In this document: positions 1 to 53,491 of the stretch, one piece after another | Layout: each line of letters starts with the position of its first letter | Numbering within the stretch: position 1 is the stretch's first letter | Source: a virus | Length of the DNA: 53,491 nt | Virus record (IMG/VR): IMGVR_UViG_3300048999_000117 | Location: 1 to 53,491 of that record | Reading direction: 5' to 3' (one strand) | The notes under the pieces: model-generated | What the model saw: the letters and a program-made list of their open reading frames with translations, nothing else | The model's database searches: none | Told to the model about the DNA's origin: nothing | Made by a program: the position numbers and the translations under genes

Positions 1-58
1 CCACCCGAACGGCACGCGGGCGCGACCCCAACCCATCACCCCATGGAGGGAGCGAGCC

Positions 59-1429
59 ATGCTCGCCTACCTGCGCAAGCAGATGACAGCCGCGCTCGAA
101 GCCCGGGCCGCGCTGAAGACCGACCTTGACGGCATCGTGAAGACCGCCGAGGACGCCGGCCAGGAGAAGCTGTCTGCCGACGAGCAGACCGCGTTCGACG
201 CCAAGCGCGCGGAGATCCGCGCGAAGGACGGCGACATCGAGGAGCTGGACGGCCGGATCAAGGAGCTGGAGGAGGACGAGAAGCGGGAGCAGAAGGCAGC
301 CGAGATCCTCGCCGCGCAGAAGCAGACCGGCGAGCGGCGCGAGCGCGTCACCGTCGTCTCGGAGCCGGAGACCTACCGCAAGGACGGCCGGACGTCGTAC
401 TTCCGGGACCTGTTCCGTGCGCAGCAGCGTGGCGACCACGAGGCGATCGAGCGGCTGCAGCACAACGACCGCGAGGTCATGGAGAAGCGCGCCCTGACCA
501 CCACCGACGGCGCTATCGGCGAGTTCGTTCCGCCGCTGTGGATGGTCGACGAGTACGTGGCGCTCGCCCGCGCCGGCCGCGTCGTCGCCGACCAGATCGG
601 CCACCAGCCGCTGCCGGACGGCACCGACTCCATCAACCTGCCGAAGCTCACCGCCGGCACGTCTACCGCTGAGCAGACCACGCAGAACACGGGGGTCTCC
701 AACACGGACGCCACGTCGTCCAGTGTGACCGCGGCGGTGGCGACGATCGCGGGTCAGCAGGTCGTGTCGCAGCAGCTGCTGGAGCAGTCGCCCATCAACA
801 TGGACCCGATCCTCCTGGCCGACCTGGCTGCGGACTACGCGGTCCGGCTCGACACGTTCGTCATCAACAACAACGCGGCGAACAAGCGCGGTCTGCTCAA
901 CGCGTCGGGCATCAACGCCATCACCTACACGGACGCGTCGCCCACCGTCGGCGAGGCGTACAGCAAGGTCGGCGACGGCATCCAGCAGATCCACACGGGC
1001 CGCTTCCTGCCGCCCGACAAGATCTTCATGCACCCGCGCCGGTGGGCCTGGTACACGGTGTCCCTCGACACCGCGGGCCGGCCGCTGGTGGTGCCGGTGG
1101 CGAACATGCCGCAGAACGTCCTGGCCGCCATGTCCGACGTCAACTCCGAAGGGTTCGTCGGCACGCTCCAGGGCCTGCCGGTGTACGTCGACCCGAACAT
1201 CCCGATCAACCTCGGAGCGGGCACCAACGAGGACCGGATCATCATCGCCCGTTCCTCCGACGCGATCCTCTTCGAGGGCACGCCGCGTGCCGAGGCGTTC
1301 CGCGAGACCTACGCCAACCAGCTGTCCGTGCTGCTGCGGTTCTACAACTACGCCGCCCTGCACAGCGAGCGGTACCCGAAGTCGACCTCGGTCGTCTCCG
1401 GCACCGGCCTGGTCACCCCGACGTTCTAG
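59..1429 (+). CDS. HK97-fold major capsid protein
   Basis: Forms the icosahedral shell. The 456-residue product has the two-part build of HK97 capsid precursors. Residues 1-130 are charged and helical, rich in Glu, Lys and Arg, like a built-in scaffold (delta) domain. From about residue 145 comes the folded capsid domain, with the typical FVPPLWMVDEY start and a C-terminal stretch carrying GLPVYVDP and an FYNYAALH end. Cleavage by the protease would be expected near the KRA at 143-145, which is an inference. A good GGAGGGAGCG ribosome site precedes ATG 59. The protease gene lies directly upstream once the map is circularised, which is the standard order portal, protease, capsid. Confidence 0.93.
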   Translation: MLAYLRKQMTAALEARAALKTDLDGIVKTAEDAGQEKLSADEQTAFDAKRAEIRAKDGDIEELDGRIKELEEDEKREQKAAEILAAQKQTGERRERVTVVSEPETYRKDGRTSYFRDLFRAQQRGDHEAIERLQHNDREVMEKRALTTTDGAIGEFVPPLWMVDEYVALARAGRVVADQIGHQPLPDGTDSINLPKLTAGTSTAEQTTQNTGVSNTDATSSSVTAAVATIAGQQVVSQQLLEQSPINMDPILLADLAADYAVRLDTFVINNNAANKRGLLNASGINAITYTDASPTVGEAYSKVGDGIQQIHTGRFLPPDKIFMHPRRWAWYTVSLDTAGRPLVVPVANMPQNVLAAMSDVNSEGFVGTLQGLPVYVDPNIPINLGAGTNEDRIIIARSSDAILFEGTPRAEAFRETYANQLSVLLRFYNYAALHSERYPKSTSVVSGTGLVTPTF

Positions 1430-1438
1430 TCCATCCAC

Positions 1439-1465
1439 CGCCCCGGCCAGGTGCTGGCCGGGGCG
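1439..1465. terminator. Perfect hairpin after the capsid gene
   Basis: Two 12-nt arms (CGCCCCGGCCAG and its exact complement) flank a 3-nt GTG loop, starting 10 bases after the capsid stop codon. There is no T-run, which is common in high-GC actinophages. It may partly terminate or stabilise the capsid transcript so that capsid is made in excess of downstream proteins. Confidence 0.65.
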
Positions 1466-1486
1466 TGCTCGCAGGGAGGTTCGGCC

Positions 1487-1759
1487 ATGGCCGAGGAAGA
1501 CAACGTTGAAGAGCCCGAGACGGCTGCAGCCGAGCCGTCGGAGGCGGAGGACCCGAACCGCGAGGGAGTGATCGCTGCGCTCAAGCGGGAGCGCGCAGGG
1601 TACGTCGCGCGCGGCCTCGACGACCGAGTGGCAGGCGTGAACGCCGAGCTGAAGCGGCTCGGTGCCGACGGCGACGATCACGCGCAGTCGGCACCGCAGG
1701 AGGCGGCAGTGGAGTCGAAGCCGCGCAGTACCGCGACCCGCGGCAAGCGGGCTGACTGA
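1487..1759 (+). CDS. Small acidic protein after capsid
   Basis: A 90-residue acidic protein, rich in Glu and Ala, with a central helical stretch around IAALKRERAGYVARGLDDRVAGVNAEL and a basic tail. A GTG 36 bases upstream is in frame, but it sits inside the hairpin loop. ATG 1487 has an AGGGAGG site at good spacing and is preferred. Small acidic proteins with an Arg/Lys tail between capsid and connector genes are common in actinophages and are mostly of unknown role. No function is assigned. Confidence 0.7.
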   Translation: MAEEDNVEEPETAAAEPSEAEDPNREGVIAALKRERAGYVARGLDDRVAGVNAELKRLGADGDDHAQSAPQEAAVESKPRSTATRGKRAD

Positions 1760-2088
1760 TGGGTTCGCTCGTCACGGCCGTCGCCTCCGGAGCGCAGACC
1801 GCGTCCGGGAACTCCGGCACGCTACCCGGCTTCGGCGACTGGTCGAAGTTCCGAGCCCAGCTCAACGTGACTGCGGCAGCGGGCACCACGCCCACCCTGG
1901 ACGTGGTCATCGAGGACAGCCTCGACGGCACGAACTGGAACACGGTCGCCACGTTCACGCAGAAGACTGCGGCGGCCGTCCAGGCCGTTGACGTCGCGGG
2001 GCTGTTCGCCGACAAGCTGCGAGTGCGGTGGACGGTCGGCGGCACCACCCCGTCCTTCACTTTCGACGTGAAGCTCTACGGCAAGTAG
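1759..2088 (+). CDS. Probable head-surface or structural protein
   Basis: A 109-residue protein with a beta-rich, Ser/Thr/Gly-rich composition and a repeated strand pattern (LDVVIEDSLDGTNWNTVATF). Its start overlaps the preceding stop as TGATG. A small beta-sandwich directly after the capsid gene fits a head decoration protein, but no diagnostic motif was seen. That role is an inference from position and composition. Confidence 0.65.
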   Translation: MGSLVTAVASGAQTASGNSGTLPGFGDWSKFRAQLNVTAAAGTTPTLDVVIEDSLDGTNWNTVATFTQKTAAAVQAVDVAGLFADKLRVRWTVGGTTPSFTFDVKLYGK

Positions 2089-2096
2089 GGGGCACG

Positions 2097-2747
2097 GTGC
2101 CCGGGTTCGGGATGCTGCAGGACTCGTTCGCCGACAACTTCCGGGATCCGGTGCTGTGGTCGGGTTCCTACGGTGACGTCGCCGAGGTGGCGGGCCGGGC
2201 CCGGGTGCCGTGCACGACCGACTACTCCGGCTACGCGTCGGCTTCCATCTACAGCCTGGCCGGGGCACAGGTCGCCTGCCGCGTGTACGCGCCGGCGGCG
2301 GGCGGCGCCGTGGCGGAGGCACTGGCCGAGGTCCTCGTGCTGACCAGCACGGGCGGCACCGACGCAGGCTTCAGCCTCAACGCCGCTACCGGTCAGCTCC
2401 GCCTCGTCTCCCGGGTCGGGTACGCGGATCCGGGCGAGGTGGCACTGACCTACTCGCCCACGGAGCACGCATGGGTGCGCCTCCTCGAAGGCGACGGGTC
2501 TCTCTCCTGGGACACCAGCCCGGACGGCCGCCTATGGGCGACTCAGCGGACGACGGCTTCTCCGGCCTGGACCGCTGACTTGAACCTGGGTGTCGTCCTG
2601 GCCGGGCATCGCGACAGCGGCACGGGCGACTACTCGGAGTTCGACAACTTCAACATCGTCCGGCCCGGTAGCTGCGCCCCGCTCCAGCGCAGTCTGGCCG
2701 GGCCGGGCCCCTACCCGCGTGGGACATCTACGGTGAAGGGGGCCTGA
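2097..2747 (+). CDS. Structural protein with a lectin-like domain
   Basis: Begins at GTG 2097; ATG 2112 is a possible alternative. The 216 residues look like a concanavalin/laminin-G-type beta-sandwich: an opening MLQDSFADNF followed by DPVLW, then AWVRLLEGDGSLSWDTSPDG and a closing YSEFDNFNIV. The same plan recurs in the tail protein at 10245-12698 (MLGDAFDDGR, AWVRVRESSGTVYWETSGDG). The two genes therefore share a duplicated domain, possibly for binding surface glycans. Its place among the capsid and connector genes suggests it is on the head or neck rather than the tail tip. Confidence 0.72.
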   Translation: MPGFGMLQDSFADNFRDPVLWSGSYGDVAEVAGRARVPCTTDYSGYASASIYSLAGAQVACRVYAPAAGGAVAEALAEVLVLTSTGGTDAGFSLNAATGQLRLVSRVGYADPGEVALTYSPTEHAWVRLLEGDGSLSWDTSPDGRLWATQRTTASPAWTADLNLGVVLAGHRDSGTGDYSEFDNFNIVRPGSCAPLQRSLAGPGPYPRGTSTVKGA

Positions 2748-2748
2748 G

Positions 2749-3582
2749 GTGAGCTTCGACCTGGGCGCGGTCGTCCCGCTGGGCACGACCGTGCGGGACT
2801 CTGCTGGAGCGATGGCGAATGCCGGGGCGATGGCGCTGACCATCACCCTGCCTGACAACACCACAGTGTCCGTGCCAGCCGTGGCGCCGACGACGACAGG
2901 CATCTACGCCTACGACTACCCGACCGTGCAGCCCGGGCGGCATGCCGTGCGGTGGGTGGCATCTGGCCTCAACGCAGGCGCGTATACCGATGTGTTCGAC
3001 GTCCGCGAGGCCGCACCGCCCATGCTGTTCTCGCTGGCCGGCGCTAAGGCCAAGCTCGACATCCCTTCGACGAGCACGAGCGACGACGAGGAGCTGCGCG
3101 AGTTCATCGAAGCGACCACCCAGTGCGTCGAGTTCTTCGTGGGCCCCGTGGTTCGGCGGACCGTGCAGGAGGTCCTCCAGGGCGACCGGGAGATGTGGGT
3201 GCTGCACACGCTGCCCGTGATCGCCGTCTCGGCAATCACCCCTCTGCAGATCTGGCAGCAGGGCATCGACGTGGGCGTCCTCGACGTCGACACGGCCACG
3301 GGCATCCTGCGCCGCAAGGACGCTCTCTGGTTCTTCTCCGGCGAATACCGCATCACGTACACCGCCGGCCGGACCGCGGTCGCGCCGAACGTGTCCCTCG
3401 CGTCGAAGCTGATCCTCCAGCACCTGTGGCGTACCAACTACGGCGCGTCCCGCGGCCTCACGGGGATCGGCGGCGGCGAGGACTTCGCCGTCACTGAGCC
3501 CATCCCGGGCCTCGGCTACGCCATCCCCAACCGGGCGCTGCAGCTACTCCAGGCGGACCGGGATCCGGGAGGCTTCGCATGA
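2749..3582 (+). CDS. Head-tail connector (adaptor) protein
   Basis: A 277-residue protein. Residues 1-85 look like a small immunoglobulin-like domain ending in ADVFDV-type strands. Residues 90-277 resemble gp6-type adaptors, with a helical start (LDIPSTSTSDDEELREFIEATTQ), a central TLPVIAVSAIT loop typical of this family, and a helical end (LASKLILQHLW). It would join the portal ring to the tail. It starts at GTG 2749 one base after the previous stop and overlaps the next gene by four bases. The extra N-terminal domain is longer than in the minimal adaptor family. Confidence 0.8.
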   Translation: MSFDLGAVVPLGTTVRDSAGAMANAGAMALTITLPDNTTVSVPAVAPTTTGIYAYDYPTVQPGRHAVRWVASGLNAGAYTDVFDVREAAPPMLFSLAGAKAKLDIPSTSTSDDEELREFIEATTQCVEFFVGPVVRRTVQEVLQGDREMWVLHTLPVIAVSAITPLQIWQQGIDVGVLDVDTATGILRRKDALWFFSGEYRITYTAGRTAVAPNVSLASKLILQHLWRTNYGASRGLTGIGGGEDFAVTEPIPGLGYAIPNRALQLLQADRDPGGFA

Positions 3583-4043
3583 TGACCTCCCGCGTGCCCG
3601 CTGCCGTCGACGCGCTGCTCTCGATCCTGCGGGCCGCCCCGGGGCTGGCAGACGTCACGATCATCGACGGTCCGCCGGTGGTCAACCTGACTGCCAAGAA
3701 GCACCTGTTCGTCGGATGGCAGCCCAGCGCGGAAGTGGCTGTGGCCCTCACCCAGGACTTCAACTCGGCCGGCGCGAGAACGCGGGACGAGGCGTTCGCG
3801 ATCGCCTGCTACGCCGAGGCCCGCGCCGGCACCACCGTCATGAAGGACCGGCGCGACGAGGTGTTCGCGCTCGTCGGCGAGGTCGAGATCGCGCTTCGCG
3901 CCACCAACGACGCTCCGACCGCGCCCACATTGAACGGCGCGGTGCTGTGGGCGCACCTCACTGCAGGCAACCTGACCGAACTGCAGCAGGAGGGCAGCCT
4001 CGCCGGGCTCGCTTTCACGGTGACCTGCCAGGCCCGTATCTGA
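3579..4043 (+). CDS. Probable tail terminator protein
   Basis: A 154-residue protein that overlaps the connector gene as ATGA, so it is probably translationally coupled. It has an N-terminal amphipathic helix (VPAAVDALLSILRAAPGL) and an alternating beta-alpha core, typical of proteins that cap the tail tube and contact the neck. It stands just upstream of the tail tube gene, which is the usual place. No catalytic motif is present. Confidence 0.7.
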   Translation: MMTSRVPAAVDALLSILRAAPGLADVTIIDGPPVVNLTAKKHLFVGWQPSAEVAVALTQDFNSAGARTRDEAFAIACYAEARAGTTVMKDRRDEVFALVGEVEIALRATNDAPTAPTLNGAVLWAHLTAGNLTELQQEGSLAGLAFTVTCQARI

Positions 4044-4070
4044 TCCACCCACCCGAGAAGGAGTACAGCC

Positions 4071-4277
4071 ATGGCGCGTGTGCGCTACCTGGGCCCGGAG
4101 CCGGTGACCGTGCCCGAACTCGGCGACCGCGAGGTCCAGCCGGACGAAGTGGTCGAGGTGCCCGACCAGCGGTTCGAGGGCTACGTCTGCCAGCCCGCGA
4201 ACTGGGAGTCCGTCGAGGAGCCCGGCGCGAAGAAGAAGACCAGCGCGGCCAAGGCGTCGCAGAACCAGGAGGGCTGA
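4071..4277 (+). CDS. Small protein before tail tube gene
   Basis: A 68-residue protein beginning MARVRYLGPEPVTVPELG, with a short beta-rich head and a Lys/Ala-rich tail. A strong AAGGAG ribosome site precedes ATG 4071. Short proteins of this form are often found beside tail tube genes in actinophages, but their role is not known to me. Confidence 0.68.
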   Translation: MARVRYLGPEPVTVPELGDREVQPDEVVEVPDQRFEGYVCQPANWESVEEPGAKKKTSAAKASQNQEG

Positions 4278-4280
4278 TCC

Positions 4281-5267
4281 ATGGCGATCGGATCCGGGCT
4301 CGGCGCCCAGCTCGGCATCAGCGCCGAGTCGACCTACGGCACGTTCGTGGCACCGACCAAGTTCGTCGAGTTCACCAAGGAATCGCTGGTCCTCAAGAAG
4401 ACGACAGCCCAGTCCGCGGGTATCGCCGCCGGACGTCTGCTGCCCCTGTCCTCGCGGCGCGTGGTGACCCAGACCGAAGGGTCCGGCACCGTCGACATGG
4501 AGGTCACCAACAAGGCCATGGGCCTGCTGCTCCAGGCGCTGATGGGAACCTCCGTCACCCCCGTACAGCAGGCCGCGTCGACGGCCTACCTGCAAACCCA
4601 CACCCTCGCGGACATCGCCGGCAAGAGCCTCACGATCCAGAAGGGCGTTCCCCTCACCAGCGGCACGGTGACCGACAAGACCTTCCTGGGCTGCAAGGTC
4701 ACCTCGGCCGAGTTCTCGTGCGAGGTCGGGCAGATGCTCACCGCCACCTACGAGTTCGACGCCAAGGCGTGCGACGAGGCGCAGACACTGGCGACAGCCT
4801 CGTACCCGTCGATGTCCCCGTTCCACTTCGGCCAGCTCGCGGTCAAGACGGGCACCTTCGGTACGGAGACCGCGCGGGACGGAATCCGCAAGATCTCGGT
4901 GAAGATCGAGCGCCCGCAGGCCGTCGACCGGTTCTATGCCGGGCAGGCCGGCACGAAGAAAGAGCCCATCTCCAACGACCAGGTGAAGATCACCGGATCG
5001 ATCGAGATGGACTACGTCGACACCGTCCTCGACGACCTGCACACCTCCGACGCCGCAACTTCACTCGTGGTCGAGTTCATCGGCCCGATCATCGCGTCGA
5101 CGTACACCGAGACGTTCCGGATCAAGCTGCCCGCGATCCGCTTCGACGACGCTCCGCCGACCGTCGAAGGGTTCGCTGTCGTCAAGCCGACGCTGAACTT
5201 CACGGGCCTGTACGACGGCACGAACCAGCCGGTCATCGAGTACATGTCGACCGACGTCACCGTGTGA
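4281..5267 (+). CDS. Major tail protein (tail tube)
   Basis: A 328-residue protein that would polymerise into the tail tube. It opens with GSGLGAQLGISAESTYGTFVAPTKF, the usual start of siphoviral tube proteins of the phage_tail_2 type, and is rich in beta strands and Thr/Ser. It starts three bases after the preceding gene and is followed by the chaperone and tape measure genes in the expected order. Confidence 0.88.
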   Translation: MAIGSGLGAQLGISAESTYGTFVAPTKFVEFTKESLVLKKTTAQSAGIAAGRLLPLSSRRVVTQTEGSGTVDMEVTNKAMGLLLQALMGTSVTPVQQAASTAYLQTHTLADIAGKSLTIQKGVPLTSGTVTDKTFLGCKVTSAEFSCEVGQMLTATYEFDAKACDEAQTLATASYPSMSPFHFGQLAVKTGTFGTETARDGIRKISVKIERPQAVDRFYAGQAGTKKEPISNDQVKITGSIEMDYVDTVLDDLHTSDAATSLVVEFIGPIIASTYTETFRIKLPAIRFDDAPPTVEGFAVVKPTLNFTGLYDGTNQPVIEYMSTDVTV

Positions 5268-5274
5268 GCCCACC

Positions 5275-5787
5275 GTGGTTCAGGACATCCGCATAGTCGG
5301 CACCGGCCAGCTGCTCGAACTCCAGCGGCGGCTGCGCCGGGCCGGCCACGAGAACATCCGATCCAGCATGCAGCGCCGCATCCGGCGTGCGGCCGAGCCG
5401 CTGCGCGACGACCTCCAGGACGCCATCGAGCACCTGGACATCCGCTCCCAGGGCCGGGGCTCCGGGAAGCGCGGCGGCCCCACCCTCACCACCCGCCCGC
5501 TGCGGGCGTCGATCGCTGCGGCGATCCGCATCTCGGTACGCACCACCGGCGACGTCGGCGCCCGCGTGTGGCTGGACCGCTCGCTGCTGCCGCCGGACAT
5601 CCCAATGAGCGTGGTCAACCGGCTCAACGAAGGCCGCCTGCGCCACCCGGTGTTCGGCAACAAGCGCCGCTGGGCGCAGCAGACCGCCACCCCTCTGTGG
5701 TGGGACAAGACCGAGCGCAATCACCTCGACCGCATCAACAGCGAGGTCGCCCGCGTCGCGGACGACGTGCGCCGTCACCTCGAATAG
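5275..5787 (+). CDS. HK97 gp10-like tail completion protein
   Basis: A 170-residue basic protein beginning VQDIRIVGTGQLLELQRRLRRAG. A helical N-terminus is followed by LRASIAAAIRISVRTTGDVGARVWL and an RHPVFGNKRRWAQQ segment. The HPVFG/W pattern is characteristic of minor tail or neck proteins of the HK97 gp10 type. Here it lies after the tube gene, whereas in many siphophages it lies before the terminator gene. Confidence 0.72.
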   Translation: MVQDIRIVGTGQLLELQRRLRRAGHENIRSSMQRRIRRAAEPLRDDLQDAIEHLDIRSQGRGSGKRGGPTLTTRPLRASIAAAIRISVRTTGDVGARVWLDRSLLPPDIPMSVVNRLNEGRLRHPVFGNKRRWAQQTATPLWWDKTERNHLDRINSEVARVADDVRRHLE

Positions 5788-5795
5788 GAGCACCA

Positions 5796-6305
5796 GTGAT
5801 CATCGTCTACAGCCCGGCGGACGGCGAGAAGGAAGAGTTCGACGCCAGCACCCTGCGCGTCTCCGAGGTGTCGATCGTCCAGCGGACCGTCGATATGAAG
5901 TGGGACGAGATCAAGGCCGGGCTCGCCAACGACGACCCCGAAGCCATGCGCGGCGTGGCATGGGTGATCAAGAAGCGCAGTAATCCGCCCCTTCGCTACG
6001 CCGACTTCGACCCCAGCATCGACGAGATCGACACCCGCCTCGACAAGAAAGAGGTCAGGGCCTGGATCGAGGGAGCCCTCTCCCTGGCGGCCAGCAATCC
6101 GCAGGCCACCAGTGCCGACATCGCCGACGCCCTGAGTGGTCTGCCCGCCGTCGCACAGGATCCCGAGCACGCGCGCCAGCTCATCGCCGAGATGACGCAG
6201 GACCCAAAAGAGGAGCCGGCCACGCCACAGGAGGCGGCAGCGGAGGCGAGCGACTCGGACCAGAGCCAGACCCCGACGTCGACCACGCCCGCACCGACTA
6301 CCTAG
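5796..6305 (+). CDS. Tail assembly chaperone, short form
   Basis: A 169-residue acidic protein starting at GTG 5796, in the usual slot between the tail tube and tape measure genes. The body is helical (RAWIEGALSLAASNPQATSADIADAL) and the tail is low-complexity Ala/Thr/Pro. It corresponds to lambda gpG by position. The zero-frame product ends at 6305, and a second product is made by frameshifting at 6203-6209. Confidence 0.85.
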   Translation: MIIVYSPADGEKEEFDASTLRVSEVSIVQRTVDMKWDEIKAGLANDDPEAMRGVAWVIKKRSNPPLRYADFDPSIDEIDTRLDKKEVRAWIEGALSLAASNPQATSADIADALSGLPAVAQDPEHARQLIAEMTQDPKEEPATPQEAAAEASDSDQSQTPTSTTPAPTT

Positions 6306-6427
6306 GACTCTTCGCCCACATCCTCCACATCCCGCCGCAAGGGGTCGACGACCTGAGGGTTGACGACTTCTACAGCCTCATCGCCTGGATCGACACCAAC
6401 CAGGCACGCGCTGCCGAAGGGGGATGA
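5796..6427 (+). CDS. Tail assembly chaperone, -1 frameshift product
   Basis: The reading frame one base back stays open through the end of the short form and stops at 6425-6427, four bases before the tape measure start. Slippage at C CCA AAA (6203-6209) joins 138 zero-frame codons to 72 codons of the -1 frame, giving about 210 residues. The new C-terminus carries DYLGLFAHILHIPPQGVDDL and DFYSLIAWID. This aromatic, helical tail is typical of the gpGT-type extension that recruits tube subunits to the tape measure. It has no good start of its own, which supports frameshift expression. Confidence 0.8.
6203..6209 (+). other. Programmed -1 frameshift slippery site
   Basis: The heptamer CCCAAAA is read C CCA AAA in the zero frame, a perfect X-XXY-YYZ slippery site. 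It is about 95 bases before the zero-frame stop, and the -1 frame is free of stops from here to 6427. Confidence 0.8.
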
Positions 6428-6430
6428 CCC

Positions 6431-9400
6431 GTGCGTCTCGACTTCACCCTCGTCGGCCGCGACCACCTTTCCCGCGTCCTGGACCGGGCAGGTGACGCCA
6501 GCAACCGGCTCGGCCGCCGCCTGCTGACCACCAGCATCAACGGCGACGCCGCGATGCGCCGCATGACCAACAACACGACCCGCTACCTCGCCGGGATGCA
6601 GCGGGACTCGGAGGCCGGCGGCAAGGCTCTTGAGGAGCTGAAGAAGGCCACGATGCTGCTGGCCCCGGCGGCGATCCCCGCCGCCGCCTCGCTCCTGCCG
6701 ATCGCGGCGGGCGCGGGCGCGGTGGCGGTGGCCTCCGGCGCCATGATCGCGGCGATGGTGCCGCAGATCGCCGCGCTCGGCGAGGCGGCCGACGCCGAGA
6801 AGAAGTACGAGACCGCCGTCACTCAGCACGGTGCCGCCTCCGCTCAGGCGTTCCAAGCGCAGATCGCCTACCAGCAGGCCGTGGCCAAGATGCCGCCGGC
6901 GACACGGGAGGCCGCCGCCTCTCTTGCGACGCTGAAGAAGGACTATCAGGGCTGGTCCGACAGTCTTGCCGGCGACACGATGCCCGTCTTCACCAAAGGT
7001 CTCGCGCTCGCCAACACGCTGCTGCCCAAGACGAGCGGCCTGGTCAAGGCGGCGAGCACGGAGGCCAGCCGGTTCGAGACGATCATCGGCGGCGAGATGG
7101 CCTCGCCAGGCCTCGACCGCCTGAACGGCAAGTTCACCAGCTTCGCCCAGAAGACGCTGCGCAGCGTCAACGACGAGATCGTCCACCTCCTCCGGGCCGG
7201 CCAGGGAACCAACGTCGGCGGTCCGGCACGCGAGTTCATGGACTGGGCGAAGGCTCAGGGCCCGACCGTCGCGGGCGTCCTCAAGAGCGTGGCCACAGCC
7301 CTGGTCCACCTGCTGCAGGCCGGAAGCGATGTCGGGGTCGGCCTGCTTCAGGCCGTCGAGGTGGTGTCGCGCCTGGTGTCGGCTGTGCCGCCCCAGGCCA
7401 TCGCCATCTTCCTGCAGCTGGCCCTGGCACTGAAGGTCACCAAGGCCGCCGCCCTGGGTCTCGTCGCCGCTCGCACGGCGGTGGCCGCGTTCGCCACTCA
7501 GGTCGTCGCGATGCAGACCGCCGCCGCCGGCGCACCGGGCCGCCTGCGTGCGGTGGGCGCAGCAATCGGTGCAATGTCCCGCAGTGCGAAGGTGGCGCTG
7601 GTCGGGACCGGAATCGGGCTGCTCATCCTCGCGCTGACGCAGCTGTCGTCGATGGGGAAGAAGGCGCCCCCGGACGTCGACAAGCTGACCACCTCGCTGG
7701 GCAAGCTCGCTCAGACCGGCAAGGTCACGGGCGAGGCGGCACGTGCGTTCGGCGCCAATCTCGGCGGACTTGCCGACTCGCTGCGGACCCTGAGCCGTCC
7801 GTCGAACCTGGACAAAACCCAGCAGTTCCTGACCTCCCTGGTCGGCATGGACTCGACGCCGGTCGCGGATGCCAAGAAGGATCTCGACGGCGTCGACCAG
7901 GCCCTCGCCGGGCTGGTGCAGGGCGGTAAGGCGGACCTGGCCAAGGCCGCCTTCGACAGGGTCGCGGCATCCATGCGCAAGCAGGGCATGTCCACCTCCG
8001 AGCTGCGGTCCCACCTCGGCGACTACACCTCTGCCCTCGACGACCAGGCCTTCGAGAGCCAGCTCGCGGCGCAGGCTCAGGGGCTGTTCGGACAGCAGGC
8101 GCAGAAGACGCAGGCCGCCCTCGCCGCGCAGAAGCAGAGCGCGGACGGACTGCGCCAGTCGATCCAGGCCCTCAACGACGTGAACCGCTCCGCACTGGGC
8201 GGCATGATCGGCTTCGAGGGTGCGATCGACGCGGCGGCCGATGCGGCGAAGAAGAACGCCGGCGCCTTGTCGATGACGCACGGCCAGCTGAACCTGAACT
8301 CGCAGAAGGCGCGCGATGCCGCGAGCGCGCTGTCCGACCTGGCGGCGAAGACCGACGAGGCTGCGGCGGCCGAGCGGGAGAACGGCTCGTCGTGGGAGCA
8401 GGTCAACGCGGTCTATACCCGCGGGCGTGCGGCGATCATCAAGAACGCCCAAGCCATGGGCCTGTCCAAGACCGAGGCGAAAGCCCTCGCGGACCAGATC
8501 CTCCGCATCCCGAACAAGACGTCCAAGGTCCAGATGGAGACCGAGGACGCGAAGCGTGATCTCACCGCGTTCAACGCAGCGGTGAAGCGCACGCCTGGCT
8601 CGAAGTCGGTGACGCTGACGACGCTCAGCAAGGCCGGCGAGCAGGTGCTGGAGTCGTTCGGGCTGAAGGTCAAGCGGCTGCCCAACGGCAGCGTGACGGT
8701 CAGCACGAAGGGCGGCGCGCTCTCCGCCATCGCCAACGTCGCGGCCGCGCTGCGCCGGTTGAACGGCAAGACGGCCACGACGTGGACGTACCACAACGTG
8801 CGGACGACCTACTCGACCGCAGGCAGCGTCTCGGGCGGCAAGAGCGTCCACGGCATGGTCGGCGCGACCGGCGGCCTGTACACGGGCGCCGGGTTCCGGC
8901 ACCGCGGGTACAGCGTCGGCGGCCTGGTCGACGGGCCCGGCACGGAGACGTCCGACTCGATCTTCGCGCCGTGGCTGAGCAAGAACGAGTTCGTCGTCAA
9001 CGCCCGCCGCACGCGCCAGTACCTGCCACTGCTGAAGGCCCTCAACTCCGGCAAGCTCGCGCTGGGTTCGCTGGGCGGGTCCGGCGGCGGTACGGCGTCA
9101 GCCGGCATGGAGGCCGGCCGCGGCCTGGCCGCAGGCATGACCGGGGCGGCCGGGCTCGTCGGCAGGGCGGCCCGGACGATGGCGTCCGCAGTCGAGGCCG
9201 GGATCAGGGACGAGCTGGAAATCCGGTCGCCGTCGAAGAAGACGAAAGCCTTGGCGGCGGACGTCGGCAAGGGCTTCATCGTCGGCTTGACCAGCACCCA
9301 AGCCAAGATCAAGTCCACGTCGAAGGACCTGGTCAAGGACATCAAGACGGCGTTCTCCGGTAAGAAGGAGTCCGGCCTGGTCGCGATGGTGGACCGGGAC

Positions 9401-10240
9401 ACGAAGAAGCTCCTCACCGCTGCGGCCAAGCGGGACAAGATTGCGGCCACGATCGCCGCCGCCAAGGCCTACGCGTCCGACGTCACCAAGAACGCGCGCG
9501 AGGGCGCGGGCCTGTCCAACCTCGGCATGGACGCCGACCAGGTCACGGCCGGCGGGATCAAGGCGGGGCTCGCGGGAAAGCTCGCGCAGGTCAAGCAGTT
9601 CACGAAGTACATCGACATCCTCGCGAAGAAGGGCCTCAACAAGGGGCTGCTGCGGCAGATCCTCAACATGGGCCCGGACGCCGGGTATGCCTACGCGAGC
9701 GCCCTCGTCGGCGCGGACAAGGGCACGTTCAAGTCGATCAACTCCCTGCAGTCCCAGCTCGACAAGAGCACGACGACGCTGGGACAGGTGGGCGCTGACC
9801 GGCTGTACGACAGCGGCAAGAACGCCTCGAAGGGCTTCCTCACTGGCCTTCTCTCGCAGGAGAAGGATCTTGAGAAGGTCATGGAGAAGCTGGCCAAGTC
9901 GATGCAGAAGAGTCTGAAGAAGGCTCTCGGCATCAAGTCGCCCGCGACCAAGATGATCCCCCACGGGATCAACACCGCCCGCGGTGTGGCCGTCGGCGTC
10001 CTCGCAGGCCTGCCCCACGTCGACCGCGCCATGGAGACGATGGCCGGCCGGATGGCGGGGCGTCCCGCAGTTGCCGGCCGCCCGGCTGTCGCGGGTGCGG
10101 GAGGCGGCACCGTCTACAACGTCCAGGTCGACGTGCACGACGCCATGGACCCCATCGCCGTAGGCCGTGAACTCCAGCGCGTCCTAGTGCAGTTCGGCCG
10201 CGCTCAGGGCACGACCGTCTCACTGAAGGTAGGGGGGTGA
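6431..10240 (+). CDS. Tape measure protein
   Basis: The longest gene (1269 residues), starting at GTG 6431. It sets tail length and is ejected into the cell during infection. It has long helical Ala/Lys/Gln-rich regions and hydrophobic stretches near residues 75-115 and 310-400 that may cross the membrane. A Gly-rich region near 800-850 carries TGGLYTGAGFRHRGYSVGGLVDGPG, a repeat type common in tape measure proteins. Two GIRDELEIRSPSKKTK / ALGIKSPATKMIPHG elements occur in the C-terminal third and are also typical. No lysozyme or peptidase motif was recognised. Confidence 0.93.
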   Translation: MRLDFTLVGRDHLSRVLDRAGDASNRLGRRLLTTSINGDAAMRRMTNNTTRYLAGMQRDSEAGGKALEELKKATMLLAPAAIPAAASLLPIAAGAGAVAVASGAMIAAMVPQIAALGEAADAEKKYETAVTQHGAASAQAFQAQIAYQQAVAKMPPATREAAASLATLKKDYQGWSDSLAGDTMPVFTKGLALANTLLPKTSGLVKAASTEASRFETIIGGEMASPGLDRLNGKFTSFAQKTLRSVNDEIVHLLRAGQGTNVGGPAREFMDWAKAQGPTVAGVLKSVATALVHLLQAGSDVGVGLLQAVEVVSRLVSAVPPQAIAIFLQLALALKVTKAAALGLVAARTAVAAFATQVVAMQTAAAGAPGRLRAVGAAIGAMSRSAKVALVGTGIGLLILALTQLSSMGKKAPPDVDKLTTSLGKLAQTGKVTGEAARAFGANLGGLADSLRTLSRPSNLDKTQQFLTSLVGMDSTPVADAKKDLDGVDQALAGLVQGGKADLAKAAFDRVAASMRKQGMSTSELRSHLGDYTSALDDQAFESQLAAQAQGLFGQQAQKTQAALAAQKQSADGLRQSIQALNDVNRSALGGMIGFEGAIDAAADAAKKNAGALSMTHGQLNLNSQKARDAASALSDLAAKTDEAAAAERENGSSWEQVNAVYTRGRAAIIKNAQAMGLSKTEAKALADQILRIPNKTSKVQMETEDAKRDLTAFNAAVKRTPGSKSVTLTTLSKAGEQVLESFGLKVKRLPNGSVTVSTKGGALSAIANVAAALRRLNGKTATTWTYHNVRTTYSTAGSVSGGKSVHGMVGATGGLYTGAGFRHRGYSVGGLVDGPGTETSDSIFAPWLSKNEFVVNARRTRQYLPLLKALNSGKLALGSLGGSGGGTASAGMEAGRGLAAGMTGAAGLVGRAARTMASAVEAGIRDELEIRSPSKKTKALAADVGKGFIVGLTSTQAKIKSTSKDLVKDIKTAFSGKKESGLVAMVDRDTKKLLTAAAKRDKIAATIAAAKAYASDVTKNAREGAGLSNLGMDADQVTAGGIKAGLAGKLAQVKQFTKYIDILAKKGLNKGLLRQILNMGPDAGYAYASALVGADKGTFKSINSLQSQLDKSTTTLGQVGADRLYDSGKNASKGFLTGLLSQEKDLEKVMEKLAKSMQKSLKKALGIKSPATKMIPHGINTARGVAVGVLAGLPHVDRAMETMAGRMAGRPAVAGRPAVAGAGGGTVYNVQVDVHDAMDPIAVGRELQRVLVQFGRAQGTTVSLKVGG

Positions 10241-10244
10241 TCCC

Positions 10245-12698
10245 GTGGCCCTGCTAGCCGAGATGGGCTGGGGCGGCCTGATCCAGGCGCCCGCCACGAT
10301 CACGTGGACAGACATCAGCACCTACGTGGACACGGTCACGGGGGTGACCATCACCCGGGGCGCCTCCGACGAACTGTCGGAAACCCAGCCGGGCACGGCC
10401 TCCCTGAGGCTGGACAACCAGGACGGCAGGTTCACCCCTGGCAATTCGGGGTCGCTCTACTACCCCTACGTGCGCCGTAACGCGCCGATCCGGATCAGCG
10501 CGACCGTCATGCCCACGGTGTCCGGCTCGGCGCCCTACCCGCTCGCGATGCTGGGAGACGCGTTCGACGACGGCCGGGTCAACTCCACTCTCTGGGTGAC
10601 GAACACGGGCGGGGCCGGCGTCGAGACCAGCGAGGCCCGCCTGCGGATCACGCTGGCCCCGGGCGTCGACACGAACTTCACCAGCAGCCGACAGTGGAAG
10701 CTGCAGGGCAGCAAGCTCACCGCGAAGCTCGCGGCCGTGCCCGCGCTCAACGGCAGCTCCAACTGCGCCGCGTCGATGTGGGTGCTGGCCGTGACCTCCG
10801 GGACACGGATCGGCTGGCGCTACGACGCGAGCACCGGCGTGCTCGCCGCCATGTCGCAGGTGGGATCCACGGACGCCACCCCGACGAACCTCACGTACAG
10901 CGCGATCGACCACGCGTGGGTGAGGGTGCGTGAGTCGAGCGGCACCGTGTACTGGGAGACCTCCGGCGACGGCTACGCGTGGACGACCCGCCGCACCCTG
11001 GCCACCCCCGCCTGGGTCACGACCGACACCGTGGCGGCGGACTTCCCCACCACCCGCACCGGCGGCACATCCGGCTACATCGAGTGGGCGCTAGTCGGCG
11101 CCGAGATCAGGCCCCGCTTCTACGGCGTGGTCAACGAGTTCCCCGTCGACTGGGAGGGGCTGTCGTCCCACGTCACAATCTCGTGCACCGACCTGTTCAA
11201 GCGGCTCAACCGGCTGCCCACCCTGCGGTCGATGCTGACCGAGGAGATCGCCAACTTCCTCCCCGACGCGTACTACCCGCTCACCGAGCCGGACGATTCC
11301 ACCAGTGCCGGCGACGTGTCCGGCAACGGACTCTCGTCGATGGCCATCACCCAGGTCTCAACCGGCGGCACGCTCACCATGGGCACCGACACCGGGCCGG
11401 ACGCCACCGGCGACAGCACCCCCACGCTCACCCCGTCCACCGCCACCGCCGGGCTGTATCTGACGGTCGACCTGGGCGCCGCCACCCAACAGGCGCTCAC
11501 GAACAACCAGTTCTCCGTCGAAGGCTGGTTCAACACCACGACCACCGGCCGGGCCATCCTCGGCCTGTACTCACCCGACCTGCAGTGCGTGCAGGTCGTA
11601 TCGCTCTCGGCCAGCGGCGCCCTGCAGATTGAATGGACCGACTCCGGATCCAGCACCCTCACCGTGACAACGGTCGATGGCACCAGCGGCCTGGCCGACG
11701 GGAAGTGGCACCACTTCCAGTGGAGCCAGAGCCTCAGCGGGAGCGTCGCCGTCGACGGGGTCGGTGTCGACGCGTCCGTCCCGGTCACGGACGGATTCGA
11801 CCAGCGGTTCCTGCACATCGGCGGATACCGCGGCACGCGGCTGTGGTCCGGGTCCCTCGCCCACGTCGCGCTGTACGCACGCCCCTCGATCGGCAGCGTC
11901 CTCACCACCCACTACGCCTCGGGGATGACCGGAAACGCGGGCGAGGCCGCGGACAGCCGGATCGCCCGGTTCTGCTCATACGTGGGCCTGGTCGACGTCA
12001 TCGTCCAGGGATCCACCTTCGACCCGATCGCCTCCCAAGGACCAGGCGGTACAGGCGCGGTGGCGCGGATGCGGGAAGTGGAAAGCACCGAGTCCGCAAA
12101 ACTCTTCGCGGCCCGCGACCAGTACCTGATGACCATCCAGTCCCGCGACCTGCGCTACAACCCGTCGCTTGCCGGTGAAAGCTTCACCATTGCCTACGCC
12201 GATCTGGAGACCAAGAGCGTCGGGTTGTCCGACGACGACCAGAAGCTGATCAACAGTCTGGAGGCGTCCAGGCCGGGTGGCGCCACGCAGAAGGTGACCG
12301 CGCCCGAGAGCATCCTGGCGTTTGGCGTCTATGACCCTGGCGCTCTCTCCATCTTGAAGACCAGCGACAACTCCGTGCTGGACGCCGCGTACTGGCGGGT
12401 GTCCCGCTATGCCAACCCGGGGCCGGAGCTGCGTGAGGTGCCGGTCGAGGCCTACACGATGTCCACCTACCTGGGCATCCTCGCCGCCGACATCAGCAGC
12501 TACTTCTCCGTCACGTCGATGCCCGCGCAGGCGCCGTTCTCTTCGGTGCGCGTCACGGTCGAGGGCTACACCGAGACGATCAAGGAGAAGTCGCACCTCA
12601 TCCAGTTCCACACCAGCACCACCAACGGGGATTCCGTGTGGGTGCTGGACGACAGCACCTACTCCGTCCTCGACTCCACCACCCGCCTCGCCTACTAG
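10245..12698 (+). CDS. Minor tail protein with lectin-like domains
   Basis: An 817-residue protein starting at GTG 10245. The N-terminal 90 residues (WTDISTYVDTVTGVTITRGASD, then GTASLRLDNQDGRFTPGN) are typical of distal tail or baseplate proteins of actinophages. Residues 100-290 contain the domain shared with the gene at 2097-2747. Residues 390-540 look like a laminin-G/concanavalin domain (FSVEGWFNTTTTGRAILGLY, DGKWHHFQWSQ, RLWSGSLAHVALYARP). The C-terminus is again tail-like. The protein probably combines a structural hub with glycan-binding domains used in host recognition. Confidence 0.85.
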   Translation: MALLAEMGWGGLIQAPATITWTDISTYVDTVTGVTITRGASDELSETQPGTASLRLDNQDGRFTPGNSGSLYYPYVRRNAPIRISATVMPTVSGSAPYPLAMLGDAFDDGRVNSTLWVTNTGGAGVETSEARLRITLAPGVDTNFTSSRQWKLQGSKLTAKLAAVPALNGSSNCAASMWVLAVTSGTRIGWRYDASTGVLAAMSQVGSTDATPTNLTYSAIDHAWVRVRESSGTVYWETSGDGYAWTTRRTLATPAWVTTDTVAADFPTTRTGGTSGYIEWALVGAEIRPRFYGVVNEFPVDWEGLSSHVTISCTDLFKRLNRLPTLRSMLTEEIANFLPDAYYPLTEPDDSTSAGDVSGNGLSSMAITQVSTGGTLTMGTDTGPDATGDSTPTLTPSTATAGLYLTVDLGAATQQALTNNQFSVEGWFNTTTTGRAILGLYSPDLQCVQVVSLSASGALQIEWTDSGSSTLTVTTVDGTSGLADGKWHHFQWSQSLSGSVAVDGVGVDASVPVTDGFDQRFLHIGGYRGTRLWSGSLAHVALYARPSIGSVLTTHYASGMTGNAGEAADSRIARFCSYVGLVDVIVQGSTFDPIASQGPGGTGAVARMREVESTESAKLFAARDQYLMTIQSRDLRYNPSLAGESFTIAYADLETKSVGLSDDDQKLINSLEASRPGGATQKVTAPESILAFGVYDPGALSILKTSDNSVLDAAYWRVSRYANPGPELREVPVEAYTMSTYLGILAADISSYFSVTSMPAQAPFSSVRVTVEGYTETIKEKSHLIQFHTSTTNGDSVWVLDDSTYSVLDSTTRLAY

Positions 12699-12706
12699 GA
12701 GCCCGC

Positions 12707-13210
12707 ATGATCGCCGTCGTCCGGGCGGAAACCTTCTACCTGCCCCCGTCCCAGCAGCAAGGCGCCTGGGATCTTGTGGCCCCCGCCGAGCGGGTGTTCC
12801 GCTGGGTCGAGCTGCGCCAGCAGCGCCGTCTCGTCCCGCCGGACGGGTACGTGATCGGGCAGAGCATCTACGCCCGCATCAACCACAACCGGTGGGTGGC
12901 CGACTGCCCCTGCGGCTCCGCGCAGGTCGTCACCCCCGCCGACCAGCGCATGGCCTGCACCGAGTGCGGCTACGGCTGGGTCCGGCTCATCTACCCCGAC
13001 GACCCGGCCGCCGCCGAAGCCAGCGTGGCGGACGAACTGCCGCACGAGCGGAACTGGTGGCACCCCGACGACCCGTCATGGGACCAACCGCCCGCCCCCG
13101 CGGAGCCTGAGCCCGAGGGCATGGAGCTCGCGAACGCTCTCGCCTCCGCACTGCTGGCTGGCACCCCGCCGACGTCGCTCGCATCAGTGGCCGAGGAGGC
13201 ATCCCGGTGA
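12707..13210 (+). CDS. Tail-region protein with a zinc ribbon
   Basis: A 167-residue protein. ATG 12707 is preferred over an upstream in-frame start because it has a TAGGAG site. Four cysteines in CPCG and CTECG (around residues 66-88) look like a zinc ribbon. The N-terminal part mentions aromatic loops ([17 protein letters not shown]) and the C-terminus is Pro/Glu-rich. Proteins with this pattern accompany tail fibre genes in Streptomyces phages. No activity can be assigned. Confidence 0.72.
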
Positions 13211-13704
13211 CATTCGCCCCCCGGACCTGGGTCGTCGGCGAAGTGGTCAGCGCGGCCCTGATGAACCAGGAGATCCGCGACCAGTTCAACAGCATCTTCG
13301 CCGCCTGGTCGACGTACACCCCGAACTGGACCGCGGCCACCACCGCTCCGGTCCTCGGCAACGGGACCCTGGTCGGCCGGTACATGAAGATCGGCCGGAC
13401 CGTGATCATGCACGCAAACCTCACGATGGGGTCGACGACCACCTACGGCTCCGGCGGCTACTCCTTCGACCTGCCTGCCACCGCGTCCAACGCGGGCGCC
13501 GCCTACATCGGCAACGCGCATTTGCTGGGCGGCACCCGGTGGGCCGGGCAACTCGTCATCGCCCCCACCGCGACCAACACCTCGCCGTTCTTCCCGACCA
13601 ACACCACGACGACCAATCTTGCTCAGATGGCTGCGGCCGCGCCGGTCACCCTTGCCTCCACCCACCAGCTGCGGATGACCGCGGTCTACGAAGCCGCAGC
13701 CTGA
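13207..13704 (+). CDS. Putative tail fibre or receptor-binding protein
   Basis: A 165-residue protein starting at GTG 13207, coupled to the previous gene by GTGA. The N-terminus [26 protein letters not shown] is a well-known start of actinophage tail fibre or tip proteins. The rest is a beta-rich, Thr/Gly/Ala-rich domain ([31 protein letters not shown] in several strands). It most likely trimerises at the tail tip, an inference from family resemblance. Confidence 0.75.
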
Positions 13705-13714
13705 GGATCCCCGC

Positions 13715-13957
13715 ATGGACTTCACGACCCCCGTGCCCATCGGCACGGACACCAGCCCGCTCTACCAGATCACCGTCAACGACAACGGCCAGGATGGCGG
13801 CACCACCACCCAGCTCGTCGTCTCCGGGTTCCCTCCCACCGCCGACCTCACCGCCGCCGACACCGCAGTCCAGGCGCTGGCCGAGGCCTACGCGGCGGCC
13901 GCCGGCTACCGCGTCGTCGGCATCAGCCGGATCACGGTCACCAGCGCCGACCTGTAG
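13715..13957 (+). CDS. Small tail-associated protein
   Basis: An 80-residue protein ([20 protein letters not shown]) of mixed strands and one helix ([18 protein letters not shown]). It sits between the fibre gene and the cysteine peptidase gene with an AGGATCC ribosome site. No motif of known function is visible. It probably belongs to the tail operon. Confidence 0.65.
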
Positions 13958-14030
13958 CCCCCACTCACGCCCGCACGTCGTCTGCCCTGAGCCACTTGGC
14001 CGGGGCTTTTCTCATGCCCCGAGGAGCTTG

Positions 14031-14840
14031 ATGACCACGCACGTCTACGAGCCGACGGACCCCCGGCTCGGCCGCCACGTACACCACGACTCACGGTCCC
14101 TGGCCTATGCCCATGGTGTCCTGCCCCAGTCCGCGATCAAGTCCGTCGACTGGGTCCGTCGCGCCCCCGTCTTTGACCAGGGCCAGCTCGGCAGCTGCAC
14201 CGGCAACGCGGCGGCCGGCCTCGTCGGTACGGACTCCGCGGCCCGTAGCGGCTTCACCTCCGTCACCGTCGACAACAGCGTCCTGCCCGTCGACGAGGAC
14301 CTCGCCGTGAAGGTGTACTCGCTGGCCACACAGTTGGACGACTTCAAGGGCACCTACCCGCCCACCGACACCGGCTCGTCCGGACTCGGCGCGGCCAAGG
14401 CCCTCGTCAAGCTGGGCCTCGCCTCGAAGTACAGCCACGCGTTCAGCCTCGACGCCCTCAAGAGCGCACTGCAGTCCGGGCCGGTCATGGTCGGCACGGT
14501 GTGGCTGGAGTCGATGTTCGACGTCCGCTCGAACACCGGCTACGTCATCGTCGACCGCAAGTCCGCGGTGGCTGGCGGCCACGAGTACGTCATCTCCTCG
14601 TTCGATGCCTTCGCGCTCGCCTTCCGCATCGACAACTCGTGGTCGGAGTCATGGGGCGTGCGCGGCTCGGCCTGGATCACCGAGGCCGACATGCAGTGGC
14701 TCCTGTCCCAGGACGGCGATGTGACCGTACCCGCCTGGGCGACCGCCCCCGTGCCGACGCCGGTACCGAGCCCGTCGGCGCCGACGGGCGTGCAGGTCGC
14801 GACCGCTGTCCGAGACGCCCTGACCAAGCTGGAGGTGTGA
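14031..14840 (+). CDS. Papain-like (C1-type) cysteine peptidase
   Basis: A 269-residue protein starting at ATG 14031 after GAGGAGCTTG. The papain active site is readable: Gln50 of the oxyanion hole in [10 protein letters not shown], nucleophile Cys56, His184 in [11 protein letters not shown], and Asn202 in [11 protein letters not shown]. The order and spacing match C1 peptidases, without a long propeptide. The C-terminal 40 residues are a Pro/Ser/Thr linker with a short helix. It is followed two bases later by the endolysin gene. It could cut host wall proteins or peptides during entry or lysis, or process a tail protein; the sequence does not decide. Confidence 0.85.
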
Positions 14841-14841
14841 C

Positions 14842-15762
14842 ATGGCGACGCCCCTGACCGCCACCAAGATGCTCGCCGTACTGAAGGCCGAGGGACTCAC
14901 CGTCCACGAGCACACCGGCTGGACGACGCACAACCGCGAGGCCGCGACCGGCAAGACCTTCGGCCCCGTGATCGGCGTACTGATCCACCACACGGCCGGG
15001 CACGGCGACAAGGAGATCTGCTACAACGGCAGATCCGACCTGCCGGGCCCGCTCTGCCACTCCTGGCTCGGCAAGTCCGAAGGCCTGTGGATGATCGGCC
15101 ACGGCCGCGCCAACCATGCCGGCCTGGTAGACCTCGACGTCCTGAACGCGCTGCGTGCCGAGGCGAGCCCGCTGCCGCACGACGACCAAGCCAACGCCGA
15201 CGGCAACGACGTGCTGTACGGGCTGGAGATCGAGAACCTCGGCAACGGCAAGGACCCCTACCCGGACGCGCAGTACCGCCAGGCCGTGCTGTGGGCCGCC
15301 GCGCTGTGCCGGGCGCACGGGTGGACGGAGAAGTCCGTCGCCGGGCACAAGGAAGTCCAGCCCGGGAAGATCGACCCGAGCTTCGACATGGACGGCTTCC
15401 GCGCCGACGTGAAGAAGCAGCTTGCCACCAAGCCCGGCGGCGGCACGGTCACGCCGACGCCCGCCAAGCCGAAGGTCGACCTGTCCCAGCTCATCGCCGC
15501 CGCGAAGACCGACCCCGGCGCGAGGCAGGGCCACGTCAGCTACATGGCCGGCACGAACCTCACCGAGGCGGCCCTGGTGAAGCTGGGCTACCTCGCCAAG
15601 ACCTACGCGGGCGACGGCTCCTTCGGGTCGACCACGGTCAAGGCCTACGCCAAGTGGCAGCAGCACCTCGGCTACACGGGGACCGACGCCAACGGCATCC
15701 CCGGCAACGCCTCCCTCAGCAAGCTCGGCGCGCAGACCGGGCTGTTCACGGTGATCGCGTGA
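14842..15762 (+). CDS. N-acetylmuramoyl-L-alanine amidase endolysin
   Basis: A 306-residue lysin. The catalytic domain (residues about 30-190) is of the amidase_2/PGRP type. It has zinc ligands His in LIHHTAGHG, His in VAGHKEVQPGK and Asp in the following KIDPSF, and the core YGLEIENLGNG. It hydrolyses the bond between muramic acid and the stem peptide. A Pro/Lys linker leads to a C-terminal domain (LTEAALVKLGYL, TTVKAYAKWQQHLGY, GIPGNASLSKLG) resembling a peptidoglycan-binding helical domain. No signal peptide is present, so it needs a holin. Confidence 0.92.
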   Translation: MATPLTATKMLAVLKAEGLTVHEHTGWTTHNREAATGKTFGPVIGVLIHHTAGHGDKEICYNGRSDLPGPLCHSWLGKSEGLWMIGHGRANHAGLVDLDVLNALRAEASPLPHDDQANADGNDVLYGLEIENLGNGKDPYPDAQYRQAVLWAAALCRAHGWTEKSVAGHKEVQPGKIDPSFDMDGFRADVKKQLATKPGGGTVTPTPAKPKVDLSQLIAAAKTDPGARQGHVSYMAGTNLTEAALVKLGYLAKTYAGDGSFGSTTVKAYAKWQQHLGYTGTDANGIPGNASLSKLGAQTGLFTVIA

Positions 15763-15851
15763 TCGGGCGCCTCTTCTGTAAGGAATGCGTGCTGCTGCGC
15801 TTCGGGGCGGCCCACGTGTTTCGCGTCGCGATCGGAGTGTGCGCCCTGTGA
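15759..15851 (+). CDS. Thirty-residue coupled mini-gene
   Basis: A GTG-started frame of 30 codons. Its start overlaps the endolysin stop as GTGA (15759-15762), and its stop overlaps the next start as GTGA (15848-15851). The product begins VIGRLFCKECVLLRFG, with a CxxC pair and a hydrophobic end. The double four-base coupling, the rule in this genome, is the main evidence. It may serve mainly to keep ribosomes moving into the next gene. Confidence 0.5.
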   Translation: MIGRLFCKECVLLRFGAAHVFRVAIGVCAL

Positions 15852-16255
15852 CCGGAACCGTGGCGGTGGACTTCGACGGGGTCCTGCACTCATACGACAA
15901 GGGCTGGCACGACGGCACGATCTACGGCGACTGGGTCACCGATGCCGACGCCGCTCTGACCCAACTCATGCAGCGGTACGCCGTGTTCGTGCACACCACC
16001 CGCAACCCGAAGCAGGTGGCTCGTTGGATCGAGCAGCGGACGGGTTACGGCATTGAGTGCACAACACGGGTTCCGCGCACCTGGTACGGGCGGCGTAAGC
16101 CGTTCTGGAATACGCGAGGGCTGCTACTGGTCACGGACCGGAAGCTGGCCGCTGTCGCGTACATCGACGACCGCGCGGTGCGGTTCGCCAACTGGCACGA
16201 CGCGCTGGCTGCGGTCGACGTCGAGCCGTTCTTCAAGAAGGAGCCCTGCTCATGA
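15848..16255 (+). CDS. HAD-superfamily phosphatase-like protein
   Basis: A 135-residue protein starting at GTG 15848. The N-terminal VAVDFDGVLHSYDKGW matches HAD motif I (DxDG). A Thr in YAVFVHTTRNP can be motif II. The end has AYIDDRAVRFANW, a typical motif IV (DD). It probably removes phosphate from a small substrate such as a nucleotide. Many phages carry such genes near lysis or nucleotide genes. It overlaps the next gene as ATGA. Confidence 0.8.
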   Translation: MTGTVAVDFDGVLHSYDKGWHDGTIYGDWVTDADAALTQLMQRYAVFVHTTRNPKQVARWIEQRTGYGIECTTRVPRTWYGRRKPFWNTRGLLLVTDRKLAAVAYIDDRAVRFANWHDALAAVDVEPFFKKEPCS

Positions 16256-16560
16256 ACGTCGACCTTCCGGCCGCCTACTGGCTTGGCCTGCTCACCTCCG
16301 TCGTACTGCCCGTCCTCGTCGGACTGGTGACCACGAGAGTCACCAACTCGGGATGGAAGGCAGTGCTCCTGCTCGCGCTCAGCACCGCGACCGGCTTCGT
16401 CACCGAGTACGCGGGCCCGCATGACGCCGGGTACAGCGTGGGTACCGCGGCAGTGCTCGCCCTCGTGTCGTTCGGCGCGGGCATCCTGTCTCACTTCGGC
16501 TTCTGGAAGCCGACCGGAGTGAGCGGGCTGGCGCAGGACAACTTCATCAAGGCAGCCTGA
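16252..16560 (+). CDS. Putative holin (two to three membrane segments)
   Basis: A 102-residue protein with hydrophobic stretches at about residues 8-30 (YWLGLLTSVVLPVLVGLVTT), 35-50 and 62-82 (VGTAAVLALVSFGAGILSHF). It has a short polar end. Size, topology and position two genes after the endolysin suit a pore-forming holin, though sequence alone cannot separate a holin from an antiholin or other small membrane protein. Confidence 0.65.
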   Translation: MNVDLPAAYWLGLLTSVVLPVLVGLVTTRVTNSGWKAVLLLALSTATGFVTEYAGPHDAGYSVGTAAVLALVSFGAGILSHFGFWKPTGVSGLAQDNFIKAA

Positions 16561-16596
16561 CCTGCCCCATGAGCGCGTCGGGGAGGTGGTGGTGGC

Positions 16597-16863
16597 GTGG
16601 ACGCGGCCATGGTCACGGCGATCGGCGCACTGATCGCCGGGCCCGTGGCCGCGGCGGCTGCCATGTACGGCAACCGCGGCGCGAACAGGGCGGCCCGGGA
16701 GGCCAGCGCAGTGACGGGATACGACAGCCTCACGAAACGGCTCGTCGCCGAGCGGGACAAAGCGGAGACGGACCAAGGGAAGGCGGAGCAGCGTGCCGAG
16801 GTGCTGGAGCTGGAGGTCGCGCGGCTCCGGCTTCTGGTGACCCAGCTCGGGGGGACACCATGA
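16597..16863 (+). CDS. Membrane-anchored coiled-coil protein, lysis region
   Basis: An 88-residue protein starting at GTG 16597 with a strong GGGGAGG site. It has one N-terminal membrane segment (MVTAIGALIAGPVAAAAAMYG) and then a charged coiled coil of about 45 residues. The form resembles phage lysis regulators and pinholin partners. It overlaps the next gene as ATGA. Confidence 0.62.
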   Translation: MDAAMVTAIGALIAGPVAAAAAMYGNRGANRAAREASAVTGYDSLTKRLVAERDKAETDQGKAEQRAEVLELEVARLRLLVTQLGGTP

Positions 16864-17516
16864 CGAACACCGAGCTGGCCCTGTACCGCAGCCGACATCT
16901 GCTGTGGGTGACGGCGATCCTCCTGTTCATCGGCGGCGCCGTCGCGGTGTCGTGGCTCCTCGTCGACCGGGCTCAGCTGGCGGACCGACTGGCGCACGAG
17001 GCAGACCTCCGCGGCACCGCGGTGTCGACGCTGGCAGGGGACGTGCGGGCCCTACGTCAGCAGGTCCAGGCCGAAGGTGCGACACCGGTGGCGCCGGACC
17101 CGACGAAGGCGGTAGAGGATCTCCCGAAGCGCGCCGAAGTACCGGTACCCATCCCGGGCCCGCAGGGTGCCGCAGGAAGTCCGGGACCGTCAGGGTCGCC
17201 GGGGTCGCCGGGCGCGAGCGGCAGCCCGGGAACGGCAGGTTCACCAGGAACGATCGGCCCGTCTGGGCCGGTCGGTCCTACGGGACCGCAGGGCGAACAA
17301 GGGCCCGCCGGCCCCGCAGGCCAGGACGGGAAAGACGGCCAGGACGGGACGGACGGGCAGGCCTGTCCGGACGGCTACAGTCTGCAAGCCCCATCGTGGG
17401 ACGCGGACGCCCTGGTGTGCCGGAAGGACGGCGCGCCGCAACCGAGCGACTCACCCTCTCCGTCGCCGTCCACAGCGACGTTGGGACTGGATCCGCAGCG
17501 CCGCGTATACGTATGA
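16860..17516 (+). CDS. Collagen-like membrane protein
   Basis: A 218-residue protein starting at ATG 16860. Residues 14-37 are a membrane segment (LLWVTAILLFIGGAVAVSWL), followed by a coiled coil to about residue 67. From about residue 97 to 170 every third residue is glycine (GPQ, GAA, GSP, GPS...), a collagen-like triple-helix repeat, later turning to GKDGQDGTDG. Two Cys flank the C-terminal domain. Collagen repeats are best known in phage tail fibres; a membrane-anchored copy at the end of the lysis operon is less usual. Confidence 0.8.
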   Translation: MTNTELALYRSRHLLWVTAILLFIGGAVAVSWLLVDRAQLADRLAHEADLRGTAVSTLAGDVRALRQQVQAEGATPVAPDPTKAVEDLPKRAEVPVPIPGPQGAAGSPGPSGSPGSPGASGSPGTAGSPGTIGPSGPVGPTGPQGEQGPAGPAGQDGKDGQDGTDGQACPDGYSLQAPSWDADALVCRKDGAPQPSDSPSPSPSTATLGLDPQRRVYV

Positions 17517-17661
17517 CGCATGCCCCTGCTGCTCGCCTCCGCGGCGAGCGGTGGGGGCGCTTCGTCATGTCTGCAGGCCGCGCGCTGAACCCCGGCGTTG
17601 TCAGACCTCGCGGCTACGCTGGCGTCATCCAATTCAGCTACCTGCGGGAAGCTGCTGGCCG

Positions 17662-17692
17662 CGCCCCGCCGACATGGAACCCCGGCGGGGCG
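17662..17692. terminator. Hairpin ending the late operon
   Basis: Ten-bp arms (CGCCCCGCCG paired with CGGCGGGGCG) around an 11-nt loop. It lies between the late genes and the convergent small gene at 17701-17895, so it probably stops both transcripts. The 17517-17661 interval before it holds no gene I can support. Confidence 0.6.
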
Positions 17693-17700
17693 TGCTGCTG

Positions 17701-17895
17701 TCACGCCGCTTCGGTCAACTCGCTGCGCCAGCGCTCGACCGCGACCGCAACGGCCCACTCGGCAACGAGATCCGCGTACCGCCGGCGCGACTCCCCGTAC
17801 AACCATCCGCCCGCCGCCTCGACCAGCGCGCGGATCTCCTCGTTCACCACGGCAGCAGACCGCGCGGAACCAGCCGTGTTGGGGTTGGGGGACAT
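17701..17895 (-). CDS. Small helical protein of unknown role
   Basis: A 64-residue protein on the minus strand, beginning MSPNPNTAGSARSAAVVNEE. The rest is helical with many Arg, Glu and Trp (LYGESRRRYADLVAEWAVAVAVERW). It shares an upstream region with the divergent DUF397 gene, and a 12-bp palindrome lies between. No Shine-Dalgarno site is visible, so the message may be leaderless. Function not recognised. Confidence 0.55.
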   Translation of the reverse strand: MSPNPNTAGSARSAAVVNEEIRALVEAAGGWLYGESRRRYADLVAEWAVAVAVERWRSELTEAA

Positions 17896-17915
17896 GCGAC
17901 AAGCCTATGGCCCGG

Positions 17916-17933
17916 CACTGACAGTGCGCACTG
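17916..17933. promoter_or_regulatory. Overlapping palindromes between divergent genes
   Basis: CAGTGCGCACTG (17922-17933) is a perfect palindrome, and CACTGACAGTG (17916-17926) overlaps it. They sit 20-40 bases upstream of the minus-strand gene at 17895 and before the DUF397 gene, as expected for an operator. Confidence 0.45.
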
Positions 17934-18005
17934 GCGCAGGGGCAACGGCCGTGGTCCTCTACGACCCGAGTTGCTGAAACCCATCGAGGGAGTGAGGGGA
18001 ACACT

Positions 18006-18200
18006 GTGCCGGATATCCAAGACGGGCAACTGACCTGGAAGACGTCCACGTACACCGACACCGGGGCGTGCGTCGAATGGGCGCGGCCCACGGAAGGCGT
18101 CCTGGTCCGGGACACCAAGTGCCGCAAGCGGGCACGGATGGCGGTCGCACGACCCGCGTGGACGGGCTTCGTCGACTGGGCAAAGACCGCCACCGTCTGA
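18006..18200 (+). CDS. DUF397-domain protein
   Basis: A 64-residue protein with the DUF397 pattern: an N-terminal LTWKTSTYTDTGACVEWAR, a central VLVRDTKCRKRARMAV and a C-terminal WTGFVDWAKTA. In Streptomyces, DUF397 proteins are usually encoded beside XRE/DUF5753 regulators and act with them. Here such a regulator is at 19088-19927, with one gene between. The start is GTG 18006, with a GAGGGGAAC site. Role: probable partner or antagonist of the regulator, by analogy. Confidence 0.85.
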   Translation: MPDIQDGQLTWKTSTYTDTGACVEWARPTEGVLVRDTKCRKRARMAVARPAWTGFVDWAKTATV

Positions 18201-18210
18201 GCACCCAAAG

Positions 18211-18243
18211 GCCCCTGCCCGGTCCTCGTGACCTGGCAGGGGC
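18211..18243. terminator. Terminator-like hairpin after DUF397 gene
   Basis: GCCCCTGCC pairs exactly with GGCAGGGGC across a 15-nt loop, directly after the DUF397 stop and followed by CACCTTCGTTTG. The next gene would then need its own promoter in the roughly 100 bases that follow. Confidence 0.6.
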
Positions 18244-18343
18244 ACCTTCGTTTGTACGCCCTCGTCCCAGCAGGGGCGCCCTGTTGCGGACGACGGCGAG
18301 ACGGCTACGGTGCCGCAGACCACCAACCAGGAGGGGAACACCA

Positions 18344-19072
18344 ATGACCCGACGCCTGTGGAAAGTTGGCACCAACAGCGGTAACGACGGATGCCCGACC
18401 CTGTACGAGATCCCCGGCACGGACCAGTACGTCGTCCAGGGCGACAGCGTCACTGACGCCGACGAACTCGGCCAGTTGGACAACCTCACCACGGAGGAGG
18501 GCGCCGTCACCGTCCCGCGCGCGCTGCTCGCAAACTTCGGCCCCAAGGAGCCCGTGCACGTGCCCCAGTTCATCAGCTTCGACGAGTTCGGCGGCATGTT
18601 CGCCAAGCTCAAGCACTCCGCCTGGAGGCTGGAGACCCGCCGCCGCTACGCCTCCGACGAGGAGACCGACACCTACCGCCAGTTCGTCGCGGGCGAACCC
18701 GTGACCTGGGATCTCGACGACCCGTGGTGCACCGGCCGCCGCGAACAGTCCGCGCTGGGCAAGCGGTTCGAGCGGGTCCGTATCCTCGACGAGCCGCCTA
18801 CGGAGGGGCAGCGCTACCTCCTCGACAACGCCCGCCGCAACACCGCAGTCGGCGAGGACATCCGTGTTCTGACCCGCAGCAAGGCGACCGAACTCGGCCT
18901 GCCCGACGAGGACTTCTGGCTCTTCGACTCCCGCGTTGTCGCCCTGCTCCACCACAACGACGCCGACGAGATGACCGGCGTCGAACTCATCACCAACCCA
19001 GTGGACGTCCTCCGCTACGCGCAGGCCCGCGAGGCTGCATGGCACCACGCCGTGCCCTACGACCAGGCCTGA
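18344..19072 (+). CDS. DUF6879-like protein
   Basis: A 242-residue protein preceded by GAGGGGAAC. The core FISFDEFGGMFAKLKHSAWRLETRRRYASDEE, followed by WDLDDPWC, a GKRFERVRILDEPPTEGQRYLL segment and DEDFWLFDSRVVALL, matches the DUF6879 pattern as I recall it. In Streptomyces it is found next to XRE/DUF5753 and DUF397 genes, and that order is kept here. Its biochemical role is unknown. It may be the effector of a regulatory or toxin-like set, which is an inference. Confidence 0.75.
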   Translation: MTRRLWKVGTNSGNDGCPTLYEIPGTDQYVVQGDSVTDADELGQLDNLTTEEGAVTVPRALLANFGPKEPVHVPQFISFDEFGGMFAKLKHSAWRLETRRRYASDEETDTYRQFVAGEPVTWDLDDPWCTGRREQSALGKRFERVRILDEPPTEGQRYLLDNARRNTAVGEDIRVLTRSKATELGLPDEDFWLFDSRVVALLHHNDADEMTGVELITNPVDVLRYAQAREAAWHHAVPYDQA

Positions 19073-19087
19073 CGGTAACTTGCCCAT

Positions 19088-19927
19088 GTGACCACGGACT
19101 TCCAGCAGGCCCGCGAGGCCCTCGGCCGCCGTCTGCGCGAGCTGAGGGCCGGCCAGACACAGCGGGAACTGGCGGCCGTGCTGGGGTGGCCGCAGGCCAA
19201 GGTCTCGAAGCTGGAGACCGGACGCCAGACGGCCACCCCCGACGACCTCACCTCGTGGGCCCAGGCCGCCGGCCACCCTCAGACCGCCGAGGAACTGCTG
19301 TCCAGGCTTCAGGGCCTGGAGACCCACACGCGTTCGTGGCGGCGCCAGCTGCGTGCCGGCCACCGCCCCGTGCAAGACGTCCTCACCATCGAGTACGAGC
19401 AGACTGCGGAGTTCCGCGCGTGGCAGGGCGCCCTCGTCGTCGGCATCCTGCAAACCCCGGACTACGCCCGGAACATCTTCGCCCGGTACGCCGAGCTCCA
19501 GCAGTCACCCCGGGACATCGAGGACGCTGTTCGGGCCCGCGTCCGTCGGCAGGAGCTGCTCTACCAGCCCGGCCGGACCTTTCATCTCCTCATGTGGGAA
19601 GCCGCTCTTCACGCTGGTGTAGCGCCGCCCGACGTGCTCGCCGCGCAGCTGGACCGGCTGGCCAGCGTCATCGGGCTCGACACTGTGCGGCTCGGCATCA
19701 TCCCGTTCGGCGCGCAGTTCGCCATCCCTCCCGCTAACGGCTTCTGGCTGTACGACGACCGGTTGGCGATCGTCGAGGAGTGGCATGCCGAGCTGTGGCT
19801 GAACGACGCGGACACCGTCTCCCTGTACCGGCGCGTGTGGGACACCCTGGACAAGTCGGCGGTCTACGGGACCCAGGCACGGCGTCTGATCGCGCGCGCC
19901 CGGGCACAGGTCTCCGACCTCGCGTGA
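19088..19927 (+). CDS. XRE regulator with DUF5753 domain
   Basis: A 279-residue protein with two parts. Residues 8-75 are an XRE helix-turn-helix (LRELRAGQTQRELAAVLGW, then QAKVSKLETGRQTATPDDL). Residues 95-275 are the DUF5753 domain with its typical opening IEYEQTAEFRAWQGALVVGI, then QTPDYARNIF and the RRQELLY and IPFGAQ segments. The family includes Streptomyces developmental and antibiotic regulators that pair with DUF397 proteins. It has the look of a host-derived gene carried by the phage, possibly altering the lysogen. Confidence 0.9.
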   Translation: MTTDFQQAREALGRRLRELRAGQTQRELAAVLGWPQAKVSKLETGRQTATPDDLTSWAQAAGHPQTAEELLSRLQGLETHTRSWRRQLRAGHRPVQDVLTIEYEQTAEFRAWQGALVVGILQTPDYARNIFARYAELQQSPRDIEDAVRARVRRQELLYQPGRTFHLLMWEAALHAGVAPPDVLAAQLDRLASVIGLDTVRLGIIPFGAQFAIPPANGFWLYDDRLAIVEEWHAELWLNDADTVSLYRRVWDTLDKSAVYGTQARRLIARARAQVSDLA

Positions 19928-19935
19928 GAATCACA

Positions 19936-19990
19936 GCGAATCGCACGTAACAGCAGGCGAATATTCGAGACTCAGGCACCGTGCCGATTC
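19936..19990. promoter_or_regulatory. Repeated GCGAAT sites before small operon
   Basis: The 78-base gap between the XRE/DUF5753 gene and the next operon holds CGAATATTCG (a perfect palindrome, 19958-19967) flanked by GCGAAT near 19936 and ATTCGC near 19985. The AT-rich motif stands out from its surroundings and could be the operator and promoter for 20006-20885. Confidence 0.45.
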
Positions 19991-20005
19991 GCGAACCTCC
20001 CTAAC

Positions 20006-20482
20006 GTGCTGGTCATGGCCCACACGAGGATGCGGTTCGCCGAGGTGTACGAGGCCGGGGACGCGTGGCTCGCCGACTGCTCCGCGCACCCGACCCTCGT
20101 CCGCATGACGTGGAACAAGGAAGTCCTCGCCCCGATAGCCGTCGGCACGCACTGGCTGGCCGCCGAGACAGCGCTCATGCCCACGATGCAGGCCCTCAAC
20201 CGGATCCGGGGCGAACACCGTGGGCCGGTTCTCGCCGACGTCGAGACGGACACGGCCTGGTGGCTCGTCCCAACCGGCTCCGCAGCGGAACTGGCCGATC
20301 TTCGCCAAGTCACCGTCCAGCGCACGGGATGGACGCTGAGCTGCCCGCCCACTGGCTGGAGCCTGGAGGGCCGCCTGTGGCTGAACCGCCCGGACGGGTC
20401 TGGCCGGCTGACCGATCCCGCCCTACTCGCTGCCGCGCTCGGGCCGGGCGGGTACCGACTCCCTACGGAGGCCGCTGGATGA
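20006..20482 (+). CDS. Streptomyces-type protein of unknown role
   Basis: A 158-residue protein starting at GTG 20006 or ATG 20015. It has many Trp (AWLADCSAHP, HWLAAETAL, DTAWWLVPTGSAAELADL, WSLEGRLWLNRP). I do not recognise it with certainty. It resembles proteins encoded near XRE/DUF5753 regulators on Streptomyces chromosomes. It heads a three-gene operon joined by ATGA and GTGA overlaps. Confidence 0.65.
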   Translation: MLVMAHTRMRFAEVYEAGDAWLADCSAHPTLVRMTWNKEVLAPIAVGTHWLAAETALMPTMQALNRIRGEHRGPVLADVETDTAWWLVPTGSAAELADLRQVTVQRTGWTLSCPPTGWSLEGRLWLNRPDGSGRLTDPALLAAALGPGGYRLPTEAAG

Positions 20483-20679
20483 GAACGGACATGGACCCTC
20501 CCATCACACTCGGGCTCCCGCTCGACGAGCCCGAGCCACCGCCGGACTGCGACGTGTGCGAGGCGCTTGCCCGGCGACGGGCCGAGGCCACGCAGGCCGG
20601 TGACCTCTCGCGCGTCTCGGACTGCAACGTCGAAATCCGCAACCACCACCTCGCGCGCCCCACCAAGGGGAAGCCGTGA
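20479..20679 (+). CDS. Small CxxC protein
   Basis: A 66-residue protein coupled to the previous gene as ATGA. It has CDVCEALARRRAEATQAGDLSR and a second Cys in SDCNVEIRNHH. The Cys/His pattern suggests metal binding. Small proteins of this kind occur in host-type Streptomyces operons beside XRE regulators. Confidence 0.65.
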   Translation: MRTDMDPPITLGLPLDEPEPPPDCDVCEALARRRAEATQAGDLSRVSDCNVEIRNHHLARPTKGKP

Positions 20680-20885
20680 GCACGACCGGATGGCAATGGC
20701 GCGACGGGAGCGGCGGGGCCGGCCACATGCAGCGCGTCGCCACCAACGCCGCGTTCACCCAGACCCAGACGGCCTACCGCGCGTACATCGACCACAGCCG
20801 CGACTGCGCCACCTGCGCCGTGGACAGCGGCCAGTGCGCGACGGCCGAACAGTTCTGGGAGGCGTACCAAGCCGTTGTCACCTAG
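20676..20885 (+). CDS. Small Cys-rich protein
   Basis: A 69-residue protein starting at GTG 20676 (GTGA overlap). The C-terminal DHSRDCATCAVDSGQCATAEQFWEAY is a short Cys cluster of the C-x2-C-x6-C type. It closes the three-gene operon. No function is assigned. Confidence 0.65.
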   Translation: MSTTGWQWRDGSGGAGHMQRVATNAAFTQTQTAYRAYIDHSRDCATCAVDSGQCATAEQFWEAYQAVVT

Positions 20886-20929
20886 GCCTCGTGACCAGCG
20901 CCCGCCGATCGCGCCGGTCACGGGATAGT

Positions 20930-20965
20930 GCGGCCGTCCCTGCATCCCCCGTCAGGGGCGGCCGC
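20930..20965. terminator. Bidirectional terminator hairpin
   Basis: GCGGCCGTCCCTG pairs with CAGGGGCGGCCGC with one mismatch, between the plus-strand small operon and the stop of the minus-strand XRE gene. Convergent genes share it. Confidence 0.6.
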
Positions 20966-21202
20966 TCACTTGACCAACTCGGCGAGGGGTACGCCGATGG
21001 CGTCGGCGATCCGGATCAGCGTGTCGAGGAGCGGCGAGGAATGCCCCTGTTCGATCCGGCTGTATGTGGCGACGTCGATCCCGGACAGTCCGCATACGTC
21101 GGGCTGCGTCATGTTGTGCTGCTCGCGCACACGGCGGATCTGTTCTCCCACCTGGCGGCGGCGGGCGAGGACCCGTTCGTCGGGTGGAGTGGGGCGGGAC
21201 AC
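20966..21202 (-). CDS. Small XRE-family regulator
   Basis: A 78-residue protein that is almost entirely one helix-turn-helix domain: VGEQIRRVREQHNMTQPDVCGLSG, then VATYSRIEQGHSSPLLDTLIRIADAIG. It ends LAELVK. Such minimal proteins act as dimeric repressors. A perfect inverted repeat lies 34-51 bases upstream of its start, suggesting it represses itself. Confidence 0.9.
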   Translation of the reverse strand: MSRPTPPDERVLARRRQVGEQIRRVREQHNMTQPDVCGLSGIDVATYSRIEQGHSSPLLDTLIRIADAIGVPLAELVK

Positions 21203-21235
21203 CCGTCCACGCTGACGACCACATGATCAAATGTG

Positions 21236-21253
21236 ATTAGGGTCAACCCTAAT
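21236..21253. promoter_or_regulatory. Operator of the small XRE regulator
   Basis: ATTAGGGT and ACCCTAAT form a perfect inverted repeat with a CA spacer. It is AT-rich in an otherwise GC-rich genome and lies just upstream of the regulator that starts at 21202. Symmetry and position fit an XRE dimer site. Confidence 0.65.
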
Positions 21254-21348
21254 TTGTGTGATCTTGAAGGCTGAGGGGAACCCGATCAGAATCGGCTCCC
21301 CCACCTACGGCCCTTCCTGTTCAGCCCCCAGGCAGAGGGAAGGTGCCG

Positions 21349-21380
21349 CGGCTCCCCCGGTCCCCAGACCGGGGGAGCCG
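21349..21380. terminator. Very stable 14-bp hairpin
   Basis: CGGCTCCCCCGGTC and its exact complement flank a four-base CCCA loop. It follows the minus-strand gene at 21393-21911 in its direction of transcription and so is its likely terminator. The 21254-21348 stretch before it holds no gene I can support. Confidence 0.7.
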
Positions 21381-21392
21381 TCACATGTGGCC

Positions 21393-21911
21393 CTAAACGG
21401 CCAGCAGGATCGCCGGCGGAACCCGGAGCGGGGTCGGTGAGAGAGCAATGCCGGGCCACGTCTTGTGCTCGTACCAGGCCTGAAGCCACAGCCCGTCACC
21501 GGCGATACGTTCCAGCATCCCGTTCATTTCGTTGCGCAGCGCACCGGTGCAGTAGCCGGAGCGAATGTTCCACACGCACACCCCGTCCTCCTCGGTGGGG
21601 AAGACGGTCCGGTCGCGCGGCATTTCGAGTGCCGGAACGATCTCCCATCGTGATTCGGCGATACCGAGACCCTCGATGGGCTGCTGCATGCGGCCTTCGT
21701 CGGTCCAGCGCTGTCGCCACAGGCCGTCACCGACCTGGTGACGGGTCAACCAGTTGAATTCCCGCACGAGCTGCCTGCGCGCGTGCAGGCGGTGGAGGAA
21801 GATGTCGGCCGTTGCACCATCGCGATCTTCGACGTGGACGAGACGACCCGAAGGAATCTGGCTGGATTCCCCCAGGTGGTACACGGCCGATGGGTGCTGC
21901 TCATTTGGCAT
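21393..21911 (-). CDS. Unknown protein of the lysogeny region
   Basis: A 172-residue protein starting at ATG 21911, which has a GGGGGCGAT site; a longer in-frame start at 22028 lacks one. It begins MPNEQHPSAVYHLGESSQ and is rich in Trp and Arg (EFNWLTRHQVGDGLWRQRW, AGDGLWLQAWYEHKTW). The repeated GDGLW-x-Q element suggests two related motifs. Function not recognised. It lies downstream of a regulator on the same strand and may be expressed in the lysogen. Confidence 0.6.
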   Translation of the reverse strand: MPNEQHPSAVYHLGESSQIPSGRLVHVEDRDGATADIFLHRLHARRQLVREFNWLTRHQVGDGLWRQRWTDEGRMQQPIEGLGIAESRWEIVPALEMPRDRTVFPTEEDGVCVWNIRSGYCTGALRNEMNGMLERIAGDGLWLQAWYEHKTWPGIALSPTPLRVPPAILLAV

Positions 21912-22103
21912 ATCGCCCCCTGTGTCCCGTGCTGCTCCCGCCAAAATGCGTGGCAGCGGCAGCACGGATCCGTCATCTCGCGCCCCCAGGCGGATGACCA
22001 TCATGCACCGGGCGATACTTTCAGCCAATAGGTTACGTACAGCGCGTAATCACCCTTCGCCAACTCCCTGCCGAATAATGGAAGTTGTGGCGAAAAAAGT
22101 TCG

Positions 22104-22508
22104 TCAGTCGGTTTGCGCCTTGCGCCTGGACTCCATCAGCCTCAGGACTTTCTCCTGGTCGTCGGCATCCATCTCGCTGAACCCGATCACGAGGGCCCGC
22201 ATCTTTCCGTCGGCTGTCCATACGGTGTCGATGCCAAGGAACTGCGAACCGGCCGCCTCTTGGACCATGCCCAGGGGGAGCTGCAGGCCGGCCGCCAGAG
22301 CTCGCAGTTGGGGGAACTCCGGGGCCTTGATCCGTCGCCCCTGTCGTAGGTTGTCGAGAGTGCCGCGGCTCCAGAGCGGGCCCTGCGCGGGGCCCTCTGG
22401 ATCGATGCAGGCCGCCGCGAGTGTGCGGGCCCCGTACTCCAGTTCTTCCATGCGTGCGCGCACGAGGTCGGACAGGTGGGTGCGTGGTGTCTCGCTGCCA
22501 GCCGCCAT
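22104..22508 (-). CDS. Helix-turn-helix regulator, possible immunity function
   Basis: A 134-residue protein. ATG 22508 is favoured by an AAGGATGAGG site; ATG 22517 is an alternative. The first 75 residues (HLSDLVRARMEELEYGARTLAAACID, then WSRGTLDNLRQGRRIKAPEFPQLRAL) form an XRE-like domain. The C-terminus is acidic with VIGFSEMDADDQEKVLRLME. Proteins of this form are common Streptomyces regulators. Position beside the integrase suggests a role in lysogeny control. Confidence 0.78.
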   Translation of the reverse strand: MAAGSETPRTHLSDLVRARMEELEYGARTLAAACIDPEGPAQGPLWSRGTLDNLRQGRRIKAPEFPQLRALAAGLQLPLGMVQEAAGSQFLGIDTVWTADGKMRALVIGFSEMDADDQEKVLRLMESRRKAQTD

Positions 22509-22690
22509 TGTCCTCATCCTTCGATCCCAGTGGGCCGCCTAGATCGAGGCGTGCCGTGCACAGTGTCCAGGTTCTTGGCCAGTCCGCACCAGCCTGTGCC
22601 CGGAGGTCATCCTGCTCGCGGTCAGCGGCAGGCCGGAGTGCGCTATGCACTCAAGGTGGGAAACGAATGGGAAATGATCAAGCTCAGTAG

Positions 22691-22730
22691 ACTCTATTCG
22701 TCTCTAATAATCTCTAGCTTTCCCTAGTTT
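22691..22730. promoter_or_regulatory. Four 10-bp phased CTCTA repeats
   Basis: Four consecutive 10-base units, ACTCTATTCG, TCTCTAATAA, TCTCTAGCTT and TCCCTAGTTT, share the core CTCTA or CCCTA at exact 10-base steps. The segment includes AATCTCTAG (22709-22717), which is also found three times at 25233-25318. It could be repressor operators or integrase arm sites. The rest of the 22509-22841 interval shows no gene I can support. Confidence 0.6.
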
Positions 22731-22841
22731 CGCCCTTGGACTGCTCCGCCGCTCACGATCTCTGCCATCGACCCGCGATTGCGCCAGTCGAAGGACGATG
22801 AGCGGCGGAGGCCAGTCAACTACTGCCTGACCTGCTGTTTT

Positions 22842-22955
22842 TCACAGCGCTTGGGCGGCCGGCTTCACCATGCCGCGCACCGTGCGGGACTTCACGAAGT
22901 CGCCCATCGCGGTCATGTCCCACTCGCCGGAGAACTGCTTGACCAGCTTCGCCAT
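22842..22955 (-). CDS. Thirty-seven-codon frame next to integrase
   Basis: Begins at ATG 22955, two bases after the integrase stop, and ends at a TGA at 22842-22844. The product starts MAKLVKQFSGEWDMTAMG and ends in a basic, ordered tail (VRGMVKPAAQAL). Codon use is like a conserved gene. The frame is open upstream to 22974, so it could be the 3' end of a host gene carried at attP and used to restore it after integration. Otherwise it is a small coupled gene. I do not recognise the protein. Confidence 0.45.
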   Translation of the reverse strand: MAKLVKQFSGEWDMTAMGDFVKSRTVRGMVKPAAQAL

Positions 22956-22957
22956 GT

Positions 22958-24298
22958 TCAGGCTGGTACACGATCACCTGCGCTGAGCTGGGGAGTCTCT
23001 ACGCCCGGTTGATCAACTGGGAGAGGACTGGGAAACGGCGGTATCCAGAGACCGCCCGCAGCCTGATGGAAGGTGTCCCACCGCTCCTGCTGCGACTCAA
23101 TGATATCCCTCTCCATCTTGATGGTGAGGTTGCTGTACAGGCCCCTGACGCCCGCGATCTCGTGGCCCATCCGCGTCTCGACGGCGACCTCGGAGTGCCC
23201 GTCCTCGTCGAGGCACTCCTTCATCCAGTGCCGGAGCCGGTAGATGGGCGTCGCCTCGAACTCCTTCACCGCGGGGATGGCCGGACGCAGGAAGTCCTTG
23301 CGGGCCTCGCGTGCCTCACCGCCGTCACGCGTCGGCCACCAGTAGTCCCGGTCGAACCGTGCGCTCAGCAGCGGGCCCCCGTTCATGGCGGGGAACGTCC
23401 ACGGTGCTGTGTGGGAGGACGCGAGCGCGGTGTGCATCCCGGTCAGGAACGGCGCCATGACGAGGCTCCGGTGCGACTCGTACTTCGGCGCGGTGAGGGT
23501 CGGCTTCCCGCCCACCCACTGGTGCTGGAACTCCACTCGCGTCGCCGGCATGTCCGCGTACCGCTCCAGCGACTCGGCCCGCTGCTGTGAGTCCGGGTCG
23601 GAGGCCGGCCAGAGCGGTGCGGCGTAGACCTTCTGCTGGCCGTACATCTCGCCGGGCCGTGTCCCTTGGAACGCCGCGTGCCAGATGTACGTCCACCCGG
23701 CGAAACCCCACACCGTGTAGGCGTTGACCGCCAGTTGGTACACCGGGCCCATGGCCAGGGGGCGCTTCTTCTTGACGGTCTTCTTCACGTACTTGCCGCG
23801 ACGCGGGGTCGGCGGCGGCAGAGGGGTGTCGGTCCGGTACTTGTACCGGGTCACCGCGTCCGCCATCAGCATGGCGAACACCATGAGGATGTCGTCGACA
23901 TAGGTGCGCGACAGCTCCTTCCTCTCGACCTTCTGATTCAGCGAGTTCTTCCAGGCGAGGTACTCGGGCGTCGTGATATCGCCGACGCGCCTTCTGCCCC
24001 ACTGCTTGTTGATCTGCGCTTTGATCATGGACCGGTACGTCTTGACGGATTCGAGCCTCAGATCCTGGTCCGGTAGCCAGATCGGCAGCGCATAGTCCTT
24101 CATCAGGATGTCGCCGCGGCTCTTGGGAACGTGCTTGTCGTGACGAACCTCGTATTCACGGTCCAGGCCGAAGTCGTAGGCGGAGTCGTAGTCGTTGAAG
24201 CCGGACTCGCTCTCGTACTTCTTACTGCCGCTGTCGAGGTATTCCCCGGCCCACCACTTCACGCGGAACTTGTTTCCGCGTTGCTCGACATAGGGCAT
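22958..24298 (-). CDS. int: Tyrosine site-specific integrase
   Basis: A 446-residue recombinase that would integrate the phage at attB. The N-terminal part (MPYVEQRGNKFRVKW, arm-binding style) and a core-binding domain (residues 60-150) precede the catalytic domain. Active-site residues: Arg214 in FQGTRPGE, Lys272 in TAPKYESHRSL, Arg356 in YRLRH, His379 in RMGHE and the nucleophile Tyr388 in GLYSN. The first His of the HxxR box is replaced by Tyr353, a tolerated variant. It has an AGGGGG site before the ATG. Confidence 0.93.
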   Translation of the reverse strand: MPYVEQRGNKFRVKWWAGEYLDSGSKKYESESGFNDYDSAYDFGLDREYEVRHDKHVPKSRGDILMKDYALPIWLPDQDLRLESVKTYRSMIKAQINKQWGRRRVGDITTPEYLAWKNSLNQKVERKELSRTYVDDILMVFAMLMADAVTRYKYRTDTPLPPPTPRRGKYVKKTVKKKRPLAMGPVYQLAVNAYTVWGFAGWTYIWHAAFQGTRPGEMYGQQKVYAAPLWPASDPDSQQRAESLERYADMPATRVEFQHQWVGGKPTLTAPKYESHRSLVMAPFLTGMHTALASSHTAPWTFPAMNGGPLLSARFDRDYWWPTRDGGEAREARKDFLRPAIPAVKEFEATPIYRLRHWMKECLDEDGHSEVAVETRMGHEIAGVRGLYSNLTIKMERDIIESQQERWDTFHQAAGGLWIPPFPSPLPVDQPGVETPQLSAGDRVPA

Positions 24299-24375
24299 GC
24301 GTCATCCCCCTGGGTGAGAATGCGAATTGAATGGCTGTGCTGACAGGCGTCCTGTCTTTGGGTGTTGAGCTGATC

Positions 24376-24573
24376 TCAGCCTGCTCGGCCGACCGGACAT
24401 CCACCGCACGCTCTGCAGTTGACGCCTTCGCCGTGCATGAGCCTGCGGACGAGAGCCTGAGTCTTCGGGTCGGAGGCCGCTGCCGACGGAAGGACGCAGA
24501 CGACCCGGCCGTCGATCTTCAACGCTTGGCCTATAAAGGCGGGCTCTCGATCGTAGGTAATCACCGTCGCCAC
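24376..24573 (-). CDS. Small protein upstream of integrase
   Basis: A 65-residue protein starting at GTG 24573. It begins MATVITYDREPAFIGQALKI and carries CRACGGC near its end, a likely metal site. It lies 77 bases upstream of the integrase gene on the same strand and could be co-transcribed with it. Function not recognised. Confidence 0.6.
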   Translation of the reverse strand: MATVITYDREPAFIGQALKIDGRVVCVLPSAAASDPKTQALVRRLMHGEGVNCRACGGCPVGRAG

Positions 24574-24652
24574 ACTGCGCCTCGCTCACCCCTCGAAGAA
24601 CCCCCAGGTGAACGTCAGCGTTGCACGTGGGATGCGGCTCCGTGAGGGTAGA

Positions 24653-24670
24653 TGGCCAAAAACTTGGCCA
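24653..24670. promoter_or_regulatory. TGGCCAA inverted repeat after repressor gene
   Basis: TGGCCAA and TTGGCCA flank AAAC, a perfect 7-bp stem 54 bases beyond the repressor stop. It may be a terminator for the repressor or a regulatory site for the minus-strand integrase operon. The surrounding 24574-24723 gap shows no gene. Confidence 0.4.
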
Positions 24671-24723
24671 CTACAGGTCACGATCGGGTAACGACAAAAA
24701 GGTTGTACGCCGATCGCGTTCGA

Positions 24724-25203
24724 TCAGTCTGAATCGCTAAGTAGTCCGTGCTTGCGCATGACTTCCAGGGCGTACTCGGCTACGCGTCTGCTCATTTCCT
24801 GGGCTTCTCCGAGAGGCACTTGCGGGCTGACCGCTGTCGCCACATCGAGGAACCCCTCTCTCATCTCCTCGCTCACGTCCGCCGCGCGTACCCGGCTGCG
24901 CTGGATCTGTGCGCCGGAGATCAGCTCGGTGCCGTCGGTCAGCGTGATGGAGTCCGCGCCGGCCAGGACGCTCGTGCAGGAGCCGGGCTGCATCCCGAAG
25001 CCTGCTTCGAGCTTGGCGTAACTCGTGGGGCCGACCGACTTGCCCTTCTCGACGTTCGAGTAAGTCGTGACCGAGAGACTGCACAGCTTGGCCGCGTCGC
25101 GCTTGTCCGTGATGCCGAGCGCGGTGCGCCGCTGAAGCACGAGTGTCCCGAGTTTCAGCAGGTGACGGCTGGTGTCGTCGCTGGTTGGCGCCATGCCGCC
25201 CAT
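24724..25203 (-). CDS. Phage repressor (XRE-type)
   Basis: A 159-residue protein on the minus strand, divergent from the Cro-like gene. Residues 15-70 form a helix-turn-helix (LKLGTLVLQRRTALGITDKRDAAK, then SVTTYSNVEKGKSVGPTSYAKLEAGFGM). The C-terminal half is acidic and helical and may dimerise. No LexA-type Ser/Lys peptidase is seen, so induction is not by simple self-cleavage. ATG 25194 is an alternative start. Position and divergence make it the best candidate for the main immunity repressor. Confidence 0.82.
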   Translation of the reverse strand: MGGMAPTSDDTSRHLLKLGTLVLQRRTALGITDKRDAAKLCSLSVTTYSNVEKGKSVGPTSYAKLEAGFGMQPGSCTSVLAGADSITLTDGTELISGAQIQRSRVRAADVSEEMREGFLDVATAVSPQVPLGEAQEMSRRVAEYALEVMRKHGLLSDSD

Positions 25204-25215
25204 GATGACAGCTAC

Positions 25216-25370
25216 CTCTAGCTACCGCCAGAAATCTCTAGGCCTGTGGCCAGTTCTTGGCGTCACCTTGGCGGACTGTGGTGCACGCGGCAGCGAGAAC
25301 TAGAGATTTCTAGAGATTACTCGCGAGTATCGCTAGAAGTCTCCATCGCGAGTCACTAGCTTTCTCCATA
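25216..25370. promoter_or_regulatory. Divergent switch region with CTAGAGATT operators
   Basis: The 166-base gap between repressor and Cro-like genes has three exact copies of a 9-mer: AATCTCTAG (25233-25241) and CTAGAGATT (25300-25308 and 25310-25318, the last two in tandem at 10-base spacing). Degenerate copies lie at about 25217 (CTCTAG), 25332 (CTAGAAGT) and 25356 (CTAGCTTTC, also at 22714-22722). This is the layout of a lambda-like switch with several sites covering two promoters. Confidence 0.8.
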
Positions 25371-25666
25371 TGCACAGAACCCCAACCACCTTCCAGGTGG
25401 ACGGGGCGGCCATCCGCACACGCCGCAAGGAACTCGGTCTGTCCCTCGCCGAGTGCGCCGCCCGAGCCCGAATCAGCCGGCCGTACCTCAGCCAGCTCGA
25501 AAACGGCGACCGGCGCGACATGCGGCCCCCCACCTACAAGCGCCTGAACTCCGCCCTCAAGAGCCAGCGATCAAAGCGGCTGCTCCTCGCCCCTACCGAG
25601 GACGCGGCACGAGAGGAAACAGATGCCCGCCACGAAGGCGCCCCCCGCTCGGACCAGGACGGATGA
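25370..25666 (+). CDS. Cro-like helix-turn-helix protein
   Basis: A 98-residue protein whose first 65 residues are an XRE domain: IRTRRKELGLSLAECAARAR, then ISRPYLSQLENGDRRDMRP and PTYKRLNSAL. The end is charged and disordered. It is the first gene transcribed rightward from the switch region and so is the likely antagonist of the repressor. The end overlaps the next gene by 44 bases. Confidence 0.85.
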   Translation: MHRTPTTFQVDGAAIRTRRKELGLSLAECAARARISRPYLSQLENGDRRDMRPPTYKRLNSALKSQRSKRLLLAPTEDAAREETDARHEGAPRSDQDG

Positions 25667-25949
25667 GCCCGTCCTGCAGAACTTCCACAACCTGAAGCAG
25701 GCCACTGTCCGGCTCGGCCTCGCCACCGAAGACCCTGCCGACACCCGAGGTCAGGACTGGCTCCGCAGGGGTGTGAACCGTCCCGAGGACGGCAGCAAGG
25801 GACCCCGGTTCCCCTGCCACCGCATGGCCAGTCAGCTCATGTTCAGTGACTCGGACCTCGCCGTGATCGCGGAGATGCAGCGCAACAAGGTCGACGGCCG
25901 GTCGAAGCCCCGTCGAAGCCGCCGCACCCGCAGGTCGTCGAACGCCTGA
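25623..25949 (+). CDS. Putative excisionase or DNA-binding protein
   Basis: A 108-residue protein with a central winged-helix-like stretch: FHNLKQATVRLGLATEDP, then GQDWLRRGVNR, CHRMASQLMFSDSDLAVIAEM. The tail is Arg-rich. The pattern (helix, wing with FP/CHR, helix) is typical of small actinophage excisionase or early DNA-binding proteins. As the second gene of the early operon it may direct prophage excision. Confidence 0.65.
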   Translation: MPATKAPPARTRTDEPVLQNFHNLKQATVRLGLATEDPADTRGQDWLRRGVNRPEDGSKGPRFPCHRMASQLMFSDSDLAVIAEMQRNKVDGRSKPRRSRRTRRSSNA

Positions 25950-26049
25950 CATGGCGACGGCCCCGACAGCCGGTCTGCCAACCGCCCGTCGAGGCCTCCG
26001 AGTTCCACCGCTCTACCTGCAATCGGACTGCAAGAGAGAAGAGGACCAC

Positions 26050-26280
26050 GTGTCCGCATCATCCCAGACCCACCCGCCGGGAGCGTTGACCGCTCTCAGC
26101 GAGGCCCGGCCGGTGCGCCGGATCGCCGAGTTGGACGTGCCGCTGGCCCAGGTCGAGGCCGAGCTGGACGCGCTGCGTCAGCGACTCCCGCTCGACGACC
26201 CCGACCGGCACGCCCTCGACACCGCCGCCGACCGCGCCTTCGCGCAGCTGGTGTGCGAGCCGACGGGCGGTGCCGTGTGA
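26050..26280 (+). CDS. Small early protein
   Basis: A 76-residue protein starting at GTG 26050 after AGAAGAGGACC. The helical middle is ALTALSEARPVRRIAELDV, then LAQVEAELDALRQRLPLDD. It opens a run of nine genes ending at 29263 that overlap each other by four or a few bases, so all are probably one transcript. Unknown function. Confidence 0.65.
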   Translation: MSASSQTHPPGALTALSEARPVRRIAELDVPLAQVEAELDALRQRLPLDDPDRHALDTAADRAFAQLVCEPTGGAV

Positions 26281-26675
26281 GCGACCACATCACCAGCGAG
26301 GCCCTCGCCGACATCGCGGTGAGCACCGGCCCTGACTGGCAGGCCGGCCGCCACGAGCCGCACGACCCCGAGGCCGAGATCACCACCCCTTCCCTCGACG
26401 CGACACAGACCAAGTACCGCGTCACCTACGACCGCGTGGGCCGCCACGGCGGACGCAACGGCAGCAATCCCCCGGCCCCGCTCACCGTGTGGGCGGTCAC
26501 CGCCGATGGACTCGCCGAGCACATCGCGAAGGACGTCCGCCCGTACCTCCTCTCCCGGGGCGCCGAAGTCGTCGTCGACCTGGAGAAGATGAGCGGCTTC
26601 GTCCTCGCCCGGTTCCAGAACGCCGGCACCTTCACCATCGAGGCCGTGCAGGTCACCGAGGGCGGTGCCGCGTGA
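26277..26675 (+). CDS. Early protein of unknown role
   Basis: A 132-residue protein starting at GTG 26277 (GTGA overlap). It has a beta-rich middle (KYRVTYDRVGRHGGRNGSN) and a second half of alternating strands and helix (LAEHIAKDVRPYLLSRGAEVVV in two parts). It looks like a small alpha/beta domain. No motif was recognised. Confidence 0.65.
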   Translation: MSDHITSEALADIAVSTGPDWQAGRHEPHDPEAEITTPSLDATQTKYRVTYDRVGRHGGRNGSNPPAPLTVWAVTADGLAEHIAKDVRPYLLSRGAEVVVDLEKMSGFVLARFQNAGTFTIEAVQVTEGGAA

Positions 26676-27130
26676 GCGCCGACTCCACGAACTACCACGA
26701 GGCCAAGTACCTCGTCGGCCGGGCGCACCACTACACCTACGGCGACGGTGGCGACCCCGTGACCGGCTCGGCCCTGGCCACCGAGGCGCTGGCCTACGCC
26801 GTGCTTGCCCTCGTCGACACGCTCGCCCAGCCGCAGCCCGAGGAGAAGGCCACCGCTGAGGCGGCGACGGCCACTCCCGAGCTGACGATCTACCGGGCGG
26901 CGCACGAGTCGCTCGTCCTCGGCTGGTACACCAACGCCGCGGAGGCCCGCCGGCACTGCGCCACGCTCATGCTGCGCGAGCAGCCGTCCGCCGCCCTCGA
27001 CTGGATCGAGGACGAGGAGGACGACGTCGCCGAGCTGGCCGCCACTGTCGACGGCGAGGAGAACCCCACCGGCTACCTCGTGACCGCACTGACGGTCGCC
27101 TCCGAGTACGACGAGGGGGCCGACGAATGA
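26672..27130 (+). CDS. Early acidic protein
   Basis: A 152-residue acidic protein starting at GTG 26672. It has a helical first half (GSALATEALAYAVLALVDTL). The segment LTIYRAAHESLVLGWYTNAAEARRHCATLM looks like a small domain of its own. The end is rich in Asp/Glu (DWIEDEEDDVAELAATVDGEE). Function unknown. Confidence 0.65.
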   Translation: MSADSTNYHEAKYLVGRAHHYTYGDGGDPVTGSALATEALAYAVLALVDTLAQPQPEEKATAEAATATPELTIYRAAHESLVLGWYTNAAEARRHCATLMLREQPSAALDWIEDEEDDVAELAATVDGEENPTGYLVTALTVASEYDEGADE

Positions 27131-27522
27131 GCGCCCGTCAGCCCTACGGGCTCCTGTCCAAGGCGGCCGAGCAGGTCCGCGAGTTCAACCACACGTCCCG
27201 CAGTGCCCATGCGGGGTGGGAGTACCCGAGCCACTCCTACAGTGCGCTCGGCAACCTCTCCCACATGGTCGGCATGCTGCCGCAGGCCATCGAGCAGGCC
27301 ATCCGCCCGGTGATGCACACCTACGAGCACGGCCGCGTGGCCATCGACAACGGCGGCGATGCCGACGCGAAGGTGGCCGAGCTGGTCGCCGCCCGCGACG
27401 ACGCTATGAGGGCCGCCGCCGCGCTGACGGACGCCGTCCAGCGAATGCACAACGCCACCTCCCCGATGGGCTTGGACACGCGCGGTATCCCCGAGTTCGA
27501 GGACGACGGCGGTGACGAGTGA
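27127..27522 (+). CDS. Early helical protein
   Basis: A 131-residue protein overlapping the previous gene as ATGA. A His/Ser-rich segment (AGWEYPSHSYSALGNLSHMV) precedes a long helix (VAELVAARDDAMRAAAALTDAV) and an acidic tail. It may be a coiled-coil dimer. Unknown function. Confidence 0.65.
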   Translation: MSARQPYGLLSKAAEQVREFNHTSRSAHAGWEYPSHSYSALGNLSHMVGMLPQAIEQAIRPVMHTYEHGRVAIDNGGDADAKVAELVAARDDAMRAAAALTDAVQRMHNATSPMGLDTRGIPEFEDDGGDE

Positions 27523-27725
27523 TGGCGGCCGCCCTGGTGTCGCGCCCGCTCGCGGACTTGGAGATGGAATCGGTGCTCGCGGTCGAGGCCGCGTGGCAGC
27601 GCCGCGCGGGGGGCCGGAAGCCGCAGACCATCGCGGAGTTCCTCAACGCCGTGGACACCGTGCACGTCCGGTACGCGCTGCGCCGCGAGTGGCTGCGCCG
27701 GCACCCGCAGGGGGTGTCGTCGTGA
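27519..27725 (+). CDS. Small early protein
   Basis: A 68-residue basic helical protein (MESVLAVEAAWQRRAGG, then TIAEFLNAVDTVHVRYALRREWL). It starts at GTG 27519 or ATG 27522, overlapping its neighbour. It may bind nucleic acid, judged from charge only. Confidence 0.6.
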   Translation: MMAAALVSRPLADLEMESVLAVEAAWQRRAGGRKPQTIAEFLNAVDTVHVRYALRREWLRRHPQGVSS

Positions 27726-27940
27726 CGACCGCCGCACGTCAGTCGAACCCGCTCGCCGACCTGCCGACGATGCCGGAGGCCGCGGCCCCGGTGCTGCTTC
27801 CGGGTCTGCTGTACGGCCTCGGCCTGCGCCCCCGCCCGGTCCCCAGGTGGATCACCGATCCGGAACTGATCGCCTCCATCGAGGCCGGCCTCATCGAAAT
27901 TCCCGACGACCTCAACACCAGCCAGGGGGACAGCAAGTGA
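27722..27940 (+). CDS. Small early protein
   Basis: A 72-residue protein starting at GTG 27722. It has a Pro/Leu-rich centre (VLLPGLLYGLGLRPRPVP) and an acidic helix (DPELIASIEAGLIEIPDDL). No motif. Confidence 0.6.
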   Translation: MTTAARQSNPLADLPTMPEAAAPVLLPGLLYGLGLRPRPVPRWITDPELIASIEAGLIEIPDDLNTSQGDSK

Positions 27941-28308
27941 GCGACCTGCACGGGGTGCGCGTCGACACGGACGGCACCCGCACCGCCATCACGGTCCCGG
28001 CCGCGACGATGAACGAGTCCCTCCGTAAGGAGGTGGGCGGCGACATCGAGTTCGCGCACTACGGCACCGCTCAGTCGGCGGTCACCGCCGTGGTCCACGA
28101 GTCGGGGATGCCGGACGGCCTGCCCGTGAACGGGGACGCGGAGACGTTCGTCTGCCACATGCGCGGCGGCCAGCTCGGCTACCACCTGTACGGGCCCGTC
28201 GTGTTCTTCGGGTTCGACCCGGCACGCGTAGCCACCATCGACCTGACCGGAGACCAGCGCGCGATCCTCAACCGCCTGCCCGTGTACGGCAAGGGCGGTG
28301 CGCGATGA
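27937..28308 (+). CDS. Early protein, DUF3846-like fold
   Basis: A 123-residue protein starting at GTG 27937. It has strands around HGVRVDTDGTRTAITVP and VGGDIEFAHYGTAQSAVTAVV, then GLPVNGDAETFVCHMRG and YGPVVFFGFD. The size and the GLPVN element resemble DUF3846 proteins of actinophages, but the match is weak. It could be a small regulator. Confidence 0.6.
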   Translation: MSDLHGVRVDTDGTRTAITVPAATMNESLRKEVGGDIEFAHYGTAQSAVTAVVHESGMPDGLPVNGDAETFVCHMRGGQLGYHLYGPVVFFGFDPARVATIDLTGDQRAILNRLPVYGKGGAR

Positions 28309-28877
28309 AGTGCGGCGAGCCCAAGCCGGGCGGCAGTTACAAGGACTGCGACGAAGAGCTGAAGCATCGGGGGGACCACGGCTACCTCGGTGAGCGATGG
28401 CCGCGCGTACAGCCCGCTGAGCCGGACTGGGACGTACAGGAACTCCTGGACGACACCAGGCCCCGCGACACGTGGGGTGTGCTGGAGCGCAGCTTCCCGA
28501 TCGTCGTCACCGAGACGGTCACGCGGATCGTCTGGGTGACGGCCGAGTCTGAGGACGATGCCCTCTCCTACTGGGGCGACGACCCCACGGATCTGTCGAT
28601 GGACGGCGCCGAAGTCCTCGACGGGGACTTGGAGTTCTCGCGGCCGGACAAGTGGCAGCGGCAGGCGGCGTTCCGGGCGAACCGCTTCGAGTCGAAGGTC
28701 GGCCCGCTGGTTCCGTGCCCGGACTGCGGCGCGCAGGCCTTCCGGCGGGAGTGGTTCCACGACCCGTACCGGAAGTGCCACGGCCCGATCCAGTGGCGGC
28801 AGGGCCGTAGCGGGCGCGCGTTCCGCGAGCACCACCAGACCCCGGTCGGCGGAACGCGTGAGGCGGTGCGGTCATGA
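28305..28877 (+). CDS. Early zinc-ribbon protein
   Basis: A 190-residue protein with two Cys clusters: MKCGEPKPGGSYKDCDE at the start and LVPCPDCGAQAFRREW near residue 150, followed by a third Cys. The middle is an alpha/beta segment (FPIVVTETVTRIVWVTAESEDDALSYW). Zinc binding is likely; the function is unknown. Confidence 0.68.
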   Translation: MKCGEPKPGGSYKDCDEELKHRGDHGYLGERWPRVQPAEPDWDVQELLDDTRPRDTWGVLERSFPIVVTETVTRIVWVTAESEDDALSYWGDDPTDLSMDGAEVLDGDLEFSRPDKWQRQAAFRANRFESKVGPLVPCPDCGAQAFRREWFHDPYRKCHGPIQWRQGRSGRAFREHHQTPVGGTREAVRS

Positions 28878-29263
28878 AGAACCCGCTCGCCGGCACTGGC
28901 CTCCGTCGCTACACCCGCAAGCACCTGGTCCACGACCGTGACGCCGCCCGCGCCGAGGTCCTCCGCCTGGAGGGCGTCATCCGCCACCTGGACGGCGCCG
29001 CGATCGCACGCCACGAGCGGATCGCGCAGTTGGAGGCGGACGCCGTCGACGTCGGTGTCGAGCGCCAGCTGCGCGCGGCGGCCGAGGAGAAGGCCACGGA
29101 CCTGGAACGCCAACTGCGCGCCGCCAAGGCCCGGGTCGCCAACGAGACCGCGATCAGCCTCCCGCCGCCGTACCGCGACTTCAGCCCCGACGAGGCGGCC
29201 ACCCATCCCCGCGGGCTCGACGTCCGCACCCTCCGCGACGCCCTCAACCCCACCGCCGCCTGA
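28874..29263 (+). CDS. Coiled-coil early protein
   Basis: A 129-residue protein with a long coiled coil from about residue 18 to 90 (RAEVLRLEGVIRHLDGAAIA..., ERQLRAAAEEKATDLERQLRAAK in heptads). It overlaps the zinc-ribbon gene as ATGA and closes the first early gene run. Function unknown. Confidence 0.66.
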   Translation: MKNPLAGTGLRRYTRKHLVHDRDAARAEVLRLEGVIRHLDGAAIARHERIAQLEADAVDVGVERQLRAAAEEKATDLERQLRAAKARVANETAISLPPPYRDFSPDEAATHPRGLDVRTLRDALNPTAA

Positions 29264-29283
29264 CCCCACGCTCGTCCGGCCCC

Positions 29284-29317
29284 GCGGGGGCCCCCCCCCC
29301 CCGGCCGGGGCCCCCGC
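29284..29317. terminator. GC hairpin with C-run loop
   Basis: GCGGGGGCCCC (29284-29294) pairs exactly with GGGGCCCCCGC (29307-29317). The loop is C-rich and a second C-run (29318-29324) follows, so this is the most extreme homopolymer region in the window. It would be a strong terminator or attenuator, and it is also a place where sequencing or assembly errors are likely. Confidence 0.5.
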
Positions 29318-29333
29318 CCCCCCCGAGCAGAAC

Positions 29334-29969
29334 GTGCCCGATCAACCCTTCACCGATGAGGACTTGAAGGCCGCCGCCGCGCTCATGCACTACGCGCTCA
29401 CCATCGAGCCGAACCCTGCCGACGCCAGCGCCGGACTGTCCGACAACCCTCGATGGCTCCTCGTTGAGCCCGGCAGCGAGCACGACGAGCAGCTGCGTGA
29501 GTCCGTCGTCGAACTCGTCTCCGGCGCCGCCGACATCTCGCGATGGGCCGTTGACCTCGGCGCGGACGGGCTGGAGCCCGAGGAGCACCAGTTCACCCTC
29601 AACGCCGGGCCCAAGCCCATCATCCGCGTGCACTTCGCGTTCGCCCCCGAGATGTCCGACGACTCCCGTGGCGCCTTCGTGCAGGGTCTCGGCGAGGCCG
29701 CCGCGCGCGAGATGCGCCTCGCCCTCGAAGAGGCGGCGAGCCCCACAATCTCCAGCGATGTCGCCGCACACGTCCTCTGGCACGAGGCGAAGGGCGGCTG
29801 GCCCCCCAGCACTTTCGCCTCGAAGCTGCTGCACCTGTGGACGTCGGCCGACACCGGCAACGCCGAGCACCTTGCCAACGCCTTCCCCGAGTACGCCGCC
29901 GCCATCGGCCTGATGCGGAGCGGCCAGCAGGGCATCGAGCAGCTGCTCGCCATCGCCGACGGCTCCTGA
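29334..29969 (+). CDS. Early protein sharing a domain with the next gene
   Basis: A 211-residue protein starting at GTG 29334 just after the hairpin. The first 140 residues are alpha/beta with acidic helices. The last 70 residues (AAHVLWHEAKGGWPPSTFASKLL, then NAEHLANAFPEYAAAIGLM and GIEQLLAIA) are clearly similar to the 83-residue protein at 30091. Function unknown. The upstream C-runs leave its true start uncertain. Confidence 0.65.
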   Translation: MPDQPFTDEDLKAAAALMHYALTIEPNPADASAGLSDNPRWLLVEPGSEHDEQLRESVVELVSGAADISRWAVDLGADGLEPEEHQFTLNAGPKPIIRVHFAFAPEMSDDSRGAFVQGLGEAAAREMRLALEEAASPTISSDVAAHVLWHEAKGGWPPSTFASKLLHLWTSADTGNAEHLANAFPEYAAAIGLMRSGQQGIEQLLAIADGS

Positions 29970-30020
29970 CCACCCGACCGGTCGCGTCGAGCCTTCCCCT
30001 GATTCGGGCTCCGCGGCCAG

Positions 30021-30065
30021 CCGGGGCCCCGCCCGCACGCCCCCCTCGGGCGGGCGGGGCCCCGG
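30021..30065. terminator. Very strong 16-bp hairpin
   Basis: CCGGGGCCCCGCCCGC (30021-30036) pairs exactly with GCGGGCGGGGCCCCGG (30050-30065) around a 13-nt loop, between the two related genes. A transcription stop or attenuation point is likely before the recombination genes. Confidence 0.65.
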
Positions 30066-30090
30066 CACCCCACACCCGAAAGCGAGAACC

Positions 30091-30342
30091 ATGAGCACCA
30101 CCGAACCCACCGTCACCAGAGAGACGGCCGGTCACGTCCTCTGGTACTTCGAGCAGCCCGGCGGCATGCGGCCGGGCGCGTTCACCCAGCACCTCATCGC
30201 CGCGATCGAGAGCGCCGACCGCAAGAACGAGGCGATCCTCAAGGAGGCCTACCCCGAGCTGTCCGCCGCCGTCGACCTCGCCCGCCACGACGAGGACGGC
30301 ATCGCCAAGCTGCAGCAGATCGCCCGCGGGGTGTCAGCATGA
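30091..30342 (+). CDS. Small paralogue of the preceding gene's C-terminus
   Basis: An 83-residue protein beginning MSTTEPTVTRETAGHVLWYF. The core (GGMRPGAFTQHLIAAIESAD, then LKEAYPELSAAVDLARHDEDG and IAKLQQIA) aligns across its length with the end of the 211-residue protein. It starts the recombination operon and overlaps the exonuclease gene as ATGA. Confidence 0.72.
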   Translation: MSTTEPTVTRETAGHVLWYFEQPGGMRPGAFTQHLIAAIESADRKNEAILKEAYPELSAAVDLARHDEDGIAKLQQIARGVSA

Positions 30343-30893
30343 GCCGCCTCGTCTTCCTCGACTGCGAGACCACCGGCCTGAACCCGGATCAGCACGTGCC
30401 CTGGGAGATCGCCTACATCGTCCGTGAATCCGGCTGGCTGGACCGCGAAGTCATCCACCACCTCAAGCCGAAGGGCGCTGAGATGGCGCTCGCCGACCCC
30501 AAAGGGCTGGAGATCTGCGGCTTCCACGAGCGGACCGCCGCACCGCAGTTCTCCTGGGATGAATGGAGCCCGGTACGGCGCGCGCTGTTGGACGACCTTG
30601 CGGGCGCCCACCTCGTTGGCAACGTCATCAGCTTCGACGCCGAAATGATCGCCCGCAACGTGCTCTTCGAGCCGTGGCCCCGGCCCTGGCACTACCACCT
30701 CATCGACGTCGAAGCCCTCGCCATCGGTGCCCTCACCGCGCGCGGCGCGAGCGTCTCCCTGCCGTGGAAGTCCGACGAGATCTCCGCCCAGCTCGGCGTG
30801 ATCCCGCCGCAGGGCGATGACCGGCACACCGCCCTCGCCGACGCCCGCTGGGCCCGCGACGTGTACGACGCCGTGATGGGTGGTGCCAAGTGA
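30339..30893 (+). CDS. DEDDh-type 3'-5' exonuclease
   Basis: A 184-residue protein of the DnaQ/RNase T fold. The metal-binding residues are Asp8 and Glu10 in VFLDCETTGL, Asp100 in GNVISFDAEM, and His163 with Asp168 in DRHTALADARWA. It removes nucleotides from 3' ends and would trim DNA during repair or recombination with the YqaJ/RecT pair that follows. Its start and stop overlap its neighbours by four bases. Confidence 0.9.
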   Translation: MSRLVFLDCETTGLNPDQHVPWEIAYIVRESGWLDREVIHHLKPKGAEMALADPKGLEICGFHERTAAPQFSWDEWSPVRRALLDDLAGAHLVGNVISFDAEMIARNVLFEPWPRPWHYHLIDVEALAIGALTARGASVSLPWKSDEISAQLGVIPPQGDDRHTALADARWARDVYDAVMGGAK

Positions 30894-31792
30894 CTACCGC
30901 CATGGCGCCGACTGGCGTCCTCCTCGGCACCTTCCAGCCCGGCACCCCCGAGTGGAAGGCAGCCCGGGCCGGGCTGTGCATCACCGCCACCGAGATCGCC
31001 GCCGTCCTCGGCCTCTCACCGTGGATGAGCCGCTTCACGCTGTGGCACAAGAAGGCCGGCCTGCCGCACGCCCCGTTCACCGCCACCCCCGAGATGGAGT
31101 GGGGCGTCCGCCTCGAACCCGCCGTCGCCCTCAAGTGGGCCGACGAACACCAGGACTTCGGCGTCGAGGAGACCGGCACGTGGCGGCATACCGAGCGTGA
31201 GTGGCAGCGCGCCACCCCCGACCGGCTCCTCACCCAGCGCGCCCGCACCACCGCCCTCCTCGAAGTGAAGACGTCCCCGGTGGGCGACGAGTGGGGACCG
31301 TCCGGCAGCGACGTGATCCCGGTGCACTACCGCACCCAGGTGCAGTGGCAGCTCGACGTCCTCGGCGTGCAGGTCTGCCACGTCGCGCTCCTCGTCGGCG
31401 GCTGCGACTACCGCGAGTACGTCGTCGAGTACGACGAGACCGACGCCAAGGTCATGCGCGGCGCCGCCGAACGCTTCCTCGACGACGTCCGGCAGGGCAA
31501 CCGGCCACCCATCGACGGCGCCAACGACACGTACCAGACGATCCGCCTCCAGCACGAAGGCCGCGAGGACGTCGAGGTCGAGATCTCCGCCGAGCACACC
31601 GCCGACTTCGAGATCGCACAGCAGCAGGCGAAGGCCGCCGACGCCGAACTCGTCCGCGCCCGCGGCCAGCTCCTCGACGTGATCGGCACCGGCCGGTGGG
31701 CCGTCCACAACGGGCGTCGCATCGCCACCCGCACCGTCAACCCGGACGGCACCACCCACGCTCTCCAGCCCGCCAGGAGCCACGCCGCATGA
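30890..31792 (+). CDS. YqaJ-type exonuclease
   Basis: A 300-residue protein starting at GTG 30890. It carries the YqaJ/lambda-exonuclease core: GTPEWKAARAGLCITATEIA, then MEWGVRLEPAVALKW, the Asp of ATPDRLL, the Glu-x-Lys of LLEVKTSPVG and YRTQVQWQLDVLG. It resects double-stranded ends to give 3' single strands for the partner RecT. The next gene overlaps as ATGA, so the pair is made together. Confidence 0.93.
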   Translation: MTTAMAPTGVLLGTFQPGTPEWKAARAGLCITATEIAAVLGLSPWMSRFTLWHKKAGLPHAPFTATPEMEWGVRLEPAVALKWADEHQDFGVEETGTWRHTEREWQRATPDRLLTQRARTTALLEVKTSPVGDEWGPSGSDVIPVHYRTQVQWQLDVLGVQVCHVALLVGGCDYREYVVEYDETDAKVMRGAAERFLDDVRQGNRPPIDGANDTYQTIRLQHEGREDVEVEISAEHTADFEIAQQQAKAADAELVRARGQLLDVIGTGRWAVHNGRRIATRTVNPDGTTHALQPARSHAA

Positions 31793-32610
31793 GCCAGATC
31801 AGCAACGCCATCGAGAAGCGCGACCAGGGTCCGGCCGCCGTCGTCGAGCAGTACCGCGGCGACCTCGAACTCGTGATGCCCAGCCACCTCACCAAGCGGG
31901 TCGGCGCCTGGATCCGCAACACCCAAGGCCTCCTGCGCCGCGACCCCAAGTTGATGGAGGCCGCGACCAACGACGTCGGCCAGTTCATCGCCGTCCTCAT
32001 GGACGCCGGACGCCTCGGCCTCGAACCCGGCACCGAGCAGTACTACCTCGTCCCGCGCTGGAACAAGAAGAAGCGGTGCACCGAAGTCACCGGTGTACGC
32101 GGCTACCAGGGCGAGATCGAGCTGATGTACCGGGCGGGCGCCGTGTCCTCCGTCATCGTCGAAGTCGTCCGCGCCAAGGACCAGTTCGCCTACCGGCCCG
32201 GCCGCGACGACCGCCCCGCCCACGACATCGACTGGGACCTCGACGACCGCGGCGACCTCCGCCTCGCCTACGCCTACGCCGTCATGAAGGACGGCGCCAC
32301 GAGCAAGGTCGTCGTCCTCAACAAGGGGCACATCGCCGGCGCCCGCGCCAAGTCCGACAGCGCCGGCAACGACTGGTCGCCGTGGACCACGGACGAAGAG
32401 GCGATGTGGCTGAAGACCGCCGCGCACCGCCTGTCCAAGTGGGTGCCGACCTCCGCCGAGTACATGCGCGAGCAGATCCGCGCCAAGGCCATCGTCGCCG
32501 CCGAGCAGCAGCCCGACCTACTGCCCGCGCGCATCCCCACCCCGGCGCCCGGCTCCGTCGACGAGGACTACGACGACGAGCCCGTCGACGCCGAGGTCGT
32601 CGAGGACTGA
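31789..32610 (+). CDS. recT: RecT single-strand annealing protein
   Basis: A 273-residue protein with the RecT pattern: QFIAVLMDAGRLGLEPGTEQ, the basic stretch LVPRWNKKKRCTEVTGVRGYQG and EIELMYRAGAVSSVIVEVV, and an acidic C-terminus (EDYDDEPVDAEVVED). It binds single strands and anneals them to homologous sequence, so the phage can recombine and repair broken ends. Together with the exonuclease it forms a Red-like system. Confidence 0.93.
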   Translation: MSQISNAIEKRDQGPAAVVEQYRGDLELVMPSHLTKRVGAWIRNTQGLLRRDPKLMEAATNDVGQFIAVLMDAGRLGLEPGTEQYYLVPRWNKKKRCTEVTGVRGYQGEIELMYRAGAVSSVIVEVVRAKDQFAYRPGRDDRPAHDIDWDLDDRGDLRLAYAYAVMKDGATSKVVVLNKGHIAGARAKSDSAGNDWSPWTTDEEAMWLKTAAHRLSKWVPTSAEYMREQIRAKAIVAAEQQPDLLPARIPTPAPGSVDEDYDDEPVDAEVVED

Positions 32611-32616
32611 CCGCCT

Positions 32617-32647
32617 GGGCCGCCGCGGCCCGAACCTGCGGCGGCCC
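32617..32647. terminator. Hairpin after recT
   Basis: GGGCCGCCGC pairs with GCGGCGGCCC across an 11-nt loop directly after the recT stop, before the next gene at 32683. Confidence 0.55.
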
Positions 32648-32682
32648 AACTCCCAGCACACCACGCACGACCGGAGAACCTG

Positions 32683-33324
32683 ATGACCCGAACTCTCCCC
32701 GCACCCCCGCCGCGTGTCGCCCGCCTGCCCCGCAACAAGACTGGCTACCCCGTGCCCTGGTTCGTTGCCTGGATCGACGGCGAGCCCGAGTTCCGCGTCA
32801 TCGGCGAAGGCAAACTCGACGACGCCGTCCGCTTCCGCCAGTGCTGGATCTGCGGTCAGCACCTCGGCGCCAACGCCGCCTTCGTCATCGGCCCCATGTG
32901 CGCCCTCAACCACGTCTCCGCCGAACCCCCATCGCACCGCGACTGCGCCATCTACGCCGCGACCGCCTGCCCGTTCCTCACCACCCCCGGCATGCGCCGC
33001 CGCGACTCCAACCTGCCCGCCGACGCGACCGCCCCGGACGGCGAGATGATCACCCGCAACCCGGGCGTCGCCCTCGTGTGGGTCTCCCGCACCTGGCGCA
33101 TGTGGAGCGACCTCCGCCTGTTCAACATCGGCGCCCCCGTCGAGACCTACTGGTTCGCCCAGGGACGTGAAGCCACGCGAGACGAGGTCCTCGCCTCCAT
33201 CGACTCCGGCCTGCCCCAACTCCGCGCCAGGGCCGAGCAGGACCGGCGCCCCGAGGCCGCGCTCGCCCAGCTCAACCGCCAGCACCAGCGCGCCCTGGCA
33301 CTCATCCCCGGTGGTGCGGTGTGA
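32683..33324 (+). CDS. Zinc-binding early protein
   Basis: A 213-residue protein preceded by GGAGAACCTG. It has CWICGQHLGANAAFVIGPMCALN around residues 48-70, a zinc-finger pattern, then CAIYAATACPF. The middle has a Trp-rich strand (VWVSRTWRMWSDLRLF) and the end is a charged helix. The family is common in Streptomyces phages, but its role is not known to me. It overlaps the next gene. Confidence 0.7.
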   Translation: MTRTLPAPPPRVARLPRNKTGYPVPWFVAWIDGEPEFRVIGEGKLDDAVRFRQCWICGQHLGANAAFVIGPMCALNHVSAEPPSHRDCAIYAATACPFLTTPGMRRRDSNLPADATAPDGEMITRNPGVALVWVSRTWRMWSDLRLFNIGAPVETYWFAQGREATRDEVLASIDSGLPQLRARAEQDRRPEAALAQLNRQHQRALALIPGGAV

Positions 33325-33896
33325 CGGTCGCCCTGTTCCCGCCCGTCACGATGAGCTACGGCGTGATCGACGCCGAGCCGCTCGCCGAGGGCCCGCGGTT
33401 CGTCCGTACCCGCGCCATGTCCCGCTGGCACCGCGTCCGCTCCGGCATCCGGTACGCCACCGGCCGACTCGTCTACAACCTGTGGTGCAACGGCCACGTC
33501 CAGGGCGGCTTCCTCTCCTGCGACACCCCGCCCACCGACGAGCGCGTGTGCGGCATGTGCGACGGCAAGGCCGTCGGCGCCGGGCAGGAAACCGACGGAC
33601 CCGCCGGCCGGACCCTCGTCTTCCAGCCGCGCCACATCCACCCGCCGAAGAACTGCCCCGCCTCCCGCAGCTCCATGTTCGAGGAACTGCCCGGTGGTCG
33701 CGTCGGTCGCTGCCTCGCCTGCGGCGACATGCAGCCGCTGCGCGCCATGGGCGGCCCCTACAACCCGCGCTACGCCATCGTCCAGCACCCCACCGGCAGC
33801 GCCCTCGTCGAGCCCTGCCCGTTCCACCGCTGGCGCCAACTCACCGCGCAGGACGGCCGCGTCCTCTGCGCCTGCGGAAGGGGGACCACCCCGTGA
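33321..33896 (+). CDS. Cys-rich early protein
   Basis: A 191-residue protein starting at GTG 33321. It has several Cys/His clusters (CNGHVQGGFLSCDT, CGMCDGK, CLACGDMQ, CACGRG), suggesting two or more zinc sites. The first part has RFVRTRAMSRWHRVRSG. No known function. It is in a coupled run with its neighbours. Confidence 0.65.
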   Translation: MTVALFPPVTMSYGVIDAEPLAEGPRFVRTRAMSRWHRVRSGIRYATGRLVYNLWCNGHVQGGFLSCDTPPTDERVCGMCDGKAVGAGQETDGPAGRTLVFQPRHIHPPKNCPASRSSMFEELPGGRVGRCLACGDMQPLRAMGGPYNPRYAIVQHPTGSALVEPCPFHRWRQLTAQDGRVLCACGRGTTP

Positions 33897-34261
33897 CCGA
33901 GCAACTCCAGTTCACCGAACCCGCGCAGGGCGCCATCGACCCGGCCGCCGGCGAAGCCGCCAAGCAGGACGGCATCGCCCGCGTCGGCCAGCTCGCCCCC
34001 GACTGGGCCGCCCGCTGCGACAACGCCATCCGCACCATGGCCGCCCGCGGAACCGTCTTCCAGGCGGCCGACCTCATCGACCAGCAGCTCGTCGACGAAC
34101 CCCCGCACCCGAACTGCTGGGGCGCCCGCTTCGCCGCCGCCGCGAACGCCGGAGTCATCGAAGCCGCAGGCGTCGCACAGTCCAAGCGGGCCACCGTCCA
34201 CCGCTCCCTCTGCCGCACCTGGCAGGGCACCGCCGAGTACCGGCGGGAGGCAGCGGCATGA
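33893..34261 (+). CDS. Helical early protein
   Basis: A 122-residue protein starting at GTG 33893. It has IARVGQLAPDWAARCDNAIRTMA, then VFQAADLIDQQLVDEPPHPNCWGARFAAAA and a basic end with VHRSLCRTW. The form resembles small proteins related to DNA-binding or replication accessory domains in phages. No firm match. Confidence 0.65.
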   Translation: MTEQLQFTEPAQGAIDPAAGEAAKQDGIARVGQLAPDWAARCDNAIRTMAARGTVFQAADLIDQQLVDEPPHPNCWGARFAAAANAGVIEAAGVAQSKRATVHRSLCRTWQGTAEYRREAAA

Positions 34262-34527
34262 CCGCCCTGTGGTGGGTGCTGTGGTGGGCCGTCGTGATCG
34301 GCATCGTCACCTTCCAGGTCCGCCGTGCCCTCAACGAGCCCCTCGAACGGGACCGCATCATCGCCGTGGCCTCCGCCATGGGCAGCCCTGTCAGCCCCGA
34401 GACCGAGCACGGCACCGACCTCGCGCTCCAGGACGAATGCGAACTCCTCTGGTCGGTCCCCGAGTTCACCGATCCCCGCTCGGCCGTCACCCGCGACGAG
34501 CAACAGGGGGAGGCCCGCGATGCGTGA
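34258..34527 (+). CDS. Single-pass membrane protein
   Basis: An 89-residue protein with one N-terminal membrane segment (ALWWVLWWAVVIGIVTFQV) and an acidic cytoplasmic tail. It sits just before the WhiB gene, overlapping it by eight bases. Unknown function. Confidence 0.62.
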   Translation: MTALWWVLWWAVVIGIVTFQVRRALNEPLERDRIIAVASAMGSPVSPETEHGTDLALQDECELLWSVPEFTDPRSAVTRDEQQGEARDA

Positions 34528-34768
34528 CCTCACATGGATGGACGCCGCACTCTGCGCCCAGACCGACCCCGACCTGTTCCACCCCGACGGCCAGGGCTGC
34601 AGCTACCGCGACGCCCGCAGTGTCTGCGGCGCCTGCCCCGTCCAGGCGCAGTGCGAGGCCTTCGCGCAGGGCTTCGAAGGAGACATCTCCTACACCCACC
34701 GCCACGGAATGTGGGGCGCCCGAGTCCCCAGGGCCCGCGCCAACACCGCGAAGGGGCACGCGGCATGA
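34520..34768 (+). CDS. WhiB-like iron-sulfur regulator
   Basis: An 82-residue protein with the four-Cys iron-sulfur signature: Cys12 in ALCAQTDPDLFHP, Cys36 and Cys39 in VCGACPVQ, and Cys45. It is followed by the HGMWGARVPRAR turn of WhiB proteins. WhiB proteins bind sigma factor and affect transcription. Mycobacteriophage TM4 makes one that blocks host WhiB and superinfection. A similar early take-over role is likely here. Confidence 0.92.
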   Translation: MRDLTWMDAALCAQTDPDLFHPDGQGCSYRDARSVCGACPVQAQCEAFAQGFEGDISYTHRHGMWGARVPRARANTAKGHAA

Positions 34769-35337
34769 ACCAGAACGCCACCCGCGAGCAGATCGTCGCA
34801 GCCCTGCACACCGGCAAATCCAACGGCGCCATCGCCCGCGAACTCCACGCCGACCGGGCCAGGGTGCGGCGCATCCGTGCCGAACTCGACCTCCCCGTCT
34901 TCGTCCCGGCCGAGCAGACGCGCACTCTCGAAGAGAAGTGGGCCACCTTCACCCGGCCCCTCGATGGCGGCCACCTGGAGTGGACGGGCGAACGCGGCAA
35001 CATCGCCAGCACTCCGGTCATGCGCCACAAGGAGGAGTCCCACAGCCCGGCTGCGGTCGCCTTCCGTATCAAGCACGGTCGCGACGCAGAGGGCTACGCC
35101 ATCGCCGACTGCGGACTGAAGCACTGCGTCGCCCCCGACCACGTCGAGGACGAGGCCGGCCGTCGCCGCAACCGCGAGCAGCTCCGCTACCTGATGGGCG
35201 GCCGCGAGCGGAAGCCGTTCTGCCCTCACGCCCACGACCAGGCCGAGCACGGCCGGTACGAGTCGGACGGCACGGCGTACTGCGAGGCCTGCAAGGCCGA
35301 CCGGAAGCGGGCTGAGCGGCAGGCGATCGCCGGATGA
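34765..35337 (+). CDS. HNH-like nuclease with helix-turn-helix start
   Basis: A 190-residue protein. Residues 5-45 form a helix-turn-helix (IVAALHTGKSNGAIARELHA, then RVRRIRAELDL). The middle has HLEWTG, HSPAAVAFRIKHGRDA and CGLKHCVAPDHVEDE, which resembles the C/H and PDH part of HNH endonucleases of the kind often free-standing in actinophages. The C-terminus has a second Cys/His pair (CPHAHDQ, CEACKAD). It may be a homing-type nuclease or an early regulator. Confidence 0.7.
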   Translation: MNQNATREQIVAALHTGKSNGAIARELHADRARVRRIRAELDLPVFVPAEQTRTLEEKWATFTRPLDGGHLEWTGERGNIASTPVMRHKEESHSPAAVAFRIKHGRDAEGYAIADCGLKHCVAPDHVEDEAGRRRNREQLRYLMGGRERKPFCPHAHDQAEHGRYESDGTAYCEACKADRKRAERQAIAG

Positions 35338-35427
35338 ACGTTCCGCCGCCCGCGCGCGCCAGCCCCCGGCCCTCTCTCCGCCGAGCGTCCCGCACTCCCT
35401 GATCAGCACCAGCCGAAAGAAGCCCCG

Positions 35428-36414
35428 ATGTCCTGGTTCAAGGTCGACGACACGGCCCACACCCACCCCAAGCTCCGGGGGGCGGGCACGGCCGCGATCG
35501 GCCTGTGGACCCTCGGCGGCTCCTACGCGGCCCAGTACCTCACCGACGGCACGGTGCACGCCCACTTCGTCAAGACGACAGCCACCGCCCCGCAGCTCGC
35601 GAAGCTCGTCAAGGCCGGCCTGTGGCACCCCGCCGGACACGGCTGCCCACGCTGCCCGCAGCCCGCCGACGGCGACTACGTCATCCACGACTACCTCATC
35701 TACAACCCGCGCCGAACCAAGGTCATCGCCGAGCGGGAACGGGCCGCCGAGAAGAAGCGGAAGCAGCGGTCCGGGGGCGCGGACGACATGGATCCGGATG
35801 TGAACCGGCGCGGAAACGAAGACGATTCGAGCTCGAATCGAGGCCGATTGCATGATGCATCCGAGGGTAAAACGAGCACGATTCGTGACGGAATCTCAGA
35901 CGCAAATCCTGGTCAGAGCGATGTGTCCCCGGTGGACTCCCTCGGGACTCGTGCGCGCGCGGTAACCCGACCCGACCCGTCTGTTCTTCCTACGGAAGAA
36001 CAGACGGAAGAGACAGCTAGCTACGCGAGCGAGACCGCACACATCGGCGACCGCCCCCGCATCCCCACCGCCAGCCAGCCCCTCGTCGAAGCCCTCACCG
36101 CCGGCGGACTCGTCGTCGGCTGGGACCTGAAGCCCGCCGAGTGGTTCCTCGTCGAGGCGCTCATCCGGCGGTGCGGCATCCCCGCCCTCGTCGTCTCCGC
36201 CCGCGGCAGCTGGGAAGGCGCACGCGCCCAGCCCCGCTCGGCCCGCTACTTCCTCCCCGCCTGGCGCGCCCTGCCCGACATCGCGACCGCCACCCTGCCC
36301 GCCGCTGTCGGCGACGTCGTCCCCCTCACCAAGCCGCGCGGCCAGCAGGAGACCGACGACCTGTTCGACCGCGCCATGACACGCGCCCGCTCCCGCACCC
36401 AGGAGTCCTCATGA
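35428..36414 (+). CDS. Replication initiator (DnaD/O-type)
   Basis: A 328-residue protein. Residues 1-105 (MSWFKVDDTAHTHPKLRG, AIGLWTLGGSYAAQYLTDG, APQLAKLVKAGLW) are a winged-helix domain known from phage replication organisers. Residues 110-215 are a low-complexity linker. Residues 215-328 form a helical domain (LVEALTAGGLVVGW, WFLVEALIRRCGI), a probable oligomerisation or loader-binding domain. It likely binds the phage origin and recruits the helicase with the next gene. The linker-coding DNA is unusually AT-rich and full of palindromes. Confidence 0.82.
   Translation: MSWFKVDDTAHTHPKLRGAGTAAIGLWTLGGSYAAQYLTDGTVHAHFVKTTATAPQLAKLVKAGLWHPAGHGCPRCPQPADGDYVIHDYLIYNPRRTKVIAERERAAEKKRKQRSGGADDMDPDVNRRGNEDDSSSNRGRLHDASEGKTSTIRDGISDANPGQSDVSPVDSLGTRARAVTRPDPSVLPTEEQTEETASYASETAHIGDRPRIPTASQPLVEALTAGGLVVGWDLKPAEWFLVEALIRRCGIPALVVSARGSWEGARAQPRSARYFLPAWRALPDIATATLPAAVGDVVPLTKPRGQQETDDLFDRAMTRARSRTQESS
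35822..36007. other. Palindrome cluster, candidate replication origin
   Basis: Inside the initiator gene, where the protein linker is coded, are CGATTCGAGCTCGAATCG (35823-35840, perfect), CACGATTCGTG (35877-35887), TGCATGATGCA near 35850, and CCGTCTGTTCTTCC paired with its complement around a TAC loop (35977-36007). The local base content is lower in GC than the flanking gene. This placement mirrors lambda ori within gene O. It is an inference from structure. Confidence 0.55.
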
Positions 36415-37058
36415 AGCCCGAAGAGACCGTCGTCCTCGCCCGCTACGTGCGCGCCCTCTGCCCCCAGCAGCGGTTCGACGAGTACACGCCCGACGCCTGG
36501 CACGACGTCCTCGGCGACCTGCCCCTCGACGGCGCCCGCACCGCCGCTGCCACGGTGGCGCGCCGCCAACCCTGGGTCAGCCCCGCCGAGATCATCGCCG
36601 AGTACGAGCAGCGCCGCACCACGGCCGCCGTCGACATCCAAGGCCCCGGCCTCCCCGCCGAAATCCCCGACGCCGATCCCGACGACGTACCCGCCTACCT
36701 CGCCGCCGTCCGCGAACAACGCCACCGCGGCGCCGAGGGCCAGCCCCTCCGCCGACGGCCCGTCGCCGAACTCGTCGCCTCCGTCCGCGCGCAGCTACCC
36801 GACAGCGACGCGCCGCCCACCGTCCGCCGATCCGGCCCGCTCGGCATCACCTGCCCCCAGTGCTCCGCCGCCATCGGCCGCCCCTGCAAGGCGCCCTCCG
36901 TCGACAGCCGCCCGCCCCGCGAGCGCGCCCCCCACGCCGCCCGCCGCAACACCGCCGCCGGCCAACCCGCCGACCCCGCCGCCACCCGCGCCGATGAACA
37001 GCAACGCCGCGCCGCCTACCTCCGCCAGCTCGAACAGATGCAGGAGCCCACACCGTGA
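36411..37058 (+). CDS. Helicase-loader-like protein with zinc finger
   Basis: A 215-residue protein coupled to the initiator as ATGA. The N-terminal 70 residues (MKPEETVVLARYVRALCP, TPDAWHDVLGDLPLDGARTAA, WVSPAEIIAEYEQ) form a helical domain like those of phage helicase loaders. The C-terminal part has CPQCSAAIGRPCKAPSVDSR and PHAAR, a short zinc finger. It probably links initiator to helicase. The same finger type appears in the protein at 38341. Confidence 0.75.
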   Translation: MKPEETVVLARYVRALCPQQRFDEYTPDAWHDVLGDLPLDGARTAAATVARRQPWVSPAEIIAEYEQRRTTAAVDIQGPGLPAEIPDADPDDVPAYLAAVREQRHRGAEGQPLRRRPVAELVASVRAQLPDSDAPPTVRRSGPLGITCPQCSAAIGRPCKAPSVDSRPPRERAPHAARRNTAAGQPADPAATRADEQQRRAAYLRQLEQMQEPTP

Positions 37059-37189
37059 CCGACCGCGACACCCCGCCTGCCCCGCGCACCGCCGCCGAAG
37101 CCGCCCGCCAACTCGCCGACGAGGGCAAGCACGTGCACCTCGTGTCCGACGGCGACACCACCTGCGTCTCGAAGGACTGCCAGCCGTGA
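37055..37189 (+). CDS. Forty-four-residue coupled protein
   Basis: Starts at GTG 37055 as GTGA with the loader stop and ends at TGA 37187-37189, which overlaps the next start as GTGA. It has a helical head (TAAEAARQLADEGKHVHL) and a CVSKDC motif at the end. Coupling at both ends and codon use support a real small gene that a 60-residue cutoff would miss. Confidence 0.6.
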   Translation: MTDRDTPPAPRTAAEAARQLADEGKHVHLVSDGDTTCVSKDCQP

Positions 37190-37788
37190 CCCAACTCCCG
37201 CGCCGCTTCCACCTCCAGCGCGACACCGACACCACCGGCATGTCCGGCACAGGCCGCGTCGCCGACGGCATCCGCTGGCGCGACGGCACCGCCTCCGTCA
37301 TATGGCTCAGCCCCCGCCCCAGCATCGCCTTCTGGTACCGCATCGGCGCCGGCATGACCGACGCCGAATGGATCCACACCCACGGCGGCGGACCCAACAC
37401 CCGCATCGTCTGGGACGACCCCGAACCAGAGCACACCGGCGGCAACGCCGAGGACTGCCCCGCCTGCGCAGGAACGAACCCGCCCTACCCATTCATCTGC
37501 CCGCGGCCTGCCGCCGCTCCATCCGCCGACTCTCAGCCCAGCCCACTGCCGGAGGTCTGGGTCGTCTGGCGCGAGGACGAAGCCGCCTACGGCTACTTCG
37601 CCACCGAGCAGGCCGGCAAGCAGGCCACGATCGACTACTGGGAAGAAGACGAACCGGCCTGCCCCGACTACAGCTGGCGGCCGGACGGCCCCCGCTGGGA
37701 ACTCCTCGTCGGCGCCGAACGGTCCGGCGTGTACGCGAGCCGCCACAAGGTCTACAGCCAGCCCGTCGCGACCGAGATGGGGGCCTGA
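37186..37788 (+). CDS. Early protein, HxxHGG-type Streptomyces family
   Basis: A 200-residue protein starting at GTG 37186. The N-terminus PRRFHLQRDTDTTGMSGTGRVADGIRW matches small Streptomyces phage proteins that begin with this strand set. It has a CPAC pair and IHTHGGGPNTRIVWDD. The C-terminal half (VWVVWREDEAAYGYFATEQAGK) looks like a second small domain. Unknown role. Confidence 0.65.
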   Translation: MTQLPRRFHLQRDTDTTGMSGTGRVADGIRWRDGTASVIWLSPRPSIAFWYRIGAGMTDAEWIHTHGGGPNTRIVWDDPEPEHTGGNAEDCPACAGTNPPYPFICPRPAAAPSADSQPSPLPEVWVVWREDEAAYGYFATEQAGKQATIDYWEEDEPACPDYSWRPDGPRWELLVGAERSGVYASRHKVYSQPVATEMGA

Positions 37789-37791
37789 CCC

Positions 37792-38337
37792 ATGGCCGAG
37801 CAGCACGCCCTCTTCGACTCCGAGCCCGCAACCGCACCGCCCACCGTGCTCGGCTCCGCGATCCTGTCCGACTGCGAGCGGTACCGGTACCTCCTCGGCC
37901 GCGAGTGGACGGACGGACCGACCGCCGTGTTCGTGATGCTCAACCCGTCCACCGCCGACGCCCTCCACAACGACCCGACGATCCGCCGCTGCCTGCGCTA
38001 CGCCCGCGACTGGGGTTGCGGCGCTCTCATGGTCGCCAACCTCTACGCCTGGCGCGCCACCGACCCCGCCGAACTCTGGACCGCCGCCGACCCCATAGGC
38101 CCGGAGAACGACGCGCACCTGTACGCCGCTGCCACGATCGCCGCCGAATCGGGCGGCCCGCTCGTCGGCGCATGGGGCGCCAGCGCCAGGCCGGACCGGA
38201 TAGCCGCCGTCCTCGCCCTGCCCGGCATGGACAGGCTGACGGCGCTCGCGGTGACGAAGGCCGGCCAGCCGAAGCATCCGCTGTACCTGAGCGCCGAGCT
38301 GACCCCGCAGCCGTGGGCGCCACCCAAGGAGGCCTGA
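37792..38337 (+). CDS. DUF1643-domain protein
   Basis: A 181-residue protein. The pattern AVFVMLNPSTADALHNDPTIRR, then CGALMVANLYAWRATDPAELW and VGAWGASA, is the core of DUF1643, a family of unknown biochemical role that is frequent in phages and mobile elements. Length is as expected for the family. It lies in the early gene cluster after the replication genes. Confidence 0.88.
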   Translation: MAEQHALFDSEPATAPPTVLGSAILSDCERYRYLLGREWTDGPTAVFVMLNPSTADALHNDPTIRRCLRYARDWGCGALMVANLYAWRATDPAELWTAADPIGPENDAHLYAAATIAAESGGPLVGAWGASARPDRIAAVLALPGMDRLTALAVTKAGQPKHPLYLSAELTPQPWAPPKEA

Positions 38338-38340
38338 CCG

Positions 38341-38652
38341 ATGGGCCTTCATCAGGGGGCGCCGATGCCCGCCAGCCTCCGGCACGGTCTGCGCGCTCGC
38401 GCACACCCCGCGCGCTCCGTGCCCTGCCCGCACGAGCCGTGCCACGCCCGCGCACACCAGTCGTGCATCGTCCGCGTCAACGGGCGCGTGCTCGCGCAGC
38501 CGCACGACTCCCGCATCAACGCGTGGGCCCTCGCCATCGCCTGCTGCCCCGACTGCCAGGTCACGCCCGGCACCCCGTGCCACGACGACGGCACCCCGAT
38601 CGCCGAAGTCCACGACCGCCGTGTCCAGGAAGCGAAGGAGACGCTGGCATGA
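38341..38652 (+). CDS. Small zinc-finger protein
   Basis: A 103-residue protein with two Cys sets: CPHEPCHARAHQSC and CPDCQVTPGTPCHDDGTPI followed by EVHDRR. The second is the same type of short finger as in the loader gene. ATG 38365 is a possible shorter start. It may bind nucleic acid. Confidence 0.68.
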   Translation: MGLHQGAPMPASLRHGLRARAHPARSVPCPHEPCHARAHQSCIVRVNGRVLAQPHDSRINAWALAIACCPDCQVTPGTPCHDDGTPIAEVHDRRVQEAKETLA

Positions 38653-38849
38653 CGCCTCTTGAACGCCTCCTCCAGGAGGCCATACCCGTCCGGCCCGAAC
38701 GGCCCGACGGAACCCACAGCGTGTGGACGAAGCAGGAGCAAGACCGGCACTGGGAGGAACTCGCCGACGCGATCGGCGTACCCGTCCGACCTCGGCCGGC
38801 GCATCCCGCACCGGTCCGCGAGGACGAGGACAGCGAGGCAGCAGCGTGA
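38649..38849 (+). CDS. Small acidic early protein
   Basis: A 66-residue protein coupled as ATGA, starting MTPLERLLQEAIPVRPE. It has WTKQEQDRHWEELADAIGVP and an acidic end. Unknown function. Confidence 0.62.
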   Translation: MTPLERLLQEAIPVRPERPDGTHSVWTKQEQDRHWEELADAIGVPVRPRPAHPAPVREDEDSEAAA

Positions 38850-39193
38850 CGGGCGGGGGCGGTGTGACTGGAGAGGCCCCGACGTGCATGGCCTGCGGCC
38901 GTCTCCTGCGCGACGAGGAGTCCAAGCGGCTCCGCCTCGGGCCCGTCTGCCGCAGGCGCCTGGCGGGCCTCCTGACGCCCCGCCCCCGCAACAGCCGTAC
39001 AACGCGATCAACCAGCACAACAGCGGATCAACTCACCCTCGACCTCGACGAGTACGACGACGAGGAGCCCGACGAGGACGAGTGGTTCGACAACGACCTC
39101 CGGATCCCGGACCCGGACCTCCGCGGGCAAGGTCTCACCGCCCGTCAGCTCAACACCCTCGCCGACGTACCCCTCACCGGGAGTTACCTGTGA
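38846..39193 (+). CDS. DUF6011-like protein
   Basis: A 115-residue protein starting at GTG 38846. The first 40 residues have CMACGRLLRDEESKRLRLGPVCRRRL, a C-x2-C...C pattern with GP before the last Cys, as in DUF6011. The rest is acidic and low in complexity (EYDDEEPDEDEWFDNDLRI). Likely zinc-binding with unknown role. Confidence 0.72.
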   Translation: MTGGGGVTGEAPTCMACGRLLRDEESKRLRLGPVCRRRLAGLLTPRPRNSRTTRSTSTTADQLTLDLDEYDDEEPDEDEWFDNDLRIPDPDLRGQGLTARQLNTLADVPLTGSYL

Positions 39194-40215
39194 CCGACCA
39201 GATCACTGCCCACGGCCCTGCCGACTGGACGCCTGACCACTACCGCGGCGACGGCCTCCAGCCCTTCGACGTCATCAACGCATTCGGCCTCGACTTCTAC
39301 GAGGGCAACGCGATCAAGTACCTCCTGCGGTGGCGGAAGAAGAACGGCATTGAGGACCTCCGCAAGGCGCGCACCTACGTGCAGGTCCTCATCGACCGCG
39401 CCGAGCAGGAGTCCACCCGGACGCTCGACTGGATTGCGCGCGGCACCCGGGACCTGTCCATCCCCGAGCAGACCCCGGCCGCCGACGGGGACGCATGCCT
39501 GACCCACATCAAGGGCGCCTGCGACGGCACCACCCAAGGCTGCGTTCGCCCCACGAGCGACGACACCCTGCGCTTCCTGCGCCGCGAGTCCCTGCTCGTG
39601 CTCCTCACTCGCCTCCAGCGCGGCCGGACGCTCAGCGAGGAGGAAGCGGGCACGCTCCGGCACCACGTCGAGACCGAGATGTGCGAAGCCAACACCGCGC
39701 GGGAGGAGCGCGACGAGTACGCCCGGCGGTGCGGCGAGAGCGACGCCGAGGCGGACATCGCGCAGCACAAGCTGGAGCACGCCCGAGCGATCGCTCATCG
39801 TCTCGCTGCCCACGCGGTCGGCTTCCATGACGTGCTTGACGAGAGCGACCACGGTCCGTGGGGCAAGACGGTCGGCGCGGACATCGCCGACCTGGTAGCC
39901 GCCCTCGACGGCACCGAGCAACCCACCACGGAGACGGTCCCGTACACCCAACTGCGGGCCGCCTACGAGGAGTCATGGCAGCTCATCGAGATGCAGAAGG
40001 AGTTCATCGGCAAGCTGCGCCGCCTGATCATGACCGCGATCACCGACCGCGAGGACCGCCGCGTCCAGGCCGAGTCCTGCGTCCACTGCGGCCGGGACCA
40101 CATGAACGAGCTGTACGAGGCGATCATCGCGGCCGACAAGGAGTACGCCGAGGCGTTCCCGGCAACCGCCGAAGGACCCGCGCGCCCCGGGCGACTGCCC
40201 GAGACGGGGGCCTGA
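39190..40215 (+). CDS. DUF3310-domain protein with helical tail
   Basis: A 341-residue protein starting at GTG 39190. Residues 12-65 are the DUF3310 core: HYRGDGLQPFDVINAFGLDF, then YEGNAIKYLLRWRKKNGIEDLRKARTYV in part. This family is fused or linked to nucleotide-related enzymes in phages. The long C-terminal part is helical (about residues 130-290) with a CVHCGRDH site near the end. Its function is not certain. Confidence 0.82.
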   Translation: MTDQITAHGPADWTPDHYRGDGLQPFDVINAFGLDFYEGNAIKYLLRWRKKNGIEDLRKARTYVQVLIDRAEQESTRTLDWIARGTRDLSIPEQTPAADGDACLTHIKGACDGTTQGCVRPTSDDTLRFLRRESLLVLLTRLQRGRTLSEEEAGTLRHHVETEMCEANTAREERDEYARRCGESDAEADIAQHKLEHARAIAHRLAAHAVGFHDVLDESDHGPWGKTVGADIADLVAALDGTEQPTTETVPYTQLRAAYEESWQLIEMQKEFIGKLRRLIMTAITDREDRRVQAESCVHCGRDHMNELYEAIIAADKEYAEAFPATAEGPARPGRLPETGA

Positions 40216-40217
40216 CG

Positions 40218-40520
40218 ATGACGGCGCACCCGATCCCCGAGAACGGCCACTGCTGGTGGCTGGTGAGCGGCAAGGAACGGCGGCTGCACGCCGTCGCTGG
40301 CCAGCGCATCAGCCCGGCCGCCATGCGTTCGGCGATCGACGAGTGCCGACTGCTCCCCGCCCGAGCCGTCTGCGGGCTGCGCCGCCGGTGGTGGATGCCC
40401 GGCCTCTTCAGCCGCCTCGGCCGCCGCCGCTGCGTCCCCTGCTGCCGTGCCCTCGCCATCCCGCCCGGTTGTGGCACCCCCGCCAACGAGACCGACCTCC
40501 AGAAGGACCAGGCCGCATGA
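40218..40520 (+). CDS. Small Cys-rich basic protein
   Basis: A 100-residue protein with GHCWWLVSGKERRLHAVAGQ, Cys in CRLLPARAVCGLRRRWW and CVPCCRALAIPPGC. Basic charge and Cys clusters suggest nucleic-acid or metal binding. No known family. Confidence 0.6.
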   Translation: MTAHPIPENGHCWWLVSGKERRLHAVAGQRISPAAMRSAIDECRLLPARAVCGLRRRWWMPGLFSRLGRRRCVPCCRALAIPPGCGTPANETDLQKDQAA

Positions 40521-40873
40521 CTGACCAGTCGTTGCCCGCCGCCGAGTGGGGCGTCGTCGTCGACGAGGTCCTCCTCAACAGCCTCGGCACCACCGCGGGC
40601 GCCTGGTGGGCCGAGCAAGCCGCGCACTTCCACCGCGCCGGAAAGCTGCGTCACCTCGTCGCGCTGCCGATCGGAGGTATCACCGAGATCGGGCCGCTCC
40701 CCCGAGATGACGCCGAGTTCGCGCGGGACCACCTCATCGAGAACGGCGTCCACCCGCGAGCCGTGACCGCCCGCCGCTGGTCCGCGCAGCCCCATATGCC
40801 GAAGTGCCGCAGGGCCAAGCCCTGCCGCCTGTGCGCGCCGGCCTCCGCCGAGCCGCAACAGTCCGTCGCCTGA
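40517..40873 (+). CDS. Early protein of unknown role
   Basis: A 118-residue protein coupled as ATGA. It has helical parts (VVVDEVLLNSLGTTAGAWWAEQ) and PRDDAEFARDHLIENGVHPRA, and a Cys pair near the end (CRRAKPCRLC). It lies before the longer gene at 40904. Confidence 0.6.
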   Translation: MTDQSLPAAEWGVVVDEVLLNSLGTTAGAWWAEQAAHFHRAGKLRHLVALPIGGITEIGPLPRDDAEFARDHLIENGVHPRAVTARRWSAQPHMPKCRRAKPCRLCAPASAEPQQSVA

Positions 40874-40903
40874 CCCACCCCGCACGCCCGCAAGGAGCCC
40901 GCC

Positions 40904-41590
40904 GTGAACGACGCCGCCCGCACCTGGCCCTGCGCCGCCGCGACCTGCCAGCGCACCCTCCGCGACTACGAACTCGACGGAGAACAAACCATCTGCACAC
41001 CTTGCGTCTCCGCCATCCGCACCTGGCTGCACGAGATCCCCCTCCAGCTCGTCGTCATCGGCGGCAGCCGCCAGCGCGAGACCGTCGGAGCCGTCGGCGG
41101 CAGCGGCACCCGCACCCCGCCTCTGCCCGGCCGCGAGGACGTCCTCAACCTCGTCGGCCCCTCGGCTTGGACCGCCGTCCGTGACGAGCACGGCGACCAG
41201 CACGGGCCCGTGCCCATCGTGGGAGTCCTCACCGGCTGGGTCCGGCTCGTCGGTGAGGAACGCACCTGGAACGGGCCCGCGATCGTCACCCCGGAGGCGC
41301 TCGCCCTGTGGCTCGGGCGGGACCGCGTCCTCGACTGGGTGTGCCGGCGCCCGTGGGCGGGTGAGTACCGCGACGAGTTGCACGCGCTGATGCGCACCAT
41401 CCGCAGCGTCACCCGCCTCCGGCCGCAGCGTCGGCCCGTCCCGCAGCCCTGCCCCCGCTGCGACTCGCTCACCCTCGTCGAGACCGACCACGAGATCTAC
41501 ATCGACTGCGGCACCTGCGAGAACCGGTTCACCCGCGAGGAGTTGAAGCTCGCCGCGCGCATCGCGACTGCGGCCATGGACGCAGCATGA
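40904..41590 (+). CDS. Zinc-ribbon protein closing the early operon
   Basis: A 228-residue protein starting at GTG 40904 with a strong AAGGAG site. It has two zinc-like clusters: CAAATC...CTPC at the start and CPRCDSLTLVETDHEIYIDCGTC near residue 185. The second is a transcription-factor-like ribbon and is followed by RFTREELKLAARIA. The middle is an alpha/beta segment. It may act on transcription or DNA. The gene ends one hairpin before the repressor at 41619. Confidence 0.7.
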   Translation: MNDAARTWPCAAATCQRTLRDYELDGEQTICTPCVSAIRTWLHEIPLQLVVIGGSRQRETVGAVGGSGTRTPPLPGREDVLNLVGPSAWTAVRDEHGDQHGPVPIVGVLTGWVRLVGEERTWNGPAIVTPEALALWLGRDRVLDWVCRRPWAGEYRDELHALMRTIRSVTRLRPQRRPVPQPCPRCDSLTLVETDHEIYIDCGTCENRFTREELKLAARIATAAMDAA

Positions 41591-41592
41591 TG

Positions 41593-41617
41593 CGGCCCCC
41601 GCCACAGGCGGGGGCCG
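41593..41617. terminator. Convergent terminator
   Basis: CGGCCCCCGCC and GGCGGGGGCCG form an 11-bp stem with an ACA loop between the plus-strand early operon and the minus-strand repressor gene. It should stop both. Confidence 0.75.
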
Positions 41618-41618
41618 T

Positions 41619-41798
41619 CTACTCGGTGCCGCCCTCGGGGGGCCTGTCTGGTAGTTCGTCCGTCTCGTGTACAAGCCAGCGGAGGAAGTCGCGGATCGCC
41701 GCGCCTCGGTTCCGTGGTCCGACTGCCTGCCCGGCCTTGTCCCACAGCTCTTTCTCGACGCGGACGGTCTGGCGGGGCGTCTTCTCAACGTTCGGCAT
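41619..41798 (-). CDS. Ribbon-helix-helix repressor
   Basis: A 59-residue protein, short enough to be missed by a 60-residue cutoff, on the minus strand from ATG 41798. It starts MPNVEKTPRQTVRVEKELWD and continues with AVGPRNRGAAIRDFLRWLVH, the ribbon strand and two helices of the Arc/CopG fold. Three GTCATGAC palindromes lie upstream, as expected for RHH dimers on tandem sites. It faces the divergent transfer-like operon and probably represses it and itself. Confidence 0.8.
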   Translation of the reverse strand: MPNVEKTPRQTVRVEKELWDKAGQAVGPRNRGAAIRDFLRWLVHETDELPDRPPEGGTE

Positions 41799-41812
41799 CG
41801 GCGCTCCAGTTC

Positions 41813-41881
41813 GTCATGACACCGTGAGGTTACCCATTGCGGTGTCATGACACCAGGGTCTAGGGTGGGTGTCATGACACC
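41813..41881. promoter_or_regulatory. Three RHH operator sites
   Basis: GTCATGAC at 41813-41820, GGTGTCATGACACC at 41841-41854 and the same 14-mer at 41868-41881. Centres are spaced 31 and 27 bases. All lie between the divergent repressor and the membrane/translocase operon, so they can control both. Confidence 0.8.
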
Positions 41882-41943
41882 GGGCCCCAGGGCCCGACAA
41901 CAGAAGACAGCCCATGCCCGGGATTCCCGTCCCAGGCATGGGC
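41881..41943 (+). promoter_or_regulatory. Leader hairpins of the transfer-like operon
   Basis: CGGGCCC and GGGCCCG pair around CA at 41881-41896, and GCCCATGCC (41910-41918) pairs with GGCATGGGC (41935-41943) around an inner CGGG/CCCG stem. They are in the leader between the operators and the first gene, and could attenuate or time expression. Confidence 0.5.
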
Positions 41944-41982
41944 CTAACCGAACCTTCCTGATCAGACCAGGAGGCATCAGCT

Positions 41983-42336
41983 GTGGCTGATCATTCCGCG
42001 CGCCCCGACGCGCCCGCAAGTTCCCCGACCATCGCCGAGCTGCTCCGCCTCTGCGCGGAGGACTACGCCAGCACCGCACACCTGCGCCACCCCAGCGAAC
42101 ACACGGCCCCGGAACGCCCCTGCCCCGCCACGTTCCCCACCGACCCGACGCCCTGCCGCGGCCCGATCGCCGTCACCGTCCTCGACACCGAGAACGCCGG
42201 CGCCGACGGCTGCGAGTACCACGCCGCCCGCCTCCTCGCCTCGCTCAACGGCGGACGCGTCCACGCCCGGCCGGACGCCCCCGACGGCGCCGCCCTCCGC
42301 GTCTTCAAGGCCGCCGCCGGCGGTGAGCGCCAGTGA
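41983..42336 (+). CDS. First gene of transfer-like operon
   Basis: A 117-residue protein starting at GTG 41983 with an AGGAGG site. It has a helical start (TIAELLRLCAEDYASTAHL), four Cys (CPATFPTDPTPC, GCEYHAARLL) and a hydrophobic middle (GPIAVTVLDTENAG). Small proteins of this sort precede membrane genes in Streptomyces mobile elements. Function unknown. Confidence 0.65.
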   Translation: MADHSARPDAPASSPTIAELLRLCAEDYASTAHLRHPSEHTAPERPCPATFPTDPTPCRGPIAVTVLDTENAGADGCEYHAARLLASLNGGRVHARPDAPDGAALRVFKAAAGGERQ

Positions 42337-43196
42337 GCCGCACCCGCCGCGTCCTGGCCAAGCTGACCGCACCCTTCCGCACCAAGGCCCCCGCCGTCGG
42401 CCGTCGCTCGGCCGCCCCGCTGTGGGTCCGCGGACTCACAGCCGGCGGACGCCCCATCGTCCTCGGAGTCGCCCTCCTCATGTGCGCACCCGGCGAGTAC
42501 CACCTCGCCGAGACCGCCGGATGGAACGACCCCTTCACCTACGGCATGCCGGTCGTCCTCTCCGCCTACGCGGGCATCGCCGCCGCCGTCGCCTCCACCC
42601 GCCGCCGAGGCGACCGGGGCCGCTGGTCCGCGATCATCGGCGCCTGCCTCGCCCTCGGCCTCGCCATGGCCGCCCAGGTCGTCAGCCACCTCATCACCAC
42701 CGGGCACGTCATCGCCGACCAGCCCATCCTGATCGCCGTCACCAGCCTCGTCCCGCCCGCCGTCGTCGGTCACCTCCTACACCTCGCGGCCAGCCCGCCG
42801 GACGCACACCAGGACGCACAGGACACCCAGGACGCGACCGCGTCCACCCCCGTCCCGAGCGTCCCGGCTATGCGGGACGTGGTCCCGCCCGATGCCCGGC
42901 TGCTGCCGCTCGTCGCCCGCCCGGTGCCAGTCGTAACCCTCGAACGCGAGGACCGACAGGACGACGACAGGACGCGCGAACTCCCGCCCGGGACGGGCCA
43001 GGACGCCGAGGACGGGCCGCCGCCCGAGCCGCCCCTCATGACGTCCGCCCAGGTCGCCGAGCGGTACGGCATCGCGATGTCCACCGTCCGCTCCTGGGTC
43101 GACACAGGACGCCTCACCGTCCACAGCAAGGACGGCCGGAACCGGAGCTTCTTCCACCCGGACGCCCTTCCCGAGCTGGAGGCGGTGCGCTCATGA
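42333..43196 (+). CDS. DUF2637/SpdB-like membrane protein with HTH
   Basis: A 287-residue protein. Residues 30-150 have four membrane segments (PIVLGVALLMCAPGEYHLA, VVLSAYAGIAAAVAS, SAIIGACLALGLAMAAQVV, ILIAVTSLVPPAVVGHLL), a layout shared with DUF2637/SpdB proteins of Streptomyces plasmids and integrative elements. A Pro/Asp-rich linker follows. Residues 235-285 form a winged-helix domain (LMTSAQVAERYGIAMSTVRSW, RNRSFFHPDALP). Spd proteins help a plasmid spread within the recipient mycelium. Fusion to an HTH suggests DNA binding at the membrane. Confidence 0.72.
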   Translation: MSRTRRVLAKLTAPFRTKAPAVGRRSAAPLWVRGLTAGGRPIVLGVALLMCAPGEYHLAETAGWNDPFTYGMPVVLSAYAGIAAAVASTRRRGDRGRWSAIIGACLALGLAMAAQVVSHLITTGHVIADQPILIAVTSLVPPAVVGHLLHLAASPPDAHQDAQDTQDATASTPVPSVPAMRDVVPPDARLLPLVARPVPVVTLEREDRQDDDRTRELPPGTGQDAEDGPPPEPPLMTSAQVAERYGIAMSTVRSWVDTGRLTVHSKDGRNRSFFHPDALPELEAVRS

Positions 43197-43369
43197 CCCG
43201 CCTCGCCTTCGGCGCCGTCCTCGGACTCCTCGTCGCCTGCCCGACTCTGCTCGCCGTCGTCCTGGCCGTCGTCGCTGCGGTCGTCTCGCAGCCCGCCGTC
43301 CTCGCCTTCGCGGCCGGCGTCCTGCTCTGGCCGCGCCTCGCTCGTCGCGTCCGGGGGTGGACCCGATGA
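43193..43369 (+). CDS. Small hydrophobic membrane protein
   Basis: A 58-residue protein coupled as ATGA. Two hydrophobic helices cover residues 3-30 and 32-46 (FGAVLGLLVACPTLLAVVLA, VLAFAAGVLLW), with a basic tail. Small double-pass proteins of this kind are typical of Streptomyces spread genes. Confidence 0.65.
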   Translation: MTRLAFGAVLGLLVACPTLLAVVLAVVAAVVSQPAVLAFAAGVLLWPRLARRVRGWTR

Positions 43370-43683
43370 GCGACGCCCTGCGAAAGGCGGAGGACGCCGT
43401 CCGGGACGCCACCGCCAACACCGACGTCGTCCGCATCGTCGCCGCCGTCCTCGCCACCCAGCAGGCCGCCCAGCAGCAGGCGCCCGCCCCGCCGTCCGCG
43501 CCGACGACAGACCGACGCCCTGTCGGCCTGTACATCGCCGGCGGCATCGGCGCCGCGGTCGCTCTCGCCTTCCTGGCCATGGCCGCCGCGGTCCTCGCGG
43601 TCGCGGTCGCCGTCGGCGCGATCTGCGCCACCGCCTGCGTGCTCGTGCTCCGCAGCATGTGGCGCGACTTCACCAATCGCTGA
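43366..43683 (+). CDS. Membrane protein with helical head
   Basis: A 105-residue protein starting at ATG 43366 (ATGA overlap). A helical head (ALRKAEDAVRDATANTDVVR), an Ala/Gln/Pro spacer, and two membrane segments (YIAGGIGAAVALAFLAMAAA, VAVGAICATACVLVL) make it another probable spread-type membrane protein. Confidence 0.65.
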   Translation: MSDALRKAEDAVRDATANTDVVRIVAAVLATQQAAQQQAPAPPSAPTTDRRPVGLYIAGGIGAAVALAFLAMAAAVLAVAVAVGAICATACVLVLRSMWRDFTNR

Positions 43684-43697
43684 CCAGGGGGAACCCC

Positions 43698-43934
43698 ATG
43701 AACAAGACCACCCAAGAGCAGTACGTCCAGCTTGCGTGGAGCGCCACCGCCAAGGCCGAGCAGCTGGCCCGCGACGCCGAACGGGCCGCCCGCAACGAGG
43801 ACTTGCGGCACAAGGTCGAGCCGCTCGCCGCCGCTGGCCGCCTGTGGGCCGAGGTCGCGCAGGCCTACAGCTCCATCGCCGCCGTGCTGCCCGAGCCGCT
43901 GCCCGAACTGCCCACCGCCGGAACGGAGTACTGA
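43698..43934 (+). CDS. Helical protein of the transfer-like operon
   Basis: A 78-residue soluble helical protein (QLAWSATAKAEQLARDAERA, AAAGRLWAEVAQAYSSIAAV) with a GGGGAACC site. No motif. Position suggests work with the membrane proteins or translocase. Confidence 0.6.
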   Translation: MNKTTQEQYVQLAWSATAKAEQLARDAERAARNEDLRHKVEPLAAAGRLWAEVAQAYSSIAAVLPEPLPELPTAGTEY

Positions 43935-43936
43935 CC

Positions 43937-44272
43937 ATGCGTAGCTCCTACACGCGCGGCGAGAAGCTGCGCCTGGCGTACCTCGTGGCCAAGGCCGCGA
44001 AACAGTCAATGGCTGGTGACCGCAACGTCGACACCATCGACCCGCGGGTGAAGGCTGCGGCCGACCGCATCGAGGAGCGGGCCGCCGAGCGCGGCAAGAG
44101 CGAGGCCAAGGCGCTAGGCGAGCAGCTGGCGAAAGCCCGCAGCGACGCCGCGACCGCCAAGGCGACCATGCGCGCCAGCCGTGGCCAGGACCGGGCCGCA
44201 GCCCGACGCGAGATGCACGAGCGCGAGGCCGCCGGCCGCCGCCTCGAACGCGAGCTACGCAAGTACCAGTAA
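43937..44272 (+). CDS. Coiled-coil basic protein
   Basis: A 111-residue helical, Arg/Lys/Ala/Glu-rich protein (EERAAERGKSEAKALGEQLA, RREMHEREAAGRRLERELRK). It is likely a coiled-coil or DNA-associated protein. A hairpin follows before the translocase gene. Confidence 0.62.
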   Translation: MRSSYTRGEKLRLAYLVAKAAKQSMAGDRNVDTIDPRVKAAADRIEERAAERGKSEAKALGEQLAKARSDAATAKATMRASRGQDRAAARREMHEREAAGRRLERELRKYQ

Positions 44273-44278
44273 CAACGC

Positions 44279-44319
44279 CCGGGGACGGCGTCCACCGCCA
44301 AGCAGACCGCCGTCCCCGG
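44279..44319 (+). terminator. Hairpin before the translocase gene
   Basis: CCGGGGACGGCG pairs with CGCCGTCCCCGG around a 17-nt loop. It could partly terminate the operon and lower translocase expression. Confidence 0.6.
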
Positions 44320-44356
44320 ACCCCGGACCGCCCAACAGAACGACCGGAGACCCAGC

Positions 44357-46483
44357 ATGACAGTCGACCTGATCAAGGCGTCACCGGACGCACCCTCGGA
44401 CGCGCAGGACGCTCCGGCCCCTGAGGCGTCCTCGGACCGTCCCGAGGCGTCCCGTCCGCCGCGTCGCATCCGCATCGCCCACCTCCGCCGCGTCGTCGTC
44501 GACATCCGCCAGAACCCCGCCTACCGCCTGGCGGTCCGCCACGGCGCCTACACGTGGGGCGGCATGCGCATCCTGACCCGCCGCGCGTGGGAGGCCCGCA
44601 CCACCGCCACGCACCAGCGGATGATGCGCATCGCCGAGGCCGCGGGCAACGAGGAGATGGTGCAGAAGTGGGAACAGCGCGCCTACGCCTACCGGTTCGC
44701 CCGGCACAAGCGGCGCATGGACCTGCTCCAGCTCGCCATCAACCTGCCCAAGGCCGTGTTCACCACGGTCGTCGCCGGGGCGGGCGTGCTCCTGATGCTG
44801 GGCATCCTCATCGCCTGGCACAACCACGACGTCGCCGACGTCCTCGCGCCGCTCGACGCCGTCATTCAGCTGGTGGCGTGGCTGGGGTTCATCGCCTCCG
44901 TCATCTGGGACCCGCTCCTGTACTCGCTGCCCCTGCTCGCCATGGCCGGCGCCTGGGCCGTCGGCAAGAACCAGAAGGCGGCACCCACCTGGGCCCTGCC
45001 CGCCGACGATGCCGCGCTCGACGTCATCCCGGACGAGAACGCCATCCTGAGAGCCCTCGGCAACCTGGGCCTCTCACCCCTGAACAAGGCGATCAAGGAG
45101 GGCTGGAAGCCGCGCTGGGTACAGCCCACGGTCCGCCTCGGCAACGGGTACCACACACAGGTCCAACTGCCCCTCGGCGTCACCGTCGAGATGGTCAACG
45201 GCAAGAAGAACGTCCTCGCCCACAACCTGCTCCGCAAGCCCGTCGAGACCTGGCCGACCGAGCCGCCCAAGCAGCCCGGCGTCCTCGACCTGTGGGTAGC
45301 CGACCAGGGCTCCCTCAACGGACCCGTACCACCGTGGCCCCTGCTCACGGAGGGCACGACCGACTACTTCAAGGGCGTACCCGTCGCCCTGTCGCAGCGC
45401 GGCGAGCCGATCATCGGCAAGCTCATGGCCGCGAACTGGATCGTCGGCGGCATCATGGGCTCCGGCAAGACGTCCATCGTCGTCTCGCTGCTCCTCGGCG
45501 CGATCCTCGACCCGCTCGTCGAGGCCGAGGTGTACGTCATGGCGACGAACATCGACTACGACCCGCTCAAGCCGCGCCTGAAGGCCCTCGTCAAGGGCGA
45601 CGACCCCGAGCAGCTGAAGGCCGCCCTCGACCGGCTGCGCAGCCTCACCAACGAGGTCACCGAGCGCGGCAAGCTGCTGGAGGAACTCGGCGGCGAGTCG
45701 CCCAAGCTCACCCGTGAACTGGCCCTGAAAGACCCGCGCATGCGGCCCCGGGTCATCGTCTTCGACGAGGTCCACGAGCTGTTCATGAGCAAGGAGTACG
45801 GCAAAGAGGCCGCCGAGCTGGCCATCCGCGTCATGAAGAAGGCCCGCAAGGTCGGCATCACCCTCATCTGGGTCACCGTCTCCCCGACCGCCGACAGCAT
45901 CCCGCGCGACGTCACCCGCAACACCAGCCACCGCGTCGCGTTCGCAGTCGGCGACCAGGTCGCCAACGACGGCCTGCTCGGCTCCGGCAAGTACAAGGCC
46001 GGCATCCGCGCGACCGAACTCGTTCCCGGCCAGGACATCGGCACCGCGGTCACCTACGGCTTCACCAGCAAGCCCTTCGAGGTCATCCGCTCCTACTACG
46101 TCGCCCGCGACCCCGAGAAGGGCATCGACGAGGTCACGCCCGTCGTCGAGCGGGCCATGGGCCTCTACGAGGGCACCGGGCCCGTGGACACACCCACCTT
46201 CGACGTGGCCGACCCGCTCACGGACATCGCGGCCGTCCTCGGCCACGAGCCGCGGATGCGGACACAGGACGTGCTGCGCGGCCTCCAAGACCGCGCCCCG
46301 GTCGCCTACGGCAGCTGGTCGTTCCGCGACCTCAAGAGCGTCCTCGACGACGCCGGCCACGGCGTCTACAAGACGGACGGCGGCAAGATGCACGTCAGCC
46401 TCGACCGCATCCTCGACGCCATCGCCGCCCGCGACGAGGACACCCCGGACGACGAAGACGACGAGGGAGGCACCGAAGACTGA
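44357..46483 (+). CDS. TraB/FtsK-like DNA translocase
   Basis: A 708-residue protein. Residues 1-120 are charged; two or three membrane segments follow (about 125-155 and 165-205: AVFTTVVAGAGVLLMLGILI, LLYSLPLLAMAGAWAVG). The ATPase domain has a Walker A motif GGIMGSGKTS with Lys near residue 370, and a Walker B motif VIVFDEVHELFM near 470. The C-terminal 90 residues (MRTQDVLRGLQDRAPVAYGSW, DLKSVLDDAGHGVY) look like the winged-helix DNA-recognition domain of such proteins. This architecture is that of Streptomyces TraB, which moves double-stranded plasmid DNA between cells. The GGGAGGC repeats that follow could be its target. Confidence 0.82.
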   Translation: MTVDLIKASPDAPSDAQDAPAPEASSDRPEASRPPRRIRIAHLRRVVVDIRQNPAYRLAVRHGAYTWGGMRILTRRAWEARTTATHQRMMRIAEAAGNEEMVQKWEQRAYAYRFARHKRRMDLLQLAINLPKAVFTTVVAGAGVLLMLGILIAWHNHDVADVLAPLDAVIQLVAWLGFIASVIWDPLLYSLPLLAMAGAWAVGKNQKAAPTWALPADDAALDVIPDENAILRALGNLGLSPLNKAIKEGWKPRWVQPTVRLGNGYHTQVQLPLGVTVEMVNGKKNVLAHNLLRKPVETWPTEPPKQPGVLDLWVADQGSLNGPVPPWPLLTEGTTDYFKGVPVALSQRGEPIIGKLMAANWIVGGIMGSGKTSIVVSLLLGAILDPLVEAEVYVMATNIDYDPLKPRLKALVKGDDPEQLKAALDRLRSLTNEVTERGKLLEELGGESPKLTRELALKDPRMRPRVIVFDEVHELFMSKEYGKEAAELAIRVMKKARKVGITLIWVTVSPTADSIPRDVTRNTSHRVAFAVGDQVANDGLLGSGKYKAGIRATELVPGQDIGTAVTYGFTSKPFEVIRSYYVARDPEKGIDEVTPVVERAMGLYEGTGPVDTPTFDVADPLTDIAAVLGHEPRMRTQDVLRGLQDRAPVAYGSWSFRDLKSVLDDAGHGVYKTDGGKMHVSLDRILDAIAARDEDTPDDEDDEGGTED

Positions 46484-46626
46484 GGGAGTTCTCCCTACCC
46501 GCCTCCCTGCCCTGCATCCCCATGGTTGACCTGGGGAAACAGTGGTTTAGGGAGGCAGGGGAGGCAGACCCACGAGGACGAGGGAAACGGGAAACAGGGA
46601 CTTCAGCATCCCTCGCGCCGCCTCCC
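46465..46626. repeat. GGGAGGC repeat cluster after the translocase gene
   Basis: GGGAGGC or its complement occurs at 46465-46471, 46501-46507, 46550-46556, 46560-46566 and 46620-46626. AGGGAG and CTCCCT also form an inverted repeat at 46483-46496, and GGGAAAC occurs twice nearby. The 46484-46656 gap has no gene. A repeat cluster next to a TraB-like gene resembles clt loci (translocase binding sites) of Streptomyces plasmids. The role is inferred. Confidence 0.6.
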
Positions 46627-46656
46627 TCCCCACCACGCCCACGAGAGGATGCACAC

Positions 46657-46938
46657 ATGATCAGGCCCGTGTACCGAGTCCAGTGCGACGGCCCCGGCAA
46701 GGAGTGGCTGTCCCTCCCCGACGGCTACGTACCCGGCACAGACCTGCCGGCGGACGCCCTGGTCGCCGCCGACACCGCCGAGAAGGCAGGCAACTGGCCC
46801 GGCGAGCGTGAGGCGAAGCGCGCGGCCATCGGCGCCGGATGGCGCCACCCCATGGACTCCTCGGACTTCAAGGACTGGCTGTGTCCGGCCTGCCAGACAT
46901 CGGTCTCCGCGCAGACCGATGCCGCTACGAGCGGATGA
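46657..46938 (+). CDS. Small zinc-binding protein
   Basis: A 93-residue protein beginning MIRPVYRVQCDGPGKEWLSL. It has WPGEREAKRAAIGAGWRHPM and CPACQTSVSAQ at the end. The protein family, a short beta domain with a CxxC tail, is common in Streptomyces phages. Function unknown. Confidence 0.65.
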   Translation: MIRPVYRVQCDGPGKEWLSLPDGYVPGTDLPADALVAADTAEKAGNWPGEREAKRAAIGAGWRHPMDSSDFKDWLCPACQTSVSAQTDAATSG

Positions 46939-47145
46939 CCATACGAAGGAAGGGGTGCAATGCCTTCGAAGGCTCAGCAGCTGACCCGGAGTACGCGACC
47001 ATGGGGCCACGGAACCGATCTACGCGCCGCCCGGCCACGTCACCGCCGCACGGATCTGGGACGTCCTCGGCTGTGTTGCTGGACACGCGAACGATCACGG
47101 CTGCATACTCTGGTGTCAGCGCCACACGTGCGCCCACACACCACA
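46935..47145 (+). pseudogene. Possible frameshifted small gene
   Basis: ATG 46935 overlaps the previous stop as ATGA, the coupling seen throughout. This frame gives MTIRRKGCNAFEGSAADPEY and then loses coding character at the GGGG run near 47003. Another frame then reads EPIYAPPGHVTAARIWDVLG and CQRHTCAHT with good codon use but no start. One missing G would join them. It is either a real broken gene, a sequencing error, or chance. Confidence 0.3.
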
Positions 47146-47147
47146 CG

Positions 47148-47171
47148 AGCCCCCGCCAACGCGGGGGCTTT
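47148..47171 (+). terminator. Intrinsic terminator
   Basis: AGCCCCCGC and GCGGGGGCT form a 9-bp stem with a CAAC loop, followed by TTTC. It ends transcription just before the small HTH gene. Confidence 0.7.
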
Positions 47172-47191
47172 CGCCGTTGCAGGGGGTGACC

Positions 47192-47449
47192 ATGGGCCGC
47201 CCCGGAGACCGCGAAGCCGCCCACGGCCGCGAAGACGCCGACGGCACCATCTGGTTCACCGTGGCGGAAGCCGCCGCCTTCACCGGCCGCAACCGGCAGA
47301 CCATCTACAGCTGGGAACGCCGAGGTCACCTAAAGGAACCCCGGCACGACGAGCACGGTCGGCGCATCTACACCCAGGCCCAGATCGCTGCCGCCGAACG
47401 CCTCGCGCGCCACAACGCCGCCGCCACACGCCGCGTCGCCGTCGTTTGA
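47192..47449 (+). CDS. MerR-like helix-turn-helix protein
   Basis: An 85-residue protein starting at ATG 47192 with a GGGGGTG site. The domain FTVAEAAAFTGRNRQTIYSWERRGHLKEP, ending with GRRIYTQAQIAAAERL, is a winged-helix of the MerR/excisionase type. It is similar in kind to the domain at the end of the SpdB-like protein. It may be an excisionase or operon regulator. Confidence 0.8.
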   Translation: MGRPGDREAAHGREDADGTIWFTVAEAAAFTGRNRQTIYSWERRGHLKEPRHDEHGRRIYTQAQIAAAERLARHNAAATRRVAVV

Positions 47450-47467
47450 CGACCAGACCGAGGAGCC

Positions 47468-47716
47468 ATGCGCCGCACCCTCACCATCGCCGCGACTACC
47501 GCCGTGCTCCTGCTCGGTCCCGTCGCCTGCAGCAGCAACGACCCCAAGCCCGCGCCGAGCACCACCCGGCCACCGGCAACCACATCGGCCCCGAGCAGCC
47601 CGACGCCCACCACGGCTGCGCCGAGCCCCAGCCCGACCGACCCGCAGGCGAGCCCCACGGCCAGCGACGAGCCCAGCAGCCCACCGTCCAGCCCCCTGGG
47701 CCACGACGGCGCCTGA
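47468..47716 (+). CDS. Small lipoprotein
   Basis: An 82-residue protein with a classic lipoprotein signal: MRRTLTIAATTAVLLLGPVAC, lipidated at Cys21. The rest is a Pro/Ser/Thr linker with no fold. It would be anchored on the outside of the cell membrane. Phage lipoproteins can block superinfection, but any such role here is a guess. Confidence 0.8.
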   Translation: MRRTLTIAATTAVLLLGPVACSSNDPKPAPSTTRPPATTSAPSSPTPTTAAPSPSPTDPQASPTASDEPSSPPSSPLGHDGA

Positions 47717-47801
47717 CGGTCACAACACGGACACACCGGCCCCGCGCGGCCCCCGCGCGACAGATGATGCCCCCTCAGCGTCAGACGTCCTTGGGGGGAC
47801 C

Positions 47802-48053
47802 ATGAGCGACTACAGAGCCGTCCAGACCGCCGTCCGCGTCGAGAAACTCCGCATCTGGTTCGCCTGGGCCTGCGGGAACTTCATCCTCCTCGCCATCGCC
47901 CTCGCCACCCAGCACGTCCACATCGTCAGCGTCGTCACCCAGGTGCTGCTCCTCGCCGGCTTCCTCGCCCTCACGGTCGCCCTCTTCCGCATGACCGGCG
48001 CCCTCAACCGCAAGGCCGCAGCCGCCCGCAACGAGGTCCTCGGCGACCTGTAG
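47802..48053 (+). CDS. Small membrane protein
   Basis: An 83-residue protein with a charged head, two membrane segments (FAWACGNFILLAIALATQH, VVTQVLLLAGFLALTVALF) and a basic tail. Its place before the nuclease and packaging genes is not informative. Confidence 0.65.
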   Translation: MSDYRAVQTAVRVEKLRIWFAWACGNFILLAIALATQHVHIVSVVTQVLLLAGFLALTVALFRMTGALNRKAAAARNEVLGDL

Positions 48054-48068
48054 CGCGAGGAGGCGCCC

Positions 48069-48353
48069 GTGGCCGGCAACCCACGCAACGGGCGCCCCTA
48101 CCGCAGGCTGTGCGCCTGGCTCCGCGCCCAACGCCTCCCGTGCGCACGGTGCGGCCACAACATCGGATACGAGCTGGACGCCCGGCACCCGCTGTCCTTC
48201 ACCGTCGACCACGTCATCCCGCTGTCCAAGGGCGGCAACCTCCTCGACCGTGACAACGCCCGCCCGATGCATCGGCGTTGCAACTCGGCCAAGGGCAACC
48301 GCACGCCAGCACTACCGAAGCCAGCACCACATCGCGCCTCACGGCGGTGGTGA
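48069..48353 (+). CDS. HNH endonuclease of the packaging region
   Basis: A 94-residue protein starting at GTG 48069. Zinc ligands are in CARCGH (Cys25, Cys28) and the HNH core is FTVDHVIPLSKGGNLLDRDNARPMHRRCN, with His48, Asn63 and Cys71. Genomes with HK97-type heads often have a small HNH enzyme just before the terminase, where it helps cut the packaging site. That is the probable role. Confidence 0.85.
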   Translation: MAGNPRNGRPYRRLCAWLRAQRLPCARCGHNIGYELDARHPLSFTVDHVIPLSKGGNLLDRDNARPMHRRCNSAKGNRTPALPKPAPHRASRRW

Positions 48354-48359
48354 TCCCAG

Positions 48360-48461
48360 ATGTCCCGACACGTGCCCAGGTCCCTCCCGTGCAGCATGGT
48401 GCACACCTGGACAACGGCGGGATGCGGCAACCGTGAGGCCCGCACCGGCGCCCCGTCCTAG
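48360..48461 (+). CDS. Possible 33-residue protein
   Basis: An ATG 48360 frame of 33 codons between the HNH gene and a hairpin. It begins MSRHVPRSLPCSMVHTW and has two Cys. The ribosome site is weak and there is no overlap coupling, so it may not be real. Confidence 0.25.
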   Translation: MSRHVPRSLPCSMVHTWTTAGCGNREARTGAPS

Positions 48462-48474
48462 GCAACGGGGCGCC
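48447..48474. terminator. Hairpin after the HNH region
   Basis: GGCGCCCCGT pairs with ACGGGGCGCC across an 8-nt loop, before the small gene at 48496. Confidence 0.5.
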
Positions 48475-48495
48475 GCTCACACGGAGGTGGTGACC

Positions 48496-48693
48496 GTGCG
48501 CGAGCTGCTTCACCGCATCGCCCGGCGCTGCCCGACCCACGACCGGGCCTCGTACAGCAAGACACGCCAGCTGGAGCAGAGCGTCGGCATGACGCCTAGC
48601 CCGCCGCCCGACAGCTTCACCGACGAGTACAGCGACCCCGACCTGATCGAGTGCGGCAACTCCTGGTGCCAGCGCGCCTCACGGAAGTGGTGA
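48496..48693 (+). CDS. Small protein before packaging genes
   Basis: A 65-residue protein starting at GTG 48496 with a GGAGGTGG site. It has basic helices (VRELLHRIARRCPTHDRASY) and an acidic Pro-rich centre. No motif was recognised. Confidence 0.55.
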   Translation: MRELLHRIARRCPTHDRASYSKTRQLEQSVGMTPSPPPDSFTDEYSDPDLIECGNSWCQRASRKW

Positions 48694-48695
48694 CC

Positions 48696-48902
48696 ATGGC
48701 CGTACCCGCAACGCCCACCCCGTTCCTCGTCCGCCTGACAGACGGCCGCACCTGGAGAGGCGTCGAGTTCGAGACCGGCGGGTTCGTCTGCGTCCATCAC
48801 CCCGACGAGATCAACCTCTGCTCCATCGCCGTGACGCTGACGGACCTACTCAACGTCCCCCAGGGGCACCCGATGTACGGCGCCAAGGTCGAGGAGAGGT
48901 AG
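48696..48902 (+). CDS. Small beta-rich protein
   Basis: A 68-residue protein starting at ATG 48696. It has FLVRLTDGRTWRGVEFETGG and VCVHHPDEINLCSIAVTL, a small strand-rich fold. Unknown function. Confidence 0.6.
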   Translation: MAVPATPTPFLVRLTDGRTWRGVEFETGGFVCVHHPDEINLCSIAVTLTDLLNVPQGHPMYGAKVEER

Positions 48903-48909
48903 GGGCGGC

Positions 48910-49347
48910 GTGCTCTACGTCGTCACCGGGCCGCCGGCCTCCGGCAAGAGCACATGGATCGACGCGCACGCCACCGCCCGCGACATCGTCATCGACCTCG
49001 ACCGCATAACCCGCGCACTCACCGGGCCAGGCGCACCGCAGTGGAACCAGGACCCCACCATCCTGCGCGTCGCTCACCGCGCTCGGTACGCGGCCATGGA
49101 CGAGGCCTTCGAGCTACGCGACACGGTTGACGTCTACCTGATCCACACCATGCCCAGCCCCAAGGCCTTGGCCAAGTACAGGCGCATGGAAGCACGCATC
49201 GTGGTCGTGGACCCCGGACGCGAGGTGACCATGCAGCGCATCGCGGCCATGCGCGACACGGACATGCAGCGGGTCGCCACCCGCTGGTACCGGTCCCGGC
49301 CGGCCGCCGCCCGCGAGCCGATGCCGCAGGCCTCGCGCACTTGGTGA
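48910..49347 (+). CDS. P-loop kinase-like protein
   Basis: A 145-residue protein starting at GTG 48910. Residues 7-15 form a Walker A motif (GPPASGKST). An acidic segment (ARDIVIDLDRITRAL) follows, and then IVVVDPGREVTMQRI and MQRVATRWYRS, as in small nucleotide kinases and PNK-like proteins of phages. It could phosphorylate nucleotides or DNA ends. It lies just before the late terminator. Confidence 0.82.
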   Translation: MLYVVTGPPASGKSTWIDAHATARDIVIDLDRITRALTGPGAPQWNQDPTILRVAHRARYAAMDEAFELRDTVDVYLIHTMPSPKALAKYRRMEARIVVVDPGREVTMQRIAAMRDTDMQRVATRWYRSRPAAAREPMPQASRTW

Positions 49348-49379
49348 TCAAGAGCCGCACCCATTTTTAGGGACATTCC

Positions 49380-49415
49380 CGGGCGACCCAAACGCCCTTG
49401 TCGCCCGATTTTTTG
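49380..49415 (+). terminator. Strong intrinsic terminator
   Basis: CGGGCGAC pairs with GTCGCCCG over a 12-nt loop, followed by ATTTTTTG, a run of six T. This is the most typical Rho-independent terminator in the window and separates the preceding genes from the packaging genes. Confidence 0.88.
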
Positions 49416-49515
49416 CGCGGCGATTTTGAAAGATCAATTCGCGCGAACTCAGTTCGACCATTTTAGTGGCGGTCACTCTGCGTGATGTGACGCTGCGTGA
49501 CGGCTGGCGGTGATC
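49416..49515 (+). promoter_or_regulatory. AT-rich region before terminase: promoter and possible packaging site
   Basis: This 100-base gap is far more AT-rich than its surroundings. It has TTGAAA near 49425 (a -35-like box), CGAACT and GTTCG in inverted order near 49443-49455, and CTGCGTGA repeated directly at about 49477 and 49491. Such repeats before the terminase fit a cos or pac recognition site. The late promoter is probably here too. No cut site can be placed. Confidence 0.45.
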
Positions 49516-49782
49516 ATGGACGTTGCCGACAACATCGCCGCCGAGCTTGGCGCGGATCAGACGTCGCCCGGCATGGCGGCCGTCGCCCGTTCCCTCGCCA
49601 AGGCGATCGACGAATCGGACGCACCGACCGCGAAGGCCGTTGTCGCCGACAAGCTCCGGGCGATCATGGCGGACCTCCGCAGGCTCGCCCCGGTCGAAAT
49701 GAAGGGGGATGCCGTCGATGACATTGCTGAGCAGCGAGAGAAGCGCCGCGCCGCAGCCCGACAGCAGGCCTCCGACGGCTGA
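49516..49782 (+). CDS. Possible small terminase subunit
   Basis: An 88-residue helical protein starting at ATG 49516 (GTG 49510 is possible). It begins MDVADNIAAELGADQTSPGM and has a basic end (EQREKRRAAARQQ). Size, position before TerL and a 65-base overlap with it fit a small terminase subunit, which binds the packaging site. No clear HTH motif is visible, so this is tentative. Confidence 0.55.
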   Translation: MDVADNIAAELGADQTSPGMAAVARSLAKAIDESDAPTAKAVVADKLRAIMADLRRLAPVEMKGDAVDDIAEQREKRRAAARQQASDG

Positions 49783-51244
49783 CGGCCGCGTGTACGGCTG
49801 GCAGGAACCCCCGATCCAGATCACGCCCCCGGCCGTGTCCAGCGCGGGCCAGGAGGCGATCGACCTCGCCGCGAGTGCCGGGCTGCACCTGGACCCGTGG
49901 CAGCAGCACGTCCTGTGCGTCGGCATGGGTGAGAAGCCGGACGGTAGTTGGGCGTCGTTCGAGGTCGCGGTGAACGTGCCGCGCCAGAACGGCAAGGGCG
50001 GAGTGATCGAAGCCCGCGAGTTGTGGGGCCTGTTCATCGGCGGCGAGGAGCTGATCCTCCACAGCGCGCACGAGTTCAAGACGGCGAAGAACGCGTTCCG
50101 CCGGATCGAGCGCCTGATCCGTAGCACTCCTGACCTGCACAGACGCGTCAAGCGGTACTGGCAGACCACGGGTGAGGAGAGCATCGAGCTGTACTCCGGG
50201 CAGCTGCTGCGGTTCATCGCGAGGAGCAAGGGTTCCGGCCGTGGCTTCACCGGCTGGTGCAACATCATGGACGAGGACATGATCCTCGGCGACAACGAGA
50301 TGGACGCCCTGCTGCCCACCATGGCAGCGGTCCAGGATCCGCAGATCTGGTATCTCGGATCGGCGGGCATCGGCGGTCCGTCCGTACAACTGGGGCGCCT
50401 GCGCCGCCGTGCACTGGCTGCGATCGAGGCTGGCACGTCGGATCCGTCACTTACGTACTTCGAGTGGTCCGTGGACCCGCACGTGGATGAGTGCCCGAAG
50501 GACTGCACCGTGCACGACGATGCGGCCTCCAACGAGGCAGTACTGAAGTCCAACCCCGGCATCGGCTACCGGCTGACGCTGGAGAAAGTCGCCAATGAGC
50601 GGTCCACTCTCAGCAAGGACGGCTACGCCCGCGAGCGCCTCGGGGTCGGTGACTACCCGTCCGACACGGCGGAGACGTGGCAAGTCGTCGGCGAGGACGC
50701 GTGGCGGGCGCTGGCGGCTGCGGAGTCGTCGCCGTCGGACCCAGTGGCGTTCGCGATCGACATGACCCCGGAGCGCTCGCACGCGGCGATCGCCGTGGCG
50801 GGGGACTGGCGGGGCGGCACGCACGTCGAGGTGGTCGACCATCGGCCCGGTACGGGCTGGATCCTCGACCGGGCTGCCGAGCTGCATGAGAAGTGGAAGC
50901 CGCGGTGCTGGGTCGTCGATGCCGGTGGTCCTGCGGGATCGCTCATCGCCGACCTGGAAGAGCGCCTCGGCGTCGAGGTCGTCTCGCCGAAGACACGCGA
51001 AGTCGCCTCGGCCTGCGGCCAGTTCTACGACGCGGTGACCGAGCAGACCCTCAGCCACCTCGATCAGGCGCCCCTCGCGTCCGCGCTGGCGGGCGCACAG
51101 AAGCGCCCACTCGGCGATGCGTGGGCGTGGGCGCGGCGGATCGTCTCGGTGGACATCAGCCCGCTGGTCGCCGCCACGCTCGCCAAGTGGGGGCTCGGCG
51201 CCGAGGTCGAGGACACGGTCGATCCGCTGGACAACATCCTGTGA
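49718..51244 (+). CDS. terL: Terminase large subunit
   Basis: A 508-residue packaging motor and nuclease. ATG 49718 is preferred to ATG 49709, since AAGGGGG lies at better spacing. The ATPase domain has a Walker A-like VPRQNGKGG near residue 88 and a Walker B-like CNIMDEDMIL near 184. The nuclease domain begins near VAFAIDMTPERSHAAIAV, with Asp/Glu residues in an RNase H-like fold, then CWVVDAGGPAGSL. It cuts and packages concatemer DNA into the head. Confidence 0.94.
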   Translation: MTLLSSERSAAPQPDSRPPTADGRVYGWQEPPIQITPPAVSSAGQEAIDLAASAGLHLDPWQQHVLCVGMGEKPDGSWASFEVAVNVPRQNGKGGVIEARELWGLFIGGEELILHSAHEFKTAKNAFRRIERLIRSTPDLHRRVKRYWQTTGEESIELYSGQLLRFIARSKGSGRGFTGWCNIMDEDMILGDNEMDALLPTMAAVQDPQIWYLGSAGIGGPSVQLGRLRRRALAAIEAGTSDPSLTYFEWSVDPHVDECPKDCTVHDDAASNEAVLKSNPGIGYRLTLEKVANERSTLSKDGYARERLGVGDYPSDTAETWQVVGEDAWRALAAAESSPSDPVAFAIDMTPERSHAAIAVAGDWRGGTHVEVVDHRPGTGWILDRAAELHEKWKPRCWVVDAGGPAGSLIADLEERLGVEVVSPKTREVASACGQFYDAVTEQTLSHLDQAPLASALAGAQKRPLGDAWAWARRIVSVDISPLVAATLAKWGLGAEVEDTVDPLDNIL

Positions 51245-51255
51245 GGGAGGCTCCC

Positions 51256-51432
51256 ATGACCAGGGCAAACATGGTCGGCGCCCTGGCGTCAGCGTGCGGG
51301 TGGGTGGCCGCCCGCCTGCCCGGGGCGGCTGGGGCCGTGCTGCTGTCGGCCGCGGCCTGGCAGGTCTACACGCCCGCTGGGATGGCGGTCGCCGGGGCCT
51401 TCTGCCTGTCCGTGGACTGGAGGAAGCGGTGA
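51256..51432 (+). CDS. Small membrane protein between TerL and portal
   Basis: A 58-residue protein beginning MTRANMVGALASACGWVAAR, with hydrophobic residues 20-50 (LPGAAGAVLLSAAAWQVYT). It starts at ATG 51256 with GAGGGAGG and overlaps the portal gene as GTGA. Small proteins in this slot are seen in other actinophages; the role is unknown. Confidence 0.65.
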   Translation: MTRANMVGALASACGWVAARLPGAAGAVLLSAAAWQVYTPAGMAVAGAFCLSVDWRKR

Positions 51433-52580
51433 GCCTCTTCTTCGGACGGCGTGAGCGCCGGGGCCCGTTCCCCGAGCCGCCGATCCCACCGCCGCTTCGG
51501 TCGATGACGTTCGCGCGCGTCAGCCTCGCGCAGACCGAGGCGAGCCTGCAGAAGGTTGCCGTGTGGGCGGCCGTGGACCTGATTGCCTCTCTGGGATCGC
51601 TGCTGCCCATCGACGTCTTCGAGGGCACAGGGGCTGCTCGCCGTGAGCTGCCTACGCCGAAGATCCTGGAGGACCCGTCGGGCGAGGGCTACGGCACTGC
51701 GGACTGGATCTACCAATACCTGATGTCGCTGCTGCTGCGCGGCAACACCAACGGCCGAGTCGGCGACCGGGACCGGCTTGGCAATCCGACGCAGATCGTG
51801 CTGTACCACCCAGACGATGTGCAGGGTTGGCGCGACGATGAGTCGGGGCTGCCGAAGTGGCGGGTGTGCGGCCAGGATGTGCCGGCGGATGAGATGTGGC
51901 ACCAGAGGGCGTACACGATTCCCGGGCGGCTGCTGGGCTTGTCGCCCGTGCGCCACCACGCCACGACGATCGGCCTGGGTATCGCGGCCGAGCGGTTCGG
52001 CCGGCAGTGGTTCGAGGACGGCGCGCACCCCTCGGGGCTGCTGACGAACGAGCAGGCGCTGACTCCGGGCCAGGCCAAGACCGCGAAGGAACGGTTCATG
52101 GCCGCGCTGCGCGGCACACGGGAACCGGTGGTGCTGGGGCAGGGCTGGAAGTTCCAAGCGATCCAGGTCGCTCCGGAAGAGTCGCAGTTCCTGGAGACGC
52201 AGAAGTACACGGCTGCGGAGTGCGCGCGGATCTACGGGCCCGGTGTACCGGAGATCCTCGGCTACGAGACCGGCGGCTCGATGACCTACGCCAACGTCGA
52301 GCAGCGCAGCCTCGACCTGCTGACGTACTCGCTCGACCGGTGGCTGGTGCGTACCGAGCGCATGTTCACCGCGCTCCTGCCCGCCGGCCAGTACGTGAAG
52401 ATCAACCGTGGTGCTCTGGCCCGCACCGACCTGCTGACCAGGTTCAAGGCGCACGCCCTGTCCCTGCAGAACAGGTGGGCGGTACCCAACGAAGTACGCG
52501 ACCTGGAAGACCAGGCGCCGGTGCCCTGGGGCAACGATCCGCTCGTTGAGGCCGCGCCGAAGGTGCGGCTCAGTGAATGA
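51429..52580 (+). CDS. Portal protein
   Basis: A 383-residue protein starting at GTG 51429. It has the HK97-portal pattern: SLAQTEASLQKVAVWAAVDL near residue 35, LLLRGNTNGRV near 100, a wing region, AGRLLGLSPVRHH-type loop (PGRLLGLSPVRHHA) and MTYANVEQRSLDLLTYSL near the end. The dodecameric portal forms the DNA entry and exit channel. Confidence 0.92.
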   Translation: MSLFFGRRERRGPFPEPPIPPPLRSMTFARVSLAQTEASLQKVAVWAAVDLIASLGSLLPIDVFEGTGAARRELPTPKILEDPSGEGYGTADWIYQYLMSLLLRGNTNGRVGDRDRLGNPTQIVLYHPDDVQGWRDDESGLPKWRVCGQDVPADEMWHQRAYTIPGRLLGLSPVRHHATTIGLGIAAERFGRQWFEDGAHPSGLLTNEQALTPGQAKTAKERFMAALRGTREPVVLGQGWKFQAIQVAPEESQFLETQKYTAAECARIYGPGVPEILGYETGGSMTYANVEQRSLDLLTYSLDRWLVRTERMFTALLPAGQYVKINRGALARTDLLTRFKAHALSLQNRWAVPNEVRDLEDQAPVPWGNDPLVEAAPKVRLSE

Positions 52581-52595
52581 CAGGAAGGGGACGCT

Positions 52596-53267
52596 GTGAG
52601 CGTCAAGAGCGACCGGGCGAAGATGTCCGGGACCGAGCGGCGTGCGTTCCCGGTGCAGCTCGAAGTGCGCGCCAAGAAGGGCGTCAGCAACGTGTCCACG
52701 ATCGAGGGCTACGCCTCGGTCACTGAGACCCCGTTCGAGATGTGGGACTGGCTGGGCCCCTACTCGGAGGTTGTGCGGACGGGGGCGTTCGGCAAGACCC
52801 TCGCGGAGAATCCGCAGGTGCAGCTGCTGCTGAACCATGGCGGGCTGGCGATGGCGTACACGAAGGCGGGCTCGCTGCGCCTGGCGGAGGACGCGACGGG
52901 CCTGCACATGGAGGCCGACGTCAACGTCTCCCGCTCCGATGTCGGCGACATGGTCACGGCCATCGAGGACCAGGCCGTCGACGAGATGTCGTTCGCGTTC
53001 CGGGTGACCCGCCAGCAGTGGTCTCCGGACTACGACCAGCGGGACATCCTCGAAGTGGACCTGCACCGGGGCGACGTGTCCGTCGTCAACTTCGGTGCGA
53101 ACCCTGCTACTTCGGTCGGCGCGATGCGCGCGGCCGATTTCGACCACCTCGAAGAGGTGGACGCACGGGCGCTGTACGAGCGCCTGCAGCGTCGGTTCCA
53201 GCCCGTTGAGGCGGAGCCGCAGACGCTGTCGTTGTTCCAGGCTCAGGCCGCCCTTCTGGGCCTGTAG
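52596..53267 (+). CDS. Prohead maturation protease
   Basis: A 223-residue serine protease of the HK97 (U35/S78) type starting at GTG 52596. His81 in LLLNHGG and Ser132 in VDEMSFAFRV are the catalytic pair, with Glu in the HMEADVN/VTAIED region. It cleaves the capsid delta domain during maturation and then itself. The C-terminal part is acidic and helical. Confidence 0.92.
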   Translation: MSVKSDRAKMSGTERRAFPVQLEVRAKKGVSNVSTIEGYASVTETPFEMWDWLGPYSEVVRTGAFGKTLAENPQVQLLLNHGGLAMAYTKAGSLRLAEDATGLHMEADVNVSRSDVGDMVTAIEDQAVDEMSFAFRVTRQQWSPDYDQRDILEVDLHRGDVSVVNFGANPATSVGAMRAADFDHLEEVDARALYERLQRRFQPVEAEPQTLSLFQAQAALLGL

Positions 53268-53314
53268 CCACACCTGACGCCTGCACCACCTGACGCGCCG
53301 GAGTCCACGCCGGA

Positions 53315-53342
53315 GCGCTCGTCGGCATGCCCGCACGAGCGC
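53315..53342. terminator. Hairpin between protease and capsid genes
   Basis: GCGCTCGT pairs with ACGAGCGC across a 12-nt loop in the 147-base gap before the capsid start at 53415. It may be a processing site or weak terminator that adjusts the ratio of protease to capsid. Confidence 0.45.
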
Positions 53343-53356
53343 CACCACCTGGGCCA

Positions 53357-53491
53357 CCACCCGAACGGCACGCGGGCGCGACCCCAACCCATCACCCCAT
53401 GGAGGGAGCGAGCCATGCTCGCCTACCTGCGCAAGCAGATGACAGCCGCGCTCGAAGCCCGGGCCGCGCTGAAGACCGACCTCGACGCCGT
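53357..53491. repeat. Terminal repeat of the window start
   Basis: Positions 53357-53482 are identical to 1-126. After that, single-base differences appear: T at 127 becomes C at 53483, G132 becomes C, and A134 becomes G. The genome therefore closes on itself with a unit of 53,356 bases. Confidence 0.95.
53415..53491 (+). CDS. Partial second copy of the capsid gene start
   Basis: The first 25 codons of the capsid gene, cut by the end of the window. The last codons differ from the first copy (the LDG of the first copy reads LDA here). It is the start of the capsid gene seen again through the terminal repeat and is not an extra gene. Confidence 0.9.
   Translation, partial: MLAYLRKQMTAALEARAALKTDLDA

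Follow-up and report, generated by a model that had tools for sequence, protein, structure and literature searches.

The direct repeats bound by Apl of coliphage 186 follow one another at a spacing of one helical turn and are located at attP and between the early promoters (PMC7498355). RdfS of ICEMlSymR7A is a winged-HTH recombination directionality factor (RDF). Its targets are attP, immediately next to an arm site, and the region of its own promoter, and no consensus motif was found for it (PMC11963761). In the cases of Apl and of Cox from the P2-like phages, one factor serves both excision and the switch, the factor is encoded by the first early gene, and the promoters are arranged face to face. 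For the excisionases (Xis) of phages lambda and Pukovnik, sites in tandem, one turn apart, are located in the attP arm that passes into attR. These Xis sites are not known to be shared with the immunity switch. In the lambdoid phages, operators lie between the divergent repressor and Cro genes, and these CI/Cro operators are palindromic dimer sites.

The locus described here is part of a virus record of 53,491 nucleotides (IMG/VR IMGVR_UViG_3300048999_000117), and the whole stretch is called the window. Direct repeats one turn apart are found both at attP and at the early-promoter region, as with Apl and Cox, and we propose that here too one factor would serve excision and the switch. One small protein, probably an excisionase, is likely to help control both the lysis-lysogeny switch and recombination with the host chromosome. 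However, a separate Cro-like gene comes first in the window, and the candidate factor indicated by covariation comes second. The repressor-like and Cro-like genes stand back to back, as known from the gene layout, and the candidate, a protein of 108 residues, is assigned to another sequence family than Apl and Cox through its phrog_1840/HTH_17 relatives. Because a separate Cro-like gene precedes the candidate factor and the switch is divergent, we do not group this locus with the Apl/Cox systems. The candidate resembles RdfS in its predicted winged HTH, in the putative attP site beside an arm and in the putative sites at its own promoter, and its model shows a weak structural match to RdfS. 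RdfS belongs to an ICE and not to a phage switch, and it lacks a consensus motif, whereas clear 10-bp units recur here. Tandem sites in the arm that becomes attR are shared with lambda and Pukovnik Xis, and divergent repressor and Cro-like genes with sites between them are shared with the lambdoid phages. In a literature search with sparse coverage of subscription journals, no paper was found on the sharing of sites between switch and attachment site in Streptomyces phages.

The window and its repeated unit

The two ends of the record overlap (1–135 versus 53357–53491, 132 of 135 bases identical), the major capsid gene is located at the left end, and the portal and protease genes are located at the right end. 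Hence, the phage genome is very probably a circle of about 53.36 kb, which the record covers essentially in full, opened between the protease and capsid genes and with attP left uncut. The closest relatives, by integrase and by repressor, occur in Streptomyces, and the repressor family is present in 40 of 393 Streptomyces genomes. A direct search of viral contigs detected no relatives of the 159-aa repressor; relatives were recovered using an alignment profile and whole Streptomyces genomes. Scanning the viral contigs with a pattern gave mainly unrelated AT-rich contigs and one genuine relative (L050). The phage collection contained no match to the integrase, repressor or excisionase. Between the tail/lysis genes and attP, a run of regulator-type genes is present (17167–22517; HTH with DUF5753, other HTH and a 137-aa HTH), which looks like host-type cargo.

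The initial annotation had reported four exact places of CTAGAGATT and a related CTAGCTTTC at 22714 and 25356. The search of both strands confirmed all of them: CTAGAGATT is located at 22709–22717 (−), 25233–25241 (−), 25300–25308 (+) and 25310–25318 (+), and CTAGCTTTC is present at both positions. No fifth exact copy exists in the record, and thus the 9-mer is not frequent outside the region. The single further place with one mismatch is at 29747, against a chance expectation of 1.64 matches at one mismatch or fewer. The 9-mer sits inside a larger unit, in which CTAG-like words follow each other at an exact spacing of 10 bp (Table 1). The spacers between these words repeat directly (0.54) without self-complementarity (0.27). 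The recurring unit is thus 10 bp long, repeats directly and is not a palindrome, and palindromic operators were dropped from consideration. In contrast to the lambdoid CI/Cro operators, dyad symmetry is absent, and the same units also occur at attP.

Table 1. Features of the attachment site and of the switch region in the window.
Feature	Position	Strand	Basis or remark
Distal integrase arm-type repeats of attP (TGATCATTTCCCATTCGTTTCCCA)	22657..22680	−	Same element at distal end of integrated relatives
attP array, 10-bp direct repeats CTAGGGAAAG CTAGAGATTA TTAGAGACGA ATAGAGTCTA	22684..22727	−	Proposed excisionase sites; includes the 22709 copy
Probable att core region	22861..22952 (about)	−	Matches core repeat of S. 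rimosus prophage
Integrase, 446 aa	22958..24298	−	Weak SAM-like domain match
Int-side arm-type repeats (TTTCCCAGTCCTCTCCCA), within 3' end of int	23018..23035	−	
Conserved 65-aa protein between repressor and int	24376..24573	−	
159-aa repressor-like HTH protein	24724..25203	−	HTH_3 match
Repressor-side switch array CTAGAGATTT CTGGCGGTAG CTAGAGGTAG CTG	25209..25241	−	
Cro-side switch array CTAGAGATTT CTAGAGATTA CTCGCGAGTA	25300..25329	+	
Further CTAG-type sites just upstream of Cro-like gene (CTAGAAGTCTCCAT, CTAGCTTTCTCC)	25333..25367	+	
98-aa Cro-like HTH_3 protein, first early gene	25370..25666	+	
108-aa excisionase-like winged-HTH protein, second early gene, proposed array binder	25623..25949	+	Relatives' family matches, model, covariation

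The attachment site

The copy at 22709 had been described as a far site beyond the integrase. Judged from the arm repeats and the core, this far site is the phage attachment site, attP. The integrase, presumably of the tyrosine type, is 77% identical to that of an integrated S. rimosus prophage. A TCTCCCA-like pair of arm repeats is present at the 3' end of int in nearly all these elements, and a second arm pair, preceded by TGATCAT, is present at the other prophage end in many of them. In 12 prophages the att cores were located: the int side and the distal end share exact direct repeats, which range in length from 16 bp to above 60 bp. The att assignments of G392, G356 and G099 are based on arm repeats without a confirmed core. 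At the distal prophage end the order is always core, array and distal arms. The window has the same arrangement: its array is flanked by the att core on one side and the distal integrase arms on the other, and consists of direct repeats in tandem with a spacing of about one helical turn.

In the integrated Streptomyces relatives the array is found in attR, at the prophage end opposite the switch (about 51 kb from the switch in G178, 38 kb in G011 and 31 kb in G189). The initial annotation had suggested DNA looping between the switch and the far site. Since the far array belongs to the side of the att core that passes into attR, integration moves it tens of kb away from the switch, and looping in the lysogen is unlikely.

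The 10-bp period is also observed across the relatives. In 19 non-redundant att regions the identity at lag 10 is 0.452, compared with 0.279 (sd 0.015) in random sets, and no signal is detected at lags 9 and 11. The corresponding lag-10 value of the switch regions is 0.371. Several elements use att words other than CTAG, such as CCAGcatctcGCAGtacctcGCAG in G284 and the GGAAACTCGC repeats in G099.

Arrays of the CTAGcatttcCTAG type, accompanied by arm repeats, were also observed immediately downstream of uppP; Streptomyces genomes with this arrangement number more than 30 (L165, L172 and many of L164–L213). Over 60 kb in each of G097 and G368, no int-side arms were found with the uppP-linked arrays. 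Thus, these arrays may be remnants, or may be served by another integrase.

Covariation of the arrays and the candidate binder

The covariation analysis covers 16 elements. In five extra elements, attR sites were located in two (G390 and G254) and not found in three, so the analysis stayed with the 16. The att array matches the switch of its own element better than the switches of the others. The best 16-bp match is 13.56 versus 12.02 (p = 2e-5), and the best 24-bp match is 17.75 versus 15.73 (p = 1e-5). The difference has the same sign at widths of 12 bp (p = 0.003) and 20 bp (p = 0.0003), computed with the first 12 elements. As the att and switch sequences change together across the 16 elements, the shared motif family would be explained most simply by one regulator acting at both places. 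This part of the initial annotation is supported, but not the regulators it pointed to (159-aa repressor or 98-aa Cro-like protein): variation of the att array goes with the 108-aa excisionase-like protein. Elements with similar att arrays tend to have similar second early genes (Spearman 0.61). When the other proteins are controlled for, the partial correlation is 0.53 (p = 0.001, jackknife 0.41–0.60), on the understanding that the correlations are taken among related sequences and partial Mantel values can be inflated. The corresponding values for the repressor, the integrase and Cro are −0.07, 0.11 and 0.13, the last not being significant. Nor does the att array keep pace with the integrase: the integrases of G392 and G005 are 75–77% identical to that of the window, yet the att units of these two elements differ from the window's.

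In the switch, the Cro-side array shows partial correlations of 0.41 with the second early gene, −0.06 with Cro and 0.09 with the repressor, and the middle of the intergenic region tracks no protein. The repressor-side array tracks the repressor, Cro and the excisionase alike. This suggests shared or overlapping binding, and this array may be a shared operator.

According to these comparisons, the arrays are probably sites of an RDF (excisionase), and the 108-aa protein is the most likely candidate. The Cro-like protein was initially favoured by analogy with Apl and Cox, and the candidate binder was moved to the second gene because of the covariation. It is unlikely that the Cro-like HTH_3 protein is the dual-purpose factor at the switch and attP and that the 108-aa protein has another role. 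The Cro-like gene is the first of the early operon, which is the genetic position of Apl and Cox, and its similarity correlates with that of att at 0.37 before control and, when only elements with a second gene of one and the same family are considered, at a partial value of 0.33. With the second gene controlled, however, the values for Cro over all elements and for the Cro-side array fall to those given above. Moreover, G142 pairs a window-like att array and second gene with a G005-like Cro and repressor.

Two proteins of similar preference, the repressor and/or Cro at the switch and the excisionase at attP, are a quite unlikely alternative. In that case the likeness of the sites would come from a common origin or from a shared preference for CTAG. 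The behaviour of the repressor-side sites is in accord with such a division, and so is G142, in which the window-like att array is poorly matched by its own switch. On the other hand, the match between own att and own switch holds for units without CTAG as well, for example in G284 and G099, and the excisionase is the only protein that the Cro-side array tracks.

It is very improbable that the neighbouring 137-aa HTH gene (22104–22517) uses the 22709 copy as its operator and that this copy is unrelated to the phage switch. The copy lies about 190 bp upstream of this gene, but no CTAG arrays are present upstream of 30 homologues, and autoregulation of the gene was dropped for this reason; arrays at att also occur in elements with unrelated neighbours or without this gene. 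AT content is higher in the intergenic regions than in the genome, but a chance origin or a simple AT-rich repeat is practically negligible as an explanation: none of 200 order-2 Markov copies of the window contains exact CTAGAGATT, 4-unit arrays with at least 13/16 matches number three in the window against a mean of 0.01 in these copies, and the periodicity and covariation hold across elements.

The assignment of the 108-aa protein as the probable RDF was compared with family and structure data. Relatives of the second early gene match the phrog_1840 excisionase and HTH_17, and 10 of the 12 members of its family match an excisionase family; the window's own protein gave no direct family match. 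Judged by these relatives, the phage encodes the small basic (winged) HTH protein of an excisionase family that an RDF system calls for. The model of the protein has the winged-helix order at modest confidence (pLDDT 68), and shows weak structural matches to MerR/RacA-type domains and to RdfS. A profile search of solved structures with the excisionase family found only designed proteins.

The arrays, the attL/attR anatomy, the att–switch covariation and the covariation of att with the excisionase-like gene are seen in the sequence. What the 108-aa protein would do at these sites is inferred, from binding and bending of the DNA to control of promoters and excision, as follows. Monomers would bind head to tail on the tandem 10-bp direct repeats, one per helical turn. 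At the attP/attR array, between the core and the distal integrase arms, the protein would bend the DNA and aid prophage excision by the integrase. At the switch arrays, between the divergent repressor and Cro-like genes, the same protein would modulate, probably repress, their promoters. Excision would thus be coupled to the lysis-lysogeny decision.

A broader reading is offered tentatively, with somewhat less than even confidence. Among Streptomyces prophages of a large family that has hardly been studied, a stand-alone excisionase may be a third regulator of the repressor/Cro switch. The DNA address it recognises would be duplicated at attP and the switch and would diversify between phages; specificity for the switch and for excision would evolve jointly, and to a large extent separately from the integrase.

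On the RDF reading given above, the coupling of excision and switch, known for Apl/Cox of P2-like phages, would extend to Streptomyces phages with a back-to-back switch and their own Cro-like gene. The co-diversified arrays are a natural data set for deriving and testing the recognition rules of winged-HTH excisionases. The att anatomy of this integrase family (core, arms and excisionase array) would aid the design of reversible Streptomyces integration vectors.

Switch region in the relatives

In the window, the arrays of the switch are flanked by the divergent repressor-like and Cro-like genes. The gene order is kept in the relatives from S. aureocirculatus, S. stelliscabiei and S. rimosus, in which the Cro-like and excisionase-like genes follow each other in one direction, and the repressor, the 65-aa protein and the integrase in the other. 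CTAG-type sites are present in the same repressor–Cro interval of these relatives. The 65-aa protein occurs in all 18 elements compared and contains a C-x2-C-x2-C motif; the search for a family match gave none.

CTAG arrays (four units, 10 bp, at least 13/16 matches) were scanned in 13 Streptomyces prophage regions and the window, about 0.85 Mb in total. The ten 4-unit array clusters detected are located at the switch (eight) and at attachment sites (two). In the three-unit scan the 10-bp period stands out with 10 arrays, seven of them at the switch, and the other periods give none or few.

The repressor-side array of G142 is a clear 10-bp triple of the CAGGAAC type. On the S. rimosus contig G005:C40 (L139–L140), two repressors of this family are located about 22 kb apart in opposite orientation, and the second has its own CTAGAAACGCCTAG site.

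Follow-up and report, generated by a model that had tools for sequence, protein, structure and literature searches.

What is the role of a dense cluster of short GGGAGGC repeats at the 3′ end of a translocase gene in a virus, and which protein could read it? The sequence analysed, here called the window, is the whole stretch of 53,491 bases of a virus record. The window is probably a Streptomyces phage. It carries genes for the terminase large subunit (49709-51244), the portal (51117-52580), RecT (31201-32610) and a phage-type replication initiator (35428-36414). Neither a Prim-Pol nor a RepPP homologue is encoded in the window; it is a phage without AICE-type Rep.

The earlier note had reported five copies of GGGAGGC in both orientations between 46465 and 46626, starting inside the end of the translocase gene. 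All five were found at the expected places, 46465 (+), 46501 (-), 46550 (+), 46559 (+) and 46620 (-), and the first of them (46465-46471) indeed lies within tra, which ends at 46483. Across the whole window, on the other hand, the word is not enriched. We counted 21 copies against 22.2 expected, a total reached by 61 of 100 shuffles, and genome-wide enrichment was rejected as this total is average. There is no strand bias either (12 copies on the plus and nine on the minus strand). Equal density elsewhere would have spoken against the proposal of the earlier note, but here the density is local while the genome total is average: five of the 21 copies fall within 46465-46626. In 1000 dinucleotide shuffles no 162-bp span held five copies, the maximum being four (reached twice), and when the local 301 bp were shuffled 5000 times, five copies never arose. 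Chance does not account for the local cluster.

The gene itself, tra (44357-46483, plus strand), encodes a 708-aa AICE/TraB-type DNA translocase of the FtsK family, as judged from profile matches, Walker motifs, hydropathy and the AlphaFold2 secondary structure of the C-terminus. The hit to PF01580 was weak (E 8e-5, 22.6 bits, just below the cut-off of 24), and phrog_1358 (FtsK/SpoIIIE-like) was hit with 2.2e-18. Tra has the Walker A (GIMGSGKT, residue 365) and Walker B (VIVFDE, residue 466) motifs expected of an FtsK/SpoIIIE motor. N-terminal membrane segments are also present, on hydropathy alone, as two hydrophobic stretches at residues ~139-147 and ~170-179. The part coding for the predicted C-terminal winged helix, which we propose as the reader of the repeats, spans 46217-46438 on the plus strand (residues ~620-694). 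In the AlphaFold2 model of the C-terminus the elements follow the order helix-strand-helix-helix-strand, as in a winged helix, with a core pLDDT of ~85, and the quality of the winged-helix model is middling (pLDDT 71, pTM 0.58). Foldseek gave no match to this model at E 0.001 or better, VIA-align placed an EF-hand domain first (Z 7.4) and also returned the repressor Rex (Z 6.4), and no FtsK-gamma or TraB structure was among the structure matches listed for it. The full-length AlphaFold2 model of Tra was set aside, its mean pLDDT being 48.8.

Two other features of the region upstream of tra were noticed. GTCATGA and GGTGTCA repeats crowd 41813-41881, with five to six copies in ~65 bp, and form a second strong repeat cluster in the window. 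The genes at 42323-43683 have relatives near tra in many of the compared loci too, which suggests that they belong with tra to a larger travelling module.

Conservation of the array at the end of tra

The nearest relatives of the translocase were found in one other viral contig (L002, 78 % identity) and in Streptomyces chromosomes (66-80 %), and the relatives borne by plasmids show only ~24-35 % identity. Searching Tra by tblastn against 50,697 phage records gave no match, so no phage of that collection is comparable at Tra. In 145 of 295 Streptomyces genomes, with three candidates scored per genome, Tra was matched at E 1e-30 or better. To 80 of the places listed we added the window, L002, the NBC_00859 plasmid (L015) and pCM32 (L014), which gave 84 tra loci. 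Excluded from the 80 were a number of rows interrupted by in-frame stops, one second copy and almost every place below ~279 bits. The Tra proteins of pSAM2, SLP1 and pJV1 were included neither in the tree nor in the profile.

An array of such repeats overlaps or follows the 3′ end of tra in 83 of the 84 loci, down to ~31 % Tra identity. Within 390 bp spanning the tra stop, 81 of the 84 loci contain at least four GGGAGG words; among 1426 control windows taken in these loci, three do. For two of the three exceptions to this count (L113 and L119) the array lies within a tra frame that lacks the usual stop; in both, the frame is open through the array into the next gene. The single tra locus without the array is pCM32. 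In place of GGGAGGC, its interval between tra and prim-pol (7653-7852) contains GTTAG/CTAAC repeats, which may be a different recognition word. A nucleotide profile built from 82 tra loci found a single plus-strand array in each of 83 loci out of the 84; weak opposite-strand matches of 19-29 bits to the same palindrome in 39 loci were not counted. In the window the core of the array matches at 46473-46568 (plus strand) with 72.3 bits, although this match is given by construction, since the window belongs to the set from which the profile was built.

The earlier note had overlooked two degenerate GCATCCC sites at 46514-46520 and 46606-46612, where relatives have sites, and a palindrome, GGGAGTTCTCCC, which occupies 46484-46495 and adjoins the stop codon of tra. 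The array of the window thus has five exact and two degenerate sites, and their spacing is fixed in relatives. In 80 of the 84 loci the palindrome occurs as GGGAGnnCTCCC close to the stop of tra, and the positions of the sites can be counted from it. Site 1 (46465-46471, +) lies at -19, as in 15 of 17 close-clade loci, and site 2 (46501-46507, -) at +17, as in 16 of 17 close and 62 of 65 distant loci, one mismatch being allowed in both cases. Site 3 (46514-46520, -), degenerate in the window, falls at +30, where 12 of the 17 close and 52 of the 65 distant loci have a site. Behind it comes a conserved centre element (46527-46534), TGACCTGG in the window and TGACCTGC or TGATCAGC in most relatives. 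Site 4 (46550-46556, +) stands at +66 (12/17 close, 48/65 distant) and site 5 (46559-46565, +) at +75, a position shared by 12 of 17 close loci, with 47 of 65 distant loci having it at +74. Site 6 (46606-46612, -), the other degenerate one, is at +122, and the close-clade sites lie there in six loci and at +123 in seven of the 17. Site 7 (46620-46626, -) is the last copy of the cluster.

The positions +17(-), +30(-) and +66(+) from GGGAGnnCTCCC are the most frequent ones in the close clade and likewise among the loci whose Tra is only ~33 % identical, the site after +66 being at +75 or +74. The window retains this seven-site layout, degenerate at 46514 and 46606. The cluster is part of a conserved seven-site array with several fixed spacings, and such a fixed-phase layout across proteins so diverged would not be expected of a loose GC-rich spacer. 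We found no description of this array in the literature, with subscription papers and supplements outside the search, and in one paper on Streptomyces and conjugation GGGAGGC stands only inside an unrelated border sequence. The exact 18-mer GGGAGGCAGGGGAGGCAG was also looked for in viral contigs. It occurs in seven loci, none of which has an array by profile or a tra homologue, and for this reason these loci were treated as chance.

The position of the array, in the gap before the next gene both in AICEs and in the phage, could also suit an operator or another regulatory site for an element-encoded or host regulator of the KorSA/GntR type, and by eye GntR-like genes are common in the array-bearing elements without tra. 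The sequence of the array remains constant while the sequence downstream differs between elements, however, and no promoter-like or terminator-like match was found in it. A KorSA-type operator was rejected, as the footprinted KorSA homologue SCO3932 has, in the part of the source that was accessible, a different motif, AC[TC]T[AG]TT.. (PMC8584621). Altogether we regard a regulatory site as very improbable.

Two flavours of the array word and the Tra winged helix

The array word is 8 bp long, (A/G)GGGAGGC, and comes in two flavours, AGGGAGGC and GGGGAGGC. Among the Tra columns tested by mutual information, those most informative on flavour were 675, 681, 668 and 684 in the numbering of the window, and all four belong to the C-terminal domain. 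This test used 66 A and nine G rows, after dropping six ambiguous rows, including the window, and three further ones; the dropped rows were restored in the later residue table, and the tree omitted pCM32 only. Each of the eight G-flavour rows from the distant clade has His675, a residue that no A row shows. The AlphaFold2 model puts the covarying residues 668, 671, 675, 681 and 684 within the wing or next to it.

Placed on the Tra-body tree, flavour requires nine changes, about as many as labels assigned by shuffling (9.6). In independent pairs the count for His675 agreeing with flavour is 5:0 (p 0.06, with two ties); for His675 or Arg/Lys671 it is 7:0 (p 0.016), the latter trait having been chosen after seeing the data. 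Flavour appears to follow residues of the C-terminal winged helix and not the phylogeny of the Tra body.

Comparisons of closely related genes point the same way. In each of the ten G rows, the winged helix has a lower identity to its closest A counterpart than the matched A-A control. In the pair L093/L080, for example, nucleotide identity drops from 91 % in late tra to 66 % across the winged helix, is 74 % over the array and recovers to 88 % downstream. Controls of equal flavour lack this drop in winged helix and array. Eight G/A pairs with controls were available, a subset of the ten, as L015 and L065 have no close neighbour and were omitted. The downstream flank is conserved (0.75-0.88) in three of the eight pairs and diverged in the other five, which add nothing on co-exchange. 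The winged helix and the array thus seem to have been exchanged together in near-identical tra genes. The two are adjacent, so recombination could move both without any functional bond between them.

The flavours also bear on the idea that the array acts as a folded strand, i.e. an RNA or a single-stranded DNA hairpin such as a single-strand origin. A hairpin is possible from the folding energy of the array (z -2.33), and only two of 200 shuffles fold as well. Against this stands the unequal spacing of the inverted pairs, 13 bp in one and 8-9 bp in the other, and therefore no continuous stem can form. Moreover, the flavour switches at sites outside the stem too, and Rfam contained nothing near the gathering score for the array. 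This is the explanation to which we give the least credit.

Phages, prophages and elements without tra

Late phage genes were recognised downstream of tra and the array in some of the relatives. In L210, L213 and L218 these are terminase and portal genes like those of the window, in L214 a terminase with further late-gene homologues, and in L219 a portal with further late-gene homologues as well as a PF03354 terminase 2 kb downstream of tra. For L206 and L208 the only match was to the longest late gene (a tape measure by its size) of the window or of the second contig, and L205 matched only other late genes. The test for late-gene homologues gave nothing in the other nine of the 17 downstream regions. 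L210, L213, L218 and L219 are diverged prophages in which tra and the array stand shortly upstream of the terminase, a genome position that is conserved for no obvious reason. The second viral contig is 78 % identical to the window in Tra and only 27-47 % in the other protein matches, and these sequence identities suggest that the tra-array cassette travels among phages and elements of other kinds.

Given this place just upstream of the terminase, the array of the phages might be a packaging (cos/pac) site. The terminase gene lies ~3 kb downstream in the window and ~1.7-2.6 kb downstream of tra in L210, L213, L218 and L219. Yet the same array with the same spacing occurs in the plasmid L015 and in AICE-like elements without a listed terminase, and in some phage pairs TerL is only 30 % identical while the array is unchanged. 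A packaging function is in our opinion even less credible than the regulatory one.

The array is not exclusive to tra. Scanning the 295 genomes with the pattern gave 82 merged places, of which 52 are at a listed tra, 18 are array-like without one (17 loci) and 12 are chance-like. Merging and reading were done by hand; the script's own split was 52/19/11, and three places were moved between groups. Of the 17 loci, L175 retains a tra remnant and L171 resembles one by eye. In the other 15, no tra homologue was found in the 9-10 kb around the array and a further 20 kb upstream. About nine of these loci look by eye like elements with the order xis-array-integrase, for which one integrase and one xis were checked. 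Two without a tra homologue carry a phage major head protein, assigned by PHROGs in L167 (2394-3716) and probable by eye in L176 (2512-3963; both in array orientation), and are possible phage satellites. Tandem arrays, G flavour first and then A, were found upstream of the integrase in L170, L172, L181 and L183. Such double-flavour arrays are thus present in four of the 15 tra-less loci and in none of the 84 tra loci, a difference to which no clean probability can be attached because the elements are related. Docking sites for both types of pump without a pump are what hitchhikers would need.

These loci matter also for the view that the array is a replication origin, with iterons read by an AICE-type Rep (Prim-Pol plus RepPP). 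A RepPP-type gene lies ~1-3 kb downstream in many of the elements with the array, RepPP homologues are present in roughly half of the loci without tra, and Prim-Pol is encoded downstream within 2 kb of tra in G009, G293, G211 and G198. Iteron origins of similar look do exist, as in pWTY27 according to the part of PMC3583192 that was available. But the cognate Rep expected of an iteron origin is missing from the window, which has its own phage replication initiator, and those four are the only ones among 15 close-clade chromosomal loci with Prim-Pol within 2 kb downstream of tra. RepPP homologues with 57-60 % identity in L187-L193 have no array in ~12 kb, and L170 has no RepPP homologue despite both flavours. 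With no Prim-Pol or RepPP in the window, few Prim-Pol neighbours and RepPP relatives without the array, the array follows Tra and not Rep. Flavour follows Tra as well, and two flavours per element would remain unexplained by one Rep. We consider an origin improbable, if less so than the other alternatives.

A putative transfer locus and its relation to known systems

The earlier note had proposed a recognition site of the translocase, a clt, and this proposal gained support. We hold it very probable that the phage's own AICE/TraB-type translocase has its cis-acting transfer locus (clt) in the array at 46465-46626, with binding and the requirement in cis being inferred. This reading is the best supported one because the array stays with tra (83 of 84 loci), its flavour covaries with the C-terminal domain of Tra and pWTY27 offers an analogue. 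Most likely Tra itself reads the array; covariation and co-exchange back this, and there are no binding data. Sequence shows that the array exists, has a fixed architecture, is linked to tra, and both covaries and is exchanged together with the winged helix; Tra binding, hexamer loading and DNA transfer are inferred.

As a mechanism, we propose that the 8-bp word is read in two parts, the invariant GGGAGGC core by the conserved part of the Tra winged helix and the base in front of it by the wing. Reading of the core by a conserved recognition helix and of the first base by the wing fits the predicted domain, and the split is an inference from the model. Two inverted pairs around a fixed centre, together with the outlying sites, may seat Tra on double-stranded DNA in an ordered complex, and the assembled pump would then move unnicked phage DNA through septa or hyphal tips. 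What the phage would gain is the least certain point; the simplest idea is a virion-free spread of its genome, from one hyphal compartment to another or between mating hyphae.

If so, a large group of AICE-type Tra proteins would have a concrete candidate for their clt, and the question of how such pumps select the DNA to be moved would have an answer open to testing. The array comes with a hypothesis of specificity at the level of residues (671, 675 and 681 versus the first base of the word), with natural swap pairs in which specificity can be tested, and with candidate hitchhikers that have two types of clt. It also locates a conjugation pump in phages and prophages, together with the site where the pump docks, and in this way a phage genome might pass through hyphal walls with no need of a particle. 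More speculatively, and with somewhat less than an even chance in our view, the array could be a shared currency of transfer in Streptomyces: one array type across AICEs, phages and satellites, whose two flavours correspond to two specificity groups of translocases. Phages would move their genomes between hyphae without virions by means of their own tra-clt cassette, and tra-less integrative elements with one clt per flavour would be carried by either group of AICE or phage translocases.

Short G-rich words, KOPS and SRS, guide pumps of the FtsK/SpoIIIE family, and KOPS are spread and polarised along the chromosome. GGGAGGC in the window is unlike them, being neither enriched nor strand-biased, and does not form a genome-wide polarised system. 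The known AICE Tra families resemble the present one in having a single Tra with an FtsK/SpoIIIE domain and, in many relatives, Prim-Pol and RepPP as neighbours; the available portion of that survey (PMC3218068) contains no description of this array. Phages and tra-less elements are outside its scope because, in the same portion, elements without int, rep and tra together were excluded. According to the accessible text of PMC9513070, no clt was described for pSAM2 and hijacking is an open question, which makes the present array useful. The plasmid-phage pZL12 is likewise a phage-like element with conjugal transfer genes, and the combination of phage and transfer therefore has a precedent, but pZL12 differs in needing a major tra and two adjacent genes (both as cited in the part of PMC3583192 at hand).

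A clt beside tra is already known from pWTY27 (PMC3583192) and pSVH1 (as cited), as far as the accessible texts go, and the extension to phage spread and hitchhiking is bold but untested. In pSVH1, TraB is a hexameric FtsK-like pump whose C-terminal winged helix reads the 8-bp words of clt/TRS (Vogelmann 2011, via the available parts of PMC3583192 and PMC4170104). The same indirect sources assign specificity to helix alpha3, whereas the covarying residues found here lie in and around the wing. Plasmid and Tra are also different, and the array described here has a fixed inverted layout. The clt of pWTY27 comprises the last 16 bp of traA and 159 adjacent bp, as footprinted by TraA, and its 688-aa FtsK-like Tra binds two clt regions, whereas in the window binding is inferred from covariation only. 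Loss of clt lowered the transfer of pWTY27 about 1000-fold. The repeat words of pWTY27 differ (TGACACC and CCCGCCC), and it has no phage virion context. Nevertheless, on the available part of the same source (PMC3583192), both loci overlap the end of tra, extend ~160 bp beyond it and are built from 7-bp repeats in direct and inverted order.
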